Assembly (NCBI RefSeq): GCF_007483665.1
Contig: NZ_VIQO01000024.1
Span: 124,001 to 188,000 of the forward strand
Reading direction: 5' to 3'
Length of the DNA: 64,000 nucleotides
DNA from: Catellatospora sichuanensis
GTDB lineage: Bacteria; Actinomycetota; Actinomycetes; Mycobacteriales; Micromonosporaceae
Part shown: positions 1 to 64,000 of the stretch, one piece after another
Layout: each line of letters starts with the position of its first letter
Position numbering within the stretch: position 1 is the first letter of the stretch
Made by a program: the position numbers and the translations under genes
Notes under the pieces: generated by a model
The model's database searches: none
The model's input: only the letters and a program-made list of their open reading frames with translations
What the model was told of the DNA's origin: nothing

Positions 1-2
1 AG

Positions 3-242
3 GCGGGGGTACGGGTGCGTATCGCGCAGTGCCTGGACGTCTGCGAGCACTCCAACGTGATGGTGGTGCACCCGCGCCCGTCCGGTCGCCGCGACGGCGG
101 CCGTCCGGTGTGGCTGGGCGGCATCCTCGACGAGGCGACCGTGGAGTACGTCGCCGCCTGGGCCGCCGCGGGCGGGCCGGGTGCCGCCGACCTCCCGGTC
201 GCTCTGATCCCCTACGTCATCGACGCCCCCGGCCAGACCTGA
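3..242 (+). CDS. (2Fe-2S) ferredoxin-like protein, C-terminal part (5' truncated)
   Basis: The reading frame is already open at the window edge and ends at TGA 240-242, so only the C-terminal ~79 residues are present. The Cys-x3-Cys pair in QCLDVCEHSNV followed by a Gly-rich stretch (RPVWLGGILDE) resembles the C-terminal half of thioredoxin-fold (2Fe-2S) ferredoxin-like proteins of actinobacteria, in which two further cysteines would lie upstream of the window. A Met-like GTG at 15 is internal to the conserved part and is unlikely to be the true start. The role would be electron transfer or metal handling; this rests on family resemblance only. Confidence 0.5.
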   Translation, partial: AGVRVRIAQCLDVCEHSNVMVVHPRPSGRRDGGRPVWLGGILDEATVEYVAAWAAAGGPGAADLPVALIPYVIDAPGQT

Positions 243-290
243 CCACGGGCACCCTGCGCCCCCGTGATCGCCCCGTGGCCGGTGATCGTC

Positions 291-351
291 CGACTTGCCA
301 GGCACCTGTGCGTATCTTGAGGCCACATTCGCCCGAGTGCCTGGCAAGTCG
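291..351. terminator. Long palindrome between convergent genes, probable bidirectional terminator
   Basis: Perfect 15-bp arms CGACTTGCCAGGCAC (291-305) and its inverse complement (337-351) enclose a 31-nt loop. It sits between the rightward ferredoxin-like gene and the leftward membrane-protein gene, where a shared terminator is expected. No T-tract follows, as is common in high-GC actinomycetes. Confidence 0.6.
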
Positions 352-412
352 AGTGACCTTGGTGCACGCCCGGCCCGGTCGCGGGCCGGTCGGAGGGTCG
401 CGGGCCGGGTGG

Positions 413-946
413 TCAGGGCCGGGTCGGCAGGGCGGTGGATGCCTGCTCGAAGGACTGGGCGGGGGCGCCGCGGCGGTACATGACCAGCAGAATGATGGCG
501 AACAGGGGCATCAGGATGTCCGACGGCAGCGCCCAGACGTTGGCGGGCGCGTGGTTGTCGTGGAACACCCACTGGTTGAAATGGCCCCAGGCGTCGCCCC
601 AGAACGAGATGGCCAGCGCGGTCACCGCGGCGGTCAGCCAGGTGCCGCGCAGCCGCCGCCAGGCGCAGCCGAGCGCCAGTACCGCGACCGCCAGGTCGCC
701 CCAGCCGACCTCCCACTGGAACATCGACTGCGTGTAGCCGATCTGCTCGGCGGTCTGGTCGGACGTCGGGCCGATGTGGCTGAGCCCGCCGAGCACGCCC
801 CAGACGCCCGCGCCGACCACCATGATCCAGAGTAGGGCCAGCTCGACGACGCGATGCTTGCTGCGCCGGGCCGGGTGTTTGTCCACGGCGACGTGGATCA
901 GCCAGCCGACGACGACGGTGAACCAGATGGCAGCGAAGAACGGCAT
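413..946 (-). CDS. Multi-pass membrane protein of unknown function (DUF6790-like)
   Basis: A 177-residue protein with about five hydrophobic segments (roughly residues 2-20, 35-56, 78-98, 102-120 and 143-162) and a short polar C-terminal tail. The pattern, including the conserved WGDAWGHFNQ stretch between helices, resembles small uncharacterised bacterial integral membrane proteins (DUF6790-like; tentative). ATG at 946 is preferred over the GTG directly before it because the GGAGG ribosome-binding site lies 6 nt upstream of the ATG. It is a lone leftward gene convergent with the ferredoxin-like gene. No function can be assigned. Confidence 0.7.
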   Translation of the reverse strand: MPFFAAIWFTVVVGWLIHVAVDKHPARRSKHRVVELALLWIMVVGAGVWGVLGGLSHIGPTSDQTAEQIGYTQSMFQWEVGWGDLAVAVLALGCAWRRLRGTWLTAAVTALAISFWGDAWGHFNQWVFHDNHAPANVWALPSDILMPLFAIILLVMYRRGAPAQSFEQASTALPTRP

Positions 947-1024
947 CACACACCTCCGGACGGCTCCGACGTTACGCCGGGGCCGTCCGGGCCGTGCCGC
1001 GTCCCGCGATTCCGCCGCTGCGGG

Positions 1025-1996
1025 TCAGGACACTCCGTAGAATCGCTGCGCGCCCGGGTGCAGCTCCAACGGCGACACCAGCGGCGCGATGTCCCGGCTG
1101 AAGTTGCCGCCCTCGGGGTGCACCGCGGCCAGTTCGGCCTGATGGTCGAAGAGCAGCTGGGTCAGGCGGAACGCAACCTCCTCGGGCATGTCGACCGACA
1201 CCACGACGAGGTTCGGCACCGCGATCGTGTCCACGTCGGCGGTCAGGCCGTACGTGCCCTTCGGGATGGTGCCGGGGGCGTAGATGTCGGGATGCGCCTT
1301 GCTGATGGCCTGGCCCAGCTCGTCGAGCGGGACCAGGGTGAACACGCCCGGCGACTGGTCGAACAGTCCCTGCACGCCCGTGGTCGGCAGGCCGGCCGAG
1401 TAGAACATGGCGTCCAGGTCGCCGGTGCGCATCGAGGACGTCATCTGCGACAGCGACGCGGACACCTGGGTGATGTCGCGCTTGAGGTCCAGCCCGGCGA
1501 CGGCGAGCAGCCGGACGGCGACTTCCTCGCTGCCGGAGTTCTGCGGGCCGGTGCCGACACGCTTGCCTTTGAGGTCCTTGATGGACTTGATGCCCGCGTC
1601 GCGGCGCACCACCAGGTGCGTCTGGCCGTTGAAGACCCGGGCCAGTGCCCGGAACTGCACCGGCTTGCCCTCGAACAGGCCCTTGCCGGCGGCGGCGTCC
1701 GCGGCCACGTCGGCGAACGTGAACGCGATCTGCACGTCGTCGATGGCGAGCCGCTGCAGGTTGTCGCCCGCGCCGTTGGTCGGCGGGGCTAGCGCCTCGT
1801 AACCGGGCAGGTGACGGTTGATCAGGTCGGCGTAGCCGCCACCCACCTGGTTGAACACCCCGTTGGTGGGGCCGGTGCCGATGGTCAGGGTGCCGCCGTG
1901 CCAGGCCGGTGCGGCCTCTTCGGCGTCCGCCGTGCACGCGCCGAGCGCCGGGGCGAGCAGCACGCAGAGCAGCAGGGCCAGCCGGCGGCGCCTCAC
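1025..1996 (-). CDS. TAXI-family TRAP-type solute-binding lipoprotein
   Basis: A 323-residue lipoprotein with an Arg-rich n-region, a hydrophobic core and the lipobox LGAC (Cys ~22). The mature part starts with LTIGTGPTNGVFNQVGG, the usual opening of TAXI (TRAP-associated extracytoplasmic immunogenic) binding proteins. A lobe-switch segment DLKGKRVGTGPQNSGSEE near residue 150 is also typical. The start GTG at 1996 overlaps the stop of the roadblock gene (GTGA), so the two are translationally coupled. No TRAP membrane component is adjacent. Because it is joined to a sensor kinase and roadblock protein, I infer that it may supply a ligand signal to that kinase rather than take part in transport. 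Confidence 0.8.
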   Translation of the reverse strand: MRRRRLALLLCVLLAPALGACTADAEEAAPAWHGGTLTIGTGPTNGVFNQVGGGYADLINRHLPGYEALAPPTNGAGDNLQRLAIDDVQIAFTFADVAADAAAGKGLFEGKPVQFRALARVFNGQTHLVVRRDAGIKSIKDLKGKRVGTGPQNSGSEEVAVRLLAVAGLDLKRDITQVSASLSQMTSSMRTGDLDAMFYSAGLPTTGVQGLFDQSPGVFTLVPLDELGQAISKAHPDIYAPGTIPKGTYGLTADVDTIAVPNLVVVSVDMPEEVAFRLTQLLFDHQAELAAVHPEGGNFSRDIAPLVSPLELHPGAQRFYGVS

Positions 1997-2421
1997 CACT
2001 GGCCGTCCACCCGCGCCTCCGGTTCCAGCGCGTACGCGACCCGGTGCGCCAGCAGCGCCGTCTCGTAGCCGATCTGGCCGAGGTCGCAGCCGGGCGCGGC
2101 GACCACGGCGAGGAACGCGCGATCGCGAACCGCCATGATCAGGAGTACGCCCTCGTCCATGTCCACCACGGTCTGGCGCACCTGGCCGCTGCTCAGGCAG
2201 CGTGCCGCGCCGATGGTGAGGCTGGCCATCCCGCTCGTGATGGCGGAGAGCTGGTCCGACAGATCCTGACGCAGCCCGTCCGAGTGGGCGATCGTCAGGC
2301 CGTCCACAGAGACGGCCAGCACGTAGGTGACGTCGGCGATCCGTTGGGCGAAGGAGGTCAGCAGCCAGTCGAGGCCGCCGATCTCGTCGGCGCCGGCGAG
2401 CTGCGCGGGGTTCTGAGTCAT
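1993..2421 (-). CDS. Roadblock/LC7 domain protein (conservon CvnB-like)
   Basis: A 142-residue protein made up almost entirely of one roadblock/LC7 domain: GLDWLLTSFAQRIADVTYVLAVSVDGL at the N-terminus, then the SAITSGMASL helix and the DEGVLLIMAVRDRAFLAVV strand pair. In Streptomyces conservons the equivalent CvnB protein works with a CvnA sensor kinase, a DUF742 protein and a Ras-like GTPase. Here the kinase is directly upstream (ATGA overlap 2418-2421) and a TAXI lipoprotein directly downstream, but the DUF742 and GTPase genes are absent. It is cytoplasmic and probably a regulatory scaffold for the kinase or a GTPase encoded elsewhere. Confidence 0.9.
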   Translation of the reverse strand: MTQNPAQLAGADEIGGLDWLLTSFAQRIADVTYVLAVSVDGLTIAHSDGLRQDLSDQLSAITSGMASLTIGAARCLSSGQVRQTVVDMDEGVLLIMAVRDRAFLAVVAAPGCDLGQIGYETALLAHRVAYALEPEARVDGQW

Positions 2422-4925
2422 CGAGTGCTTTCCTTCGTTGCTGGCGGGGCTGACAGACGCTGCTCACGAGCCAGTTCGCGGTGAGCGGCCGCGATACCGC
2501 CGGCCAGACCGGACAGCCGCGCCCGGACCGCTTCGGGGTCCAGCAGGCCGGAGCTGTCGGTCCGGGAGGAGGCGGTGGCCGCGCGGCCAGGCGGCGAGAC
2601 CTCGGCGGGGCGGCGCTGGGGCAGGCCGGAGGGCAGGAGCGGAGGTTTGTCGGTGGGTGCCTGCCGGACCGCAGGGATCGCCTGGGTCGGCGCGTCGGCG
2701 GCCTCCGCGAAGGTGGCGGCGGGCGCTGCGGGCGTGGACGGGGTGAGGGAGTGGGCGGCGGGAGTGTGGTCGGCGGGCGCGGACGGCGGTGCGGGGATGG
2801 GCGGTCGTGCGGTCACGGCTGCCGCGGCGACGGCAGAGCGGGCGCCAGGCCGTCGGGTGCGCAGGGTCTCACCATCGGGCAGGCTGCCGTTGCCGGACGT
2901 GACGGTCAGCCGGCTGACCGCGCTGTGCGGCGGGGCGAGCAGTGCCGTCGGCAGCAGCACCAGCGCCACGGTACCTCCGCCGGGGCTGCTGCGCAGCTGC
3001 ACCGTGATCCCACGGCGGGCGGCGATCCGGGCGACCACCAGCAGGCCCATGGTGCGGGCCAGCTCGCTGGTCAGCATGGACGGCCGGATCAGCCGCTCGT
3101 TGATCTCCTGTAGTTGTCCGGGCGGCATGCCGATGCCCGCGTCGAAGATGTTGATGGTGAGACCGTCCACGCCGCGCCGGGTGGTGACCAGCACCCGGCT
3201 GTTCGGCGGGGAGAAGTCGGTGGCGTTCTCCAGCAGCTCGGCCAGCAGGTGCACGACGTCGCCCACGGCGTGCGCGACGACGCACAGGTCCGCGATGGAG
3301 TTGGTCTCCACCCGGGGGTACTGGTCGATCTCGGCGGCGGCCGCGTGCACGACGTCGACCAGCAGCTCCGCGTTGACGAAGCGGCGGCCCGGCTCGCCGC
3401 CGGCCAGCACCAGCAGGTTCTCCTCGTTGCGGCGCATGCGGGCGGCGAGGTGGTCCAGGGCGAACAGCTTGGCCAGCGACGCCGGGTCGGTCTCGCCGCG
3501 TTCGAACTCGTCGATCAGGTGCAGCTGGCGCTGCACCAGGGTCTGGCCGCGCCGGGACAGGTTCACGAACATCTGCGAGATGTCGTGGCGCAGCATGGCC
3601 TGGTCCGCGGCCAGGCGCAGCGCCTGCTGGTGCAGGTTGGCCAGGGCCGCGCCGACCTCGCCGATCTCGTCGTTGGGGCCGGCCAGTGCCTTCTCCGCCT
3701 GCTCGTTGGAGGCGCGCACCAACCGGCGCACGGTCTCGACCCCGGGTGCGGAGGAGACCTCGGCGATCGCCGCGGGCAGCTCGCCGCTGGCGATGTCCAT
3801 CGCGGACCGGCTCAGCCGGCGCAGGCCGCGGCTGGTGCGTACGGACAGCAGCACCGCGATGCCGAGGGAGACGGCGATGACCAGGCCGGAGGCGCCACCG
3901 CTGGTCAGCGCGTCGCGCTCGGCGGCGGCGTGCTGCCGGGCCGCCTCCGCCTCCAGCGAGCCGATGACCTCCAGCTCGAACAGGTACAGCCGGCGCAGCG
4001 CGTTGGACTTGGCGATGAACCAGGCGTCCGGGTCGACGCGCAGACCGGCGGGAGTGCTGTCGGCGGTGAGCGCTCCCTGAAGCAGGCTGTTCGCCCGATC
4101 CACGTCGGCGCCGCGGACGACCTCGCGGTAGCGCGCGGCCACCTGCGGGCCGGCCACCCGTTCGAACTGCGCCACCCGTTCGGCCTCGGCGCCGTACAGC
4201 TCGCCGAGCTCGGCCAGCTCGCCGTGCTCGAAGCGGCCCCGGGCGAAGACCGTACGCAGCAGCCCGCGCTGTTCCGCGGCGTGGTGCTCGACCGCGTTCA
4301 GCGCGGCCACCGCCTCGGTCAGCGCGCTGAGCCGCGCGTCGGCGGGTGCGGCGGCCAGCGCCTCGCCGACGGCGAACATGGCGTGGGTCAGCCGGTCGTA
4401 GACGGTCTCCGGGTTGGTCTTCGCGGCCGGCTGCCCCTCCGGCGGGAACTGGGCCGCCTCACGCAGCCGGGGCAGCTCGGCGAGCGCGGTGTCGGCGTCG
4501 TCGACCAGCCCGCCGATCTCCGGTGCGACCTGGACCGCGACGGGCACCGTGGTCCGGTAGCGGGCCACCGCCTCGTCGGTGCGCCGCCGCTGCGCGGTGA
4601 GCAGCAGCTCGCCGGCCTTGCCGCCGCGCTGCAGCAGCGCCTCGGTCTCCGACAGCTCCTGTTCGAGCTGGTGGTTCAGCTTGACGGTGGCGGTCAGCGC
4701 CTGCGCCACCGCACCGGACGACTCGGCCTCGCGTGCCTCGTCCATGGCCGACGACGTCTGCACGCCGCCCAGCACACCCACGCCGATCGTGGCCACGGCG
4801 ATGGGCAGCAGCAGGCGGAAGCCGATGGAGCGACGGCGGCGGCGTCGTGCCGTGACCATCGGAACATCGGCTTCCTGGACGTACTGGGGTGCCCACGGCG
4901 GTGCTCCGCCGCCGGTGACTGCCAT
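2418..4925 (-). CDS. Nitrate/nitrite-sensor-type histidine kinase (conservon CvnA-like)
   Basis: About 835 residues. An Arg-rich cytoplasmic N-terminus (RRRRRRS) leads into a first membrane helix at ~34-52, a long helical extracytoplasmic sensor region to ~345, a second helix (~352-370), then HAMP-like and dimerisation helices with LDHLAARMRRNEENLL, the His-containing segment typical of this family. The ATPase domain has the N box LLENATDFSPP and the G box DAGIGM. The last ~190 residues are Pro/Ala-rich and look disordered. I place the start at ATG 4925, which has GAGAGG 8 nt upstream; the open frame extends a further 18 codons. No response regulator is adjacent, as in conservons. Confidence 0.87.
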   Translation of the reverse strand: MAVTGGGAPPWAPQYVQEADVPMVTARRRRRRSIGFRLLLPIAVATIGVGVLGGVQTSSAMDEAREAESSGAVAQALTATVKLNHQLEQELSETEALLQRGGKAGELLLTAQRRRTDEAVARYRTTVPVAVQVAPEIGGLVDDADTALAELPRLREAAQFPPEGQPAAKTNPETVYDRLTHAMFAVGEALAAAPADARLSALTEAVAALNAVEHHAAEQRGLLRTVFARGRFEHGELAELGELYGAEAERVAQFERVAGPQVAARYREVVRGADVDRANSLLQGALTADSTPAGLRVDPDAWFIAKSNALRRLYLFELEVIGSLEAEAARQHAAAERDALTSGGASGLVIAVSLGIAVLLSVRTSRGLRRLSRSAMDIASGELPAAIAEVSSAPGVETVRRLVRASNEQAEKALAGPNDEIGEVGAALANLHQQALRLAADQAMLRHDISQMFVNLSRRGQTLVQRQLHLIDEFERGETDPASLAKLFALDHLAARMRRNEENLLVLAGGEPGRRFVNAELLVDVVHAAAAEIDQYPRVETNSIADLCVVAHAVGDVVHLLAELLENATDFSPPNSRVLVTTRRGVDGLTINIFDAGIGMPPGQLQEINERLIRPSMLTSELARTMGLLVVARIAARRGITVQLRSSPGGGTVALVLLPTALLAPPHSAVSRLTVTSGNGSLPDGETLRTRRPGARSAVAAAAVTARPPIPAPPSAPADHTPAAHSLTPSTPAAPAATFAEAADAPTQAIPAVRQAPTDKPPLLPSGLPQRRPAEVSPPGRAATASSRTDSSGLLDPEAVRARLSGLAGGIAAAHRELAREQRLSAPPATKESTR

Positions 4926-5209
4926 CGACTGTGCCTCTCGACTGATCGGTGGGACTCCCATGAGGGTTACGGGCAACAACCTTCACCACAACCCCCGAAA
5001 CGTCCACCGGATGGACACATAGGTGTCACATAACGACACGTTCAGCCCTCGACAGCGTTGTCAGACGAGGTTGCGGGTTCAACTTAGTTATATCCGAATT
5101 GGATTCATATCCTCCGGATGGGCGTGTTCTGGCGCGTTTCACCGGTGGAAAGTCCCGTGGTCACTACGCTTTGTGGCTACATGTCGGATCCGCCAACGGG
5201 GTGGCACCA

Positions 5210-5701
5210 ATGTTCGTACGTCGATTCGCTCTGCTCGCCGCCGTGATCACCGCAGGAGCCCTCGGGGCCTGCGCCGAGAGCACCACCCCACCCGCCGGAG
5301 CGGATACGGGAGCCACGGGCGCGTCCGCCGCCCCGGTGGCCGCCTCGCCGTCCGCCGCCCGCGCCGCGGTGCGCATCGCCAATGTGGGCGGTCGCAAGGC
5401 GCTGGTCGACCAGGAGGGCCGCACGCTCTACGTCTTCCTCCGCGACGCCAAGGGCAAGAGTGCCTGCCTGGACAAGTGCGCGGTGACCTGGCCGCCGATG
5501 GTCGGGGACGCGGTCAACGGGGACGGCGTCGACGGCTTCCTGCTGTCCACGTACACCCGGCCCGACGGGACCGTGCAGACCACCTACCGCAACCTGCCGC
5601 TCTACCGGTTCCGGACCGACAAGCCGGGTGACGCCCACGGGCAGGGCATGGACGGCGCCTGGTTCATGCTCGACGAGAACGGCGAGATGTACCAGTGGTG
5701 A
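5210..5701 (+). CDS. Secreted lipoprotein with two Lipoprotein_15 (COG4315) repeats
   Basis: A 163-residue protein with a signal peptide and lipobox LGAC. A Ala/Pro-rich linker is followed by two copies of the ~45-residue extracellular repeat known as secreted repeat of unknown function: GRTLYVFLRDAKGKSACLDKCAVTWPP, then PLYRFRTDKPGDAHGQGMDGAWFML (parts quoted only as pattern). The CLDKC cysteine pair is typical of the first repeat. ATG 5210 is chosen because the signal peptide begins there; an open frame runs further upstream from 5099 but carries no signal. The function of the family is unknown; it sits on the outer face of the membrane and has been linked to redox or heme contexts in related proteins. 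Confidence 0.85.
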   Translation: MFVRRFALLAAVITAGALGACAESTTPPAGADTGATGASAAPVAASPSAARAAVRIANVGGRKALVDQEGRTLYVFLRDAKGKSACLDKCAVTWPPMVGDAVNGDGVDGFLLSTYTRPDGTVQTTYRNLPLYRFRTDKPGDAHGQGMDGAWFMLDENGEMYQW

Positions 5702-5826
5702 CCGCGGGCCCGCGGCTGTGAGATCGCTGCCAACCTGCGCGACGCCGGGCGTGTAACACGCGCCGCCCGGCGTCGCGCCGGTAACCTTGCCCGAATTCGC
5801 TGACTTGTCCGCGATGTGGGGAAGAT

Positions 5827-7494
5827 ATGAATAACAGACGTTTTCTGGTCACCGCGACCGCCGTGGCCGTCGTGCTGGCCGGCATCGGCTACCTCTCCTT
5901 CCGGCAGGCATACAGCAGCGGAGCGCCGCAGCCGCCCGCCCGGCCGGTGCGCACGCTCGGTGCGCCGCTGCCCGGCGCGCCCGCCATCACCGAGCCGCGG
6001 GCCGACGGGCACCTGGTCAGCGGTGCCGACGTGCACATGGAGAGCGCCCCGATGCCGGCCCGCGAGGACGGCAGGAAGGTCGAGCACGTCTGCACCGAAT
6101 GGGAGATCTGGTCCGTCGAGCCCGCCGAACGGGTCTGGCACTCGCCCTGCGTCGACGGCCCGCAGCTGGTCCATGCCCACCTCGGCGACGGTGAGTTCGA
6201 GAACTCCTTCGCCGCCCGCCGCGACCTCGCTGCCGACCGCGAATACGACCTGCGCGTGCGCTACCGGGACGACACCAAGGACAAGGCGAAGCGGTGGAGC
6301 CCCTGGGGCTACCGCGCGTTCCGCACCCTCCCGCAGCGCGCCCCGCTGGCCGGGGCCGGCACCTGGCACGTGCGCCAGGACGGATACCGGGTCGAGGAGG
6401 TGGCCGGCGGCTTCCAGCTGCCCGTGCACCTGGCCATGGCCCCGGGGCACACCGGCGATCCGGACAAGCCGATGTTCTACGTGACCGAGCTGTACGGCCA
6501 GATCAAGGTGGTCAGGGGCGATCTCCGCACCGGGGTGTACGCGAAGAACCTGCTGAACTTCGACCCCCGGGGCACCTTCCCGGGCACCGGGGAGAAGGGC
6601 GTCACCGGCATCGTCGTCGACCCGAACAACGGCGACGTGCTCGCCTCGGTGCTCTACGAGCGCGGCGGTCTGCACTACCCGAAGGTGGTGCGGTTCTCCA
6701 GCAGGGACGGCGGGCTGACCGCGTCGAAGCAGACGACCCTGCTGGACATGCCCGCCGAGCCGCAGTCGGCCGCGCATCAGATCTCGCAGCTCACCATCGG
6801 CCCGGACGGCAAGCTCTACGTGCACATGGGCGACGCGATGCTGGCGTACACGGCCAAGGATCTGAACTCCTTCCGCGGGAAGATCCTGCGGGTGAACCTG
6901 GACGGCAGCGCGCCGGCCGACAACCCGTTCTACGACGCCGAGGACGGCATCACCGCCCGCGACTACGTCTACGCCTCGGGCTTCCGCAATCCGTTCGGCG
7001 GGGCGTGGCGCGCCGACGGCAGCTACTACCAGGTCGAGAACGGCACCGCGATCGACCGGCTGTCGCGGGTGGACAAGGGCGTCGACTACGGCTGGGACGG
7101 CACCCGCGACAGCATGCTCAAGCCGAAGCTCTACATCTGGTCGCCCTCGACCGCGCCCACCTCGATCGCCTTCGTCGACCCGGACGTGCACCACGGCTCG
7201 GGTTTTCCGAAGAGCAAGCACGGGCACATGTTCGTGGCGGAGAGCGGCCCGACCTTCGCCACCGGCCCGCAGGACAACGGCAAGCGGATCGTCGAGTTCA
7301 CCTTCGACGGCGGCAAGGTCGGCAAGCCGAAGACGCTGCTGGAATACAACGGCACCGGCAAGGCCACCGTCGTCGGCCTGGCCGCAGGCCCGGACGGCCT
7401 CTACTTCACGGCCCTCTACCCCGACGCCGACACCGCCGCCCCCGACACCCCCAACGCCAAGATCTACCGAGTCCGCCACACCGGCGCCGAATGA
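5827..7494 (+). CDS. Secreted PQQ-dependent sugar dehydrogenase-like beta-propeller protein
   Basis: A 555-residue protein with an N-terminal membrane helix (residues 7-24) acting as signal or anchor, a ~110-residue domain with a fibronectin-like look (about 65-175), and a six-bladed propeller of the soluble glucose/sorbosone dehydrogenase type from ~185 to the end. Typical pieces are QLPVHLAMAPG, LTIGPDGKLYVHMGD, RGKILRVNLDGSAP and YASGFRNPFGG. Members oxidise aldoses with PQQ and Ca2+, but many actinobacterial relatives are uncharacterised. GGGGAAG precedes the ATG. The TGA stop runs directly into a palindromic repeat that could act as its terminator. Confidence 0.8.
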   Translation: MNNRRFLVTATAVAVVLAGIGYLSFRQAYSSGAPQPPARPVRTLGAPLPGAPAITEPRADGHLVSGADVHMESAPMPAREDGRKVEHVCTEWEIWSVEPAERVWHSPCVDGPQLVHAHLGDGEFENSFAARRDLAADREYDLRVRYRDDTKDKAKRWSPWGYRAFRTLPQRAPLAGAGTWHVRQDGYRVEEVAGGFQLPVHLAMAPGHTGDPDKPMFYVTELYGQIKVVRGDLRTGVYAKNLLNFDPRGTFPGTGEKGVTGIVVDPNNGDVLASVLYERGGLHYPKVVRFSSRDGGLTASKQTTLLDMPAEPQSAAHQISQLTIGPDGKLYVHMGDAMLAYTAKDLNSFRGKILRVNLDGSAPADNPFYDAEDGITARDYVYASGFRNPFGGAWRADGSYYQVENGTAIDRLSRVDKGVDYGWDGTRDSMLKPKLYIWSPSTAPTSIAFVDPDVHHGSGFPKSKHGHMFVAESGPTFATGPQDNGKRIVEFTFDGGKVGKPKTLLEYNGTGKATVVGLAAGPDGLYFTALYPDADTAAPDTPNAKIYRVRHTGAE

Positions 7495-7495
7495 A

Positions 7496-7546
7496 AGGAA
7501 GGGCACCTTCACAACGCTGTGCGTTGTAGAAGGTGCCCTTCTTAAC
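7496..7546. repeat. GAAGGGCACCTTC palindromic repeat, copy A
   Basis: Arms GAAGGGCACCTTC (7498-7510) and GAAGGTGCCCTTC (7529-7541) are perfect inverse complements. Inside them a second perfect stem ACAACGC/GCGTTGT closes on a 3-nt loop. TTAACG follows. It begins two bases after the stop of the PQQ-type gene and lies between convergent genes, so it probably ends transcription from both sides. It is one of six copies in the window. Confidence 0.85.
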
Positions 7547-7564
7547 GTGCTTTAGCCGTGCAGG

Positions 7565-8602
7565 TCAGGGTAGGACGATGAACTCGACTCGGCGGTTGAC
7601 CGCCTGGTTCGCCTCGCTGGTGTTCGGGCGGGCGGGACGGCTCTCGCCGTAGCCCTGGGCGGTCAGCCGGTCGGCCGCGATGCCCTGCGAGACCAGGAAC
7701 GTCAGCACCGTCTTGGCCCGGGCCCGGCTCAGCGCCAGGTTGTCCCCGGTCGAGCCGTTGTTGTCCGTATGGCCCTCGATCCGCACCTTGACCTGCGGGT
7801 TGTCGGTGAGGATGCGAGCCGCCTGAGTGAGCGCGGCACGACCCGCCGCGGTCAGCGTCGTGCTGTTGTCGAGGAAGGTCACCGCCGGCAACTTGACCAG
7901 CGCCTGCTGGACCTTCGCGAGCTCGGTGCGGTCGGCCACGGTCGCGCCCACCTGGGCCGCGGCAGCAGCCACAGCGTCCTTGGTCGCCTGCGAGTCGAGG
8001 GTGCCCGCCAGCGACAGGTTGCCGCCGCGCAGCTCCACGGTCGCGTCCTTGGTGCCCTTGCCGAGCGCCTTGACCACGTTCGGCAGCCCCGAAAGGCCCG
8101 CGTCGGTCACCGCGGCGTCGACCGTCAGCCGGTCGTCCACCTGGCCGGCCCCGGCCAGCTCGGTGGCCGCCTGCACCAGCGCGGTGCGGGCGGCCTCGCT
8201 CGGCACCGTGCCGGTGACCGCGATGCGGCCGCCGCCCAGGGTGAAGACGACCGTCGGCGGGGTGGCTGCGGCGGTCGGGGACGCCGACGGCGCCGGTGCG
8301 GCCACCGCGGGCACGTCGGCCACGGCGGCGCGTACGCCCTCGAGCCCGCGCACGATCTCCAGCGCCCGATCGGCCTCGGCGGTCGATCCGGCCTTCAGCG
8401 TGCCGTCGCGCCCGACGAAGTCGACCTGCACCGAGGACAGCCCTGCGGCCTGCAGCGCCTGCTCGGAGCGTGTCGTGAGATCGTCCTGGATGTTCTCCCG
8501 GAAGGGCAGGTGCTGCGCGGTGACGATGCCGGCCAGGCCGAGCACCGCGACCGCCACCCCGACCACCGGGTGGAACCTGCGAGCGTTGTCCGCCATGCTC
8601 AT
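7565..8602 (-). CDS. Membrane-anchored OmpA-family protein with BON-like repeats
   Basis: A 345-residue protein with one N-terminal membrane helix (residues ~12-30), then BON-like alpha/beta repeats (about 50-105, 125-185 and 190-240) separated by a Pro/Ala linker, and a C-terminal OmpA-like peptidoglycan-binding domain (~245-345). The latter shows the typical VRIEGHTDNNGSTGDNLALSRARAKTV and GYGESRPARPNTSEANQAVNRRVEF segments. In actinobacteria such proteins (ArfA-like) tie the membrane to the wall or contribute to envelope permeability. ATG 8602 overlaps the stop of the upstream HHH gene (ATGA), so the pair is coupled. Confidence 0.85.
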   Translation of the reverse strand: MSMADNARRFHPVVGVAVAVLGLAGIVTAQHLPFRENIQDDLTTRSEQALQAAGLSSVQVDFVGRDGTLKAGSTAEADRALEIVRGLEGVRAAVADVPAVAAPAPSASPTAAATPPTVVFTLGGGRIAVTGTVPSEAARTALVQAATELAGAGQVDDRLTVDAAVTDAGLSGLPNVVKALGKGTKDATVELRGGNLSLAGTLDSQATKDAVAAAAAQVGATVADRTELAKVQQALVKLPAVTFLDNSTTLTAAGRAALTQAARILTDNPQVKVRIEGHTDNNGSTGDNLALSRARAKTVLTFLVSQGIAADRLTAQGYGESRPARPNTSEANQAVNRRVEFIVLP

Positions 8603-9387
8603 TCCCGTCCCGTGTCGCGGCCGGCGACGAGGCGGCGCTGCAGGTCGGCCAGACCCTCCTCGTCCCCGTCGACGAGTAGCTGGGCCTGCCGGGACCAGCT
8701 GAGCAGCGCGGGCGCGAAGTTGAGCCCGCCTGCCTCGATGGCCTTGCGCAGGCTGTCGTTGTCGGCAGCGGCGACCGCGGCGTACGTGCCCATCCCGGCG
8801 GCCGTCAGCGCGGCCTCCATCCTGGGCCCGATGCCCTCGATGCGCTGCAGGTTGTCGCCCGCGGCGACCAGCATGTTCTCGATCGGGGTGAGCGTCGAAG
8901 CCTCGACCTTGAACGCCTTCTCCTGGGCGGCCTCGACCGCGGCCTCCACCGCGTCGTCGGGCTCGTCGGCGACGGCGACCGGCTCGGTCACCGCGGCGAC
9001 CGGCTCGGGCGTGGCCTCGGCGACCGGGACCGGCTCCGGCTTGGTCTCGGCGACCGGCTCGGGCTTGGCGATCGGGGCCACCAGCGACACCGGCCGCTGC
9101 TGCACCTCGATCTCGTCGTCGGCGGGCGCGGCCGGGGCGGGCGCGGCCTTCTTCGACGGCTTCTTGGCGGCCTTCGGCTTCGCGGCCTCGGGCTCGTCGG
9201 CCACGGTGGCCGCGGCGACCGGCGCGGCGGCTTCCGCCACGACCGGGGCGGACGGCGCGGCGGCCGCGGCCGGCTGCTCCGCCGGGGTGGACTTGCCGCG
9301 CCTGCTGAACAGCAGCCAGCCCACCAGCAGGCCGAGCAGGAACGCTGTCAGGATCATGAGGAGCGACTGGCCGATGAACCAGGCCAC
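8599..9387 (-). CDS. Membrane-anchored protein with Ala/Pro-rich linker and C-terminal helix-hairpin-helix domain
   Basis: A 262-residue protein. One membrane helix at residues ~4-25 is followed by ~130 residues of low-complexity Ala/Pro/Glu/Lys sequence and a C-terminal helix-hairpin-helix domain beginning DNLQRIEGIGPRMEAALTAAG. HHH domains of this kind usually bind DNA or mediate protein contacts. GTG 9387 is the likely start because GGAGG lies 5 nt upstream; the frame stays open for 49 more codons with no Shine-Dalgarno or signal. It forms a two-gene unit with the OmpA/BON gene. A membrane-tethered HHH protein paired with a wall-binding protein suggests an envelope scaffold; the exact role is unknown. 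Confidence 0.75.
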   Translation of the reverse strand: MAWFIGQSLLMILTAFLLGLLVGWLLFSRRGKSTPAEQPAAAAAPSAPVVAEAAAPVAAATVADEPEAAKPKAAKKPSKKAAPAPAAPADDEIEVQQRPVSLVAPIAKPEPVAETKPEPVPVAEATPEPVAAVTEPVAVADEPDDAVEAAVEAAQEKAFKVEASTLTPIENMLVAAGDNLQRIEGIGPRMEAALTAAGMGTYAAVAAADNDSLRKAIEAGGLNFAPALLSWSRQAQLLVDGDEEGLADLQRRLVAGRDTGRE

Positions 9388-9536
9388 GAAGACCTCCAAA
9401 GTGAACGCGCGAGGGAAACGCGCTGTCGGAAGGATTGCTGCTCGTCTCGCTGACGCGAGCCGACGAGCTCGAGGCAGCTTCGCACACCCCGGGGAGATCC
9501 GACTCAGCGCATCGGCCGGTTGTGGCACCTGCACCG

Positions 9537-9566
9537 GTCACAAAAGGCCGGATGTCCGCATAGGAT
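9537..9566 (+). promoter_or_regulatory. Candidate promoter for a leaderless MaoC gene
   Basis: TAGGAT at 9561-9566 lies 7 bases before the GTG start codon at 9574, and GTCACA (9537-9542) is 18 bp further upstream. A start site predicted about 7 nt after the -10 box would fall on the start codon, giving a leaderless mRNA. There is no Shine-Dalgarno sequence. Confidence 0.4.
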
Positions 9567-9573
9567 CGCGGCT

Positions 9574-10056
9574 GTGCCGCAGACCGTGACGCATGTGCGC
9601 GACCTCGCCGACGTGGTCGGCAGCTTCCTGGGCCACAGCGCGTGGCATGAGATCACGCAGCGTCAGGTGGATCTGTTCGCCGAGGCGACCTGGGACGACC
9701 AGTGGATCCACACCGACCCCGAGCGCGCCGCGAGCGGTCCGTACGGCGGCACCATCGCGCACGGCTTCCTCACCATGTCGCTGACACCGACCCTGCTGGC
9801 CGAGATCTGGCGGGTCGAAGGCGTGGACATGACCGTCAACCAGGGGCTGGACAACCTCCGGCTGCGCGCGCCGGTGCCGGTGGGCGCGCTGGTACGCATG
9901 GGCGCGGACCTGCTGTCCACGCGCCCGCGGCCGAAGGGCTTCGCCGAGGTGGTGGTGCGGCTGACCTTCGAGCTGGAGCACGCGGGCCGGCGGCAGCGCG
10001 CGGCCACCGCCGACCTGACCATCCTGCTCCGCGAGGCGGCGACCGTCCCGCGCTGA
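9574..10056 (+). CDS. MaoC-like (R)-specific enoyl hydratase
   Basis: A 160-residue hot-dog fold protein of the MaoC/NodN type. The catalytic Asp/His pair is visible as D41 and H46 in ATWDDQWIHTD, followed by the conserved GTIAHGFLTMSL segment. These enzymes hydrate trans-2-enoyl-CoA to (R)-3-hydroxyacyl-CoA in fatty acid or related acyl-CoA metabolism. GTG 9574 is taken as the start because the family N-terminus (VTHVRDLADVVG) begins right there and the transcript appears leaderless. It is transcribed divergently from the HHH/OmpA pair and alone. Confidence 0.85.
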   Translation: MPQTVTHVRDLADVVGSFLGHSAWHEITQRQVDLFAEATWDDQWIHTDPERAASGPYGGTIAHGFLTMSLTPTLLAEIWRVEGVDMTVNQGLDNLRLRAPVPVGALVRMGADLLSTRPRPKGFAEVVVRLTFELEHAGRRQRAATADLTILLREAATVPR

Positions 10057-10064
10057 TCAGCGGT

Positions 10065-10268
10065 TCAGGAGGGGTCGCCCTGCCAGCGGGCGTCCTCGTC
10101 CTCCCACTCCTCGTTGCGCTCCTTGACCTTGGCCAGCGCCTGCTCGGCGTCGGCGGGGGAGGGGTACGGGCCCAGCAGGTACTTCGACGGGCATCTGTCG
10201 TCCCCGTGCTCGACCCTGTGGTGCTTGATGCACCAGAAGTACTGCGGCGGATCTCCGACGTTCGTCAT
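10065..10268 (-). CDS. Small conserved actinobacterial protein (67 aa), unknown function
   Basis: A short hydrophilic protein with two cysteines and a His pair (YFWCIKHHRVE and GDDRCPSKYLLGPY) that could bind a metal, then a charged helix (PADAEQALAKVKERNEEWEDED). The size and the pattern C-x2-HH-x7-C followed by LGPYPSPADAEQAL recur in small hypothetical proteins of actinomycetes. It is convergent with the MaoC gene, with 8 bases between the stops. I do not recognise a function. Confidence 0.6.
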   Translation of the reverse strand: MTNVGDPPQYFWCIKHHRVEHGDDRCPSKYLLGPYPSPADAEQALAKVKERNEEWEDEDARWQGDPS

Positions 10269-10333
10269 GCCATCACTTTGCCCGTTCGCGGGCCCGCTAC
10301 GCCACCGATCCGCGACAAGCCGCCGGACATGCG

Positions 10334-10367
10334 ACAGGGGCGCCTCCCTGCCGGAGTGCGCCCCTGT
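10334..10367 (-). terminator. Hairpin terminator after the coiled-coil secreted protein gene
   Basis: ACAGGGGCGC (10334-10343) pairs perfectly with GCGCCCCTGT (10358-10367) around a 14-nt loop. It starts 10 bases beyond the stop of the leftward gene at 10377, so it is probably that gene's terminator. Confidence 0.55.
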
Positions 10368-10376
10368 GCCGTCGGA

Positions 10377-11420
10377 TCAGAGCATGGAGAGGTGTACGTG
10401 GTTCGTATGGTCCCCGGCGGGGTTGTCGCCGCAGTTGGAGCCGGCCGAGTCGTAGGTCTTCCAGGCGCCGTTGATCCAGATCTTGCAGTACCAGATCACG
10501 TACATGACACCGAGCCGGCTGGCGTTCTTGATGAAGAACGACGCCAGGTTGTTGCCGTAGGTGCGGTCGCCGCCGCTGGCGGAGTAGTTGGTGAAGCCGC
10601 CGGTGGCCGAGGCGAAGTCGCAGGCCCGGCCCTTGGGGTGTTCACCGCCGCCGCTGGAGCGGTGGCACGAGACGTAGCGCTTGAAGCCGTTGGCCTTGGC
10701 CTGGTTCATCGCCCACAGGGTGCGCGGGGTGATGCAGCCGCTGGTGGTCGGGTCCTTGATCGAGCAGCCCTCGCTGGGCCAGGACCCGTTGGCGTTGCGC
10801 GGGGCGGGCTTGGCCAGCGGGGAGTTCGGGTTGATGTAGCCGCTCGAGCTGCGTCCGTCGACAGCACGCAGGGCCTGGTCGGCCGCCTTCTTGCGCTTCT
10901 CGATCTCCTTGAGCGCGTCCTGCTGCAGCTTCAGCTGGATGTCGATCGCCGCTTTCTTCGCGGTGACCTCCTGCTTGCGCGTCCGGTAGTCGTTCATCCG
11001 GGCCTCGTCGCGCTGGGTCATCCGGTCCATGGCGCTGGCCTTGGACAGCAGCGAGCCCGGATCGGTGCCGTTGATCATCAGACTGACCACGCCGAGCTTG
11101 CCGGTCTTGTAGGCCTCCGCCGCGTACTGGCCGACGAACACGCGCAGCCGCTCCAGGTCCGCATCGGCGGTGGCCAGCTCGACGGCCAGCTTCTTCTGTG
11201 AGGCCTGGGCCGCTTCCAGCGCCGCCTGCGCCTCCAGGTAGCCCTTGGCCGCCGCCTCCAGGTTCTCGCGCAGCTGGGCGAGCGTCTTGGAACTGCCCTC
11301 GTTGGGCTCCGCGAACGCGGGCGCCGCCGGGGACAGCCCGCTCACCACCAGGAACACGGCAGCCAGCAGCAGCGCGAGGTGGGCGGCGCGTCGTCGGGTC
11401 CGGGGCACGGTGGGGGTCAC
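10377..11420 (-). CDS. Secreted coiled-coil protein with ARB_07466-like C-terminal domain
   Basis: A 347-residue protein with a Sec signal peptide (cleavage near AFA-EP, residue ~37). It has an N-terminal coiled coil (about 45-190; LRENLEAAAKGYLEAQAALEAAQ and later EIEKRKKAADQAL) as in PcsB/RipA-like peptidoglycan hydrolases. The C-terminal ~130-residue domain has four spaced cysteines (EGCSIKD, SGCITPRT, VSCHRSS, YCKIW) and the His-rich ends HPKGRACDF and GDHTNHVHLSML. This resembles the ARB_07466-like domain, itself related to D-Ala-D-Ala peptidase folds. GTG 11420 has AAGGA upstream. A role in cell-wall maintenance is likely. Confidence 0.75.
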   Translation of the reverse strand: MTPTVPRTRRRAAHLALLLAAVFLVVSGLSPAAPAFAEPNEGSSKTLAQLRENLEAAAKGYLEAQAALEAAQASQKKLAVELATADADLERLRVFVGQYAAEAYKTGKLGVVSLMINGTDPGSLLSKASAMDRMTQRDEARMNDYRTRKQEVTAKKAAIDIQLKLQQDALKEIEKRKKAADQALRAVDGRSSSGYINPNSPLAKPAPRNANGSWPSEGCSIKDPTTSGCITPRTLWAMNQAKANGFKRYVSCHRSSGGGEHPKGRACDFASATGGFTNYSASGGDRTYGNNLASFFIKNASRLGVMYVIWYCKIWINGAWKTYDSAGSNCGDNPAGDHTNHVHLSML

Positions 11421-11711
11421 GGAGGTGCATCCTTCCGTCGTTCGCCGCGCGGACGGACCGGCGCGTCAGCGGCGCTGCTGGGGAGCAGCGGGCCGCGCGG
11501 CCGTGCCGTCGTCGGGGGATGCGCGACGGTGGCTTCGGCAGATCTATATGTGAGACAGCCTCGGTGCCGTGGGGGCAGGCGGTCAGAGTACCCGGTCGCC
11601 ACGGGAGCGCTCAAAACGATCGACGAACGTGCACCGCTTTGCCCGAATAGTAGGTTTTCGCGTTGCCCCGTCAGGGAACCGGCCGCGTAATAGTGTTATC
11701 CGGAGGGAATT

Positions 11712-13871
11712 GTGTCGTCTCGCGCCGTTTCAGTGCTCTTCACAGCCTGGATGGTGCTGCTTGGCGTGCTCTTTTACGTCATCAGGCCGTGGCAGGTGGG
11801 GTTGTGGGCCGCGCTCGGGCTGGTCTCCGACGTCGTACGCGACACCGCGACCGGACTGATGCCCAGCCACGCCGAACACCGGGTGATCCTGGCCGTCGAG
11901 GAGGCCGGGCGGGCCGCGGCCGAGCAGGAGCAGCCCGGCGGGCCCCGGCCCGCGGTGCTGTGCCGGACCGGTGAGCTGAGCCCGGAACACGCCGACGAAC
12001 TGGCCGGTTTCGACACCGTGCTGAGCTGCCCGCTCGCACCGGCCGACGGCACCTCGGGCGGGCACAGCATCGGCACGCTGCTGGTCGCGGCCGAGGAGGA
12101 CGTGCTGCAGACGCTGCGTGGCGCGATGGAGGTGCTCGCCCTGCAGGCGGCCCTGGCGCTGTCCCGGATCATGCTGAACGACGAGGTCAACCGGCGCGAC
12201 AGCGAGGCATACTTTCGCGCGCTGGTGCACAACACGGCCGACGTGATCATGATCGTGGGCGGCGAGGACGAGATCCGCTACTGCAGCCCGTCCGCAACGG
12301 CGATGTTCGGCCGCGAGGCCCTCGAAGGAAACCACCTGCTCGACCTCGTCGTGCCGGAGGAGCGCGAGCGTAGCGCGGGCTACCTGCTGCGGGCGCGCCA
12401 GGAGCGGCGCGGCGAGACCACCGACTGGACCGTGTGGGGCTTCGGGGACCGGCGGCTGCAGGTCGAGGTCTCCAGCCGCGACCTGCGCGAGGATCCGGCG
12501 GTCAGCGGCCTGGTGATCACGCTGCGCGACGTGACGCAGCGCCGGCGGCTGGAGCGCGAGCTGACCCACCGGGCGTTCCACGACTCGCTGACCGGGCTGG
12601 CCAACCGCGCCCTGTTCATCGACCGGGTGACGCTCGCCGTGGACCGGGCCCGCCGCAACGGCACCATCGCCGGCGTGCTCTTCATCGACCTCGACGACTT
12701 CAAGGACGTCAACGACACGATGGGCCACCCGGTCGGCGACGAGCTGCTGACCTCGGTCGCCGAGCGGATCAAGGGCGTGCTGCGCCCTCACGACACCGCC
12801 GCCCGGCTGGGCGGCGACGAGTTCGCGGCGCTGATCGAGGACTCCACCGGCACCGGCGCGATCGAGGCCGTCGCCGAGCGGGTGGTGCGGGTGCTGTCGG
12901 TGCCCGTGCCGGTGGGCGACCAGCGGGTGCCCGCCGGGGCCAGCGTCGGCGTCGCCACCACCCGGCACGCCCACGACGGCGACGAGTTGCTGCGCCACGC
13001 CGACCTGGCGCTGTACTCGGCCAAGGGCGAAGGCAAGGGCCAGTGGCGGCGCTACCAGCCGGCGCTGCACGAAGCCCTGGTCGAGCGGCTGCAGCTGAAG
13101 GCGGACCTGGACCGGGCCATCGCCGAGGAGGAGTTCAGCCTGCGTTTCCAGCCGGTGGTCGGGCTGACCGGCGCCGGGACGGTGGGCTTCGAGGCGCTGG
13201 TGCGCTGGGAGCACCCCAGCCGCGGCACGCTGCCGCCCGGCGAGTTCATCGGCCTGGCCGAGGAGTCCGGGCTGATCGTGCCGATCGGCACCCAGGTGGT
13301 GCGCCAGGCGCTGGCCACCGCGGCGCGCTGGCCGACCCGGGCCGGGCTCAGCCCGTACGTCAGCATCAACATCTCCGCCCGCCAGTTCCGCACCCCCGGC
13401 GTGGTCGCCGACCTGCTGCGCGAGCTGGACGAGGCGGGCCTGCCCCCGCACCGGATGATGCTGGAGATCGTCGAGACGCTGCTGCTGCACGAGGACGAGG
13501 AGGTCTGGGCCGACCTGGCCGAGCTGCGCGAGGCGGGGGTACGCGTCGCGATCGACGACTTCGGCACCGGCTACTCGTCGCTGAGCTACCTGCGGCAGAT
13601 GTCGCTGGACGTGGTGAAGCTGGACAAGTCCTTCGTCGGCGAGATCGCCTTGTCCGCCCAGCAGCGGGCGCTGGTGGAGGGCATCGTACGGCTGGCCAAC
13701 ACGCTCGGGCTGGAGGTCATCGCCGAGGGCATCGAGACGCAGGAGCAGCGCGACATCCTCGCCGACATCGGCTGCCCCTTCGGCCAGGGCTACCTGTTCA
13801 GCAAACCGCTGCCCGGCGGGGAGACGTTTCCCTGGCTGGTCGACGACCTCGACGATCCGGCGGCGCACTAG
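11712..13871 (+). CDS. PAS-GGDEF-EAL cyclic di-GMP turnover protein
   Basis: A 719-residue protein. A short hydrophobic N-terminus (about residues 6-38) is followed by a weakly GAF-like region, a PAS domain (~170-275), a GGDEF domain with an intact RLGGDEF site near 364-370, and an EAL domain from ~455. The EAL domain has GFEALVRWEHP, DDFGTGYSSL and EGIETQEQ, so both diguanylate cyclase and phosphodiesterase residues appear complete. GGAGGG precedes GTG 11712. The membrane part is short compared with multi-pass relatives, and could reflect loss of helices. It is followed 10 bases later by the BtuF-like gene. Confidence 0.92.
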   Translation: MSSRAVSVLFTAWMVLLGVLFYVIRPWQVGLWAALGLVSDVVRDTATGLMPSHAEHRVILAVEEAGRAAAEQEQPGGPRPAVLCRTGELSPEHADELAGFDTVLSCPLAPADGTSGGHSIGTLLVAAEEDVLQTLRGAMEVLALQAALALSRIMLNDEVNRRDSEAYFRALVHNTADVIMIVGGEDEIRYCSPSATAMFGREALEGNHLLDLVVPEERERSAGYLLRARQERRGETTDWTVWGFGDRRLQVEVSSRDLREDPAVSGLVITLRDVTQRRRLERELTHRAFHDSLTGLANRALFIDRVTLAVDRARRNGTIAGVLFIDLDDFKDVNDTMGHPVGDELLTSVAERIKGVLRPHDTAARLGGDEFAALIEDSTGTGAIEAVAERVVRVLSVPVPVGDQRVPAGASVGVATTRHAHDGDELLRHADLALYSAKGEGKGQWRRYQPALHEALVERLQLKADLDRAIAEEEFSLRFQPVVGLTGAGTVGFEALVRWEHPSRGTLPPGEFIGLAEESGLIVPIGTQVVRQALATAARWPTRAGLSPYVSINISARQFRTPGVVADLLRELDEAGLPPHRMMLEIVETLLLHEDEEVWADLAELREAGVRVAIDDFGTGYSSLSYLRQMSLDVVKLDKSFVGEIALSAQQRALVEGIVRLANTLGLEVIAEGIETQEQRDILADIGCPFGQGYLFSKPLPGGETFPWLVDDLDDPAAH

Positions 13872-13881
13872 GGTCGGGCGG

Positions 13882-14601
13882 ATGCGGATCGTCTCCCTGG
13901 TGCCGTCGCTGTCCGAGGCCGTCGCGGCGACGCTGCCCGAGGCGCTGGTCGGGGTCACCGACTGGTGCACCCACCCGGAAGGGCTGCCCGCGACGCGGGT
14001 GGGCGGCAGCAAATATCCCGACCTCGACCGGGTGCTGGCGCTGCGGCCGGACGTCGTGCTGGTCAACGTCGAGGAGAACCGCGAGCAGGACGCCGACGCG
14101 CTGCGCGCCGCGGGCGTCGAGCTGTACGTCACCTACCCCCGCACCGTCGACGAAGCCCTCGACGAGCTGGGCCGCATGCTGACCGCGCTGGGCGCCCCCG
14201 GCGAGCCCGACTGGCTGGCCGCGGCCCGCACGGCCTGGGCCGGTCTGCCGACGCCCGCGCTCCGGCGCGCGGTGGTCCCGGTGTGGCGTCGTCCATGGAT
14301 CGTGCTCGGCGGCGACACCTTCGCCGGAGACGTCCTGCGTCGCCTCGGCGTGACCAACGTGTACGCCGACTCCGCCGAGCGCTACCCGCGCCCGTCCCTC
14401 GACGAGCTGCACGCGCAGGACGCCGACCTCGTCGTGCTCCCCGACGAGCCCTACCCCTTCACCCGCGACGACGGTCCGGAGGCCTTCCCCGCCCTACCCT
14501 GCGCCCTGGTCTCCGGCCGCCACCTCACCTGGTACGGCCCCTCCCTCGCCGAAGCCCCCGCCCTCCTCACCGCCCAACTCACCCAGGCACCACCCACCTG
14601 A
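13882..14601 (+). CDS. Helical-backbone metal receptor family protein (BtuF/FepB-like) without signal peptide
   Basis: A 239-residue protein matching class III binding proteins for cobalamin or iron complexes (COG0614): MRIVSLVPSLSEAVAATL at the N-terminus, the lobe element RPDVVLVNVEENREQD, and a second lobe starting near residue 130 (RPWIVLGGDTFAGDVLRRLG). No signal peptide or lipobox is present; translation begins directly at the first strand of the fold. It is therefore predicted to be cytoplasmic, unlike transport receptors. No permease or ATPase is nearby. The GGGCGG before ATG 13882 is a modest ribosome-binding site. Confidence 0.82.
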   Translation: MRIVSLVPSLSEAVAATLPEALVGVTDWCTHPEGLPATRVGGSKYPDLDRVLALRPDVVLVNVEENREQDADALRAAGVELYVTYPRTVDEALDELGRMLTALGAPGEPDWLAAARTAWAGLPTPALRRAVVPVWRRPWIVLGGDTFAGDVLRRLGVTNVYADSAERYPRPSLDELHAQDADLVVLPDEPYPFTRDDGPEAFPALPCALVSGRHLTWYGPSLAEAPALLTAQLTQAPPT

Positions 14602-14605
14602 TCGC

Positions 14606-14669
14606 CTGCAGTTTCGGGGAAGCTGCGCGAATGGACCCGCGCATTCGCGCACTTTCCCCGAAACTGCAG
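14606..14669. terminator. 64-nt palindrome between convergent genes
   Basis: Outer arms CTGCAGTTTCGGGGAA (14606-14621) and inverse (14654-14669) are perfect over 16 bp. An inner 9-bp stem GCGCGAATG/CATTCGCGC (14625-14633, 14642-14650) continues the hairpin. It starts 5 bases after the BtuF-like stop and lies before the carboxylesterase stop, fitting a bidirectional terminator. Confidence 0.65.
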
Positions 14670-14692
14670 CGCCGCCGAGCCGGACCCGGCGG

Positions 14693-16135
14693 TCAGGTCC
14701 AGGAGCGCAGTTCGGCGTCGTTGGGGGCGTGGACGAGGAGCGGGGTGGGGGCGTCGAAGCGCATCACGGGGCGGGTGTCGTTCCAGCGGGTCCAGCCGGG
14801 GTCGCCGGTGGTGGCGAAGTCCACCCAGGCCCGGTGCATCGCGTCGGCCAGCTCCTGCGGCGGGTTCGGCCCGGACAGCGGCAGCCCGTCGGGTGTGCCC
14901 AGGGTGTCGAACACGAAACCGATCTCCAGGGCGTGGCACGCGCCCAGCCGCTCCATCGGGGACGGCCAGGCGAACTCGTACAGCCAGGTGTCGCCCGGCG
15001 TCCGGGCGTCGGCCAGCAGGTTGAGCGGCCGCCGCAGCAGCCGGTCGGTCGCGATGACGCCGAGCAGCTCGCCCGGCGACGCCTCCGGCCGGGCCGCCCG
15101 GTAGGTGCGCGCGGTGCGCGCCCGCACCCGGAACTTGGCCAGGGCCAGCCGCAGCGTGAACCGGTTGATCCGGTCGACCAGCCCGGTCGGCACGAACCAC
15201 AGCCGGTACTCCTCGGCGTTGTAGCCCAGCAGCACACCGATGTCCGCGGCCGCGCCGTCGTGCAGTGCCACCATCGGGTCGCGGGGCAGCACGTCACCGT
15301 CGACGGCCAGGGTGAACCCGTTGCCGTTGCCGATCGGCGGCCCGCCCCGGGTGATCGAGACCTGCGCGGCCAGCAGCCGAGCCCGGTCCACCTGCGCGAA
15401 CGCCTCGGCCGTCGCCGGGACCTTCAGCCGCTTCGCGATGAGCCGGGTGGAGCGCCCCGCGGCCTCGGGCGGCTGCGCGGCCGGAGCCCCGCTCTGCAGC
15501 ACCGCCCGGTGGAACAGCCCCTTCGCGTACGGGCTGGTCAGCAGCGCGCCGATGGAGATCGACCCGGCCGATTCGCCGAACACGGTCACTTTGCCCGGGT
15601 CGCCGCCGAACGCCGCGATGTTGTCGCGTACCCAGGTCAGCGCGGCGATCTGGTCGCGCAGGCCGAGGTTGGCCGGGGCGTCGGGGAAGACGCCGAAGCC
15701 CTCGATGCCCAGCCGGTAGTTGATCGACACGAGCACGACGCCGTCGCGGGCGAAGTTGCCTCCGTCGTACGCGGGCAGGCAGTTCGACCCGTTGCGCAGC
15801 GAGCCGCCGTGGATCCACACCATGACCGGGCGGCCCACCGCGCCCGCGGGCGCCCACACGTTCAGGTTCAGGCACTCGTCGCCCGGGATCGACGGATCGG
15901 ACAGCAGCCGGTCCATCGGCGGCGGGAACGGCGCCTTCGGCGCGGTGGGCCCGTAGACCAGCGCGTCGCGCACGCCCGTCCACGGCGTCACCGGCGCGGG
16001 CGCGGCGAACCGGTGCGCACCGAACGGCGCCGCCGCGTACGGCACGCCCAGGAACACCGCGACCCCGTCGTCGACCCGCCCCCGCACCCGCCCGTCCCGG
16101 ATTGCGACCACGACCTCGACAGCCGTCTCCGTCAT
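14693..16135 (-). CDS. Type-B carboxylesterase / para-nitrobenzyl esterase family
   Basis: A 480-residue alpha/beta hydrolase. Family signatures are GDECLNLNVWAP (~85-96), the oxyanion loop VWIHGGSLRNGS (107-117) and the nucleophile elbow FGESAGS with Ser189. An acidic residue and a His (GACHALEIGFVFD near 405) complete the triad. No signal peptide is visible, so it is probably cytoplasmic and acts on ester substrates of unknown nature. A copy of the palindromic repeat lies just upstream of its start. It is somewhat shorter than eukaryotic members but normal for bacteria. Confidence 0.88.
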   Translation of the reverse strand: MTETAVEVVVAIRDGRVRGRVDDGVAVFLGVPYAAAPFGAHRFAAPAPVTPWTGVRDALVYGPTAPKAPFPPPMDRLLSDPSIPGDECLNLNVWAPAGAVGRPVMVWIHGGSLRNGSNCLPAYDGGNFARDGVVLVSINYRLGIEGFGVFPDAPANLGLRDQIAALTWVRDNIAAFGGDPGKVTVFGESAGSISIGALLTSPYAKGLFHRAVLQSGAPAAQPPEAAGRSTRLIAKRLKVPATAEAFAQVDRARLLAAQVSITRGGPPIGNGNGFTLAVDGDVLPRDPMVALHDGAAADIGVLLGYNAEEYRLWFVPTGLVDRINRFTLRLALAKFRVRARTARTYRAARPEASPGELLGVIATDRLLRRPLNLLADARTPGDTWLYEFAWPSPMERLGACHALEIGFVFDTLGTPDGLPLSGPNPPQELADAMHRAWVDFATTGDPGWTRWNDTRPVMRFDAPTPLLVHAPNDAELRSWT

Positions 16136-16158
16136 CCCCGCATTCTCCCGCCCCGAGC

Positions 16159-16212
16159 GAAAGGAAGGGCACCTTCTTAACGCTTTGCGTATAGGAAGGT
16201 GCCCTTCTTAAC
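16159..16212. repeat. GAAGGGCACCTTC palindromic repeat, copy B
   Basis: Left arm GAAGGGCACCTTC (16164-16176) and right arm GAAGGTGCCCTTC (16195-16207) are perfectly inverted, each followed by TTAAC. It lies between two leftward genes, downstream of the FAD dehydrogenase and upstream of the esterase. Confidence 0.85.
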
Positions 16213-16336
16213 CCGGTACCGCACGCTCGCAGGGCGTCTTTCGCCCAGGTCGTGTGCTCACGGTGTGCGGTGGCGCAGCCGCCGTCCGGGTGGTGCGTGC
16301 GGGGGCCGTGGCCGGGTGTGGTCGGCCACGGCCCGG

Positions 16337-17983
16337 TCACACGGCCGCGGCGGCGGCGCGGCCCGCCTGGCGGCCGGAGAAGATGCAGCCGCCGAGGAAC
16401 GTGCCCTCCAGCGACCGGTAGCCGTGCACGCCGCCCCCGCCGAACCCGGACACCTCGCCGGCCGCGTACACCCCGGGCAGCGGCGTCCCGTCGGCCCGCA
16501 GCACCCGGCCCGCCAGGTCGGTCTCCAGACCGCCCAGGGTCTTGCGGGTGAGGATGTTGAGCCGGACCGCGATCAGCGGACCCGCCTTCGGGTCCAGCAG
16601 CCGGTGCGGCGTCGCCACCCGGATCAGCTTGTCGCCGCGGTAGTTGCGCGCCCCGCGGATCGCGGTGACCTGCAGATCCTTGGTGAACGTATTGGTCATC
16701 TCGCGGTCGCGCGCCTCGACCTGCCGCTGCACGTCGGCCAGGTCGAGCAGACCCTCGCCGGTCAGCTTGTTCATGCCTGCGACCAGCTCGGCCAGGGTGT
16801 CCGCGACGACGAAGTCCGCGCCGTTGCGCTTGAACGCCTCGACCGGGCCGGGCGCGCCGGGCAGCGCCCGCTTGAGCACCTGCCGCACGCTCTTGCCGGT
16901 CAGGTCGGGGTTCTGCTCGGAGCCCGACAGCGCGAACTCCTTCTCGATGATCTTCTGGGTGAGCACGAACCAGGTGTACTCGTGCCCGGTGCCCATGATG
17001 TGCTCGAGCGTGCCGAGCGTGTCGAAGCCCGGGAACAGCGGCACCGGCAGCCGCTTGCCGGTCGCGTCGAGCCACAGCGAGGAGGGGCCGGGCAGGATCC
17101 GGATGCCGTGTTTCGCCCAGATCGGAGCCCAGTTCTCGATGCCCTCGGTGTAGTGCCACATCCGGTCGCGGTTGATCAGGTTGCCGCCCGCGTCCTCGGT
17201 GATGCCGAGCATCCGGCCGTCCACGTGCGCGGGCACGCCGGACAGCAGCCGCTGCGGCGGGGTGCCCAGCCGCTGCGGCCAGTTGCGCCGGACCAGGTCG
17301 TGGTTGCCGCCGATGCCGCCGGACGTCACGATCACGGCCTGCGCGCGGAAGGAGAAATCACCCACCTCGGTACGCGAACTCGCCTCACCCCGCGCGGCCG
17401 CGCTGGGCTCCAGCACGGTTCCGCGTACGCCGTCGACCATCCCGGCGGTCTGCGTCAGCTCGTCGACGCGGTGCCGGAACGCGAGCGTGACCAGGCCCTT
17501 GTCCACCGCCGCGAGGACCCGGCGGATGAACGGGGCCAGCACGCCCGGCCCGGTACCCCAGGTGATGTGGAAGCGCGGCACCGAGTTGCCATGCCCGTCG
17601 GCGAGGTAACCGCCGCGCTCGGCCCAGCCGACCACCGGGAAGAACCGCACGCCCTGCGCGTGCAGCCAGGACCGCTTCTCACCGGCCGCGAAGTCCACGT
17701 AGGCCTGCGCCCAGCGGCGCGGCCATGCGTCGCACTCGCGGTCGAACCCGGCGCTGCCCAGCCAGTCCTGCAGGGCCAGCTCGGGGGAGTCCTTGATGCC
17801 CATCCGGCGCTGCTCGGGCGTGTCGACCAGGAACAGGCCGCCGAACGACCAGAAGGCCTGGCCGCCCAGCGACGCCTCGGGCTCCTGGTCGAGCAGGAGG
17901 ACGCGCTTGCCGGCGTCGGCCAGCTCGGCGGTGGCGACGAGACCGGCCAGCCCGGCTCCGACCACGATGACGTCTGCGTCCAC
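16337..17983 (-). CDS. FAD-binding dehydrogenase (KstD/fumarate reductase flavoprotein family, COG3573)
   Basis: A 548-residue flavoprotein. The N-terminal dinucleotide fold VDADVIVVGAGLAGLVATAELADAG is followed by the DQEP acidic end of the second strand. The C-terminus has the second FAD element LPGVYAAGEVSGFGGGGVHGYRSLEG, typical of the COG3573 branch related to 3-ketosteroid 1-dehydrogenase and fumarate reductase. The natural substrate is not clear from sequence. GTG 17983 has AGGGAG 7 nt upstream; the longer open frame lacks a ribosome-binding site. It stands alone and is divergent from the sigma-factor array. Confidence 0.85.
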   Translation of the reverse strand: MDADVIVVGAGLAGLVATAELADAGKRVLLLDQEPEASLGGQAFWSFGGLFLVDTPEQRRMGIKDSPELALQDWLGSAGFDRECDAWPRRWAQAYVDFAAGEKRSWLHAQGVRFFPVVGWAERGGYLADGHGNSVPRFHITWGTGPGVLAPFIRRVLAAVDKGLVTLAFRHRVDELTQTAGMVDGVRGTVLEPSAAARGEASSRTEVGDFSFRAQAVIVTSGGIGGNHDLVRRNWPQRLGTPPQRLLSGVPAHVDGRMLGITEDAGGNLINRDRMWHYTEGIENWAPIWAKHGIRILPGPSSLWLDATGKRLPVPLFPGFDTLGTLEHIMGTGHEYTWFVLTQKIIEKEFALSGSEQNPDLTGKSVRQVLKRALPGAPGPVEAFKRNGADFVVADTLAELVAGMNKLTGEGLLDLADVQRQVEARDREMTNTFTKDLQVTAIRGARNYRGDKLIRVATPHRLLDPKAGPLIAVRLNILTRKTLGGLETDLAGRVLRADGTPLPGVYAAGEVSGFGGGGVHGYRSLEGTFLGGCIFSGRQAGRAAAAAV

Positions 17984-18108
17984 GCTGCCACTCCCTGGAT
18001 ACACGGTGATGTGACCGGCAGCATAGCGAACGCGAAACTCTTTCGTTTCGTTCGGCACCCGCGCGCGGCGGCCTGCCGGATGATGCACCCCGGGGACCGG
18101 ATGCCCCT

Positions 18109-18133
18109 CAACCCGAGGGCGCTTCGCTGCGTA
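18109..18133 (+). promoter_or_regulatory. ECF-type promoter 1: CAACC-N16-CGTA
   Basis: CAACC (18109-18113) and CGTA (18130-18133) are separated by 16 bp and lie ~20 bp upstream of the start of the first sigma-fusion gene, with GGAGG between. An AAC-containing -35 and CGT-containing -10 at this spacing are typical of ECF sigma promoters. The same arrangement occurs before the two paralogues. Confidence 0.6.
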
Positions 18134-18153
18134 TTGGGGAGCGGAGGTGGCGG

Positions 18154-19743
18154 ATGGACAGGTACGACGGTTTCCACGAGTTCGTGGTCGCGCGGGGCGG
18201 TGCGCTGTCGCGCACGGCGTTCCTGCTGACGGGGGAGCACCACGCGGCGGAGGACCTGGTGCAGTCGGCGCTGGCCAAGGCGGTGACCCGGTGGCGGCAG
18301 ATCGTGGAGTACGGGCAGCCGGAGGCGTACATCCGGCGCATCATGATCAACGAGCAGATCTCGTGGTGGCGGCGTCGCCGGGCGCGTCCTGTGGCCGAAC
18401 CGCCCGACCTGCCCGGCCCCGACGAGCCCCACCGGATCGTGGACCGGGTCGCGCTCGGCGAGGCGCTGGACACGCTCTCGCCCCGCCAGCGCGCCGTGGT
18501 CGTGCTGCGCTTCTACGAGGACCTGTCCGAGGCGGACACCGCCGCCGCGCTGGGCTGCTCGGTCGGCACCGTCAAGAGCCATACCCACCATGCCCTGGAT
18601 CGGCTCCGCCAGGCGCTGCCGCTGTACGCCGAGCACGCCGGCCAGTACGCCGATGCGCGTGCCGCCCTGGTCACGGCGCGGCGCCGCCGATCCCGCCGGG
18701 CGGCGGTGGCGGCGCTGGCCACCGTGCCGCTGCTGCTGACCGCCATCTGGTACGCGGTGCACGACCCGGCCGACGTGCCACCGCCCGTGACGGGGCCGCC
18801 CTCGGCGAGTCCGGTGTCGCTGCCCCCGCTGCGCCCACGTCCGGAGCGGCCGACGAGTGTGGGCGAGCTGCCCTCCGAGCGTGGCATCGGGGGCGCGTCG
18901 CTGCTGCTGGTGGAACAGGCCCCGGGTCTGGTGGAACTGGTCGGCGGTGACGGCGGCCTGTACTCCCACCTGGTGCCCGCCGACCAGCTCCTCAACGCGC
19001 CGACCCTGTCCCCGGACGGCCGCTGGCTCACCTGGACGACCGTCCGGGCGACGATGGTGCGCGACCTCACCACCACCACGGTGCGCGAGCTGCCGCCCTC
19101 GTCCGGCCCGCCCTTCTGGTCGCCGTCGGGTGCCTGGTTCCTCGTGCCGGGCACGCCGACCCGCGGCGACCTGCTCTACCGGATGCCGGACTGGACGGCG
19201 TACCCGCTCGCCCTGGTGGCGCCGGACCAGCTGGCCAGGGCGGTGCTGGACAGCGGTGAGCTGCTGCGTCTCGCGAGCCCGGTGAGCCGCACCGTCGCCC
19301 GGATCGAACTGATGGATCCGTTCACCGGGGTGGCGCGGAGCATCACGGTGGACGTGGGCGAGCTGCTCGACGACGGCGAATCCGTGGGCGGCGCCATCCT
19401 GACGAACGATGGATCGCCGCCGCGGATCGAGATCATGGTGGGGGCCGCCGGAGTGGCGGCTCTCCAGGTCGTGCCCGAGGAGCCGCCCGCCGGCGGTATC
19501 GCCCGCAAGAATTCGATGCTCGAATTTTCGACCGCGGACGGCCGGGTGCTGCGCCGCATCGACCTCGTGCCCGGCGTCGGCGTCTGGGCGCTCTGTTACC
19601 GGGGCGGGGATCTGCTGTGGAAGGACGGCACGCAGCTGCGGCTCAGGCCGTCAGGTGCGGCTCACGACGAGGTGGTGATGCCGCTCGACCCGGAGTGGGC
19701 GATCAGGCCACCCGGCTGCTGGGGCGTCGGGCGGGTCGCGTGA
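18154..19743 (+). CDS. ECF (SigE-family) sigma factor fused to membrane helix and extracytoplasmic propeller-like domain, paralogue 1
   Basis: A 529-residue protein. Residues ~5-75 form sigma region 2 (FHEFVVARGGALSRTAFLL, AEDLVQSALAKA, NEQISWWRRRR) and ~100-158 form region 4 (LSPRQRAVVVLRFYEDLS, then the helix-turn-helix GCSVGTVKSHTHHAL). After an Arg cluster (RRRRSRR, 177-183) comes one membrane helix (~184-202). The positive-inside rule puts the sigma part in the cytoplasm and the remaining ~325 residues outside. The exported part has a Pro-rich stem, then TolB/WD40-like repeats (LSPDGRWLTW, FWSPSGAWFL) and two cysteines near the end. No anti-sigma gene is adjacent. I infer a one-piece transmembrane sigma factor released or activated by an outside signal. 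Confidence 0.88.
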   Translation: MDRYDGFHEFVVARGGALSRTAFLLTGEHHAAEDLVQSALAKAVTRWRQIVEYGQPEAYIRRIMINEQISWWRRRRARPVAEPPDLPGPDEPHRIVDRVALGEALDTLSPRQRAVVVLRFYEDLSEADTAAALGCSVGTVKSHTHHALDRLRQALPLYAEHAGQYADARAALVTARRRRSRRAAVAALATVPLLLTAIWYAVHDPADVPPPVTGPPSASPVSLPPLRPRPERPTSVGELPSERGIGGASLLLVEQAPGLVELVGGDGGLYSHLVPADQLLNAPTLSPDGRWLTWTTVRATMVRDLTTTTVRELPPSSGPPFWSPSGAWFLVPGTPTRGDLLYRMPDWTAYPLALVAPDQLARAVLDSGELLRLASPVSRTVARIELMDPFTGVARSITVDVGELLDDGESVGGAILTNDGSPPRIEIMVGAAGVAALQVVPEEPPAGGIARKNSMLEFSTADGRVLRRIDLVPGVGVWALCYRGGDLLWKDGTQLRLRPSGAAHDEVVMPLDPEWAIRPPGCWGVGRVA

Positions 19744-19777
19744 TCCGGCGAAACCGTCCGGGCCGGAAGATGACCTC

Positions 19778-19802
19778 CAACCCGGGAGGGTCCTGTCGCG
19801 TC
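19778..19802 (+). promoter_or_regulatory. ECF-type promoter 2: CAACC-N16-CGTC
   Basis: CAACC (19778-19782) and CGTC (19799-19802), 16 bp apart, precede the second sigma-fusion gene; GGAGG follows at 19811-19815. The spacer sequence differs from that of promoters 1 and 3, while the two boxes are retained. Confidence 0.6.
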
Positions 19803-19821
19803 ATGAGGGCGGAGGTGGCGG

Positions 19822-21408
19822 ATGGACAGGTACGACGGCTTCCACGAGTTCGTCGTGGCGCGGGGCGGTGCGCTGTCGCGCACGGCGTTCCTGCTGACGG
19901 GAGAGCACCACGCGGCGGAGGATCTGGTGCAGTCGGCGCTGGCCAAGGCCGCGTTGCGGTGGCGCTGGCTGGTGGAGCACACGCAGCCGGAGGCGTACAT
20001 CCGGCGCATCATGATCAACGAGCAGATCTCGTGGTGGCGCAGGCGGCCCGCCCGGCCGGTCGCGCAGGTGCCCGAGCGGGCCGGTCCCGACGAGCCGGGG
20101 CAGGTCGTGGAGCGGATCGCGCTCGGGCAGGCGCTGGACACGCTCACCCCGCGGCAGCGCGCGGTGGTGGTGCTGCGTTTCTACGAGGACCTGTCCGAGG
20201 CGGACACCGCCGCGCTGATGGGCTGTTCCGTCGGCACCGTGAAGAGCCAGACCCACCTGGCGCTGGGTCATCTGCGGCGCGCGCTGCCGCGCTACGCCGA
20301 GCAGGCGGGCGAGTACGCCGACGGCGATGCCGCCCTGGCCCTGGCGCGACGCCGCCGGACCGGCCGCACGGTCGCCGCCGCGCTGCTGGCCGTGCCGATG
20401 CTGGCGGGCCTGCTGTGGTACGCCGTGCGCGGCCCCGACACCGTCCCGCCGCCGGTGGCCACCACACCGTCCGGCATCCCGACCCCGGTCAAGCCGCTGC
20501 CGGCACTGCCGACCCGGCTCGACCCGAACGCCCGGAGTGAGCCGCTGCCCACCGATCGCGGCCCCGGGCCGGCGGTGCTGCAGACGTACGACGACCGGAC
20601 GTCGACCGGGCCGCAGACCGTGCTGGTCATGGTCGACGGCCGCCACTACTCGGTCCCGCAGCCCGAGGGGGGTTTCGCGAGCAAGCCGACGCTGTCGCCG
20701 GACGGGCGCCGGCTCACCTGGTCGACGGCCGCGGCGACGCTGGTCCGCGACCTCACCGGAACCGAGGTGCGTGAACTGCCCGCGACGTCGACGGCCCCAC
20801 TCTGGTCGCCAGGGGGTGACTGGTTCCTGCTGCCGGCGCGGGCGGGCACCGGCGAGACGCTCTACCACCTGCCCGACTGGACGGCCCGTGAGCTCGCGCC
20901 CCTGTCGTCGTGGGACAGGACGACCAAGGTCGTGCTGGACAGCGGCGAGTTGCTGCGGTCCGCCGGCAGTCCCACCAGGACCACCGTCCCGTTGGAGGTG
21001 GTGGACCCGGTGACGGGCACCGTCCGGGCGATCACCGTCGACGCGGCCGACCGGATCGAGCCGGGCGAGTCGATGCGCAGCCTGGCGATCTTCGCGGCGC
21101 CCGGCGGCACCGCCGGGCTGGAGGTGATCGGCGGGGGTCCGAACGGGTCCGCCCGGGTGATGGTGGACGTGCTCCAGTTCTCGGCGGCCGACGGCCGGGT
21201 GCTGCGCCGGATCTCGCTGCCGCCGGACCGGATGGGGTTCCCGCTCTGCTTCCGGGGCGCGGAGCTGCTGTGGACGGATCTGGCGAGCATCCGCCGCGCG
21301 CCGGTCCCGCAGGGCCTCGAACTGCTGATGGAGCTCGACAGCCCCCTGAACATCGTGGAGCCTGCGGGTTGCCGTCGTTCCACGCAGCTCAGCTCCTTCG
21401 GCTCCTGA
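19822..21408 (+). CDS. ECF sigma factor-membrane helix-propeller fusion, paralogue 2
   Basis: A 528-residue paralogue of the preceding gene. The first ~60 residues are nearly identical to paralogue 1, including most codons, and region 4 is very similar (LTPRQRAVVVLRFYEDLSEADTAALMGCSVGTVKSQTHLAL). The membrane helix is ~185-202 (AAALLAVPMLAGLLWYAV), again after an Arg-rich stretch. The exported domain keeps LSPDGRRLTW, LWSPGGDWFLLP and the LDSGELLR element but is much more diverged. The C-terminal cysteines are in PLCFRGAELLW and EPAGCRRS. It begins 78 bases after paralogue 1 with its own promoter and the same GCGGAGGTGGCGG leader. Confidence 0.88.
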   Translation: MDRYDGFHEFVVARGGALSRTAFLLTGEHHAAEDLVQSALAKAALRWRWLVEHTQPEAYIRRIMINEQISWWRRRPARPVAQVPERAGPDEPGQVVERIALGQALDTLTPRQRAVVVLRFYEDLSEADTAALMGCSVGTVKSQTHLALGHLRRALPRYAEQAGEYADGDAALALARRRRTGRTVAAALLAVPMLAGLLWYAVRGPDTVPPPVATTPSGIPTPVKPLPALPTRLDPNARSEPLPTDRGPGPAVLQTYDDRTSTGPQTVLVMVDGRHYSVPQPEGGFASKPTLSPDGRRLTWSTAAATLVRDLTGTEVRELPATSTAPLWSPGGDWFLLPARAGTGETLYHLPDWTARELAPLSSWDRTTKVVLDSGELLRSAGSPTRTTVPLEVVDPVTGTVRAITVDAADRIEPGESMRSLAIFAAPGGTAGLEVIGGGPNGSARVMVDVLQFSAADGRVLRRISLPPDRMGFPLCFRGAELLWTDLASIRRAPVPQGLELLMELDSPLNIVEPAGCRRSTQLSSFGS

Positions 21409-21494
21409 CGGTGGCCGGGTCCGCCTCCCGCCGCCGCGCGAGAGGCGGACCGATGCCGCGGGGCCGCCTCCCGAACGCCCGTGCCGGATGATCC

Positions 21495-21519
21495 CAACCT
21501 CCGGGCACGCTGCCGCGTA
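21495..21519 (+). promoter_or_regulatory. ECF-type promoter 3: CAACC-N16-CGTA
   Basis: CAACC (21495-21499) and CGTA (21516-21519), 16 bp apart, precede the third sigma-fusion gene, with GGAGG at 21528-21532 and ATG at 21539. GCCGGATGAT just upstream of the -35 box is also shared with the promoter 1 region. Confidence 0.6.
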
Positions 21520-21538
21520 GGGGGAGTGGAGGTGACAG

Positions 21539-23164
21539 ATGAGCCGATACGACGGCTTCCACGAGTTCGTCGTCGCACGGGGCGGGGCGCTGTCGCGTAC
21601 GGCCTTCCTGCTCACCGGCGAGCATCACGCGGCCGAGGACCTGGTGCAGACCGCGCTGGCCAAGGCCGCGACCCGGTGGCGGCAGATCATGGAGTACGGC
21701 CAGCCGGAGGCGTACGTCCGGCGCATCATGGTCAACGAGCAGATCTCGTGGTGGCGGCGGCGTCCGGCGCGGCCGATGGCCGAGCTGCCCGATCGCCCCG
21801 GCCCCGATGAGCCCCACCGGGTGGCGGAACGGGTCACGCTCACCCGCGCCCTGGCCACCCTCGCGCCACGCCAGCGGGCCGTGCTGGTGCTGCGCTTCTA
21901 CGAGGATCTGTCCGAGGCGGACACGGCGGCCGCCATGGGCTGCTCGGTGGGCACCGTCAAGAGCCAGACCAACCTCGCGCTGACCAACCTCCGGCGTACG
22001 CTGCCGCTGGTCGCCGAGCATTCCGGGCAGTACGCCGACGCGCAGGCCGCGCTGGCGACGGCGCGTAGGCGGCGGACCCGGCTGGCGGGTGCGGCGGCGG
22101 TGCTGACAGCGCTGCCGCTGCTGCTCGGCGCGGCCTGGTACGCGCTGGCCGGCGCCACCCCGGTGCCGCCACCGGTGACCAGCTCGCCGAGCCCGTCCGT
22201 ACCGGCCCCGTCGATCTCGCCGGTGGCGCTGCCGCCGCTCCCCGCCGTCGTGCCGCCCGGTGACGTCCTGCCGGCCCTGCCCGCGGACCGGGGGGTGCGC
22301 GGCGGGGCGATGCTGCTGAGGAAGCAGACCCCGGACGGTCCCGTCTACGAGCTGGTCGGCGGCGACGGACGCCGGTACCGGTTGCCCGCCGAGCCGACCG
22401 GCGGCTTCACCACGGAGCCCGGCCTGTCGGCGGACGGTCGGTGGCTGATGTGGTCCTCGCCCCAGGGAACCGTGGTGCGCGAGCTGACCTCCTCGACCGA
22501 GCACCGGCTGCCGTACGCGGTCACCGAGGCACGCTGGTCACCCTCCGGGACCTGGCTCTTCGGACAGCGCCACCCGGAGGTCCAGGGGGTGCTCGTCAGG
22601 CTCGCGGACTGGTCGGTGCGGGAGTTCATCCCGCCCGATGCGGCCAGGCCCGTCGAGGCGCTGCTGGACAGCGGGGAGCTGTTGCGGCTCGGCAGCCTGA
22701 TCACCGACACCACCGTCACCCTCGACCGGGTCGACCCGCTGACCGGGGCCGCCCGCAGGATCACCGTGGACCTGCGGGGCGTGCTGCGGGCCGGGGAGTC
22801 CGCCGTCTCCGTCGAGATCACCCAACTGCCCAGCGGCGAACGCAGCCAGCTCGCCTTCATCCGGCCCGCCGCCGACGGCACCGCGGGCGTGGAGATCGTG
22901 CGATCCCGCGCCGGCAGCAACGAGTCGGTGGCGGCCGTGATCAGGTTCTCCCTCGCCGACGGCCGCGTGCTGCAACGGATCGACCTGTCGGCCGACGGCT
23001 TCTCGCTGCCCCTGTGCTTCCACGGCACGGATCTCCTGTGGACCGACGGCACGCGTGTCATCGGCTCCGCGGGTGCGGCCGCGTACCGGCTGCCGCTCGA
23101 TCCGGTGTATGGCTACAAAATGCCCGGGTGTGCCCGGATCGCCGACCGGGAGAAGACCGGCTGA
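21539..23164 (+). CDS. ECF sigma factor-membrane helix-propeller fusion, paralogue 3
   Basis: A 541-residue protein, the most diverged and longest of the three. Sigma region 2 (MSRYDGFHEFVVARGGALSR; AEDLVQTALAKAATRWRQIMEYGQ) and region 4 (LAPRQRAVLVLRFYEDLS; MGCSVGTVKSQTNLAL) are intact. The membrane helix spans ~183-202 (AGAAAVLTALPLLLGAAWYAL), followed by a longer Pro/Ser-rich stem (~205-250). The exported domain keeps LSADGRWLMW, RWSPSGTWLF, LLDSGELLRL and the cysteine pair PLCFHGTDLLW / MPGCARI. The high identity in the sigma part and low identity in the sensor suggest different signals feeding related promoter specificities. Confidence 0.88.
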   Translation: MSRYDGFHEFVVARGGALSRTAFLLTGEHHAAEDLVQTALAKAATRWRQIMEYGQPEAYVRRIMVNEQISWWRRRPARPMAELPDRPGPDEPHRVAERVTLTRALATLAPRQRAVLVLRFYEDLSEADTAAAMGCSVGTVKSQTNLALTNLRRTLPLVAEHSGQYADAQAALATARRRRTRLAGAAAVLTALPLLLGAAWYALAGATPVPPPVTSSPSPSVPAPSISPVALPPLPAVVPPGDVLPALPADRGVRGGAMLLRKQTPDGPVYELVGGDGRRYRLPAEPTGGFTTEPGLSADGRWLMWSSPQGTVVRELTSSTEHRLPYAVTEARWSPSGTWLFGQRHPEVQGVLVRLADWSVREFIPPDAARPVEALLDSGELLRLGSLITDTTVTLDRVDPLTGAARRITVDLRGVLRAGESAVSVEITQLPSGERSQLAFIRPAADGTAGVEIVRSRAGSNESVAAVIRFSLADGRVLQRIDLSADGFSLPLCFHGTDLLWTDGTRVIGSAGAAAYRLPLDPVYGYKMPGCARIADREKTG

Positions 23165-23206
23165 GCAGCGGCGGCGCGGTCCGCGGCGGGCTGCCAGAAT
23201 GATCGG

Positions 23207-24172
23207 ATGGATGGTTCTCTGCCGATCGTCGACCTGTCCGCCGACCGTGCCGTCGTGGCCGCCGGGATCCGCGCGGCGTGCCGCGACAGCGGGTTCTTCT
23301 ACCTGACCGGGCACGGCGTCCCGGACGAGCTGCTCACCCGGCTCGACGCGGCGTCACGGGAGTTCTTCGCGCTGCCCGAGGACGAGAAGATGGAGATCGC
23401 GATGGCCCGCGGCGGGCGGGCCTGGCGGGGCTTCTTCCCGGTCGGCGGCGAGCTGACCTCGGGGCGGCCGGACCTCAAGGAGGGCCTGTACTTCGGCGCG
23501 GAGCTGCCCGCCGACGACCCACGGGTGGTGGCCGGGCTGCCGCTGCACGGGTCCAACCTGTACCCCCGGCAGGTGCCGGAGCTGGCCGCGGTGGTGCCCG
23601 CGTACCTGGCCGCGCTGACCGGTGTCGCGCAGGAGGTGATGCGCGGCGTCGCGGTGAGCCTGGACCTGCCCGAGGACTACTTCGCGAACGGGTACACGGC
23701 CGACCCGACGATCCTGTTCCGGATCTTCCACTACCCGCCGTCGCCGGCCGGGGACGACGGCTGGGGCGTCGGCGAGCACACCGACTACGGCCTGCTCACC
23801 CTGCTGGCCCAGGACGACAATGGCGGCCTGCAGGTGCGTACGCCGGCCGGCTGGCTCAACGCGCCGCCGGTGCCGGGCACGTTCGTCTGCAACATCGGCG
23901 ACATGCTGGACCGGCTGACCGGCGGCTGGTATCGCTCGACCCCGCACCGGGTGCGCAATGTCAGCGGCAACGAGCGGCTGTCGTTCCCGTTCTTCTTCGA
24001 CCCGGACTTCTCGGCCGAGGTGCCGCCGCTGCCCGGCCGGGCGCGCGAGGGTGCGGACGGCCACCCCCGCTGGGACGGCCAGGACCTGCGGGTGTTCACC
24101 GGAATGTACGGCGACTACCTGCTGGGCAAGGTGGGCAAGGTGTTCCCGCAACTGCGCGGCGAGGTCCTGTGA
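23207..24172 (+). CDS. 2-oxoglutarate/Fe(II)-dependent dioxygenase, isopenicillin N synthase-like
   Basis: A 321-residue non-heme iron oxygenase. The N-terminal DIOX_N region ([25 protein letters not shown]) is followed by the jelly roll with the metal triad H191-x-D193 (GEHTDYG) and H247 (RSTPHRVRN), and the co-substrate arginine R257 in RLSFPFFF. All catalytic residues are present. Actinobacterial relatives act in small-molecule oxidation, and the substrate here is unknown. It lies 42 bases after the third sigma-fusion gene on the same strand but has no strong ribosome-binding site, so co-transcription is possible, not proven. Confidence 0.88.
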
Positions 24173-24273
24173 CCGTCTCTTCGCCCAGCAGGGGACATGC
24201 TGTTCACCGGAACGACAGCAGCCGTCCATCTCGGCGGGCGAGGGTCGAGTGATCGGCTCACCGACCGCTGGAG

Positions 24274-24627
24274 ATGACGTTGACCGCTCGGTTCGAGTTC
24301 TACGAGCGGGCGTGCGCCGGCGTCACCTGGCGGCTGCTGTCCAGCAACAACCGTGATCTCGGACGGTCCGGAATGGGTTTCCCCGATGTGGACGCATGCC
24401 TGCGCGCCGTGGACGAGGTGCGCGCCGCGGCCGGCGAGGCCGAACCGGTGATCCACCGGGTGAGCCGGTTGGCCTGGGCGTGGCGGCTGGAGGCCGGTCC
24501 CGGCGCGGTCGCCATCGCCAGCCGCGCGTATCAGCGGCGGGTGCAGGCCCAGACGGCCTGCGATCTGTTCCTGCGCCTGGCCGTGGCGGCCCCGGTCAAC
24601 CCGGAGGTACGCCAGACTCGCAGCTGA
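24274..24627 (+). CDS. Small protein, possibly DUF1508/YegP-like
   Basis: A 117-residue soluble protein. [45 protein letters not shown] (only its pattern matters) resembles the YegP/DUF1508 unit: a short strand, a Trp-containing strand, N-N/G turn, then a helix. The second half ([22 protein letters not shown]) looks like a second, degenerate unit. The start is uncertain: GGAG abuts ATG 24274, while TTG 24280 would have a 6-nt spacing. Function unknown. Confidence 0.6.
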
Positions 24628-24639
24628 CGCGGGCCGGGT

Positions 24640-25077
24640 TCAGTCGTGGGCGCCGCGGCGCAGCTGCTTGATGGCCGAGCGGTGCTTCTTGGCCTGTAGC
24701 CGGCGCTGCTTGGCGCCCTTGCTCATCCTGGTCGGGCGGCGGGGCGGCGGTGGGGGAGCGAGCGCGTCGCGCAGCAGGCCGGCGAGGCGTTCGCGGGCGG
24801 CCTCGCGGTTGGACAGCTGGGCCCGGTGCTCGCTGGCGGCGACGGTCAGCACGCCGCCGGTGAGCCGTCCGCTCAACCGTTCGAGGATGCGCAGCCGGAG
24901 ATCGTCGGGGAGGACGTGGGAGCGCTCCACGTCGAAGGACAGCTCCACCCGGCTGTCGGTCGTGTTGACGCCCTGTCCGCCCGGCCCGGAGCTGCGCGAG
25001 AAGCGTTCGCGCAGCTCGCTGTCCGGTATCACGAGCTCGTCAGTGATCTTCAGGTCCTCGGCCACGGTGCTGCGCAC
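24640..25077 (-). CDS. arfB: Alternative ribosome-rescue peptidyl-tRNA hydrolase ArfB (YaeJ)
   Basis: A 145-residue class-I release-factor-like protein. The catalytic GGQ motif is at residues 33-35 in [20 protein letters not shown], and the basic C-terminal tail ([27 protein letters not shown]) is the part that enters the mRNA channel of stalled ribosomes. It hydrolyses peptidyl-tRNA on ribosomes stalled without a stop codon. GTG 25077 overlaps its own GGAAGGGGG sequence, so a start at GTG 25065 is also possible. It is convergent with the preceding small gene, 12 bases apart. Confidence 0.92.
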
Positions 25078-25238
25078 CCCCTTCCGGCGTCGTTTCGCGC
25101 CCGCTGATCATGCCGTACGGAGAGCGCGTTCACTGCACGGTTTTCCTTCCTGACCAGTGTAACCATCGACAGTTACCAAAGTTGCTTAAGCGGTTTTCAT
25201 GGTCCACGTCACAGGTTCGTCACGAGGATGACGTCCTA

Positions 25239-25267
25239 TTGACACGTTGGGAGCGCACCCATAACGT
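25239..25267 (+). promoter_or_regulatory. Sigma-70-type promoter of the mannan operon
   Basis: TTGACA (25239-25244) is followed after 17 bp by TAACGT (25262-25267). It is the best housekeeping-type promoter in the window and lies 72 bp before the binding-protein start. A CebR-like operator fills most of its spacer. Confidence 0.65.
25248..25261. promoter_or_regulatory. CebR/LacI-family operator 1
   Basis: TGGGAGCGCACCCA matches the Streptomyces CebR and Thermobifida CelR consensus TGGGAGCGCTCCCA at 13 of 14 positions. Its place between the -35 and -10 boxes would block RNA polymerase. Confidence 0.7.
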
Positions 25268-25306
25268 GTGTGCACTTATCCGGTTCAGTAGACGCTCTGC
25301 TATCTC

Positions 25307-25320
25307 TGGGAGCGCTCCAA
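25307..25320. promoter_or_regulatory. CebR/LacI-family operator 2
   Basis: TGGGAGCGCTCCAA matches TGGGAGCGCTCCCA at 13 of 14 positions. It lies between the predicted transcription start and the GGAGGA ribosome-binding site, 59 bp from operator 1 start to start. Two sites of this type support a cello- or manno-oligosaccharide-responsive LacI repressor, whose gene is not in the window. Confidence 0.7.
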
Positions 25321-25339
25321 GTTGTTTCGGAGGACGTAC

Positions 25340-26620
25340 ATGCGACTGCACAGGTCCGGCTGGGTCGTGGCGACCGCGCTCGTCGCGGTCGGCGCGCTCA
25401 CCCTCGCCGGTTGCAAGGGCGGCGGTAGCGATGAGCCGTCGAAGCCCGGCAGCCCGGTCGAGCTGAAGATCGCTTTCTGGGGCGACTTCGGTCTCGACGA
25501 GCTCAAGGCCAAGTACGAGGCGGCCAACCCGAACGTCAAGATCGTCCTCAACTCGGGCGAGTACAACGCTCAGCACGAGGACCTGCAGAAGAAGCTCATC
25601 GCGGGCTCCGGCGCTCCTGACATCGCCGCGATCGACGAGGGCTTCATCGTCAGCTTCCGCAGCCAGGCCGACAAGTTCGTGAACCTGCTGGACAAGGGCG
25701 CGAGCAAGTACCAGGACAAGTACCTGGGCTGGAAGTGGAAGCAGTCGCTGTCGGCCGACGGCAAGACGCAGATCGGCCTCGGCACCGACGTCGGCGGCCT
25801 GGCCATGTGCTACCGCACCGACCTGTTCAAGGCGGCGGGCCTGCCGGTCGAGCGGGACAAGGTGTCCGCCCTGTGGCCGACCTGGGACGACTTCATCAAG
25901 ACCGGCCAGGACTACACCGCCAAGTCGAAGAAGAAGTTCGTCGACAACGCCACCAACCTGTTCAACCCGATCCTGGGCCAGCAGCCGGTCGGCTTCTACG
26001 ACGAGTCCGAGACGCTGAAGATGGACGGCGGCCCGAAGGCCGCGTTCGACCTCACGGTCAAGGCCATCGGCGCCGGCCTTTCGGCGAACCTGCCGGCCTT
26101 CTCGCCGGAGTGGAACGCGGGCTTCGTCAAGGGTGACTTCGCGGTGCTGGCCTGCCCGGCGTGGATGCAGGGCCACATCAAGAACACCGCGCCGGACACC
26201 GCCGGCAAGTGGGACGTCGCGGCCATCCCCGGTGGCGGCGGCAACTGGGGCGGCTCGTTCCTGACGGTCCCGAAGCAGGGCAAGAACACCGACGAGGCGT
26301 ACAAGCTGCTCGAGTGGCTGATCCAGCCGGAGCAGCAGATCGAGATCTTCAAGAAGGTCGGCAACCTGCCCTCGCAGCCGGCCCTCTACAAGGATCCCGC
26401 CATCGCCGACTTCAAGAACCCGTTCTTCAGCAACGCCCCGGTCGGCCAGATCTTCAGCAAGACCGCCGAGGGCCTGACCCCGCAGTACCTGGGCAAGAAG
26501 AACGGCCCGACCCGGGTCGCGGTCGAGAACGTCATCAACTCCGTCCAGGCCGGCACCACCAAGGCCGCCGACGCCTGGGCCCAGGCGCTGAAGGAAGCCG
26601 ACAAGGCCGCCAAGGCCTGA
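25340..26620 (+). CDS. Sugar ABC transporter substrate-binding lipoprotein (CUT1 type)
   Basis: A 426-residue family 1 binding protein. It has a signal peptide with lipobox LAGC (Cys ~25), then VELKIAFWGDFGLDELKAKYEAANPNVKI, the usual opening of CUT1 receptors, and PEWNAGFVKGDFAVLACPAWMQG in the second lobe. It sits on the outer membrane face and delivers oligosaccharide to the two permeases that follow. The gene mix downstream (beta-mannosidase, mannanase) points to manno- or cello-oligosaccharides. ATG 25340 is preferred to the frame start at 25322 because GGAGGA lies 5 nt before it and the signal peptide begins there. No ATPase gene is present; a shared MsiK-type ATPase is likely. Confidence 0.92.
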   Translation: MRLHRSGWVVATALVAVGALTLAGCKGGGSDEPSKPGSPVELKIAFWGDFGLDELKAKYEAANPNVKIVLNSGEYNAQHEDLQKKLIAGSGAPDIAAIDEGFIVSFRSQADKFVNLLDKGASKYQDKYLGWKWKQSLSADGKTQIGLGTDVGGLAMCYRTDLFKAAGLPVERDKVSALWPTWDDFIKTGQDYTAKSKKKFVDNATNLFNPILGQQPVGFYDESETLKMDGGPKAAFDLTVKAIGAGLSANLPAFSPEWNAGFVKGDFAVLACPAWMQGHIKNTAPDTAGKWDVAAIPGGGGNWGGSFLTVPKQGKNTDEAYKLLEWLIQPEQQIEIFKKVGNLPSQPALYKDPAIADFKNPFFSNAPVGQIFSKTAEGLTPQYLGKKNGPTRVAVENVINSVQAGTTKAADAWAQALKEADKAAKA

Positions 26621-26774
26621 GCGGTCTGACCCTGTCGCGTTGCAGTGGGGATCAGAAGGGGTGGGCGTCTCCCTACGGCGTCCACCCCTTCGCCCGCCGC
26701 GACGGGACGTGGCCCGCCATGGCGCTCGCCACGTTCCGCATCATATCGACCATCCTCGGTAAACGGAGGTAATC

Positions 26775-27698
26775 GTGCGCGGGCTGTCGCACCGGCTGCA
26801 CCGATTCGACGTGAAGCAGATGCCTTACGTCCTGATCGCACCGTTCTTCATCCTCTTCGCGATCTTCGGGCTGTTCCCGTTGATCTTCAATGGCGTGGTG
26901 GCCCTGCGCACCTGGCGGCTGGACGATCCGGCCCAGGACGGGTGGGCGGGCCTGGCCAACTTCGAGCGCCTGCTGACCGACGAGGACTTCTGGAACGCGC
27001 TCTACAACACCTTCGGCATCTTCGTGCTGTCCACGGTGCCCCAGCTGTTCCTCGCCCTGTGCGTCGCGTTCCTGCTCAACCGCAGGCTGCGCGGGCAGAC
27101 CTGGTTCCGGGTCAGCATGCTGCTGCCGTACATCACCCCGCTGACCGCGTCCACGCTGGTCTTCCTGGTGGTGTTCGGGCGGGACACGGGCGTGGCCAAC
27201 TGGGTCCTGTCCGTCGTCGGCATGGACGACCCGATCGACTGGCGCGCGGGCAAACTGCAGTCCTGGGTCGCCATCGCCACGATGGTCAACTGGAAGTGGA
27301 TCGGCTACAACGCGCTGCTCTACCTGTCCGCGATGCAGACCATCCCGCGCGACATCTACGAGGCGTCCGCCCTCGACGGGGCGACCTCTTGGAAGCAGCT
27401 GTGGCGGATCACCGTGCCGATGATCCTGCCCGTCGTGATCTTCACCGTGGTGCTGTCCACCATCGGCGGCCTGCAACTGTTCACCGAACCGATGCTGCTC
27501 GACTCGAACCCGGCGTCGGCCAGCGGCGGCTCCAACGGCGAATGGCAGACCATCGCCCAGCTCATCTACAAGGTCGGCTGGAAGAACCTCAACCTGGGCT
27601 ACGCCGCGGCGATGTCCTGGGCCCTGTTCCTGATCATCGTGATCGTGGCGGTCGTCAACACCCTGCTGACCAACCGGCTCGGAGGAGGAAAGCGATGA
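26775..27698 (+). CDS. Sugar ABC transporter permease (MalF type)
   Basis: A 307-residue inner-membrane protein with six membrane helices and the EAA loop (DIYEASALDGATSWKQLWRITVPMILP) that contacts the ATPase. It forms the CUT1 permease pair with the next gene, which overlaps it by ATGA at 27695-27698. GGAGG stands 6 nt before GTG 26775. The 150-base gap after the binding-protein gene contains GGGGTGGGCGTC...GGCGTCCACCCC, an inverted pair (about 26658-26691) that may trim or attenuate the transcript, as is common after highly expressed binding-protein genes. Confidence 0.93.
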   Translation: MRGLSHRLHRFDVKQMPYVLIAPFFILFAIFGLFPLIFNGVVALRTWRLDDPAQDGWAGLANFERLLTDEDFWNALYNTFGIFVLSTVPQLFLALCVAFLLNRRLRGQTWFRVSMLLPYITPLTASTLVFLVVFGRDTGVANWVLSVVGMDDPIDWRAGKLQSWVAIATMVNWKWIGYNALLYLSAMQTIPRDIYEASALDGATSWKQLWRITVPMILPVVIFTVVLSTIGGLQLFTEPMLLDSNPASASGGSNGEWQTIAQLIYKVGWKNLNLGYAAAMSWALFLIIVIVAVVNTLLTNRLGGGKR

Positions 27699-28639
27699 CC
27701 ACGACCACCGACACCCGCAGCGCGACCCCGCCCGGGGCGGATCCTGATCAGGCCCCGCCGCGCCGCAAGGTCAAGCCGTCCCTGTCGGGCCGCGCGCCCC
27801 AGGACACTCCGGCCGGCAAGTGGACGTACCTCCTGCTCGGACTCACCTTCCTGTTGTCGATCTACCCGATCTACTGGATGTTCGTCATCGCGACGAGCAC
27901 CGACGCGGCGCTGGCCGAGATCCCGCCGAAGTTCCTGCCGGGCGGCGAGTTCATGAAGAACCTCGACGAGGTCTTCTCCCTGCAGGACGTGTACTTCGCC
28001 GAGTCGCTGGTCAACAGCGTCATCGTGTCCACCGTGACCACGGTGTCCGTGCTGTTCTTCTGCTCGGTGGCCGGATACGCGTTCGCCAAGCTGCGGTTCC
28101 GGGGCAGCCGGATCCTGATGGTGATGGTCATCCTCACCCTCACCGTGCCCAACCAGCTCGGCATCGTCGCGCTGTACATCCTGATGGGCTACATGCCCGG
28201 CGAGGGCGGCTGGAACGGCAGCCTGCTCGCGGTCATCGTGCCCGGCCTGGTCAGCGCGTTCGGCGTGTTCTACATGCGGCAGTTCATCCTCGGCGCGGTG
28301 CCCGACGAGCTGATCGAGTCGGGGCGCGTGGACGGGGCCACCACGATGCGCATCTACTGGAGCATCGTGCTGCCCGCGATCCGGCCCGCGCTGGCCGTGC
28401 TCGGCCTGCTCACCTTCGTCAGCAGCTGGAACGACTTCCAGTGGCCGCTGATCACGCTGGGCGGCACGGACTACCCGACCTCGATGGTCGCGCTGTTCGA
28501 CCTGGCCAGCGGTAATTATGTGCTGTACCGGCGAGTGCTCGCCGGTGCGTTCGTGGCCACCGTGCCACTGATCATTCTGTTGTTCGTCGGGGGCAGGCAG
28601 ATCGTCCGCGGCATCATGGAGGGTGCGGTCAAATCGTGA
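27695..28639 (+). CDS. Sugar ABC transporter permease (MalG type)
   Basis: A 314-residue permease with a ~45-residue Pro-rich cytoplasmic N-terminus, six helices and the EAA loop ELIESGRVDGATTMRIYWSIVLPAIRPAL. The start overlaps the MalF-type stop (ATGA) and the stop overlaps the beta-mannosidase start (GTGA), so these three genes are tightly coupled. GGAGGAGG just upstream is a strong ribosome-binding site. Confidence 0.93.
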   Translation: MTTTTDTRSATPPGADPDQAPPRRKVKPSLSGRAPQDTPAGKWTYLLLGLTFLLSIYPIYWMFVIATSTDAALAEIPPKFLPGGEFMKNLDEVFSLQDVYFAESLVNSVIVSTVTTVSVLFFCSVAGYAFAKLRFRGSRILMVMVILTLTVPNQLGIVALYILMGYMPGEGGWNGSLLAVIVPGLVSAFGVFYMRQFILGAVPDELIESGRVDGATTMRIYWSIVLPAIRPALAVLGLLTFVSSWNDFQWPLITLGGTDYPTSMVALFDLASGNYVLYRRVLAGAFVATVPLIILLFVGGRQIVRGIMEGAVKS

Positions 28640-31104
28640 TGATGGCGTCTCGGTCCCGAAGCATGGTCCAGCTCCACCACGGCTGGCTGGTGTCGGCGCG
28701 CAACACGCCGGTGCCGGTCAGCCGGGTGCCGGCGGCCGTGCCCGGGTGCGTGCACACCGACCTGCTGGCGGCCGGTCTCATTCCCGATCCTTTCCTGGAC
28801 GCGAACGAGAACGAGCTGAGCTGGATCGGACGCACCCGGTGGATGTACGAGACCAGCTTCCAGTGGTCCGGCCCGGTCGACGACCGGATCGACCTCGTGT
28901 GCGCGGGCCTGGACACCGTCGCGACCATCTCCCTCAACGGCACCGAGGTCGGGCGCACCGCGAACATGCACCGCGGCTACCGCTTCGACCTGCGCTCGGC
29001 GCTCACCCCCGGCCGCAACGACCTGCGCATCGCCTTCGACTCGCCGTACGAGTACACCGCCGCGATGGCGCGGCAGGTCGGCTCCCGGCCGGGGGCCTAC
29101 GACGAGCCGTACAACCTGATCCGCAAGATGGCCTGCAACTTCGGCTGGGACTGGGGCCCGACCGTGGTCACCGCCGGCATCTGGCAGCCGATCGGCCTGC
29201 ACAGCTGGTCGACGGCGCGGCTGGCGCAGGTGCGCCCGCAGATCACCGTGGACGGCACGACCGGTGTGGTGGACGTGCACGTCGACGTGGAGCGGGCGTC
29301 CACCGAGTCGCTGCACGTGACCGTCGAGGTCGGCGGCGTGGTCGGGGTGGCCTCCATCGGCGCCGGCAGCATCGGCGCCACGCTGCGGCTGTCCGTGCCG
29401 GACGTGCGGCGCTGGTGGCCGCGCGGCCACGGCGAGCAGCCGCTCTACCCGCTGCGGGTGGTGCTGGCCACCGAGGGCGGGCGGGAGCTGGACCGCTGGG
29501 AGCGGCGCGTCGGCTTCCGCACGGTGCGGGTGGACACCACCCCGGACGAGCACGGCACGCCGTACACGGTGCTGGTCAACGACAAGCCGGTGTTCGTGAA
29601 GGGGGTCAACTGGATCCCCGACGACGCCTTCGTCACCCGGATCACCCGGGAGCGGCTGGCCGAGCGTTTCCGGCAGGCCTGCGACGCGAACATCAACTAC
29701 CTGCGGGTGTGGGGCGGCGGCCGCTACGAGTCGGAGGACTTCTACGAGCTCGCCGACGAGATGGGCCTGATGGTGGGGCAGGACTTCCTGTTCGCCTGCG
29801 CGGCCTACCCGGAGGAGGAGCCGTTCGCGGCCGAGGTGGCGGCCGAAGCCCGCGAGCACGTGGTGCGCCTGGCCTCCCACCCCAGCCTGGTGACGTGGAC
29901 CGGTAACAACGAGAACATCTGGGGCTTCGCCGACTGGGGCTGGCCGGAGCAGCTCGCCGGGCGCAGCTGGGGCGCGGGCTACTACCACGAGCTGCTGCCC
30001 TCGATCGTGGCCGAACTCGACCCGACCCGCCCGTACTGGCCGGGCAGCCCCTGGTCGGGCACGCCGGACCTCCACCCGAACGACCCGGCGCACGGCACCA
30101 TGCACATCTGGGACGTGTGGAACCAGGTCGACTACACCCACTACCGGGACTACACCCCGCGCTTCGTCGCCGAGTTCGGCTTCCAGGCCCCACCGGCGTA
30201 CGCGACTCTGCGCCGGGCGCTGCGCGACGACCCGCTGGCCAGCGACTCACCCGGCATGCGGCACCACCAGAAGGCGGCCGACGGCGACCTCAAGCTGCGG
30301 CGCGGGCTGGACGCGCACCTGCCCGAACCGCACGACTTCGCCGACTGGCACTACCTCACGCAGGTCAACCAGGCCCGCGCGATCCAGTTGGCCGTCGAGC
30401 ACTTCCGCTCCCACCAGCCCGTGTGCATGGGCGCGATCGTCTGGCAGCTCAACGACTGCTGGCCGGTGACGTCCTGGGCGGCGATCGACGGCGACGGGCG
30501 GCGCAAGCCGCTGTGGCACGCGCTGCGGGCCGCGTACGCCGACCGGCTGCTCACCATCCAGCCGCGGGACGGCGGCCTGGTCCTGGTCGCGTCCAACGAC
30601 ACCGACCAACCGTGGCAGGCCGAGGCGAGCGTGACCAGTCACGACCTCAGCGGCAAGGCCCTGGCCGCGACCACGGTCGACCTCGACGTCGCGGCGCGCT
30701 CGGTGACGGTGACGCCGCTGCCGGACGGCGTCGCGTTGCCCGAGGAACCCCGGTCCGAGCTGCTCCGCGCCGTCGCGGGCGAGCAGCACGCCTGGTGGTT
30801 CCACGCCGAGGACCGCGAGATCGACTACCCGGCCGCCCGGTTCGACGTGAACGTCGAGCCCACCACCGGCGGCTACGACGTCACCGTCACCGCCGGGACC
30901 ATCCTGCGCGACCTGTCCCTGTTCCCCGACCGCCTCGACCCGGCTGCCACCGTCGACCAGGCCCTGGTCACGCTGCTCCCCGGCGAGTCGGTCACCTTCA
31001 CCGTCCACTCCACCGCCCCTCTCGACGCCGCCGCCCTGGCCGCCCAGCCGGTGCTCCGCTGCGTCAACGACATCTCCGCCCAGCGCCACCCGCGGAGATC
31101 TTGA
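28636..31104 (+). CDS. Cytoplasmic beta-mannosidase, glycoside hydrolase family 2
   Basis: An 822-residue GH2 enzyme without signal peptide. It has the sugar-binding jelly roll (~10-180, with CNFGWDWGPTVVTAGIWQPIGL characteristic of beta-mannosidases), Ig-like domains, then the TIM barrel. The acid/base Glu lies in GNNENIWG (~427) and the nucleophile Glu in AEFGFQ (~513). It would cleave imported manno-oligosaccharides to mannose. The position in the ABC transporter operon, with a GTGA overlap, shows that uptake and hydrolysis are co-produced. The stop TGA falls inside the hairpin that follows. Confidence 0.93.
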   Translation: MMMASRSRSMVQLHHGWLVSARNTPVPVSRVPAAVPGCVHTDLLAAGLIPDPFLDANENELSWIGRTRWMYETSFQWSGPVDDRIDLVCAGLDTVATISLNGTEVGRTANMHRGYRFDLRSALTPGRNDLRIAFDSPYEYTAAMARQVGSRPGAYDEPYNLIRKMACNFGWDWGPTVVTAGIWQPIGLHSWSTARLAQVRPQITVDGTTGVVDVHVDVERASTESLHVTVEVGGVVGVASIGAGSIGATLRLSVPDVRRWWPRGHGEQPLYPLRVVLATEGGRELDRWERRVGFRTVRVDTTPDEHGTPYTVLVNDKPVFVKGVNWIPDDAFVTRITRERLAERFRQACDANINYLRVWGGGRYESEDFYELADEMGLMVGQDFLFACAAYPEEEPFAAEVAAEAREHVVRLASHPSLVTWTGNNENIWGFADWGWPEQLAGRSWGAGYYHELLPSIVAELDPTRPYWPGSPWSGTPDLHPNDPAHGTMHIWDVWNQVDYTHYRDYTPRFVAEFGFQAPPAYATLRRALRDDPLASDSPGMRHHQKAADGDLKLRRGLDAHLPEPHDFADWHYLTQVNQARAIQLAVEHFRSHQPVCMGAIVWQLNDCWPVTSWAAIDGDGRRKPLWHALRAAYADRLLTIQPRDGGLVLVASNDTDQPWQAEASVTSHDLSGKALAATTVDLDVAARSVTVTPLPDGVALPEEPRSELLRAVAGEQHAWWFHAEDREIDYPAARFDVNVEPTTGGYDVTVTAGTILRDLSLFPDRLDPAATVDQALVTLLPGESVTFTVHSTAPLDAAALAAQPVLRCVNDISAQRHPRRS

Positions 31105-31147
31105 CGGCCTGTGGTCGCCCCAGGCGCCACAGCCCGCCAAGATCTCC
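31094..31147 (+). terminator. Hairpin after the beta-mannosidase gene
   Basis: GGAGATCTTG (31094-31103) pairs with CAAGATCTCC (31138-31147), and CTGTGG/CCACAG (31109-31114, 31127-31132) continues the stem. It overlaps the last codons and the stop of the beta-mannosidase and probably ends or attenuates the ABC operon before the mannanase gene. Confidence 0.6.
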
Positions 31148-31274
31148 AGATTCCGGAAAGGCCCACCCCTCCCACGGACGCCGACCGGCCACCACGGCCT
31201 GCCCGATGCCTTCCCGCTGCGCCACGGACGGCATCCGGCGGGCCGCACCGGCCGGCGGCGAAAGGAGCACGCAC

Positions 31275-33257
31275 ATGAACAGACGGATCCTGGCGGTCGC
31301 CGCCGGGGCGCTGATCCTGCTGCTCGGCACCGGCAGCGGCACCGCCGCCGCGGCCGGTGGCCACCACGACGCGGGGTTCGTGACCCGCCACGGCAGTGAC
31401 CTGAAACTGAACGGCAAGCCGTTCCGGTTCGCCGGGACGAACAACTACTACCTGATCTACTCGTCGCCGACGATGGTCGACGACGTGTTCGCCCGCGCCA
31501 AGGGCGCCGATCTCACCGTGCTGCGCAGCTGGGGCTGGCTCGACATCGGCACGCAGGACGACCAGGGTTCGGTGTCGGGCAAGAAGAACGGCGTCTACCT
31601 GCAGTACTGGGACGGCACGCGGCCGGCGTACAACGACGGGCCGGACGGCCTGCAGCGGCTGGACTACGTGCTGTGGAAGGCCGGGCAGTCCGGGATCAAG
31701 CTGGTCATCCCGTTCACCAACAACTGGTCCGACTTCGGCGGCATCGACCAGTACGTGCGCTGGGCCGGTGCGGACAACCACGACGACTTCTTCACCGACC
31801 CGGTCATCAAGGGCTGGTACAAGGACTGGATCAGCCACCTGCTGAACCGGGTGAACCCGCTGACCGGCCTGGCGTACAAGGACGATCCGGCGGTGATGAT
31901 GTGGGAGCTGGGCAACGAGCCGCGGTGCAAGGGCTCCGGCCTCTACCCGCCGTCGGCGTCGTGCACCCCGGCCACGCTCACCGCCTGGGCCGACGAGATG
32001 ACCCGCCACGTCAAGAGCGTCGACGCGAAGCACCTGGTCGGCGTCGGCGACGAGGGCTTCTACTGCGACGATCCGGCGTCGGCGGACTGGACGACCAACT
32101 GCGGCGAGGGCGTCGACTCGGTGGCGCTGGGCAAGCTGCCCGCGGTGGACGTGGTCTCGTTCCACCTCTACCCGGACGGCTGGGGCAACAAGACCGCCCA
32201 GTGGGGCGCCGACTGGATCAAGCGGCACAACCGGGACGCGAAGAGGGCCGGCAAGCCGTCCGTGCTGGGCGAGTTCGGCTGGCGCGACAAGGCCACCCGC
32301 AACCCCGTCTACCAGCAGTGGACCGAGGCCGCCGCAAGCGACGGCGGGGACGGCTTCCTCTACTGGATGCTCAACGGCATCCAGGACGACGGCACCATGT
32401 ACCCCGACTACGACGGCTTCACCGTGGCCTGCCCCGGCACGGTGTGCCAGAGCATCACCAACGCCGGGACGATCATCAGCAGCGGGCGGCGCACCTTCCC
32501 ACCCGTCGCCGACCACGACAACGCCGTGGTGCCGTTCGGGACCACCGCCACGCTCAGCCCGGCGGCCAACGACATCGCGTACCAGACGCACGTGCGGGCC
32601 GACAAGATCGACCTGGATCCGGCGGCGGCCGGGCGGCAGACCGGCGCGACCGTGCCCGGCGGCACGTTCACGCTGGCCGTATCGGGTCAGCTCACGTTCA
32701 CGCCGAACGAGGGCTTCACCGGCAAGGCGGCGGTCACGTACACGATCCGCGACACGGCGGCCCGGCTGTCCAACGCGGCCACCGTGTCGGTGACCGTGCT
32801 GCCCGACCCGACCGCCGCCATCCCGCTGGCCTCCTGGGAGACCGGCGTCGACGGCTGGGCGCCCGGCAACTGGCAGGCCAACGCGGGCACGCTCAGCCCG
32901 CAGTCGGACTTCCACACCGACGGCACGGCCGGCCTGCACGCCGACGCGGTCGACGGCGGCTGGTTCGGCGTCAGCTTCCCCGCCCCGGTCGACCTGTCGG
33001 GCAAGACGCACGTCAAGTTCGACCTGCGCACCGCCGCGGCCGGCACCTCGACCAGCATCGTGCTGCAGACCGGCCCGTCCTGGACCTGGTGCCAGGGCCC
33101 GTTCAACTGGGTCAACCAGGACACCGCCCTGGCCACCGTCGAGGTGGACCTGAACACCGGTCTGTCCTGCGACCCCTCCTCGCTCAACGAGGTGCACGCG
33201 GTATACCTCTGGCTCAGCCCCGGCTCCTTCGACCTCGACAACCTCCGCGCCGAGTGA
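31275..33257 (+). CDS. Secreted endo-1,4-beta-mannanase, GH5 with C-terminal accessory domains
   Basis: A 660-residue secreted enzyme. The signal peptide ends near residue 27 (AAAA-GG). The GH5 barrel (~33-405) begins FVTRHGSDLKLNGKPFRFAGTNNYYL and has the acid/base Glu in WELGNEP (~215) and nucleophile Glu in LGEFGW (~333). An Ig/cadherin-like module (~410-505, with FTPNEGFTGKAAVTYTIRD) and a ~145-residue jelly-roll carbohydrate-binding domain (from ~515, LASWETGVDGWAPGNW) follow. It cuts mannan outside the cell to give oligosaccharides for the upstream transporter. AAGGAG lies 7 nt before ATG 31275. Confidence 0.92.
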   Translation: MNRRILAVAAGALILLLGTGSGTAAAAGGHHDAGFVTRHGSDLKLNGKPFRFAGTNNYYLIYSSPTMVDDVFARAKGADLTVLRSWGWLDIGTQDDQGSVSGKKNGVYLQYWDGTRPAYNDGPDGLQRLDYVLWKAGQSGIKLVIPFTNNWSDFGGIDQYVRWAGADNHDDFFTDPVIKGWYKDWISHLLNRVNPLTGLAYKDDPAVMMWELGNEPRCKGSGLYPPSASCTPATLTAWADEMTRHVKSVDAKHLVGVGDEGFYCDDPASADWTTNCGEGVDSVALGKLPAVDVVSFHLYPDGWGNKTAQWGADWIKRHNRDAKRAGKPSVLGEFGWRDKATRNPVYQQWTEAAASDGGDGFLYWMLNGIQDDGTMYPDYDGFTVACPGTVCQSITNAGTIISSGRRTFPPVADHDNAVVPFGTTATLSPAANDIAYQTHVRADKIDLDPAAAGRQTGATVPGGTFTLAVSGQLTFTPNEGFTGKAAVTYTIRDTAARLSNAATVSVTVLPDPTAAIPLASWETGVDGWAPGNWQANAGTLSPQSDFHTDGTAGLHADAVDGGWFGVSFPAPVDLSGKTHVKFDLRTAAAGTSTSIVLQTGPSWTWCQGPFNWVNQDTALATVEVDLNTGLSCDPSSLNEVHAVYLWLSPGSFDLDNLRAE

Positions 33258-33310
33258 AAGGAAGGGCACCTTCACATCGCCATGCGTTGTAGAAGGTGCC
33301 CTTCCCAACC
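33256..33310. repeat. GAAGGGCACCTTC palindromic repeat, copy C
   Basis: Arms at 33261-33273 and 33292-33304 are perfectly inverted. The repeat starts within the TGA stop of the mannanase gene and is followed by CCAAC where most copies have TTAAC. Confidence 0.85.
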
Positions 33311-33385
33311 GTTGACCAGGCTTGGACAGGGCTGGGACAGCCGCGTGAGCGCGCACTCCCGGCCCATCCGGCTGGATGCCGGCAG

Positions 33386-33448
33386 TGATCGCTGTTTCGT
33401 GTCAGAACCTCGGGTCAAACCGCAGTTTCGGACACGCAACGGCGATCA
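33386..33448. terminator. TGATCGC(T/C)GTTTCGTG palindrome between convergent genes, copy 1
   Basis: TGATCGCTGTTTCGTGTC (33386-33403) is inverted at 33431-33448 with two mismatches, around a 27-nt loop. It lies between the convergent mannanase and ribA genes, 25 bases from the ribA stop. The same arm sequence recurs at 37105-37167. Confidence 0.55.
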
Positions 33449-33473
33449 TCGCCGTCGCGGGAGCCGGACCAGG

Positions 33474-34094
33474 TCAGGCGGCCACGGGGAGGCTGATGGT
33501 GTGGCCGGTGTGGGTGACCTTGGCGTGGAGGTAGCGGAGGTTGTCGGGGGCGGCGTGCACGGCGGTGGGGACCACGTTCGCGACCTCGACTCCGTGGTCG
33601 CGCAGCTGGCTGGGCTTGTCGGGGTTGTTGGTGAGCAGGTCGATGCGGGGCACGCCGAGGGCGGCCAGCATCTGCGCGGCGGCGGTGTAGTCCCGCTCGT
33701 CGTCGGCGAAGCCCAGCGCCCGGTTCGCGGCATAGGTGTCCAGGCCCGCGTCCTGTAGGGCGTACGCGTCGAGCTTGGCGTACAGGCCGATGCCCCGGCC
33801 CTCCTGGCGCAGGTAGAGCAGGTAGCCGCCGTGCTCGGTGATGCGCTGCACAGCCTCGCGCAGCTGCGGGCCGCAGTCGCAGCGGGCCGAGCCGAAGACG
33901 TCACCGGTCATGCACTCCGAGTGGGCGCGCACCAGTGGCGTCTCCGCCCGCTCGAAGTCGCCGAGGCCGAGCGCGAGGTGCTCCAGGCCGTCGGACAGGC
34001 CGGTGAAGGTGAAGACCTCCGCGGTGGCGGCGTACCCGTCGGGGAAGCGCAGCGGAACGGTCACCCTCGTACGGACACCCAGCTGCTCGGTCAT
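33474..34094 (-). CDS. ribA: GTP cyclohydrolase II (riboflavin biosynthesis)
   Basis: A 206-residue stand-alone RibA. The zinc cysteines C61, C72 and C74 are in SECMTGDVFGSARCDCG, followed by LRQEGRGIGLYAKLDAYALQD with the catalytic Arg/Tyr region and LLTNNPDKPSQL near the C-terminus. It converts GTP to 2,5-diamino-6-ribosylamino-pyrimidinone 5'-phosphate, the first step of riboflavin synthesis, in the cytoplasm. There is no fused RibB domain and no rib operon here, so it is probably a second GTP cyclohydrolase II of the kind common in actinomycetes. Confidence 0.93.
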   Translation of the reverse strand: MTEQLGVRTRVTVPLRFPDGYAATAEVFTFTGLSDGLEHLALGLGDFERAETPLVRAHSECMTGDVFGSARCDCGPQLREAVQRITEHGGYLLYLRQEGRGIGLYAKLDAYALQDAGLDTYAANRALGFADDERDYTAAAQMLAALGVPRIDLLTNNPDKPSQLRDHGVEVANVVPTAVHAAPDNLRYLHAKVTHTGHTISLPVAA

Positions 34095-34235
34095 GGCTCA
34101 CCAGTCTCGTCGTCGGAACGCGCCCGTCCAGGTAACGCGCGCGTTGCTACTAGGTTGTTGAAGCATCAAGAACTGTGTGAAATTCCCTCACCTGGCTCTG
34201 TGCTGTGCACCACACGCCGCGTAGCATCCGCAGCC

Positions 34236-35630
34236 ATGACCGTGTCGCCCCCCGCATCCTCCGAGGTCACCGCCCCTGCGCAGGACCAGCCGCTGACCGG
34301 TGGCGTGCGCGCCGGATACGCGCTGGGCTCGCTGGCCACCGGAGCCTTCGGCACCGTGCCAGGCCTGCTGCTGCTGCCGTACCTCACCGACAACCTCGGC
34401 GTCGCCGCGGGCCTGGCCGGTCTGCTGGTGCTGGTGCCGAAGGCCTGGGACGTGCTGATCAACCCGGTGGCGGGCCGGATCTCCGACCGCACCGTGTCGC
34501 GCTGGGGCGCGCGCCGGCCCTACCTGCTGTTCGGCGGCCTCGCCGTGGCGGTGCTGTTCGCGGCGATGTTCGCCGGGCCGTTCGGGGCCGGGTCGGGTGC
34601 GGCGATCTACGTCGCGGTCGCGTTCCTGGCCACCGCCACCGCGTACGCCTTCTTCCAGGTGCCGTATGTGGCGATGCCCGCCGAGATGACCGACGACTAC
34701 AGCGAGCGCACCCGGCTGATGACCTGGCGGGTAGCCGTGCTCGCGGTGGCCATCCTGGTCTCCGGCGCGGTCGCCCCGATCGTGGTGCAGGCCGCGGGCG
34801 GGGGCGTGCCCGGACACCGCTGGATGGGCGTGTTCGTGGCCGCGCTGATCGTGGTCGGGGCACTGGGCTCGTTCTTCGGCACCCGGCGCGCGCCGGTCGG
34901 CCGGGTCACCGAGAGCGAGCCGACGCTGCGCGCGCAACTCGCCGTGGTGCGCCGCAACAAGCCGTTCACCGTGCTGCTGACCGTGTTCGTGGTGCAGTCG
35001 ATCGGCGTCGCGACCATGCTGGCCGGGGTCAAGTACGTCGCCGACCATGTGCTGGCGCGCCCCGAGGACGGCCCGACGCTGCTCTTCGCGTGCTTCGTCG
35101 GCCCGGCGCTGCTGGTCATGCCGCTGTGGAGCCGGATCGGCGCGCGGGTCGGCAAGACGAAGGCGCTGGTGCTGGCCTCGGTGCTGCTGTCCGGCGGCGC
35201 GCTGGCGCTGATCGTGGCGGGTTCCGTGCCGCCGGTGGTCGCGTACGTGATCACGGGTGTGATCGGCGTCGGGTACGCGGGCCAGCAGGTGTTCGCGATG
35301 GCGATGCTGCCCGACTGCGTGGCGTACGACGCGGCCCGCACCGGCCGCCGTCAGGCGGGCGTGTTCACCGGCCTGTGGACGGCGGGGGAGACGTTCGGCC
35401 TCGCGCTCGGCCCGGGCCTGTACGCGCTGGTGCTGCAACTGTCCGGCTACGCCTCCTCGGCGAGCGGCGCGACGGCGCAGTCCGACGGCGCGAAGCTCGG
35501 CGTGCTGCTCGGCTTCAGCGTCGTGCCCGCGCTGCTGGTCGGCCCGGTGACGCTGCTGCTGCGCCGCTACGACCTGACCCCGGAGCGCCTGGCATCGGTG
35601 CAGGTGGAGACAGGTACGGTGGCCCGATGA
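34236..35630 (+). CDS. MFS/GPH-family (MFS_2) transporter
   Basis: A 464-residue membrane protein with 12 predicted helices. DVLINPVAGRISDRTVSRWGARRPYLLFG in the first loop is the hallmark of glycoside-pentoside-hexuronide:cation symporters (MFS_2). The substrate is unknown; its gene overlaps a PLP decarboxylase (ATGA at 35627-35630), so an amino acid, amine or sugar-amine are all possible. ATG 34236 has TAGCAT 9 bases upstream and no Shine-Dalgarno sequence, suggesting a leaderless transcript. Confidence 0.85.
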   Translation: MTVSPPASSEVTAPAQDQPLTGGVRAGYALGSLATGAFGTVPGLLLLPYLTDNLGVAAGLAGLLVLVPKAWDVLINPVAGRISDRTVSRWGARRPYLLFGGLAVAVLFAAMFAGPFGAGSGAAIYVAVAFLATATAYAFFQVPYVAMPAEMTDDYSERTRLMTWRVAVLAVAILVSGAVAPIVVQAAGGGVPGHRWMGVFVAALIVVGALGSFFGTRRAPVGRVTESEPTLRAQLAVVRRNKPFTVLLTVFVVQSIGVATMLAGVKYVADHVLARPEDGPTLLFACFVGPALLVMPLWSRIGARVGKTKALVLASVLLSGGALALIVAGSVPPVVAYVITGVIGVGYAGQQVFAMAMLPDCVAYDAARTGRRQAGVFTGLWTAGETFGLALGPGLYALVLQLSGYASSASGATAQSDGAKLGVLLGFSVVPALLVGPVTLLLRRYDLTPERLASVQVETGTVAR

Positions 35631-37093
35631 TCGATGCACTCCCGACCCAGGGTGTCCCCGCTGACCAGGTGCTCGCCGAGCTGCGCGGGATGCGCGCGGC
35701 CGACCTGCCCACGCACGGCGGGCGGCTGTTCGCCTACGTGTACGACCCGGCGAAGGCCGGGCTCGACGAGCTGGCGATGTCCGCGTATGCCCTGTCCGCC
35801 CACGTGAACGGACTGGACCCGACGGCGTTCCCGTCCCTGCTGGCGACCGAGAACGCGCTGGTCGCCGCTGCGGCCCGGGTGCTCGGAGCAGGCCCCGGCA
35901 CCGCCGCGCCGGACGTGGTCGGCTCGGTCACCAGCGGCGGCACCGAGTCGCTGATCCTGGCCGTGAAGACGGCCCGCGACGCACACCCGGAGATCACGGC
36001 GCCGCGCCTGGTCGCCCCGTCGACCGCGCACGCCGCGTTCGCCAAGGCCGCGCACTACCTGGGCGTGGCGCTGGACCTGGTGCCGGTCGACCCGGAGACG
36101 TTCACGCCGGACCCGGCCGCGGTCGCCGCCGCGATCACCGCGGACACGGTGCTGGTGGCGTGCTCCGCGCCGTCGTACGCGCAGGGGGTCGTCGACCCGG
36201 TCGAGCAGATCGCGGCGATCGCCGCGGAGCGGGGCGTGCGCTGCCACGTCGACGCGTGCTTCGGCGGCTGGGCGCTGCCGTTCCTGCGCCGGGTCGGGGT
36301 CGCGGTGCCCGCGTTCGACTTCAGCATTCCGGGTGTGACCAGCATGTCGGTGGACCTGCACAAGTACGCGTACACCCCCAAGGGTGTGTCGGTGCTGCTG
36401 CACCGCGACGCGGACCTGCGCCGCCCGCAGTACTTCGCTTTCGCCGACTGGCCCGGCTACACCATGGTCAACCCGGTGATCTCGTCCACCCGTTCCGGCG
36501 GCCCGATCGCGGCGGCCTTCGCCACGCTGCGCCACCTCGGCGACGAGGGCTACCTGGAGCTGGCCCGGCAGACCCGCGACGCCGTGGCAGGGCTGGCCAA
36601 GGCGGTGTCCGAGGTGGACGGGCTGCGGCTGCTCGCCCCGGCCGACTTCACCGTCGTCTGCCTGACCTCGGACGACCCGGGGCTGGACCTGTTCGTGCTC
36701 GCCGACGAGCTGGCCGGGCGGGGTTGGCACACTCAGCCGCAGCTGCCGTACGCGGGTATCCCGGCCAGCATCCACCTCACCGTGACCGCGTCCGTGCTGC
36801 CGCAGGTGCCGCAGTTCGGCCCGGCCCTGGCCGAGTCGGCCGCCGCCGCCCGCGCCCACGGCCCGGTCGAGCTGCCCGCCGAACTGCTGGCCATGGCCGC
36901 CCATCTCCCGCCGGACCAGCTCACCGCCGACATGGTCGCCGGCCTGGCCGACACCTTCGGCCTCACCGGTGGCGAACCCGGCGCGGCCCCCCGCATGGCC
37001 GTCGTCAACGCGGTCCTCGCCGCCGCCCCACCCCGCCTGCGCGAACGCCTGCTGGTCGAGTTCGTCAGCCTCCTCCAGCGTCCGTCCTGGTAA
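35627..37093 (+). CDS. PLP-dependent decarboxylase / sphingosine-phosphate lyase-like protein
   Basis: A 488-residue fold-type I PLP enzyme of the group II decarboxylase family. Conserved points are SVTSGGTESLILAVKTARD (phosphate loop), HVDACFGGWALPFL (cofactor Asp) and the Schiff-base lysine in SVDLHKYAYTPKG (Lys ~246). The sequence is closest in layout to sphingosine-1-phosphate lyase and bacterial aspartate/tyrosine decarboxylase branches; the substrate cannot be read from sequence. It is coupled to the preceding transporter and ends before a long palindrome. Confidence 0.87.
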   Translation: MIDALPTQGVPADQVLAELRGMRAADLPTHGGRLFAYVYDPAKAGLDELAMSAYALSAHVNGLDPTAFPSLLATENALVAAAARVLGAGPGTAAPDVVGSVTSGGTESLILAVKTARDAHPEITAPRLVAPSTAHAAFAKAAHYLGVALDLVPVDPETFTPDPAAVAAAITADTVLVACSAPSYAQGVVDPVEQIAAIAAERGVRCHVDACFGGWALPFLRRVGVAVPAFDFSIPGVTSMSVDLHKYAYTPKGVSVLLHRDADLRRPQYFAFADWPGYTMVNPVISSTRSGGPIAAAFATLRHLGDEGYLELARQTRDAVAGLAKAVSEVDGLRLLAPADFTVVCLTSDDPGLDLFVLADELAGRGWHTQPQLPYAGIPASIHLTVTASVLPQVPQFGPALAESAAAARAHGPVELPAELLAMAAHLPPDQLTADMVAGLADTFGLTGGEPGAAPRMAVVNAVLAAAPPRLRERLLVEFVSLLQRPSW

Positions 37094-37104
37094 CGGTGGA
37101 ACAG

Positions 37105-37167
37105 TGATCGCCGTTTCGTGCCAGAAACTGTGCTCTGACCAGACCTGCTGACACGAAACGGCGATCA
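37105..37167. terminator. TGATCGCCGTTTCGTG palindrome between convergent genes, copy 2
   Basis: Perfect 16-bp arms TGATCGCCGTTTCGTG (37105-37120) and inverse (37152-37167) enclose a 31-nt loop. It lies between the decarboxylase stop and the thioesterase stop and shares its arm with the palindrome at 33386-33448. Confidence 0.6.
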
Positions 37168-37186
37168 TGACGCCGTGGGCCGCGCC

Positions 37187-37576
37187 CTACTTGCGGAGGA
37201 GGCAGGTCAGGCGGGCGGTGCAGATGCGCTGGTCTTCCTCGTCGGTGATGACGATTTCGTAGGTGACGATGGTGCCGCCGCGGTGGAGCGGGGTCGCCAC
37301 GCCGGTGACCACGCCCGCGCGGGCTGCCCGGTGATGGGTGGCGCTGATGTCCACGCCCACCGCGTACGGCCGCCCGACGGTCGAGCCGTGCAGGGTGGCT
37401 CCGATCGAGCCGAGGGTCTCCGCCAGCACGCAGGACGCGCCGCCGTGCAGCAGGCCGAAGGGTTGGGTGTTGCCCTCCACCGGCATCGTCGCGACGAGCC
37501 GCTCCGGGGTCGCCTCCAGCAGCTTGATGCCCATGCGTTCGGCCAGCGCGCCCTGCATGGTCGTGTCGTAAGTCAT
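37187..37576 (-). CDS. PaaI-type hot-dog thioesterase
   Basis: A 129-residue acyl-CoA thioesterase-like protein. ERMGIKLLEATPERLVATMPV leads to GLLHGGASCVLAETLGS, the active-site helix with the conserved HGG and Glu of the PaaI/YbdB group. It probably hydrolyses aryl- or acyl-CoA thioesters in the cytoplasm. A start at GTG 37591 adds five residues; ATG 37576 is preferred by homology of the first helix, though the GGTGGAG before it is very close. Confidence 0.85.
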   Translation of the reverse strand: MTYDTTMQGALAERMGIKLLEATPERLVATMPVEGNTQPFGLLHGGASCVLAETLGSIGATLHGSTVGRPYAVGVDISATHHRAARAGVVTGVATPLHRGGTIVTYEIVITDEEDQRICTARLTCLLRK

Positions 37577-37710
37577 CTCCACCCGCCGCACGTTACCCGC
37601 CGGTCACCTCGGCAGACAGGGGCCTGGAGACGGTTCCGGGGAACCCGCGGCCTCCGGGGGAGCGGAGGGGGCGGATTCCCCAGAAACAGGCTGGGCGCGG
37701 TGACCGCGGA

Positions 37711-38208
37711 TCAGGGGGTGGACCCGCGGTAGTGGCCCAGCGTGGCGATTCCGACGATCCAGCCCACGAACAGGCCGTAGATCGCGCCGGAACCGGCCGC
37801 CTGGAAGGCGGAGAGCAGCGAGGCGTCCGAGCGGATGAAGGCGGTGAGCAGGCCCGCCACCGCACCCGCGAAGATGTACCCCGACCAGCCGGCCAGCAGC
37901 TGGCTGAAGCTGCCGCGGGCGCGTCCCAGCTGGGCATTGGTCGACAGGGCCAGGAACACGGCCGTGAAGACGATGAGAAGGATCGCCTTGAGGTCGGCGG
38001 CGAGCACGTCCTGCACCGAGCTGTCTGCGTTGAAGCTCCAGGCAGGCCACGTCAGCAGCTTGAGGAACCAGCCACCGGCGGTGTTGGTGTCGGCGTTGTC
38101 GTTGGCCCAGTCGACGTAAACGGGGCTGCCGAACACCAGCACGAGGATGAGTGCGGCGAGAACGCCCGCACCGGTCGCGGTGCGGTATCGCGATGCGGTC
38201 AGTACCAT
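37711..38208 (-). CDS. Four-helix membrane protein of unknown function (paralogue of 43290-43772)
   Basis: A 165-residue membrane protein with about four helices (~10-28, 70-92, 103-125, 135-157). It shares a clear pattern with the protein at 43290: R-x-TGAG near the start, WFLKLLTWPAWSF, LAADLKAILLIVF, GWSGYIFAGAVAGLLTAFI and GAIYGLFVGWIVG. The two are dispersed 5.5 kb apart on opposite strands, so a duplication is likely. I do not recognise a named family. ATG 38208 is chosen to match the paralogue start; the open frame reaches back to 38232. Confidence 0.72.
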   Translation of the reverse strand: MVLTASRYRTATGAGVLAALILVLVFGSPVYVDWANDNADTNTAGGWFLKLLTWPAWSFNADSSVQDVLAADLKAILLIVFTAVFLALSTNAQLGRARGSFSQLLAGWSGYIFAGAVAGLLTAFIRSDASLLSAFQAAGSGAIYGLFVGWIVGIATLGHYRGSTP

Positions 38209-38317
38209 GGCGCTGCGATTGCCGGACACCACGGTCAGTAAACATTTGTGTCCAGTGTGTACTGATTAATCCTTCGTACCCGGGCGCACAGCGGACGTGC
38301 GCCCGGCTCTCAAGGGA

Positions 38318-38611
38318 TCACGGGGCCTGCCGCGGCTGGACCGCCTGCGTGTGGCGTTTGGCCGACATCCTCGCGGCCAGCCATACGAAGAACATGGCCA
38401 GTGCCAACTGGATGATGTGCCTGATCCAGTCGATGCCTCGGGTCTCGCCGACGCCAAGCCAGGTGGCGATGATGCCGCCCAGCGTCGCGGCCAGGATGCC
38501 GGCGACCACCGTCATCAGCGCGGAGATGTTCTGGCGGCCCGGCAGCAGCAGCCGGCCCAGATAGCCGACGATCGCGCCGCCGATGATGCCCCAGAGGATC
38601 GCCCCGATCAT
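38318..38611 (-). CDS. GlsB/YeaQ/YmgE family stress-response membrane protein
   Basis: A 97-residue protein with three Gly-rich membrane helices (MIGAILWGIIGGAIVGYLGRLLLPG, then ISALMTVVAGILAATLGGIIATWLG), which is the standard transglycosylase-associated/GlsB layout. A third, less conserved helix and a polar tail extend it slightly. GGAGGC lies 5 nt before the ATG. Family members are small stress-induced envelope proteins of unknown mechanism. Confidence 0.88.
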   Translation of the reverse strand: MIGAILWGIIGGAIVGYLGRLLLPGRQNISALMTVVAGILAATLGGIIATWLGVGETRGIDWIRHIIQLALAMFFVWLAARMSAKRHTQAVQPRQAP

Positions 38612-38742
38612 GTACGCCTCCCGTGATCATGACTGCTACGTGGCCAGTATCGGCCGGTCTCGGGAGGGTATGGAGTTCTTTGGGGATATCCGTCGGCATC
38701 CGGCCGGTCAGGAGGACCCTGTCCGGCCGGACGGTCGGCCGA

Positions 38743-39774
38743 TCACGGGTGGCCCGGGACGGCCAGCACGCAGGACGGGTTCGGCACCGTGCGGGTGTCG
38801 CCGGTGGGCTCGGGGACACCGGTGACCGGGTCGCGGCGGTACCCCGTCACGGTGTCCCCGTCCTGGTCGGCGACGTACACGAAGTCGCCGATCAGCGCGA
38901 AGTGCCGCGGCCAGCGGCCGGTCGGCACGTCCGCGACCGGGCGCAGGGCTGCGCCCTCCACCGCGAACACGGTGAGGCAGTCCGCGCCGCGGTTGGCGAC
39001 GTAGAGGAAGCGGCCGTCGGGCGAGCACTCCAGGTGGCTCGGATAGTTGCGTTCCCCAGGCTCGCCGAGGGTCGCCGCGACGCTCGACACCGGCCGCAGC
39101 CGGCCGTCGGCGGCCTCGCAGACGACCACGGTGGAGTCCAGCTCACCCGCGACGAACACCGTCCCGGACGGGTGGAAGGTCAGGTGCCGCGGGCCCATCC
39201 CGGCGATCAACGGGGAGGTCGCCACGTGCCGCAGCGCGTCGGGCTCGACGGCATAGCTGCGCACCTCGTCGGTGCCCAGGTCGGTGACGTAGAGCAGCCC
39301 GTCGGGGGCGAGCATCGCCATGTGCGCGTGCGGCGACTCCTGGCGCTCCGGGTCCGGGCCGCTGCCCTCGTGCGCCACCAGATGGTGGTACGGCAGCAGC
39401 GCGCCGTCGTCGCCGATCGCGAACACGCTCACCGACCCGCCGCTGTAGTTGGCCGCCACCACGAACCGGCCCTGCGGGTCGACGGCCAGGTGGCAGGGAT
39501 CGGCGCCGCCGCTGGGCTGCGCGCCGAGCAGTTCGAGCCCGCCGCTTTTCACCGCATACGACAGCACCTGCGCGGCGGACTCGGAGGCGGCGTAGAGGTG
39601 GGTGCCGGCCGGGTGCCAGGCGAGCCACGACGGGTCGACGGCCTCCACCGGCGAGTGCGCGGGCTCCAGCCGCCCGGTCCGGGGGTCCTGCCGCCAGGCG
39701 GTGATCGCCTGGGCGGTCCCCGCCTTCGCCGTGTACGAGCCGATGTGGACCAGGTCAGCGGGAACCGAAGGCAT
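38743..39774 (-). CDS. Lactonase-family seven-bladed propeller protein (6-phosphogluconolactonase-like, Pgl)
   Basis: A 343-residue cytoplasmic propeller of the YbhE/carboxy-cis,cis-muconate cyclase family. Repeated blade elements are HIGSYTAKAG, PSWLAWHPAGTHLYAASE, PCHLAVDPQGRFVVAANYSGGSVSVF, SPHAHMAMLAPDGLLYVTDLGTD, PRHLTFHPSG and YPSHLECSPDGRFLYVANRG. It may hydrolyse 6-phosphogluconolactone in the pentose phosphate pathway. ATG 39774 is placed at the first blade; the longer frame upstream is Pro/Arg-rich and has no ribosome-binding site. Confidence 0.87.
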   Translation of the reverse strand: MPSVPADLVHIGSYTAKAGTAQAITAWRQDPRTGRLEPAHSPVEAVDPSWLAWHPAGTHLYAASESAAQVLSYAVKSGGLELLGAQPSGGADPCHLAVDPQGRFVVAANYSGGSVSVFAIGDDGALLPYHHLVAHEGSGPDPERQESPHAHMAMLAPDGLLYVTDLGTDEVRSYAVEPDALRHVATSPLIAGMGPRHLTFHPSGTVFVAGELDSTVVVCEAADGRLRPVSSVAATLGEPGERNYPSHLECSPDGRFLYVANRGADCLTVFAVEGAALRPVADVPTGRWPRHFALIGDFVYVADQDGDTVTGYRRDPVTGVPEPTGDTRTVPNPSCVLAVPGHP

Positions 39775-39859
39775 GGCAGGCAGCTTAGTGCGCGACCCGG
39801 GGCGGCAGCCGGGCCCGTCCCGCAGGCCGGACGCGGTGAACCGAGCCCAGCGGTGCCGG

Positions 39860-40873
39860 TCAGGCGGGTGCGGCCGGCAGGTGCACCTCGAACCGGCACC
39901 CGGCGGCCGTGTTGGCCACGCCGACCCGGCCACCGTGCGCCTCCACCAGGCCGGCCACGATGGCCAGGCCCAGCCCGCCGCCGCCGCCGTCCGCGTCCGG
40001 GGTGCGCGCCTTGGCCCCGCGGAACGCCACGTCGAAGACGTGCGGCAGGTCGGCCTCGGCGATACCGCCGCACGTGTCGACGACGGCCAGCCAGCCGCCC
40101 TCGGCGTCGCGCCCGCCGGTGACCGTCACCGTGCCGTCGGCGGGCGTGTAACGCACCGCGTTGAGCAGCAGGTTCGCCACGATCCGGGAAAGCTCGCGCT
40201 CACCCGCCCGCACCACCGGCCAGTCGCCGTCGGCGACCAGGTGCACGCCCCGCGCGGCGGCGACCGGCGCGGCCGCGGCGACCGCGTCGGACACCACCTC
40301 GCCGAGCGGCACGTCGACCGGCGACAGTTGCAGCGCCCCGGCGTTGATCCGGGACAGCTCGAACAGGTCGTCGACCAGTGCGGCCATCCGGTCGGTGCCG
40401 ATGCGGATGCGGCGGTGGTACTCGGCGACGGCAGCCGGGTCGCTGACCACGCCGTCCTCCAGCGCCTCGGCCATGGCCCGCATACCGGCCAGCGGGGTGC
40501 GCAGGTCGTGCGACACCCAGGCGACCAGGTCACGGCGGCTCGCCTCGACCTGCCGCTCGCGCTCGCGGGCGTCGGCCGCCCACATCGCCGAGCGCGCCAG
40601 CCGCCAGGCGACCCAGCCGCCGATCAGCAGGCTCACCAGCCCCGACAGCGGCACCACGACGAGCAGCACGTGCAGGTCGTGCGCGGAGATGAACATGCCC
40701 TCGGCGACGGCCAGCACCCCGGCCAGCATCGCCAGCACCGTGGCCACCAGCAGCACGCACACGTTCAGCGTGATCGAGCGGCGGTGCAGCAGGCGCAGCA
40801 GCAGCGCCGCGGGCAGCCACACGGCGGCCGCGCCGAGCAGCGCGGCCAGCAGGATCATCAGTACGTCACGCAC
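39860..40873 (-). CDS. Two-component sensor histidine kinase
   Basis: A 337-residue kinase. Three hydrophobic segments (~1-27, 36-60, 68-90) anchor it, followed directly by the HisKA dimerisation helix with the phospho-His in AWVSHDLRTPLAGM and the ATPase domain (NLLLNAVRYTP, DTCGGIAEADLPHVFDVAFRG, GGGLGLAIVAGLVEAHGG). The extracytoplasmic loops are short, so the signal may be sensed in the membrane. Its GTG start overlaps the end of the response-regulator gene by 8 bp, forming a coupled pair. Confidence 0.92.
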   Translation of the reverse strand: MRDVLMILLAALLGAAAVWLPAALLLRLLHRRSITLNVCVLLVATVLAMLAGVLAVAEGMFISAHDLHVLLVVVPLSGLVSLLIGGWVAWRLARSAMWAADARERERQVEASRRDLVAWVSHDLRTPLAGMRAMAEALEDGVVSDPAAVAEYHRRIRIGTDRMAALVDDLFELSRINAGALQLSPVDVPLGEVVSDAVAAAAPVAAARGVHLVADGDWPVVRAGERELSRIVANLLLNAVRYTPADGTVTVTGGRDAEGGWLAVVDTCGGIAEADLPHVFDVAFRGAKARTPDADGGGGGLGLAIVAGLVEAHGGRVGVANTAAGCRFEVHLPAAPA

Positions 40874-41570
40874 CGTCGGCCGCCCCCACCGGCTCGTACC
40901 GGTAACCCACGCCCCAGACGGTGTGGATGCGCTGCGGCATGGCGGGGTCGGGCTCGATCTTCTCGCGCAGCCGTCGCACGTGGACGGTGACGGTGGACTG
41001 GTCGCCGAAGGTCCAGCCCCACACCGACTCCAGCAGCTGTGCCCGGCGCAGCGCCTCGTGCGGGTGCGACATCAGGAACGTCAGCAGGTCGAACTCGCGT
41101 ACGGTCAGCGCCAGCTCGCGGCTGCCGAGCCGGGCGGTGCGGCGTACCGGGTCGACGACCAGGTCGCCGTCGGCCAGCACGGTGGCAGGGGCGGTCTGCG
41201 GCGCGGTGCGGCGCAGCACGGACTGGGCGCGCAGCACCAGCTCGCGCGGGGAGAACGGCTTGGTCACGTAGTCGTCCGCGCCCACCTGCAGGCCGACGAT
41301 GCGGTCGACCTCCTCGCCGAGCGCGGTCAGCATGATGATCGGCACGCCGGGGCCCGGCTCGGCGCGCAGCCGCCGGGCCACCTCCAGCCCGTCGATGACG
41401 GGCAGCATCAGGTCCAGGATGATCAGATCAGGGCGTTCCCGGGCGTACGCGTCCAGCGCGGCCTGCCCGTCGGCGGCCAGCACCACCCGGTGCCCGGCGT
41501 GCTCCAGGTAGCGGCGTACCACGTCGCTGACGGTCGGGTCGTCGTCGACGACGAGCACGCTGGTGGCCAT
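40866..41570 (-). CDS. OmpR/PhoB-type response regulator
   Basis: A 234-residue regulator. The receiver domain has the acidic pair DDD, phospho-Asp in LIILDLMLPVIDG (Asp ~53), Thr in MLTALG and Lys in YVTKPF. A C-terminal winged helix (LTVREFDLLTFLMSHPHEALRRAQLLESVWG, TVTVHVRRLREKIE; pattern only) binds DNA. ATG 41570 begins MATSVLVVDDD; eight more upstream codons are open but lack support. It is transcribed divergently from the DM13 gene, a plausible target. Confidence 0.93.
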   Translation of the reverse strand: MATSVLVVDDDPTVSDVVRRYLEHAGHRVVLAADGQAALDAYARERPDLIILDLMLPVIDGLEVARRLRAEPGPGVPIIMLTALGEEVDRIVGLQVGADDYVTKPFSPRELVLRAQSVLRRTAPQTAPATVLADGDLVVDPVRRTARLGSRELALTVREFDLLTFLMSHPHEALRRAQLLESVWGWTFGDQSTVTVHVRRLREKIEPDPAMPQRIHTVWGVGYRYEPVGAADGA

Positions 41571-41682
41571 ATCGCGAGCGTACGTCGTGATCATCGGCGG
41601 CGGCCGGGGTGCCGCCGCATCGGAACCTTACGATCCGCGAACGTGGCCCCCACGGCGTCGGCGCGGGCCTTAGCGTCGAGGC

Positions 41683-42234
41683 ATGACGAGGATGTTCCGC
41701 AAGCCCGCCTTCTGGGCGGTGGCCGCGGTGCTGGCCGTGGGCCTGGCGTTCGGCATGTACTGGTTCCAGCCGTGGAAGCTGCTCACCTCGAAGACCGTCA
41801 ACGACGCCGCCCCGGTGGTGGTGTCCACGACGCCCTCACCGGCCTCCTCGCCGGCCGCGGGCATGCCCTCGCCGTCGGCTGTCGCCGTGCTGGTCGCCGA
41901 GGGCAAGCTCGTCACCCACGAGCACGACAGCTCCGGAACCGCGCAGCTGGTGCGGCTGCCCGACGGCACCTACCAGGTGATCCTGCGCGATCTGGCCACA
42001 TCGGATGGTCCCGACCTGCGGGTATGGCTCACCGACCAGCCCGTGCTGCCCGGCCGCGCCGGCTGGCACGTCTTCGACGACGGCAAGCACGTCGAGCTGG
42101 GTCGGCTCAAGGGCACCCACGGCACCCAGGTCTACGCCGTGCCCGCCGGCGTCGACCCGACCGAGCTGCGCAGCGTCACCATCTGGTGCGCCCGCTTCAA
42201 GGTCTCCTTCGCCGCCGCCCCGCTGGAGGCGTGA
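41683..42234 (+). CDS. Membrane-anchored DM13-domain protein
   Basis: A 183-residue protein with an N-terminal membrane helix (~9-28), a Pro/Ser-rich stem, and a C-terminal DM13 domain (~65-180). The domain has LVRLPDGTYQVILRDLATSDGPDLRVWLTD and the hallmark cysteine in VTIWCARFKVSFAAAPL. DM13 domains are proposed electron-transfer or heme-associated modules. It lies 112 bp from, and divergent to, the response-regulator gene and may be controlled by it. It is convergent with the DUF1835 gene, 16 bases between the stops. Confidence 0.85.
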   Translation: MTRMFRKPAFWAVAAVLAVGLAFGMYWFQPWKLLTSKTVNDAAPVVVSTTPSPASSPAAGMPSPSAVAVLVAEGKLVTHEHDSSGTAQLVRLPDGTYQVILRDLATSDGPDLRVWLTDQPVLPGRAGWHVFDDGKHVELGRLKGTHGTQVYAVPAGVDPTELRSVTIWCARFKVSFAAAPLEA

Positions 42235-42250
42235 GCGAGCCGCCCGCGGC

Positions 42251-43174
42251 TCAGGCCGGGACGGGGCGGGCGGCGTCGGGGTCCCAGCACCAGCCGGGCA
42301 GCAGCACCCCGCCGACCCAGCGGGGGAAGGTCTGCCAGGTCGCGTCACCGTGCAGGATCCGCTGGCCGTACGCCGTCAGCTGGTATTCGCCGCCGCGGGA
42401 GGCCAGCGCCGGGCGCTCGGCGTCGTGCAGCCGCCGCAGCACCGGCAGCAGCATGACGTCCCCGAGATACGGCAGCGGATCGCCGTCCTGGTGCGCCTGG
42501 TAGACGGCGGGGAACGGCAGCGGACCGGCGGAGACCGCGCGCAGGCACAGCCGCTCCGACAGGGACAGCCCGTCGGTGGTCCACGGCAGCTCCGCCAGGT
42601 GCCGGCGTACCGCCCGGGGCAGGAAGGGCAGCGCGTCGCCGCCGACCCCGGCCAGCGCGGCCGGATCCGGCGCGGACAGCGCGGCCCAGGCCTGTTCCGC
42701 CGCGGCCAACTGGTCCGGACTGACCGGCCGTTCCCGTCCGGCGAGCGTCGCCAGCTGCGGCGCGGACAGCTGCCCGAACCCGATGAACGGATCCTCGCCG
42801 TCGAACGCGTCGATCGACAGCAGCCGCAGCCGCTCGTGCAGCGCGGGCCGGTGGGCCAGCAGGGCCAGCAGCCGGATCAGGATCGCCTGGTCGAACCAGT
42901 CGTGCTCGAACCACAGCAGCACGCCGTCGTACGTGTCGAGGGTGTCGAGGTGAGCGCGCTCCCGCGACAGGCGCTCGCGGACGTGCGCGACGTCGAGGTC
43001 GTACGCCCGCGCGAGCCAGTCCGCCCGGATGGCGTCGAACTCGGCGGGGTCAGCCGTGCGGGGGACGGGGCCCTGGCACACCGGGTCCGTGAACGGCACG
43101 AAGTCACCGGGGAAGCCGGCCGGTCCGAGGGTCTCCCGGAGGTCGTCGCCGCAGCGTACGTGGGCGGTGCGCAT
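42251..43174 (-). CDS. DUF1835 domain protein
   Basis: A 307-residue soluble protein. The N-terminus (HVRCGDDLRETLGPAGFPGDFVPFTDPVCQGPV) and the LWFEHDWFDQAILIRLLALLA segment around residues 85-105 match DUF1835/DUF3658-type proteins; the C-terminal third (LRRLHDAERPALASRGGEYQLTAYGQRIL) resembles a winged-helix unit. The biochemical role is unknown. Confidence 0.75.
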   Translation of the reverse strand: MRTAHVRCGDDLRETLGPAGFPGDFVPFTDPVCQGPVPRTADPAEFDAIRADWLARAYDLDVAHVRERLSRERAHLDTLDTYDGVLLWFEHDWFDQAILIRLLALLAHRPALHERLRLLSIDAFDGEDPFIGFGQLSAPQLATLAGRERPVSPDQLAAAEQAWAALSAPDPAALAGVGGDALPFLPRAVRRHLAELPWTTDGLSLSERLCLRAVSAGPLPFPAVYQAHQDGDPLPYLGDVMLLPVLRRLHDAERPALASRGGEYQLTAYGQRILHGDATWQTFPRWVGGVLLPGWCWDPDAARPVPA

Positions 43175-43289
43175 GGGCGTCAGTCTAGGTGCGACAGCCG
43201 CCGGCGACCGGTCGACGGGCTGAGCGGGCAGGTGTTACCGGCGGTATGACCCATCGACATATGCGCGCTTGGGAAACTATCATTTCGTC

Positions 43290-43772
43290 ATGGCGCGGAC
43301 TCGTACGGTGACAGGTGCCGGGATCATCGCAACCGTGGCGCTCGTCCTTCTGTTCGGTAATCAGCCCTTTGTGGAGTGGGTGTCCAGGCACACCAGCTCC
43401 GACAGCGCATGGGGTTGGTTCCTGCGCGTGCTGACCTGGCCCAGGTGGGCCTTCGGTCCCGTCGACGGATCCAGCGGCGCTATGCGCCGGCTGCTCGCCG
43501 ACGATCTGCGCGCGCTGTTGTTGATCCTCTTCGTGGCATTGATCCTCGGAGTGGTCAGCAAGGCGGTCACCGGTGGCGCCGGCGGCTTCCTCCTCGGCTG
43601 GTCGGCGCTGATCTTCGGATCCGCCCTGGCGGCCTTCATCACCGCCTTCATCATCAGCAACCCCACCTTCGTCGGCGCGCTCCAGAGTGCCGCCGCCGGT
43701 TCGGCCTACGGGTTGTTCGTCGGCTGGGTGGTCGGTGCCCTGACCGGCACCGCCAAGGGCGCCGGTTCCTAG
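43290..43772 (+). CDS. Four-helix membrane protein of unknown function (paralogue of 37711-38208)
   Basis: A 160-residue membrane protein sharing R-x-VTGAG, WFLRVLTWPRWAF, LLADDLRALLLILF, LLGWSALIFGSALAAFITAFI and GSAYGLFVGWVVG with the protein at 37711-38208. The spacing of these blocks is equal in both, so they are true paralogues. ATG 43290 follows TATCAT (43278-43283) by 7 bases and lacks a Shine-Dalgarno sequence, suggesting a leaderless mRNA. Function unknown; the conserved Trp-Pro-Trp loop between helices 1 and 2 is its most distinctive part. Confidence 0.75.
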   Translation: MARTRTVTGAGIIATVALVLLFGNQPFVEWVSRHTSSDSAWGWFLRVLTWPRWAFGPVDGSSGAMRRLLADDLRALLLILFVALILGVVSKAVTGGAGGFLLGWSALIFGSALAAFITAFIISNPTFVGALQSAAAGSAYGLFVGWVVGALTGTAKGAGS

Positions 43773-43859
43773 TGCCCTGCTCCACCACGCGGTGCCTGCC
43801 GCTGAGGCGGGCACCGCAGGGCGTGGCGAGGACCGGCGATGTGCACGTTCTTCATAAAA

Positions 43860-43887
43860 TTGTGAACACTCATAAGCTTGTTATGAT
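43860..43887 (+). promoter_or_regulatory. Promoter and palindromic operator of the GbsR/MarR-type gene
   Basis: TTGTGA (43860-43865) and TATGAT (43882-43887) are 16 bp apart. CATAA-GCTTG-TTATG (43871-43885) is a perfect 5-bp inverted repeat that overlaps the -10 box, as expected for an autoregulated MarR-type repressor. The surrounding 60 bp are unusually AT-rich for this genome. Confidence 0.5.
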
Positions 43888-43895
43888 CGTTCCTG

Positions 43896-44393
43896 ATGAG
43901 CGACAAGGTTGACGCGGTCGCGCCGCGTGATGAGGACGGTGTGCGCCGGTCCGTGGAGCACATGGCCATGATGCTGGCCGACATGGGCTTCCCCCGGATG
44001 CCGTCCCGGGTGCTGATGACCATGATGAGCGCCGAGGAGACCTCGCTGACCGCCGGTGATCTGGCCGAGCGGCTCGGGGTGAGCGCCGCCGCGATCTCCG
44101 GCGCCGTCCGCTACCTGATGCAGATGGGCTTCGTCGTGCGCGAGCCCGCGCCCGGTTCCCGCCGCGACCGTTACCGCCTGCCCGACCAGCCCTGGTACGG
44201 CGTCACCACCGCCAAGCGGGGCTTCTACGGCCAGTTCTCCGACGAGGCCGACATCGTCATCGAGGCCACGGGCGGTGCGCAGACGCTGGCCGGCGAACGC
44301 ATGGCGGACATGCGTGACTTCTTCCGTTTCGTGGAGGAGCAGGTCGGCACCGCACTGCAGCGGTGGCAGGAGCAGCGGCCACCCCGCGTCTGA
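43896..44393 (+). CDS. GbsR/MarR-family transcriptional regulator
   Basis: A 165-residue winged-helix regulator. MPSRVLMTMMSAEETSLTAGDLAERLGVSAAAISGAVRYLMQMGFVVREPAPGSRRDRYRL is the helix-turn-helix plus wing (pattern only), and the N- and C-terminal helices form the dimer interface. This layout is typical of GbsR-like MarR regulators in actinomycetes, which often control an adjacent efflux system; none is next to it here. ATG 43896 lies only 9 nt after the -10 box, so the transcript has almost no leader. Confidence 0.85.
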   Translation: MSDKVDAVAPRDEDGVRRSVEHMAMMLADMGFPRMPSRVLMTMMSAEETSLTAGDLAERLGVSAAAISGAVRYLMQMGFVVREPAPGSRRDRYRLPDQPWYGVTTAKRGFYGQFSDEADIVIEATGGAQTLAGERMADMRDFFRFVEEQVGTALQRWQEQRPPRV

Positions 44394-44943
44394 CCCCGCC
44401 GGCCGGCCTTCGGTGGGGGAGGGGCGACTTTTCGCCGGGCCTGGCGTGAATCGGGTGCGTTCACCCGCTCGGCCGGGCGTCCCAGGGCGCGGTGCCGAGA
44501 CATCCGCGGGCTGATTCCCCGGCCACTCCGGCGACGCGTCAGTCGTCGCGCGGCGGGGCCCATCGGCCGCCTTGGGCCCCGGTGCGGTCGATCCGGCGCC
44601 CAGTCCGGTTCGGCGCGGTCCGCCGCGCCTCGGCCGGTCCACCGATGTCACTGCCGTGATCAGACCGCCGCTGACCTGCGGTGACACCTCGCCATCCGTG
44701 CGTGATGCGGATGCCGCCCGCGGCTTCGGCCAGGTAGTGGTCGGGAGACCGTTATGAGACCGCGACTTTTTATGACTTGCGCAGTAGAGGAGGGGGTGTT
44801 CTGGAGGGTCATGGCCAACTTCTGCTAGATCAAACAAAAGTTTCGCGGATTTGGCGAGAAGCTATGGACACGATTGTCGAAAGCTCGTAACCTGTGCGAC
44901 ACACCACACCGGTGGAGTCCTATCAGGTCGGAGGAACGAGCGG
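44394..44943. other. 550-bp region without a convincing gene
   Basis: No open frame here has the codon bias or motifs of a real gene; the long leftward frame through 43881-44837 is antisense to the GbsR-type gene and is rejected. The first ~350 bp are GC-rich and contain an imperfect hairpin TGTCACTGC/GCGGTGACA (44646-44654, 44678-44686). The last ~180 bp are more AT-rich and should contain the promoter of the ROK operon, but I cannot choose a single -35/-10 pair. Confidence 0.5.
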
Positions 44944-46131
44944 ATGAGCCTCGCGCGGACGCTCTGGGACCCGCTGCACGTCAGAGTGCTGCGGCTGCTG
45001 CGGGACGAGGGCGCGCTGTCACGCGCGGAACTCGCCGACCGGCTGGACATCCCACGTCCGCGCCTGCTGGGCGAACTCGACCGACTCGTCGCCGGCGGCC
45101 ACGTCGCCGAGGCGGGTCCGGCGGAGTCGCGCGGCGGCCGCCGCTCCACCCTGGTGGAACTGAACCCCGGGATGCGCTTCGCGGGCGTCGACCTCGGCGC
45201 AACGTCGATCGACGTCGAGGTGACCAACGGCCGGCTGGAGCCGGTCGCGCACTACAGCGAGCCGGCCGACATCCGCAGCGGCCCGAAGGTGACCCTGCAG
45301 CGGGTCAACGAACTGCTCGCCAAGGCCAAGGTGGAGGGCGCGTTCGCGCACCTCGACGGCATCGGCATCGGCGTGCCCGGCCCGGTCAGCTTCCGCGACG
45401 GCGTGCCCGTCTCCCCGCCGATAATGCCCGGCTGGGACCGCTTCCCCGTGCGCGAGCTGCTCACGCGGGAACACGGCTGCCCGGCCGTGGTGGACAACGA
45501 CGTGAACATCATGGCGGTGGGCGAGCGCAACGCGGGCGTGGCGCACTCCGTCGACAACTTCCTCTTCGTGAAGATCGGCACCGGCATCGGCTGCGGCGTG
45601 TTCCTCGGCGGCGAGGTCTACCGGGGCACCGACGGCTGCGCCGGCGACATCGGCCACATCCAGGTCGACAGCCACGGACCGGTCTGCACGTGCGGCAACA
45701 TCGGCTGCCTGGAGGCCGTGTTCAGCGGAGCCGCGCTGGCCCGCGAGGCCACGGCCGCGGCCCGCTCGGGCACCTCGCCCGCGCTGTCCGAGCGGCTGGC
45801 GACCAACGGCCTGGTCACCGCGATGGACGTCGCGATCGCCGCGGTCGAGGGCGACGTGGTCTGTGTGCAGCTGATCCGCGACGGCGGCCGCCGCATCGGC
45901 ACCGTGCTGGCCGGGCTGGTCAGTTTCGTGAACCCTTCGATGATCGTCATCGGCGGCGGGCTGGCCCAGCTGGGCCACATCATGCTCGCCGAGATCCGCA
46001 GCGTGGTCTACCGGCGGTCGCTGCCGCTGGCCACCGGCAACCTGCCGCTGGTGCTGTCCGAGCTGGGCCCCCGTGCCGGTGTCGCCGGCGCCGCGGTGCT
46101 GGCCAGCGAGATCGCCTTCGAGCAGGCATGA
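44944..46131 (+). CDS. ROK-family transcriptional regulator
   Basis: A 395-residue protein. An N-terminal winged helix (PLHVRVLRLLRDEGALSRAELADRLDIPRPRLLGELDRL; pattern only) is joined to a ROK sugar-kinase fold with FAGVDLGATSIDVEV, VVDNDVNIMAVGE, KIGTGIGCGVFLGG and the zinc motif CTCGNIGCLEA. It likely senses the sugar imported by the downstream ABC system and represses the operon it heads. ATG 44944 has GGAGGA 8 nt upstream; 31 more upstream codons are open but not conserved. Its stop overlaps an ATG of the ATPase gene. Confidence 0.9.
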   Translation: MSLARTLWDPLHVRVLRLLRDEGALSRAELADRLDIPRPRLLGELDRLVAGGHVAEAGPAESRGGRRSTLVELNPGMRFAGVDLGATSIDVEVTNGRLEPVAHYSEPADIRSGPKVTLQRVNELLAKAKVEGAFAHLDGIGIGVPGPVSFRDGVPVSPPIMPGWDRFPVRELLTREHGCPAVVDNDVNIMAVGERNAGVAHSVDNFLFVKIGTGIGCGVFLGGEVYRGTDGCAGDIGHIQVDSHGPVCTCGNIGCLEAVFSGAALAREATAAARSGTSPALSERLATNGLVTAMDVAIAAVEGDVVCVQLIRDGGRRIGTVLAGLVSFVNPSMIVIGGGLAQLGHIMLAEIRSVVYRRSLPLATGNLPLVLSELGPRAGVAGAAVLASEIAFEQA

Positions 46132-46145
46132 GCGAGGAGTCGGGC

Positions 46146-47711
46146 ATGAACGAGCAGCCGGCCGGGGCGGCCGCCGCGAACACCGGCGAGGTGGTCCTGC
46201 GGTTGTCCGATGTGGTCAAGACCTTCCCGGGGGTACGCGCCCTCGACGGCGTCGAGCTTGAGGTGCGCGCGGGCGAGGTGCACTGCCTGCTGGGCCAGAA
46301 CGGCGCGGGCAAGTCCACTCTGATCAAGGTGCTGGCCGGCGTGCACCGCCCGGACTCGGGCGACGTGCAGTGGCTGGGTGAGCAGGTCGCGTTCAGCGGC
46401 CCGCAGGCCGCGATGAAGGCGGGCATCGCCACCATCTACCAGGAGCTCGACCTCGTCGACTACCTGACGGTGGCGGAGAACGTCTACCTCGGCCACGAGC
46501 CGCGCAGCCTCGGCTTCGTGCACAAGGGACAGGCCGCGCGCCAGGCCCGGGAGCTGCTCGGCCGGCTCGGCCACGGCGAGATCCCGCCGCACCGGCTGGT
46601 CAAGTCGCTGCCCGCTGCGGGCAAGCAGATCGTCAGCATGGCCCGCGCGCTCTCACACTCGGCCAAGCTGATCATCATGGACGAGCCCAGCGCGGTGCTG
46701 GCGCACGACGAGGTCGGCAACCTGTTCCGGATCATCCGGGAGCTGACCGCGCAGGGCATCGCGGTGGTCTACATCTCGCACCGGCTGGAGGAGATCCGCG
46801 AGATCGGTGACCGGGTCACCGTGCTCAAGGACGGGCGCACCTCGGCGGTCAACCTGCCGGCCCGCACCACGCCGACCCGTGACCTGGTGAGCCGGATGAC
46901 CGGCCGCTCCATCGAGTACGTCTTCCCGCCGCGTCCGGACACCGAGCCGGGCGAGAAGCTGCTGGAGGTGCGCGGGCTGGGCCGCTCCGGCGAGTTCGCC
47001 GGCGTCGACCTCGACGTGCACTCCGGCGAGATCGTCGGTATCGCGGGCCTGGTCGGCTCGGGCCGTTCGGAGCTGCTGGAGACGGTGTTCGGCGCGCGCC
47101 AGGCCGAGGCCGGCACGGTGGTCATGGACGGGCGCGGGCTGCCGCCGGGCAACGTCGCCGCGGCGGTGCGGGCGGGCCTGGGCATGGCCCCGGAGGAGCG
47201 CAAGAGCCAGGCGCTGCTGCTGGGCCAGCCGATCTACCGCAACATGACGCTGACCAACTTCAGCACGTACGCGACCGCCGGTTTCACCGACACCGGCAAG
47301 GAGCAGGCCGAGGCCATGCGGGTCGCGGACCAGCTGGAACTGCGCCCGCGCGACGTGCGTCGAGCCGTGCGCACCCTGTCGGGCGGCAACCAGCAGAAGG
47401 TGGTCGTCGGCCGGTGGCTGCTGGGCGGCACCCGGCTGCTGCTGCTCGACGAGCCGACCCGGGGCGTGGACGTGGGTGCGCGGGCGGAGCTCTACCAGGT
47501 GATCCGCGACCTCGCCGCGAACGGCGTCGGGGTGCTGCTGGTCTCCAGCGAGGTGCCGGAGGTGCTCGGGCTGTCCGACCGGGTGCTGGTCATGCGCGAG
47601 GGCCGGGTGGTGCGCACCGCGCCCGCGACCGAGCTCAGTGAAGAGGACGTACTCGATCTGGTGATGGCGGGATCGCTGACCGCCGCGACGACTGAAGAGG
47701 TGGCCGCATGA
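46146..47711 (+). CDS. Sugar ABC transporter ATPase (RbsA/XylG type, two ATP-binding domains)
   Basis: A 521-residue tandem ATPase of the CUT2 class. Domain 1 has Walker A GQNGAGKST and Walker B LIIMDEPSAVL. Domain 2 has the degenerate Walker A GLVGSGRSE, signature LSGGNQQKV and Walker B LLLLDEPTRGVD. ATG 46146 has GAGGAG 6 nt upstream; an alternative ATG at 46128 overlaps the ROK stop and adds six residues. It powers uptake through the permease encoded next. Confidence 0.92.
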   Translation: MNEQPAGAAAANTGEVVLRLSDVVKTFPGVRALDGVELEVRAGEVHCLLGQNGAGKSTLIKVLAGVHRPDSGDVQWLGEQVAFSGPQAAMKAGIATIYQELDLVDYLTVAENVYLGHEPRSLGFVHKGQAARQARELLGRLGHGEIPPHRLVKSLPAAGKQIVSMARALSHSAKLIIMDEPSAVLAHDEVGNLFRIIRELTAQGIAVVYISHRLEEIREIGDRVTVLKDGRTSAVNLPARTTPTRDLVSRMTGRSIEYVFPPRPDTEPGEKLLEVRGLGRSGEFAGVDLDVHSGEIVGIAGLVGSGRSELLETVFGARQAEAGTVVMDGRGLPPGNVAAAVRAGLGMAPEERKSQALLLGQPIYRNMTLTNFSTYATAGFTDTGKEQAEAMRVADQLELRPRDVRRAVRTLSGGNQQKVVVGRWLLGGTRLLLLDEPTRGVDVGARAELYQVIRDLAANGVGVLLVSSEVPEVLGLSDRVLVMREGRVVRTAPATELSEEDVLDLVMAGSLTAATTEEVAA

Positions 47712-47782
47712 GCGAGCACCACGAGCGAATCAGCTGGCTCGGCAGTCATGCCGTCGACGAGCGAAGCGAGGAGAGGGCATGA
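47708..47782 (+). CDS. 24-residue coupling ORF between ATPase and permease genes
   Basis: ATG 47708 overlaps the ATPase stop (ATGA), and its TGA 47780-47782 overlaps the permease ATG (ATGA again). The 24 codons thus join the two genes without a gap; the peptide begins MSEHHERISW and ends VDERSEERA. GAGCGAAGCGAGGAGAGGG near its end also provides the permease ribosome-binding site. It may serve translational coupling rather than make a functional peptide. Confidence 0.4.
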   Translation: MSEHHERISWLGSHAVDERSEERA

Positions 47783-48876
47783 GCGTGTCCAGCGAACAGA
47801 AGGTGGAACAGGCACCGGAGGGCCACGCGCCCCATGCCGCGCCCGCCGCGCGGGGCGGTGGCACGAGCTGGTGGAAGGACGAGGCGCAGGAGCCGTTGCG
47901 GCGCAACCTGGGCCTGGTCGGGGTGCTGCTGGCACTGTTCGCGATCGGCGCGTTCATCCGGCCGGACCTCTACAGCAACGCGGACTGGGTCATCAACAAC
48001 ATCATGGTCATCCTGACCCAGGCGGCCGCGATCGGCGTGGTCACCGTGGGCATGACCTTCGTGATCATCGGTGGCGGCATCGACCTGTCCGTCGGGGCGC
48101 TGATCGCGCTGTCCGGTGTGTGGGCCACGACGCTGGCCACACAGAGCTTCGGCGCGGCCGGCATGATCTTCACCGCGATCGCCGTCGGCATCGGCGCGGG
48201 CCTGGTCAACGGCGCGCTCGTCGCGTACGGCCGGTTGGTGCCCTTCATCGCCACCCTGGCGATGCTGGTCGCGGCGCGCGGCCTGGCGGCGCAGATCTCG
48301 GGCAAGCAGACCCAGATCTCCAACGACATGTTCATCAACAGCATCGCCAAGGAGCGCATCCTCGGCATCCCGCTGCTGGCCATCATCCTGCTGGTGGTCG
48401 CCGGGCTCGGGTGGGTGCTGCTCAATCGCACCACCTTCGGCCGGCGCACCGTCGCCATCGGCGGCAACGCCGAGGCGGCCCGCCTGGCCGGCATCAACGT
48501 CCGCGGCCACACCATGCTGCTGTACGCGCTCTCGGGCCTGTGCTGCGGCATCGCCGCGATCATGCTCACCTCGCTCGCCACCTCGTCCCAGGCGGCCGCG
48601 GCCGAACTGTACGAACTCGACGCGATCGCCGCGGCGATCATCGGCGGCACGCTGCTCTCCGGCGGCCGCGGCACCATCGTCGGCTCGCTGTTCGGCGTGA
48701 TCGTGTTCTCCGCGATCACCAACCTGTTCGCCATCGCCAACCTGCCCACCGAGGTCCAGAACATGGTCAAGGGCGCGATCATCGTGGTCGCGGTCCTTCT
48801 CCAGCAGGTGCGGTTCTCGTCCGTCACGCAGTTCGCCCGAAGGCACGGTCTCACTCGGGCCAAACCGCAGACCTGA
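47779..48876 (+). CDS. Sugar ABC transporter permease (RbsC type)
   Basis: A 365-residue CUT2 permease with a ~40-residue polar N-terminus and 8-10 helices. Conserved pieces are GVVTVGMTFVIIGGGIDLSVGALIALSG, PFIATLAMLVAARGLA, AIGGNAEAARLAGINV and ELDAIAAAIIGGTLLSGGRG. It forms the membrane channel for the ribose/inositol-type uptake system. GAGGAGAGG precedes the ATG. Confidence 0.93.
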   Translation: MSVSSEQKVEQAPEGHAPHAAPAARGGGTSWWKDEAQEPLRRNLGLVGVLLALFAIGAFIRPDLYSNADWVINNIMVILTQAAAIGVVTVGMTFVIIGGGIDLSVGALIALSGVWATTLATQSFGAAGMIFTAIAVGIGAGLVNGALVAYGRLVPFIATLAMLVAARGLAAQISGKQTQISNDMFINSIAKERILGIPLLAIILLVVAGLGWVLLNRTTFGRRTVAIGGNAEAARLAGINVRGHTMLLYALSGLCCGIAAIMLTSLATSSQAAAAELYELDAIAAAIIGGTLLSGGRGTIVGSLFGVIVFSAITNLFAIANLPTEVQNMVKGAIIVVAVLLQQVRFSSVTQFARRHGLTRAKPQT

Positions 48877-48988
48877 CCGCCCCCTGTGTAACAGGTTCCA
48901 TCACCGCACAGCCCGCTCCATCTGGGGTGACCGTCGAACGCGACGGTCGCCGGACCGAATGCACCCTCGCGACGACCAGGAGGTCGTG

Positions 48989-50044
48989 ATGACCAACCCG
49001 ATTCCGGACACGTCCCGCCGCCGGCTCCTCTTCGGCGGCACGGCGATCGCCGCCGGCGCTCTGCTCACCGCCTGCACCAGCAACGAGCAGACGCCGACCC
49101 CGGCGCAGACCAAGGGCGCCGACGACACCAACCCGAACGCCGCCGCCGGCAAGGCGGTCACGATCGGTTTCTCCGCTCCGGCCGCCGACCACGGCTGGAT
49201 CGCGGCGATCACCAACAACGCCAAGGCGCAGGCCGGGGCGTACAAGGACGTCACCTTCAAGCAGGTCGAGGCGGGCAAGGACGCCGCGGCGCAGCGTGGC
49301 GCGCTGGACACCCTGATCGCCGAGAAGCCCGACGTGATCGTGCTGCTGCCGTACGACGGCAAGGAGCTCAACGCGTTCGGCCTCAAGGCGATGGAGGCGG
49401 GCATCCCGGTCGTGAACCTCGACCGTGCCTTCCCCGACGCGCTGGCGTACCGCCTGCAGATCAAGGGCGACAACTACGGCATGGGCGTGGCCGCCGGCCA
49501 CTACATCGGCAAGGCGCTCAAGGCCAAGAACATCGCCAGCCCGATCATCGGCGAGATCGCCGGCATGGACGAGCTGGAGCTGACCCAGGAGCGCAGCGCG
49601 GGCTTCAAGGCCGCGCTGGCCACCTACGGCTTCACCGTGGCCAACCGTCGTGCGGCGCGCTTCACCGCCGACTCCGGCCAGAAGGAGGCGCAGAACCTGC
49701 TGCAGGCGCTGCCGAAGATCGACGCCGTGTGGAACCACGACGACGACCAGGGCATCGGCGTGCTGGCCGCGATCACGGCGGCCAACCGCAGCGAGTTCTT
49801 CATGGTCGGCGGCGCCGGCTCGAAGAAGGCGATCGAGGACATCGCCGCCGACAAGACCGTGCTCAAGGCGACGGTAACCTACAGCCCCTCCATGGCGTCG
49901 TCGGCGATCTCGCTGGCCCGCCTGATCGCCCAGGGCCGGGGCATGTCCGACCTGGTGGAGCTGCAGGTGCCCAAGGAGGTCGTCCTGGCCTCCGAGACGA
50001 TCACGAAAGAGAACGCGAGCACGTACCTGAAGCTCGGTTTCTAA
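48989..50044 (+). CDS. Sugar ABC transporter substrate-binding protein (Tat lipoprotein)
   Basis: A 351-residue periplasmic-binding protein family 4 (RbsB-like) receptor. The N-terminus has a twin-arginine motif (SRRRLLFGG) and a lipobox LTAC, so it is likely exported folded and lipid-anchored. VTIGFSAPAADHGWIAAITNNAKAQA, KPDVIVLLPYDGKEL and IPVVNLDRAF are typical of this fold. AGGAGG lies 5 nt before ATG 48989. The ligand is probably a monosaccharide or inositol, given the dehydrogenase and isomerase that follow. Confidence 0.92.
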   Translation: MTNPIPDTSRRRLLFGGTAIAAGALLTACTSNEQTPTPAQTKGADDTNPNAAAGKAVTIGFSAPAADHGWIAAITNNAKAQAGAYKDVTFKQVEAGKDAAAQRGALDTLIAEKPDVIVLLPYDGKELNAFGLKAMEAGIPVVNLDRAFPDALAYRLQIKGDNYGMGVAAGHYIGKALKAKNIASPIIGEIAGMDELELTQERSAGFKAALATYGFTVANRRAARFTADSGQKEAQNLLQALPKIDAVWNHDDDQGIGVLAAITAANRSEFFMVGGAGSKKAIEDIAADKTVLKATVTYSPSMASSAISLARLIAQGRGMSDLVELQVPKEVVLASETITKENASTYLKLGF

Positions 50045-50097
50045 GCCCGACATGGTTCGCCCGCACCAGCGGGCTCGGTAACGGAGGAGCCCACCCC

Positions 50098-51303
50098 GTG
50101 TCCACAAACGACAACAAGGAACTGCGGGTCGGCATGGTCGGCTACGCGTTCATGGGCGCCGCGCACTCACAGGCGTGGCGCACCGTGAACCGCGCGTTCG
50201 ACCTGCCCCTGCAGGTCCGGATGGCGGCGGTCTGCGGCCGTGACGAGGCCAAGGTGTCCGAGGCGGCCGAAAGGCTGGGCTGGGACGGCTACGTCACGGA
50301 CTGGCGGGAGCTGATCGCCCGGGATGACATCGACGTGATCGACGTCTGCACGCCCGGCGACAGCCATGCGGAGATCACCATCGCCGCGCTCGCCGCGGGC
50401 AAGCACGTCATGTGCGAGAAACCGCTGGCGAACTCCGTGGCGGAGGCCCGGGCGATGGTCGATGCCGCAGCCGCGGCGCGGGAATCGGGTATTCGTACGC
50501 TGTGCGGGTTCAACTACCGGCGCGTGCCGGCGGCGGCGCTGATGCGTCAGATGATCGCCGCCGGCAGGCTCGGAGTGATCCGCCACGTACGTGCCGTGTA
50601 TCTCCAGGACTGGATCACCGATCCGCAGTTCCCGCTGGTCTGGCGGCTCCAGCAGGAGCGCGCCGGGTCCGGCGCGCTCGGCGACATCGGTGCGCACATC
50701 ATCGACCTGACCCAGTACATCACGGGCCAGCGCATCACCGGGGTGAGCGCGCTGACCGAGACGTTCATCAAGGAGCGGCCGATCCCGGCCGAGGCGAGCG
50801 GCCTGGCCGCCACGGGCAACGGCCAAGCCGTCGGCCAGGTGACGGTCGACGACGCCGCGCTGTTCACGGCGCGACTGTCCGGTGGCGCGATCGCCACGTA
50901 CGAGGCCAGCCGCTTCGCGACGGGGCGCAAGAACGGCCTCCGGGTGGAGATCAACGGCTCACTCGGCTCGCTGGCGTTCGATCTGGAGCGCCTCAACGAG
51001 CTGGAGTTCTACGACGCGACCCGGCCGGGTGCGGAGCAGGGCTTCAACCGGATCCTGGTGACCGAGCCGGAGCACCCGTACCTGTCCGCATGGTGGCCGC
51101 CCGGCCACATCATCGGGTACGAGCACTCCTTCACCCACCAGATGCGCGACTTCGTGCAGGCCGTGGCGGAGGGCATCGACCCTCACCCCTCCTTCGAGGA
51201 GGCCCTCGGCGTGCAGCTCGTGCTGGAGGCGGTGCAGAGTTCCGCCGCGTCCGCGTCCGCCTGGACGCAGGTGGCGCAGCCCGCCGTCCCGGTAGCGGCC
51301 TGA
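50098..51303 (+). CDS. Gfo/Idh/MocA-family oxidoreductase
   Basis: A 401-residue NAD(P)-dependent dehydrogenase. The Rossmann fold has VGMVGYAFMGAAHSQAW and the family EKP motif in KHVMCEKPLANS; GDIGAHIIDLTQYI carries the His typical of inositol and sugar dehydrogenases. It probably oxidises the sugar or cyclitol taken up by the upstream transporter. GGAGGAG is 8 nt before GTG 50098. The longer open frame upstream overlaps the binding-protein gene and is rejected. Confidence 0.92.
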   Translation: MSTNDNKELRVGMVGYAFMGAAHSQAWRTVNRAFDLPLQVRMAAVCGRDEAKVSEAAERLGWDGYVTDWRELIARDDIDVIDVCTPGDSHAEITIAALAAGKHVMCEKPLANSVAEARAMVDAAAAARESGIRTLCGFNYRRVPAAALMRQMIAAGRLGVIRHVRAVYLQDWITDPQFPLVWRLQQERAGSGALGDIGAHIIDLTQYITGQRITGVSALTETFIKERPIPAEASGLAATGNGQAVGQVTVDDAALFTARLSGGAIATYEASRFATGRKNGLRVEINGSLGSLAFDLERLNELEFYDATRPGAEQGFNRILVTEPEHPYLSAWWPPGHIIGYEHSFTHQMRDFVQAVAEGIDPHPSFEEALGVQLVLEAVQSSAASASAWTQVAQPAVPVAA

Positions 51304-51417
51304 CCGCACCGGCACCGAACGTGGGAGGGCCGGCCGGACGCCGACCGACCGGCCCTCTCGCCCAACGACTCCGGCGTCCCCGCCGCACCGGCACCGCACA
51401 GATCGGAGAGCGAACAC

Positions 51418-52422
51418 ATGCCCCGACCCATCACCCTGTTCACCGGCCAGTGGGCGGACCTTCCGTTCGAGGAGGTCTGCCGGCTGGCGTCCGAGTGGGG
51501 CTACGACGGCCTCGAGATCGCCTGCTGGGGCGACCACTTCGAGGTCGACAAGGCGCTGTCGGACGAGACCTACATCCCGCGCAAGCGCGCCCAGCTCGAC
51601 AAGTACGGGCTGAGCGTGCACGCCATCTCCAACCACCTGGTCGGCCAGGCGGTCTGCGACAACCCGATCGACGAGCGCCACAAGGGCATCCTGCCGGCCC
51701 GCATCTGGGGCGACGGCGAGCCCGAGGGGGTGCGGCAGCGGGCCGCGGCCGAGATGGCCGACACCGCCCGCGCCGCGGCCAAGCTCGGCGTGAACACCGT
51801 CGTGGGCTTCACCGGCTCGCCGATCTGGCATTTCGTGGCGATGTTCCCGCCGGTCCCGCAGTCGATGATCGATGCCGGGTACGAGGAGTTCGCCCGGCGC
51901 TGGCACCCGATCCTCGACGTGTACGACGAGGTCGGCGTGCGCTTTGCGCACGAGGTGCACCCCAGCGAGATCGCGTACGACTACCACACCACCCGCCGCA
52001 CCCTGGACGCGCTGGGCAACCGGCCCGCGTTCGGGCTGAACTGGGACCCGTCGCACATGGTGTGGCAGGGCAACGACCCGGTGGGCTTCATCCTCGACTT
52101 CGCCGACCGCATCTACCACGTGGACTGCAAGGACACCAAGGTGCGCATGGGCGACGGCCGCCGCGGCATCCTGTCGTCCCACCTGCCGTGGGCGGACCTG
52201 CGCCGCGGCTGGGACTTCGTGTCCACCGGCCACGGCGACGTACCGTGGGAGGACTGCTTCCGCGCGCTCAACGCGATCGGCTACGACGGTCCTATCTCGA
52301 TCGAGTGGGAGGACGCCGGCATGGACCGCCTCGTCGGGGCTCCCCAGGCGCTGCAGTTCGTGCGCAATCTCCTCTTCGACCCGCCCACCGCCTCGTTCGA
52401 CGCGGCTTTCAGCTCGGACTGA
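51418..52422 (+). CDS. Sugar phosphate isomerase/epimerase (xylose isomerase-like TIM barrel)
   Basis: A 334-residue AP-endonuclease-2-type barrel. The opening [26 protein letters not shown] and the metal ligands in [18 protein letters not shown] and ISIEWEDAG are typical of sugar/inosose isomerases. It would act on the product of the preceding dehydrogenase. The gene is followed by a strong hairpin that ends the operon. Confidence 0.9.
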
Positions 52423-52510
52423 GCCCCGGCCCCCGCCGGCCGCTGCTCCCACGTGCCGGCCGGCGGGCCCGCACCACCCCGCAGAACGGCGGCTTACGGG
52501 TCGGCGTACC

Positions 52511-52556
52511 AGGTGCACCTTCCGCATCGCTTCGCGATACGGAAGGTGCACCTTTT
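52511..52556 (+). terminator. Strong hairpin terminator of the ROK-ABC sugar operon
   Basis: AGGTGCACCTTCCGCATCGC (52511-52530) pairs with its inverse at 52534-52553 with one mismatch around a 3-nt loop and is followed by TTTTAT. It is the only canonical hairpin-plus-T-run terminator seen. Its arms carry GGTGCACCTT, close to the GAAGGTGCCCTTC repeat core, and may be a diverged relative. Confidence 0.8.
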
Positions 52557-52841
52557 ATCGGTCGAGCTGGGAATCAGGTGGTGCGAATCTCGCCCAGCGG
52601 CCGGAAGGCGGTAGGCAGCCAGGACCGGTGTCCAGCCGGAGGATATCCACGCTCGGACCACAGCTACGTCACAACGGCCTATAAACGCGCAAATCAGAAT
52701 ATGAAAGTTGATACGTGATTAACGGGATGAACAGCGCTGATAGTCGAAAAACGAACGTGGTTCCGGTCGTCTTCGGGGGCATCGGGGCGGCCGCCTAAGA
52801 TTGCCTGCGGCCTGCACGGACGTGGGCACAAGGGGGATCGG
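52557..52841. other. 285-bp AT-richer gap before the phytoene synthase gene
   Basis: Positions ~52675-52760 are clearly AT-richer than the surroundings and should contain the promoter of the gene at 52842. TTGATA (52708-52713) is a -35 candidate, but no convincing -10 lies at the right distance. The short leftward frame at 52694-52879 shows no coding character. Confidence 0.4.
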
Positions 52842-53861
52842 ATGGGTTGGCCGGCGCGGGACGCCGGGTCGGCGGGCACGGCCGGGCTACGCCGGGCCGA
52901 ACCTGTTCTGGACCTGGAGGCCGCGAACGCCGCCGTGCCCGTTTCGCTCGCGGCGTCGTACCGCCGCTGCCAGGACCTGCACCGCCACCACGGCCGCAGC
53001 TACTACCTGGCGACCCGGCTGCTACCTGCCTGGAAGCGCCCGCACGTGCACGCGCTCTACGGGTTCGCCAGGCACGCCGACGAGATCGTCGACCGGACCG
53101 ACACGGGCACCCCCGCGGAGCGCGAGCGGCGCCTGCGCGACTGGTCCGGCCGCTTCCTCGCCGGGCTGGGCGGCGAGGCGGTGGACGACCCGTTGCTGCC
53201 CGCGCTGCTGCACACCGTCGCGACCTTCGACCTCGACCCGGCCGACTTCGCCGCGTTCCTGGACAGCATGGCGATGGACCTGACCGTCCGCCGTTACGCC
53301 GACTACCCGGCGCTGCTGTCGTACATGGAGGGTTCGGCGGCGGTGATCGGCACCCTGATGCTGCCGATCCTCGGCCCCGCCGACCCGGCAGCAGCCCGCG
53401 AACCTGCCCGGCAGCTGGGCCTGGCGTTCCAGCTGACCAACTTCCTGCGCGACGTCGCCGAGGACCTCACCCGCGACCGCGTCTACCTGCCCCAGGACGA
53501 CCTGACCCGGTTCGGTGTCACCACCGCAGACCTGCGCGCCGCCGCCACGGGGGGCAGGGCCACCCCGCAGATCAAGAGCCTCATCGCGTACGAGATCACG
53601 CGTGCCCGCGCCCACTACGCCGCCGCCATGCCCGGCCTGGACCTGCTGCCCGGTGCCTCCCAGACCTGCGTCCGCGCCGCGTACCTGGTCTACGGCGCCA
53701 TCCTCGACGAGATCGAGCGCGCCGACCACGACGTCTTCACCCGCCGCGCCGTGGTTCCCACCCACCGCCGCGCCCGCCTCCTCGCCCAGGCCCTACTGGC
53801 GCACAGGAAGGGCACCTTCCACAACGCGGAGCGTCAAGAAGGTGCCCTTCCTGTGGTCTAG
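52842..53861 (+). CDS. crtB: Phytoene/squalene synthase family protein
   Basis: A 339-residue trans-isoprenyl synthase. The two Asp-rich motifs are intact: HADEIVDRTD (~78-87) and LTNFLRDVAEDLTRDRVYLPQDDL (pattern; ~200-222). It would condense two C15 or C20 prenyl diphosphates in carotenoid or hopanoid-type pathways; no other such gene is nearby. The C-terminal ~20 residues (RKGTFHNAERQEGALPVV) are encoded by a palindromic repeat that the reading frame crosses. Its TAG stop overlaps the stop of the convergent peptidase gene in CTAG. AGGGGG precedes the ATG. Confidence 0.88.
   Translation: MGWPARDAGSAGTAGLRRAEPVLDLEAANAAVPVSLAASYRRCQDLHRHHGRSYYLATRLLPAWKRPHVHALYGFARHADEIVDRTDTGTPAERERRLRDWSGRFLAGLGGEAVDDPLLPALLHTVATFDLDPADFAAFLDSMAMDLTVRRYADYPALLSYMEGSAAVIGTLMLPILGPADPAAAREPARQLGLAFQLTNFLRDVAEDLTRDRVYLPQDDLTRFGVTTADLRAAATGGRATPQIKSLIAYEITRARAHYAAAMPGLDLLPGASQTCVRAAYLVYGAILDEIERADHDVFTRRAVVPTHRRARLLAQALLAHRKGTFHNAERQEGALPVV
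53802..53855. repeat. GAAGGGCACCTTC palindromic repeat, copy D (within crtB coding sequence)
   Basis: Perfect 18-bp arms CACAGGAAGGGCACCTTC (53802-53819) and inverse (53838-53855). This copy lies inside the 3' end of the phytoene synthase frame, is translated, and can also serve as terminator for the two convergent genes. Confidence 0.85.
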
Positions 53862-54637
53862 CAGCGGGGGACGCCGGGGATGAAGCCGTCGTATCCGGTG
53901 TAGACGTAGGCGTCGGAGATGAACCGACCGGACCCGATGCGGTCCCAGATGGTGCTGGTGCCGTACGTGCCGGTGACCGAGGTGCCGGTGGTCTGGCACT
54001 GGATGGACACGGTCGCGCCGTCGTTGACGGTGCCGACCGAGGCGTAGCCGGTGCCGGGGCCTGAGCGCACCGTCAGCGGCGAGCCCGCGGTGTTGACGGT
54101 GCCCTGCGCCGCGCCGCCGCCGCAGCCGTTGTCACTGGTGTAGTTCTTGGTGCCCCAGTAGAGCGCGGTCACGCCGTTGAACTTGATCTGGATGGCGGAG
54201 CCGCCGGAGCGCTGCTCGTAGTGCAGGTGCGGGCCGGTGGAGCCGCCGGTGGTGCCGACGTACCCGATCACGGTGCCGTACTTCACGGTCTGTCCCACCG
54301 ACACGTTGAACGAGTTCAGGTGCGCGTAGTAGGTGGTGTAACCGCTGCCGTGGTTGATCCGCACGTACTTGCCGTAGCTGGTGTCACCGAGGTTGGTGAC
54401 CACGTCGACCGTGCCGGGCGCGCTGGCCACGACGGGGTCGCCCGTGTCGTTGGTGCGGTTGAAGTCGATGGCGTTGGCGGGGCTGTGGTTGGTGCGGGTC
54501 TGGCCCGACCACACCTGGTTGCAGGGGAAGGGGACCTTGAAGGTCGGGGCGGCCATCGCAGGCGAGGCTTCGACCAGGACGGCCGCGCCTACGGCCACGG
54601 CGGCCACGGCCAGCCCCAGGATGCGTTTGATGTGCAC
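53858..54637 (-). CDS. Secreted M23 metallopeptidase with SH3-like C-terminal domain
   Basis: A 259-residue protein. The signal peptide ends near AMA-AP (residue ~28). The LytM/M23 domain has zinc ligands in NHSPANAIDFN and HLHYE (GPHLHYEQR). A C-terminal ~80-residue bacterial SH3-like domain (SPLTVRSGPGTGYASVGTVNDG) may bind the wall. It probably cleaves peptidoglycan cross-links. GTG 54637 has AAAGG 8 nt upstream. It follows a related peptidase gene by 38 bases. Confidence 0.88.
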   Translation of the reverse strand: MHIKRILGLAVAAVAVGAAVLVEASPAMAAPTFKVPFPCNQVWSGQTRTNHSPANAIDFNRTNDTGDPVVASAPGTVDVVTNLGDTSYGKYVRINHGSGYTTYYAHLNSFNVSVGQTVKYGTVIGYVGTTGGSTGPHLHYEQRSGGSAIQIKFNGVTALYWGTKNYTSDNGCGGGAAQGTVNTAGSPLTVRSGPGTGYASVGTVNDGATVSIQCQTTGTSVTGTYGTSTIWDRIGSGRFISDAYVYTGYDGFIPGVPRC

Positions 54638-54675
54638 GGTATGCACCTTTCGTTGAAGTGAGTGCGGGAAGGGGA

Positions 54676-55548
54676 TCAGGCGCAGTGTTCGAATCCGGAG
54701 GTGTAGCTGGTGCCGCCGGCGCTGCCGCCCCACTTCACGCAGCTCGGAGCGGTGCGGATGACCGGCCCGGCGTAGTAGGAGAAGCTGCCGGAGTCGGTGG
54801 TTCTGCTCGACCCCTGCGGTTCCAGGAGCGCGCTCGTGGTCGTCGGGGTGCCGACGCTGGCCATCTTGAGGGTGATGACGCAGTTCTGGCCGGTGGAGCC
54901 CTTCCACAGCAGGTTGGTGGTGCCCGCCGTGCCCAGCTTCACCGAGTCGATGACCTGGAACCCGCTGCCGCACTCGGCCGCCGGGTCGTATGAGGTGGCG
55001 CAGTTGTTGCTGGTCACGTTGGCCGAGCCGTAGCCGAAGGTGCTGCCGTTGAAGACGGCCTTGATGATGTGCGACTGCGACCGGTCCGGGTAGCGCACCT
55101 CGTAGTGCAGGTGCGGGGAGATGCCGTTGCCCGGCTTGCTGGTGTTGCCGAGCGAGCCGATGGCCTGGCCGCGCAGCACCGACTGGCCCGCGGTGACGGC
55201 GCGGGTGTCGAGGTGGGCGTAGTAGGTGAAGTAACCGCCACCGTGGTCGATGACGATCAGGTTGCCGTAGCCGTTGACGGAGCCCTGGTGGGCGGAGACC
55301 TCGACGGTGCCCGCGGCGGCGGCGACCACGGTGTCACCGAGGTCGGCGGTGGCGGTGGAGCCGCGGTTGAAGTCGATCTCCCAGGAGACGTGGGCGCTGC
55401 TGTTGCTGCTGTTGCCGTTCCACGTCTGGCCACAGGGGAAGGGCAGCTGGAAAGCAGGCGCGGCCTGGGCGGGGCTGCCGAGCAGGACCGAGGCGGCCCC
55501 GCCGATGATCAGCGCGGCGATGCCGGACAACAGCTTCTTCGGTCGCAT
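54676..55548 (-). CDS. Secreted M23 metallopeptidase
   Basis: A 290-residue protein with a signal peptide (cleavage near AQA-AP, residue ~29). The M23 core has PFPCGQTWNGN, the first zinc ligands in HVSWEIDFN and the HxH motif in SPHLHYEVR. The C-terminal ~110 residues have four cysteines and lack the SH3 pattern of the neighbour. PFPC(N/G)Q-x-W-x-G at the mature N-terminus is shared, so the two are tandem paralogues with different tails. GGAAGGGAA precedes the ATG. Confidence 0.88.
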   Translation of the reverse strand: MRPKKLLSGIAALIIGGAASVLLGSPAQAAPAFQLPFPCGQTWNGNSSNSSAHVSWEIDFNRGSTATADLGDTVVAAAAGTVEVSAHQGSVNGYGNLIVIDHGGGYFTYYAHLDTRAVTAGQSVLRGQAIGSLGNTSKPGNGISPHLHYEVRYPDRSQSHIIKAVFNGSTFGYGSANVTSNNCATSYDPAAECGSGFQVIDSVKLGTAGTTNLLWKGSTGQNCVITLKMASVGTPTTTSALLEPQGSSRTTDSGSFSYYAGPVIRTAPSCVKWGGSAGGTSYTSGFEHCA

Positions 55549-55734
55549 GAGGACGGTTCCCTTCCGTGGGGTGGTGGAACAGGAAGCCCGTTACTGCGCG
55601 GGGTCACCACAGGGTCGCGACAAGCTCTCCAACGTTTCTCCAGAACCACTACAGCCGTTCAGCCGAGTGCTCTGGTCCGATCAGCCGAGCGCGCGTAGGC
55701 TCAGGCGATCACGGATCGTGTGGGTGGTTGGACG

Positions 55735-57762
55735 ATGTCGGACCGGCTGGAACTGCGCATACTGGGCTCCTTCGAGTTGACCCTGGACGGCGCCGACGCA
55801 CCCGTGGGCGGCGTGAAGCCGCGTCAGCTGCTGGCCACCCTGGCGCTCAACCATGGCCGAACCGTGTCGGTGGACCAGCTGATCGAGGTGCTGTGGGGGC
55901 AGGACCCGCCCCGGTCGGCGCTGGCCAACGTGCAGACCTACGTCAGTGCGCTGCGCACCCGGCTGGGCGAGGACCGGCTGCGCCGTCAGGCGCCCGGATA
56001 CCGGCTGGAGCTGCACTGCGCGGAGCTCGACCTGCTGCGCTTCGAGGAGTACGCCCGCGGCGGCGACCCGGACAGCCTCGACGCGGCCCTGGGCCTGTGG
56101 CGCGGCGAGCCGGTGGAGAACCTGCCCGCGTCGCCGCTGTGGCGCGCCGAGATAGACCGGCTGGTGGAGCGGCGGCGGTCGGTCCGGCAGACCCGGGCCC
56201 GGCTGCACATCGAGGCCGGGCAGCCGGCCGCCGCCGTGGACGAGCTGCGCCGGCTGGTCGCCGAGGAGCCGCTGCGCGAGGAGGCGTGGTTGCTGCTGGT
56301 GACCGCGTTGCGCGACGCGGGGCACCGGGCCGAGGCGCTGTCGGCGTACGCCACCGCGCGCCGCACGCTCACCGAGGAGCTGGGCGTGGAGCCCGGCGAG
56401 CCGCTGCGCCGCCTGCACCGCACGCTGCTGGTCGAGCAGGAGGGCCCGGCGATGCTGGGCACCCGGCTGGACGGCGCCGCCGCACTGGTGCTGCGCGGCC
56501 TGGCCCGGCTGGGCATCGCCGCCACGCCGAGCTGGGTCTCGGCGGCGCTGCTGGACCGTCCGGCCGCGACAGAGGTGCTCGACGCGCTCGACCGGGCCCG
56601 GCTGCTCCGCCCCATCGGCACCGACGAGCTGGACCAGCCGCGCTACGGGCTGCCGGTGCTGGTCGGCCTGCTGGCCCCGGACCTGCCTGGGGAGGCGATC
56701 GGCGCGGCCCTGACCCGGGCGCTCGGCGGGTACCTCGCCCTGGCCGAACGCGCCGCCGCGGGGCTGCCGCCGCAGGTGTTCGGCCCCGGTGTCACCGTCG
56801 CGGCCCGGTGGCCGGTGCCCGGCGCGGCGGAGCTGTGCCACGATCCGGTGCGCTGGTTCGCGGCCGAGCGGGAGGCGCTGCTCGGCGCGGTCGAGGCGGC
56901 CGCCGCCAACGGGCTGTCCGATCTGGCCTGGGAGTTGGCCCACGCGATGGTGGCCTGGTGCGACATGGGCGGCCACACGGCCGAATGGGAACAGACGCAC
57001 CGCACTGCGCTGTCGGCCTGCCGGGCGCAGGGCAACCTGCTCGGCGAGGCGGTGACCCTGCGCGGGCTGGGGCAGTTGCATCTGTACCGGGACCACTACG
57101 AGGAGGCGTCGGAGGCGTTCAGCCGGTCCCGGCTGCTGTTCGCCCGGCTGGGCAACCTGTGCGGGCAGGCCGCGGCGCTGGCCGGGCTGGGCACGGGCCA
57201 CCGCATCCGGTCGGAGCACGACGAGGCGCTGGACTGCTACCGGCAGGCGCTGGAGGCGTACCGGCTGCTCGGGCACCGGCACGGCGAGGCCTACTCGCGT
57301 GGCGCGCTGGGCATGGTGTGGCTGGCCAAGGGCGAGCTCTCCGAGGCATACCGCGACTTCACCGCGGGGCTGGCGATCGCCGAGGAGATCGGCGACGCGC
57401 ACCGGGCCGCGCTGCTGACCCGCCAGCTGGGCCTGCTTCGGCTGCGCAGCGGCGAGCCGGCCCACGCGCGGGCGGACCTGATCGCGGCGCTGGACCGGTT
57501 CGCGGTGCTCGGAGACGCGCACTGCGAGGCCTACTGCCTGACCGACCTGGCCGCGCTGGAGGCGCCCGAGGTGGCGGTGCAGCGGCTCACCCAGGCCCTG
57601 GAGATCTTCGAGCGGATCGGCGACCGCCGCGCCCAGGCGCAGACCGCGCGCCGCCTGGGCGAACTGCACCGCGGCGACGAGCGCTTCGGCCTGTCCGACG
57701 CGTACCTCGCCGAAGCCCGCCGCCTCCAGTCCACCGTCGAGATGTCCCGCACCCCCTTGTAA
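55735..57762 (+). CDS. SARP/AfsR-like regulator lacking the NB-ARC domain
   Basis: A 675-residue protein. The OmpR-type winged helix (~1-95, LELRILGSFELTLDG and SALANVQTYVSALRTRLG) and the BTAD domain (~100-240, ending ELGVEPGEPLRRLHRTLLVEQEG) are complete. Next comes a region like the winged-helix part found after NB-ARC (GAAALVLRGLARLGIAATPSWVSAALLD), then TPR repeats (~390-650). The P-loop NTPase normally found between them is absent; no GxGGxGKT sequence exists anywhere in the protein. It is an activator of the antibiotic-regulator type with no adjacent biosynthetic cluster. The stop TAA is the start of a palindromic repeat. Confidence 0.88.
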   Translation: MSDRLELRILGSFELTLDGADAPVGGVKPRQLLATLALNHGRTVSVDQLIEVLWGQDPPRSALANVQTYVSALRTRLGEDRLRRQAPGYRLELHCAELDLLRFEEYARGGDPDSLDAALGLWRGEPVENLPASPLWRAEIDRLVERRRSVRQTRARLHIEAGQPAAAVDELRRLVAEEPLREEAWLLLVTALRDAGHRAEALSAYATARRTLTEELGVEPGEPLRRLHRTLLVEQEGPAMLGTRLDGAAALVLRGLARLGIAATPSWVSAALLDRPAATEVLDALDRARLLRPIGTDELDQPRYGLPVLVGLLAPDLPGEAIGAALTRALGGYLALAERAAAGLPPQVFGPGVTVAARWPVPGAAELCHDPVRWFAAEREALLGAVEAAAANGLSDLAWELAHAMVAWCDMGGHTAEWEQTHRTALSACRAQGNLLGEAVTLRGLGQLHLYRDHYEEASEAFSRSRLLFARLGNLCGQAAALAGLGTGHRIRSEHDEALDCYRQALEAYRLLGHRHGEAYSRGALGMVWLAKGELSEAYRDFTAGLAIAEEIGDAHRAALLTRQLGLLRLRSGEPAHARADLIAALDRFAVLGDAHCEAYCLTDLAALEAPEVAVQRLTQALEIFERIGDRRAQAQTARRLGELHRGDERFGLSDAYLAEARRLQSTVEMSRTPL

Positions 57763-57813
57763 GGAAGGGCACCTGCACATCGCTATGCGTAGAGGAAGGG
57801 CACCTTCTTAACG
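57760..57813. repeat. GAAGGGCACCTTC repeat, copy E (direct-arm form)
   Basis: The first arm GAAGGGCACCTGC (57765-57777) has one change, and the second GAAGGGCACCTTC (57795-57807) is in the same orientation rather than inverted. TTAACG follows. It provides the TAA stop of the AfsR-like gene and lies between convergent genes. Confidence 0.8.
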
Positions 57814-57840
57814 TCAGGGCCACGTTTGGCTGCGGAGACG

Positions 57841-58824
57841 TCAGCGGCCGCGGAAGGTTCGGCGGTACGACGACGGCGAGGTGCGCATGCACCGGCTGAA
57901 GTGGTGCCGGAACGTGGCCGGTGAGTCGAACCCGACCGCGGCGGCGACCTGCTCGACGGGGGAGTCCGACGTCTCCAGCAGGGGCAGGCTGGCCGCCACC
58001 CGCTGGTCGATGAGCCAGCGGATCGGGCTGGTGGCGGTGTGCCGGGCGAAGTGGCGCAGGAAGCTGCGCGGCGACATGCGCGCGTGCTCGGCCAGCAGGT
58101 TCACCGTGAGTGGCTCGGTCAGGTGGTCCAGCGCCCAGGCCATGGCGCGGGCCACGCCGTCGTCGTCGATCACGTCACGCACCGGCAGCTCGATGAACTG
58201 CGCCTGCCCGCCGTCGCGGTGCGGCGGCAGCACCAGCCGCCGGGCGACCGTGTTGGCGATCTGCGCCCCGTGGTCACGGCGCACCAGGTGCAGGCACAGG
58301 TCCAGGCCGGCCGCGCTGCCCGCGCTGGTGATCACCTGGCCGGTGTCGACGTAGAGCACGTCGGGGGTGACCTCGACCAGCGGGTGGCGCTCGCGCAGCA
58401 GCGGGGCGTACTTCCAGTGCGTGGTGGCGGCGCGGCCGTCCAGCAGGCCCGCCGCGGCCAGCGCGAACGCGCCGGAGCAGATGGAGACCATCCGGGCACC
58501 CCGGGCGGCGGCCGTGCGCAGCGCCTCGACGAGTGCGGGGGAGACCTCGGCGCGCACGTCCGCGACCCCGGGCACGATCACGGTGTCGGCGGCGGCCAGC
58601 ACGTCGAGGCCGTGCCGGGCGGTGATGGCGAAGCCGCCGACGCTCGGCATCGGTTCCGGCGTCTCGGCGCAGACGTCGAGGTCGTACCAGGCGACGTCGA
58701 GTTCGGGGCGGGGCAGGCCGAACACCTCCACGACGCAGCCCAGCTCGAAGGGGGCCATCCCGGCGAAGGCCAGCACCGCGATCCGGTGCCGGGTGCGGGT
58801 CTCCAGTGCCACCGGCGTACGCAT
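57841..58824 (-). CDS. GlxA-family (DJ-1/PfpI plus AraC) transcriptional regulator
   Basis: A 327-residue protein. The N-terminal DJ-1/PfpI-like domain (to ~190) has the nucleophile-elbow region ARMVSICSGAFALAAAGLLDGR. The C-terminal AraC helix-turn-helix pair (~220-320; MSPRSFLRHFARHTATSPIRWL, then QVAAAVGFDSPATFRHHFSRCMRTSPSSYRRTF, pattern only) binds DNA. It is divergent from a rhodanese gene 95 bp away, the likely target. Confidence 0.92.
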   Translation of the reverse strand: MRTPVALETRTRHRIAVLAFAGMAPFELGCVVEVFGLPRPELDVAWYDLDVCAETPEPMPSVGGFAITARHGLDVLAAADTVIVPGVADVRAEVSPALVEALRTAAARGARMVSICSGAFALAAAGLLDGRAATTHWKYAPLLRERHPLVEVTPDVLYVDTGQVITSAGSAAGLDLCLHLVRRDHGAQIANTVARRLVLPPHRDGGQAQFIELPVRDVIDDDGVARAMAWALDHLTEPLTVNLLAEHARMSPRSFLRHFARHTATSPIRWLIDQRVAASLPLLETSDSPVEQVAAAVGFDSPATFRHHFSRCMRTSPSSYRRTFRGR

Positions 58825-58919
58825 GGCGAGATATTAGCGGACAGCGGCGTTCTCGCCACTTCTGGCCGTCCCGCCCGCTCGACAGGATGGAACCAGTGAC
58901 CGACCAGAAGGAGCCGCAC

Positions 58920-59396
58920 ATGTCCGCCGCAGTCACCACGTCCGCAGTGCTCGGCACGCCCCCGGCCGCCGCCGGCGTCGCCGCCGCCCACTTCGCCGCC
59001 CGCCTGTCGTTCGAGGCCGACGTGTCCGATGTGCACGCCGACCTGGAGTCGGGCGTGCCCGGGTTCGTGCTCGTCGACTCCCGCTCCCTGGAGGCGTGGG
59101 AGCAGGGCCACCTGCCTGGCGCGGTGCACCTGCCCACCGCCGAGATCGCGGCGCGCGCGGCCGACGTCGTGCCGGCCGGCAGCGTCGTGGTCACCTACTG
59201 CTGGGGGCCGGGCTGCAACGGCGCGACCCGGGCCGCGCTGGCCTTCGCCCGACTGGGCTACCGGGTCAAGGAGATGCTCGGCGGGTACGAGTACTGGGTG
59301 CGCGAGGGCTTCGACACGCAGACGTTCCTCGGGCTCCGCAAGCACGATGTGGACCCGCTGACCGCGCCCGCGAGCGGCGCGGCCTGCGCCTGCTGA
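58920..59396 (+). CDS. Rhodanese-like sulfurtransferase
   Basis: A 158-residue single-domain rhodanese. FVLVDSRSLEAWEQGHLPGAVHLPTAEI is the N-terminal part, and the active-site loop is in VVTYCWGPGCNGATRAALAF, with a catalytic cysteine in YCWGPGC. The C-terminus has an extra Cys pair (ACAC). It may transfer sulfane sulfur to thiophilic acceptors. AAGGAG stands 6 nt before ATG 58920; earlier in-frame starts overlap the divergent regulator promoter. Confidence 0.88.
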   Translation: MSAAVTTSAVLGTPPAAAGVAAAHFAARLSFEADVSDVHADLESGVPGFVLVDSRSLEAWEQGHLPGAVHLPTAEIAARAADVVPAGSVVVTYCWGPGCNGATRAALAFARLGYRVKEMLGGYEYWVREGFDTQTFLGLRKHDVDPLTAPASGAACAC

Positions 59397-59440
59397 CGGG
59401 ACGCATCGATACCGGTGAGGGTGGGCCATTGACGACACGC

Positions 59441-59456
59441 CGAGCCTATATGGGGT
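59441..59456. promoter_or_regulatory. NrdR box 1 (weak) upstream of nrdAB
   Basis: CGAGCCTATATGGGGT matches the NrdR consensus ACACWATATATWGWGT at about 9 of 16 positions, including the central TATAT. It is 16 bp from box 2, the spacing expected for paired NrdR sites. Confidence 0.45.
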
Positions 59457-59472
59457 CGCTTTCACTTGGATG

Positions 59473-59488
59473 CCACTAGATGTAGTGT
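59473..59488. promoter_or_regulatory. NrdR box 2 upstream of nrdAB
   Basis: CCACTAGATGTAGTGT matches the NrdR consensus at about 13 of 16 positions and contains the palindrome CACTA-GATG-TAGTG. It lies just upstream of the riboswitch, at or near the promoter, fitting repression by NrdR, the ATP/dATP-sensing regulator of ribonucleotide reductase genes. Confidence 0.65.
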
Positions 59489-59499
59489 GAGGACATCGC

Positions 59500-59790
59500 T
59501 GGTCCACCCCTCCGGTCCCCCTCGGGACCGGGTCGAGGGGTGCGCTCGGGCCGCCGCAGGGCGGCCCGCGCTGAGGGAATCCGGTGCGATTCCGGAGCTG
59601 CCCCGCAGCGGTGAGTGGGAACGAAACCGTCCCGCCTCCTCCCGCGAAGAGGGGTGCGGACAGCACTGGGCCGGTCCGGCCTGGGAAGCGACGGTCAAGG
59701 GGGTCTACGGCAGCACGGTGCTCACCGTGCGGCCCGACCGTGCCCACGAGCCCGAAGACCTGCCGGCGTGCGTGTCGCGGACCTACCCGC
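59500..59790 (+). ncRNA. Cobalamin (B12) riboswitch controlling nrdAB
   Basis: The conserved core runs GGGAATCCGGTGCGATTCCGG (59575 region), GAGCTGCCCCGCAGCGGTGA and GTGGGAACGA, and the 3' box is GAGCCCGAAGACCTGCCGG (~59748-59767), all hallmarks of the B12 element. A stable hairpin CGGGCCGCC/GGCGGCCCG lies in the 5' part. The boundaries are approximate. About 230 nt of GC-rich expression platform separate it from the TTG start. In Streptomyces coelicolor the same arrangement shuts off class Ia nrdABS when B12 is available for class II NrdJ. Confidence 0.9.
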
Positions 59791-60019
59791 GACGCGCCCA
59801 CGACCCACCCGTCCCACGCACCGTTTCCACGGCGCGCTGGGCAGACGCTGGTCCGCGAGGTCGCCATGGCGGCCGCCCGGCCGAGTGCTGCCGGAGCGGG
59901 AAGGGTCGGGGACACCGGGCCGCGCGGGATGGTCCACGGTGGATGGTGCGCAGCCTGGATCGTCAGGGTGGGCGCTGTTCGCGTGCTCTCCCGCGCTTCG
60001 ACGAGGGGGAGCGAACGCT

Positions 60020-62488
60020 TTGACCAGCACCACCTTCCGTGACACCGCTGACACCGACACGGCCGTGACGCCTACGGCGTCGCTGGCGGACCTGCTCGCC
60101 GACTCGGCGCAGGGGCTGCCCGACGTGGACCACACCGCCGTCCTCACGCCGGTGGCGGCCGGCGTCTGGCCCGGGGCGACCGAGGCCGACCTGCGGCTGC
60201 GCGCCATCGAGACGGCCGCCGCCCTGGTCGCGCAGGAGCCGTCGTACAGCCGTCTCGCGGCGCGCCTGCTCACCGTGCACATCGCCGCGGAGGCGGCCAC
60301 CCAGGGCGTGTCCGACTTCCCGAGTTCCGTGCGCGCCGCGCACGCGGCCGGGCTGCTCGCCGACGACCTGGCCGCGTTCGTCACGACCCACGCCGACGAG
60401 CTGGGGGAGCTCGTCGACCCGGCGGCCGACGAGCGCTTCGAATACTTCGGGCTGCGCACCGTCTACGACCGTTACCTGCTGCGGCACCCGGTGACCCGCA
60501 AGGTGCTGGAGACGCCGCAGCACTTCCTGCTGCGGGTGGCCTGCGGCCTGATGGGCGAGGTCGGTGACGCGGGCACGGCCGGGCGGCGGCTGCCCGGCAG
60601 CACCGGGGAGGTCGCCCGGCTGTACGCCATTCTCAGCCGGCTCGCCTACCTGCCCAGCTCGCCGACGCTGTTCAACGCCGGCGCCCGGCGCCCGCAGCTG
60701 AGCAGCTGCTTCCTGCTGGACTCGCCGCGCGACGAGCTGGAGTCGATCTACGAGCGCTACGGCCAGATCGCGCGGCTGTCGAAGTACGCCGGGGGCATCG
60801 GGGTGGCGTGGAGCCGGATCCGGTCCCGGGGGTCGCTGATCCGCGGCACCAACGGGCTGTCCAACGGCATCGTGCCCTGGCTGCGCACGCTCGACGCCAG
60901 CGTCGCCGCGGTCAACCAGGGCGGCCGCCGCAAGGGCGCGGCCTGCGTCTACCTGGAGACCTGGCACGCCGACCTGGACGAGTTCCTGCAGCTGCGCGAC
61001 TCGACCGGCGAGGAGAGCCGCCGCACCCACAACCTGCACCTGGCCAACTGGGTGCCGGACGAGTTCATGCGCCGGGTCGAGGCCGACGCGAGCTGGTCGC
61101 TGTTCGACCCGAAGGACGTGCCGGAGCTGGTCGACCTGTGGGGCGAAGAGTTCGACACCGCGTACCGGGCCGCGGAGGCCGCCGGGCGCGCGGCGCGCAC
61201 GGTGGCTGCCCGGGAGCTGTACGGCCGGATGATGCGCACTCTCGCGCAGACCGGCAACGGCTGGATGACGTTCAAGGACGCCGCCAACCGCGCCTGCAAC
61301 CAGACCGCGGTCGCCGGCAACACCGTGCACCTGTCCAACCTGTGCACCGAGATCCTCGAGGTGACCAGCGACGGCGAGACCGCGGTGTGCAACCTCGGCT
61401 CGGTCAACCTGGCCGCCCACCTCGGCGCGGACGGCGTCGACTGGGACGCGCTGCGCGACACGGTGCGCGTCGCGGTACGCGTGCTCGACCGCACCATCGA
61501 CCTGTCCTACTACCCGACCGGGGAGGCGGCCGGAGCCAACAACCGGTGGCGGCCGATCGGCCTGGGCGTGATGGGCCTGGCCGACGTCTTCTCCGCGCTG
61601 CGCCTGGACTTCGACTCGCCCGAGGCGCTGGCGCTGTCCACCCGCATCGCCGAGGAGATCGCGCTCGCGGCCTACGACACCAGCGCGGATCTCGCCGCCG
61701 AGCTGGGCGTGCACCCGTCGTACGCGGACACCCGCGCCGCCCGCGGCGTGCTGCACCCCGACCACTACCCGGACGCCGTCCGCACCCGCCCGTGGGCGTG
61801 GGACGAGCTGGCCGCCAAGGTGGCCCGCACCGGCCTGCGCAACTCGCTGCTCATCGCGATCGCGCCCACGGCCACCATCGCCTCGATCGCCGGCTGCGCC
61901 GAGTGCATCGAGCCGCCGGTCGCCAACGTCTTCAAGCGCGAGACCCTCTCCGGCGAGTTCCTCCAGGTCAACCGCTACCTGGTCGACGAACTCAAGGCCC
62001 ACGGCCTGTGGACGCCCGCCCTGCGCGAGCGCATCCTCGCCGCCGAGGGCTCCGTTGCCGGCATCGCCGAGATCCCCGCCGAACTGCGCAAACGCTTCCG
62101 CACCGCCTGGGAACTCCCGCAGCGGTCCCTCATCGACCTGGCCGCCGCCCGTACCCCCTTCATCGACCAGTCCCAGTCCCTGAACCTCTTCATGGCCTCC
62201 CCCGACATCGGCAGACTCTCCTCGATGTACGCGTACGCCTGGCGAAAAGGCCTCAAAACCACCTACTACCTCCGCTCCCGCCCCGCCACCGCCATCGCCC
62301 AGACGACGGTAAGGAAGGGCACCTTCACATCGGTTTCCGTAGAGGAAGGGCACCTTCTTAACGCCGCACCGGTCGTGAGCTCGGGCGATGCGGCAGCGGG
62401 CGGGCTGCCCGCGCAACCGCTGCGCACGGCGGCGAGCCCGATCAACCTGAACCTGGAAAACCCTGAGATCTGCGAGGCCTGCCAGTGA
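60020..62488 (+). CDS. nrdA: Ribonucleoside-diphosphate reductase class Ia, large subunit
   Basis: An 822-residue catalytic subunit. Active-site residues are LSSCFLLD (Cys ~230), SNLCTEI with Asn, Cys ~441 and Glu, and AVCNLGSVNL (Cys ~456). Late conserved blocks are QSLNLFMASPDIGRLSSMYAYAWRKGLKTTYYLRSRPAT (pattern). The C-terminus ENPEICEACQ carries the redox Cys pair that recharges the active site. Between the catalytic domain and this tail, residues ~764-780 (RKGTFTSVSVEEGHLLN) are encoded by an inserted palindromic repeat. TTG 60020 is the start, with GAGGGGGAG 7 nt upstream. The stop overlaps nrdB by GTGA. Confidence 0.93.
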   Translation: MTSTTFRDTADTDTAVTPTASLADLLADSAQGLPDVDHTAVLTPVAAGVWPGATEADLRLRAIETAAALVAQEPSYSRLAARLLTVHIAAEAATQGVSDFPSSVRAAHAAGLLADDLAAFVTTHADELGELVDPAADERFEYFGLRTVYDRYLLRHPVTRKVLETPQHFLLRVACGLMGEVGDAGTAGRRLPGSTGEVARLYAILSRLAYLPSSPTLFNAGARRPQLSSCFLLDSPRDELESIYERYGQIARLSKYAGGIGVAWSRIRSRGSLIRGTNGLSNGIVPWLRTLDASVAAVNQGGRRKGAACVYLETWHADLDEFLQLRDSTGEESRRTHNLHLANWVPDEFMRRVEADASWSLFDPKDVPELVDLWGEEFDTAYRAAEAAGRAARTVAARELYGRMMRTLAQTGNGWMTFKDAANRACNQTAVAGNTVHLSNLCTEILEVTSDGETAVCNLGSVNLAAHLGADGVDWDALRDTVRVAVRVLDRTIDLSYYPTGEAAGANNRWRPIGLGVMGLADVFSALRLDFDSPEALALSTRIAEEIALAAYDTSADLAAELGVHPSYADTRAARGVLHPDHYPDAVRTRPWAWDELAAKVARTGLRNSLLIAIAPTATIASIAGCAECIEPPVANVFKRETLSGEFLQVNRYLVDELKAHGLWTPALRERILAAEGSVAGIAEIPAELRKRFRTAWELPQRSLIDLAAARTPFIDQSQSLNLFMASPDIGRLSSMYAYAWRKGLKTTYYLRSRPATAIAQTTVRKGTFTSVSVEEGHLLNAAPVVSSGDAAAGGLPAQPLRTAASPINLNLENPEICEACQ
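62310..62363. repeat. GAAGGGCACCTTC repeat, copy F (direct-arm form, inside nrdA)
   Basis: Arms GAAGGGCACCTTC at 62314-62326 and 62344-62356 are in the same orientation; TTAACG follows. The unit is a multiple of three with no stop in the nrdA frame, so it adds about 17 residues to the C-terminal linker of NrdA. Confidence 0.88.
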
Positions 62489-63501
62489 CTACCGACACCA
62501 AGAAGATGCTGCTGGACCCGGGCCTGGACCTGACCCTGCGGCCGATGCGCTACCCGGACTTCTACGAGCGCTACCGCGCCGCGATCCGCAACACCTGGAC
62601 GGTGGAGGAGGTCGACCTCGGTAACGACCTGCCGGACCTGGCCGGGCTCAGCGCGGGGGAGCGGCACCTGGTCAACCGCCTCGTCGCGTTCTTCGCCACC
62701 GGCGACACCATCGTGGCCAACAACCTGGTGCTGAACCTGTACCGGCACATCAACGCCCCCGAGGCCCGGCTCTACCTGAGCCGCCAGCTGTTCGAGGAGG
62801 CCGTGCACGTCCAGTTCTACCTGACCCTGCTGGACACGTACCTGCCCGACGACGCCGAGCGGGCCCAGGCCTTCAGCGCGGTCGAGAACATCCCGTCGAT
62901 CGCCCGCAAGGCGCAGTTCTGCTTCGAGTGGATCGACTCGGTCTTCGACGTGCCCGAGCTGACCACCGCCGACGACCGGCGGCGCTTCCTGCTCAATCTG
63001 ATCTGCTTCGCCGCCTGCATCGAGGGCCTGTTCTTCTACGGCGCCTTCGCGTACGTCTACTGGCTGCGCTCGCGCGGCCTGCTGGACGGCCTGGCCGCGG
63101 GCACCAACTGGGTGTTCCGCGACGAGTCCATGCACATGGACTTCGCCTTCGCGGTCGTCGACACGGTCCGCGCCGAGGAGCCGGAACTGTTCGACGACGA
63201 GCTGGGCAAGGCGGTGACCCGGATGCTGGAGGACGCGGTCGATGCCGAGCTGGCCTTCGCCGAGGACCTGTGCGGCGCCGGCCTGCCCGGGATGACCCTG
63301 GCCGACATGCGGGAGTACCTGCAGTACGTCGCCGACCAGCGGCTGGCCCGGCTGGGCCTGCCGGCCCGGTTCGGCTCGCGCAACCCGTTCCCGTTCATGG
63401 CCCTGCAGGATGTGCAGGAGCTGGCGAACTTCTTCGAGCGCCGGGTGACCGCCTACCAGGTGGCGGTCACCGGCACGGTGAGCCTGGACGAGGACTTCTG
63501 A
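62485..63501 (+). CDS. nrdB: Ribonucleoside-diphosphate reductase class Ia, small subunit
   Basis: A 338-residue R2 protein. The di-iron ligands and radical site are complete: D74, E105, H108, E180, E214 and H217, with the radical tyrosine Y112 four residues after H108, as in E. coli NrdB (E115/H118/Y122). The acidic C-terminus SLDEDF is the peptide that docks to NrdA. It generates the tyrosyl radical passed to the large subunit. GTG 62485 overlaps the nrdA stop. In Streptomyces a third gene, nrdS, follows; here the next gene is convergent, so nrdS is absent. Confidence 0.95.
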   Translation: MTTDTKKMLLDPGLDLTLRPMRYPDFYERYRAAIRNTWTVEEVDLGNDLPDLAGLSAGERHLVNRLVAFFATGDTIVANNLVLNLYRHINAPEARLYLSRQLFEEAVHVQFYLTLLDTYLPDDAERAQAFSAVENIPSIARKAQFCFEWIDSVFDVPELTTADDRRRFLLNLICFAACIEGLFFYGAFAYVYWLRSRGLLDGLAAGTNWVFRDESMHMDFAFAVVDTVRAEEPELFDDELGKAVTRMLEDAVDAELAFAEDLCGAGLPGMTLADMREYLQYVADQRLARLGLPARFGSRNPFPFMALQDVQELANFFERRVTAYQVAVTGTVSLDEDF

Positions 63502-63514
63502 GCTCTCAGCTGCC

Positions 63515-63559
63515 GGCCAGGATGGCCTGACTGAACCTCAGTTTCCGGCCAGAATGGCC
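63515..63559. terminator. Paired GGCCA-N3-TGGCC elements between nrdB and the HD gene
   Basis: GGCCAGGATGGCC (63515-63527) and GGCCAGAATGGCC (63547-63559) are each palindromic and 32 bp apart. The second encodes the last residues of the leftward HD gene (AILAGN) and the first looks like a copy of the same end (AILAGS, then TGA). They may terminate both convergent genes. Confidence 0.4.
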
Positions 63560-63999
63560 GAAAATCGCTTCTCGGCGAGGTCGAACTGGGCGAAGATGTG
63601 CGCCTTGACCTCGCCGAGAAGCGGCGTGTCCGGCCGGGCCACCAGCTCCCGCAGCAGCGGGACCAGGGGCTGGTACTTGGTGGCGGCCCGCAGCACCTTC
63701 GGGCCGATGGTGTGGATGACGCCGACCCCGTTGTCGGTGAAGTCGGAGACCTTGATGACCCGCGCCCACGGGTCCACGTCCAGCGACTCCACCACGTGCT
63801 CGCGGTACTGCTCGTCCTTGTCGCGGTCGAGGTCGTACTCCGGGTTGGTGACCGCGTTGACCAGCTGTGCGACGCGGGGACCGAAGCGCTCGGCGAGCAC
63901 CGTCAGCGCCTGCTCGCGGGGCGGGGGACCGCCGCGGTGCGGCCGGCCGACGATGCCCCACGGCTGGTCCTCGACCGAGTCGTGCAGCAGCGCGGCGAC
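63538..63999 (-). CDS. HD-domain protein (metal-dependent phosphohydrolase-like), 5' end outside window
   Basis: About 153 residues are visible; the frame is open at the right edge. AALLHDSVEDQPWGI near the edge holds the HD pair of the RelA/SpoT-like or yfbR-like phosphohydrolase fold. VKVSDFTDNGVG later supplies the second conserved Asp (reads RVIKVSDFTDNG). The C-terminus is helical (KVLRAATKYQPLVPLLRELVA). Without the N-terminus I cannot tell which HD subfamily it belongs to. Confidence 0.75.
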   Translation of the reverse strand, partial: VAALLHDSVEDQPWGIVGRPHRGGPPPREQALTVLAERFGPRVAQLVNAVTNPEYDLDRDKDEQYREHVVESLDVDPWARVIKVSDFTDNGVGVIHTIGPKVLRAATKYQPLVPLLRELVARPDTPLLGEVKAHIFAQFDLAEKRFSAILAGN

Positions 64000-64000
64000 C

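Follow-up and report, generated by a model that had tools for sequence, protein, structure and literature searches.

Tandem SigE-family sigma factors in Catellatospora sichuanensis, each with a predicted membrane helix and outer beta-propeller

Membrane-anchored ECF sigma factors have been described, and so, independently, has a TolB-like anti-sigma factor; the gene array presented here appears to combine both. In Thermoanaerobacter tengcongensis, Tt-TolB has one transmembrane helix and its residues 1-39 bind and inhibit the sigma factor Tt-RpoE1, whose promoters are reported to have a -35 element GTTAC and an N16 spacer before CGTC (PMC3397946). The actinobacterial groups ECF48, ECF52 and ECF53 are described as membrane-anchored, with a sigma part, a C-terminal transmembrane segment, a proline-rich outer region and an outer domain; autoregulation has been suggested for SCO4117, which has a carbohydrate-binding domain (PMC8999054, PMC5826349). 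IutY of Pseudomonas putida (ECF243) is a sigma/anti-sigma fusion activated by proteolysis, and some members of ECF57, with an example from Singulisphaera, carry WD40-like repeats in a C-terminal extension (PMC8999054). Among the matches listed in the open literature searched (titles and the starts of abstracts), we found no description of a transmembrane propeller joined to a SigE-family sigma factor.

In the window, a stretch of 64,000 nucleotides from the soil actinomycete C. sichuanensis, a sequence-only reading had proposed three adjacent paralogues of 529, 528 and 541 residues. They are real: the open reading frames lie at 18154..19743, 19822..21408 and 21539..23164, all on the + strand, with a GC3 of 0.92-0.94. 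All three proteins have sigma regions 2 and 4 above the Pfam cut-offs, as had been proposed, and with TIGR02983 (SigE-fam_strep) scores of 181.6, 171.3 and 181.0 bits against a cut-off of 141.55 they are SigE-family ECF sigma factors. In gene 1 the sigma regions occupy residues 1-156 (18154..18621, +; TIGR02983 matches residues 5-156, and the AlphaFold helices fall within 7-74 and 91-164). They are followed by a juxtamembrane segment, residues 157-183 (18622..18702, +), and a membrane helix at about residues 184-205 (18703..18768, +) that is indicated by hydrophobicity, charge bias and AlphaFold. A proline-rich stem (residues 206-235; 18769..18858, +) then leads to a predicted extracytoplasmic beta-propeller (residues 236-529; 18859..19740, +). 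Each protein has a single hydrophobic segment, at residues 184-202, 184-202 and 182-200 for proteins 1-3 (20371-20427 in gene 2 and 22082-22138 in gene 3). The 15 residues before it contain 7, 5 and 5 lysines plus arginines and the 15 after it 0, 1 and 0, so that an N-in/C-out topology is predicted, with the sigma part inside and the propeller outside. Domains and topology of all three proteins thus agree with the proposal that the sigma factor carries its own tether and outer domain.

The outer domain had been described as carrying TolB/WD40-like repeats, and this held only in part. The PD40 profile is above its cut-off in protein 3 (23.5 against 20.9) and below it in proteins 1 and 2 (16.3 and 15.3), so the propeller call rests on the AlphaFold model of protein 1 and on Foldseek. 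The model, built from a 55-row alignment and read for secondary structure and confidence, shows sigma2, sigma4, the transmembrane helix, a disordered stem (pLDDT <50 at residues 207-218) and the propeller, with residues 236-529 all-beta at a pLDDT of mostly about 90; with 26 close rows the sigma part had low confidence, which improved with the 55. Foldseek matched TolB, YVTN and many other propellers with low whole-chain TM scores, and the best match was TolB in one search and a microtubule-doublet chain in a later one, so that a propeller fold is indicated and not a specific relative. The likeness of the C-terminal half to Tt-TolB is one of layout, and of fold to TolB among other propellers.

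The proteins share with ECF48, ECF52 and ECF53 (SCO4117) a C-terminal transmembrane segment and an outer domain, but those groups, as described, have a zinc-finger anti-sigma domain, and the array is set apart from them by the lack of a zinc motif, by its SigE-family sigma part and by its propeller. A Pfam search found no zinc-finger family at E<=1 in proteins 1-3, and cysteine is absent from residues 157-183 in 26 of 26 fused rows. Nor is there room for a class I anti-sigma domain (101 +/- 33 residues; PMC7406223) between sigma4 and the membrane, where about 27 residues precede the hydrophobic segment and 3 separate the helices in the model. The array resembles some ECF57 proteins in its WD40-like C-terminal extension, although for ECF57 regulation by protein interaction has been suggested (PMC8999054). 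Like IutY it appears to be a natural fusion of a sigma factor with a membrane anti-sigma factor; IutY belongs to siderophore signalling, and the review passages on it mention no propeller.

The absence of an anti-sigma gene beside the array was borne out, the direct neighbours being genes for an FAD oxidoreductase and a 2OG-Fe(II) oxygenase. Outside Catellatospora, however, the two halves are separate adjacent genes in 14 of 19 fetched loci (19 of 39 matches were fetched), and the sigma and partner genes overlap by 4 bases in 26 of the 36 split pairs examined. The split partners have a short inner N-terminus, one transmembrane helix and a propeller-like exterior, and lie next to an ECF sigma gene. 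One split pair (C8) occurs in the same genome as the array, and its partner resembles the juxtamembrane segment of the fused proteins (NYADARQAIGVARRRR against QYADARAALVTARRRR); in the alignment, residues 157-183 correspond to the split partners' cytoplasmic N-terminus, whose short motif the fused proteins retain. The C-terminal extension thus has the appearance of such a membrane partner in fused form, which relatives encode in a gene of its own that usually overlaps the sigma gene. Rather than lacking an anti-sigma partner, the sigma factor would probably carry it within the same chain. An NCBIfam scan of six split partners gave none at cut-off; below it, one partner matched "anti-sigma factor" (20.5 of 100) and another CU044_5270 (18 of 100). 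In a tree of 58 sigma domains the fused rows form three clades among the split pairs, requiring at least three changes, with support of 100/98 for the window-type clade; this placement suggests that fusion probably recurred. Two known ideas are linked by a visible evolutionary path, for which the genome's own split pair offers a natural control, and a function is suggested for hypothetical single-helix proteins whose genes overlap SigE-family sigma genes.

On balance, and with a probability of about 0.6, we read each gene as encoding a signalling protein in one piece: a SigE-family ECF sigma factor continued, in the same reading frame, by its former membrane anti-sigma partner, with the sigma part set free by proteolysis. 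At rest, core RNA polymerase would be out of reach of the sigma domains, which the juxtamembrane segment and the tether hold back. We infer that the segment of about 27 residues may itself inhibit the sigma factor, by analogy with Tt-TolB and from its likeness to the uncharacterised split partners, and the array makes testable whether such a segment plus a membrane tether suffices for silencing. A ligand or envelope change at the propeller would then trigger regulated intramembrane proteolysis, with a cut outside the membrane or within it, and the freed sigma part would transcribe the paralogues as well as its own gene via CAACC-N16-CGT. The genome encodes a site-2 protease family, but so do 14 of 14 control genomes, so its presence says little.

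Cleavage may not be needed if the signal changes conformation or oligomeric state so that the sigma domains, still tethered, engage RNA polymerase at the membrane, as in the ToxR/CadC-like logic of membrane-bound activation. Motion could pass directly, since only 3 residues separate the last sigma4 helix from the transmembrane helix in the model (local pLDDT about 60-76; pTM 0.61), and the outer cysteine pair (Cys522 is present in all 26 fused rows, Cys481 in 25 of them) weakly suggests a stable outer fold. A sigma factor fixed in the membrane, on the other hand, would have access only to nearby DNA. Conformational change is the presumed mode of action of ECF41-type extensions, but IutY, the sole experimentally characterised membrane fusion named in the same review, needs proteolysis (PMC8999054). 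We consider activation without cleavage rather unlikely.

A common promoter element lies upstream of all three genes, at 18109..18132, 19778..19801 and 21495..21518 (all +). It reads CAACC-N16-CGT, and each of the 31 distinct regions upstream of window-type genes has it at one fixed spacing, against a mean of 0.46 and a maximum of 3 in composition shuffles. We consider it likely to be an autoregulatory ECF promoter. As with Tt-RpoE1 and Tt-TolB, an ECF sigma factor is combined with a single-helix partner having a short inner N-terminus, and the spacer is N16, but there the system is two adjacent genes with GTTAC at -35 and here it is one protein with CAACC. The genus has two further fused types, and these (10 of 10 rows) lack the AAC-N17-CGT element, as do 26 of 36 split pairs.

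A strict form of the motif, CCAACY-N14-YGCGT, has 16 sites in the genome against 16 for the reversed control. Three of these sites are intergenic by gene prediction and are followed at 21 bases by a start, in each case that of a fused sigma gene (the gene 1 promoter has TCAACC and falls outside this pattern). The remaining 13 fall within predicted genes, and for two of these a same-strand start follows at 72 and 277 bases. Beyond the sigma genes, no clear target thus emerged from the strict search in the window's genome. With a looser pattern, the 11 Catellatospora genomes held 302 sites and the reversed control 232, and 10 of the 11 exceeded their control; among the matches listed, the sigma genes can explain only part of this excess, so that there may be further targets. 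A control pattern with altered spacing gave 34 sites against 63 reversed.

That the clear motif-bearing promoters are the sigma genes' own would also suit an extension that serves only as an anchor, with activity set by transcription and the propeller doing other work, such as binding wall or matrix. We think this quite improbable, as the split partners mostly overlap their sigma genes, and the propeller, although it changes quickly, keeps its cysteine pair and a dN/dS below 1.

The sigma halves had been called nearly identical, which overstates the case: identity is 81-83% over residues 1-156, reaching 95-100% only over the first 43. The proposed divergence of the outer domains over a constrained sigma part does hold, with 40-45% identity in the propeller and a dN/dS of 0.37-0.75 there against 0.06-0.19 in the sigma part (8 pairs). 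With a common sigma part and promoter but diverging propellers, the array would, under the proteolytic reading, let several signals act on a single self-amplifying output, and it offers diverging outer domains on that one output. A broader proposal, possible but held tentatively, is a mutually amplifying sensor family, with fast-evolving sensors, near-interchangeable sigma factors and one autoregulated promoter, built by repeated fusion with one-helix anti-sigma partners. If so, any one signal would raise production of all the sensors, and the overlapping single-helix partners of actinobacterial SigE-family sigma factors would include a large class of minimal anti-sigma factors.

At E<=1e-60, all 11 Catellatospora genomes have relatives (one with pieces only), and none of 139 other genomes of the family does. 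Of 296 genomes searched across the phylum with the C-terminal profile, one, the window's own, gave a match; 6 candidates were scored per genome (13 and 9 in other searches), so that distant relatives may be missed. Some copies are damaged: a single copy in genome G006 survives as a stub, a mobile element interrupts one copy in each of two genomes, and genome G003 has only pieces, two of them at contig ends. Such damage might indicate a decaying array of sigma-like proteins that no longer drive transcription. This is highly improbable given the presence of matches throughout the genus, the retention of the motif in every upstream region, and a sigma-part dN/dS of 0.06-0.19 against the 0.10-0.12 of three neighbouring genes.

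As for gene conversion of the sigma halves, we saw a weak hint only, in the first 43 codons of genes 1 and 2, where 21 of 26 four-fold sites are equal against 45% by chance; four-fold site identity in the other sigma segments and pairs is 50-75%. The 2OG-Fe(II) oxygenase gene directly 3' of gene 3 (23207..24172, +) keeps this position in three named species, and may be a co-transcribed output.

The three tandem forward-strand genes (gene 1, 18154-19743; gene 2, 19822-21408; gene 3, 21539-23164) are each identified as a SigE-family ECF sigma factor by TIGR02983, and in all three proteins sigma regions 2 and 4 exceed the Pfam cut-offs. Every protein has a single membrane helix with an Arg cluster N-terminal to it, then a Pro-rich stem that leads into a C-terminal domain some 290 residues long, so the fused architecture proposed from the sequence alone is borne out and well supported. 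The WD40-like outer repeats claimed in that sequence-only reading stand for protein 3, the only one in which PD40 is above cut-off; proteins 1 and 2 fall below it, which leaves structure prediction as the basis for assigning a propeller. The AlphaFold model of protein 1, built on a 55-row alignment (mean pLDDT 86.3, pTM 0.61), places the sigma2 helices within residues 7-74, those of sigma4 within 91-164 and the membrane helix at 168-202, with low confidence at 207-218. Residues 236-529 form an all-beta domain with pLDDT mostly about 90, which Foldseek matched to TolB and YVTN propellers amid many other propellers, although whole-chain TM scores were low (query-normalised about 0.2-0.33).

The reading of diverging outer domains on a constrained sigma part agrees with simple pairwise NG86 estimates of dN/dS from eight orthologue comparisons: the sigma part lies at 0.06-0.19, the propeller at 0.37-0.75, and the juxtamembrane segment, membrane helix and stem, taken as one, at 0.22-0.56. 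For three neighbouring genes the range was 0.10-0.12, in a comparison with C. vulcania alone.

All six named loci from the similarity search are from Catellatospora. Matches at E<=1e-60 were found in 11 of 11 Catellatospora genomes, the copies in one (G003) being pieces only, one interrupted and two at contig ends. Of 150 genomes drawn from the family, with nine candidates scored per genome, 11 matched, all from the same genus (0 of the 139 others). The array, whose size and synteny in related genomes had been marked for checking, holds a common position in C. vulcania (two copies), C. methionotrophica (three) and C. paridis (three, the first a divergent paralogue), flanked by an FAD oxidoreductase on one side and a 2OG-Fe(II) oxygenase on the other; further fused copies occur elsewhere in the genomes. 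In the window the oxygenase gene (23207-24172, forward strand) starts 43 bases past gene 3 and may belong to the same transcript as the array.

An AAC-N17-CGT element is present in 31 of 31 distinct upstream regions of genes of the window's fused type (among them those of one decayed and two interrupted copies), 36-46 bases upstream of the start codon adopted. After composition shuffling the motif turned up in 0.46 regions on average and in at most 3 of 31. It lies on the forward strand at 18109-18132, 19778-19801 and 21495-21518 for genes 1, 2 and 3. In a motif-based alignment of these regions, which share descent, CAAC and GCGT are invariant and most spacer columns vary. Of 36 split sigma genes (with the membrane partner encoded by an adjacent gene), 10 also have the element within 220 bases, including that of the pair on contig C8 of the same genome; none of the 10 rows belonging to the two other fused types has it within that distance. 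A strict form of the motif gave no clear target in the own genome beyond the fused sigma genes. A looser form across the genus gave 302 sites vs 232 in the control, somewhat higher, and therefore leaves room for a regulon that may be wider. In the same genome the sigma gene of a split pair on contig C14 (L017) has CAACC-N16-CGT 48 bases upstream, which hints at cross-talk.

Relatives identified by a profile of the C-terminal part come from 43 of the 150 family genomes and 15 of 44 genera, Catellatospora counted. The profile gave 39 matches outside that genus, and 19 of these loci (L068-L086), each from a different genome, were retrieved: 14 are classed as split; L078 (G119) is one open frame in which a sigma part without much of region 4 is joined to a TM-propeller, possibly a degenerate fusion; and L074, where the sigma frame is broken, L081, L082 and L086 yielded no sigma domain at the chosen threshold. 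The classified loci, drawn by similarity searches and not an unbiased sample, in which C22:50257 is counted twice (as L013 and L110), gave 62 sigma rows, 36 split, 24 fused and two alone (L097, L108). L108 is probably a miss, because its genome matched fused-query residues 4-474 with one stop inside. With start codons picked mechanically, a 4-base overlap is seen in 26 of the 36 split pairs. All 26 fused proteins carry Cys522 (protein 1 numbering) and 25 of the 26 carry Cys481, two residues that may form a disulfide in the outer domain; the aligned C-terminal Gly-Cys is absent from split partners in the displayed alignment.

A midpoint-rooted tree of 58 of the 62 rows (the two alone and two with short domains dropped) requires at least three changes between fused and split states, on the starred branches. 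The clade of the window's type (13 rows, support 100/98) groups with split pairs including the C8 pair (wider grouping, 87/88), and there is good support for the window genes having descended from a split sigma/membrane-partner pair. One gain and two losses would give the same count of changes, but repeated fusion is the simpler reading since fused rows sit among split rows. The outer domains of the two other fused types in Catellatospora (L015, L013/L016) have no C-terminal-profile match at E<=1e-3. L015, on contig C4 of the window's genome, comprises two further fused SigE-family sigma/TM genes in tandem (464 and 479 residues), a second such array.

The inner N-terminus of the split partner (NYADARQAIGVARRRR in the C8 pair) aligns with the fused juxtamembrane segment (QYADARAALVTARRRR), and the fusion seems to have preserved this inner segment together with the partner's membrane helix. 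A class I anti-sigma domain (101 +/- 33 residues, PMC7406223) does not fit at the fused junction, and no Cys occurs in residues 157-183 in 26 of 26 fused rows. An NCBIfam scan of six split partners gave no match at cut-off; below threshold were 'anti-sigma factor' in one and CU044_5270 in another. The closest tested precedent, Tt-TolB, is the single-TM partner of Tt-RpoE1 in Thermoanaerobacter tengcongensis and binds this sigma factor through its residues 1-39 (PMC3397946). Likeness to such systems and this precedent make restraint of the sigma factor by the extension likely; proteolysis is the favoured step by which the sigma part would be freed. ECFs anchored in the membrane are known, and so, separately, is a TolB-like anti-sigma factor. 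No description of the two combined in SigE-family sigma factors is among the open-literature matches listed; within the literature searched, the new element is their combination in this sigma family.

Two fused sigma genes, in two Catellatospora genomes, are interrupted by inserted DNA, about 42 kb in G003 (C2:72326-116285, L033/L065) and about 39 kb in G006 (C1:232199-272736, L041/L048). Both interruptions fall in codons of the region-4 helix-turn-helix, which look like the attachment site of the inserted DNA, much as skin interrupts sigK. A large serine recombinase gene (Resolvase and Recombinase domains) adjoins one end of both, and the G003 insertion has Replic_Relax and TrwB_AAD_bind genes as well. 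Another array copy in G006 (L048), adjoining the conserved 2OG oxygenase gene, keeps only its promoter element, some 20 residues of the N-terminus and a short tail.
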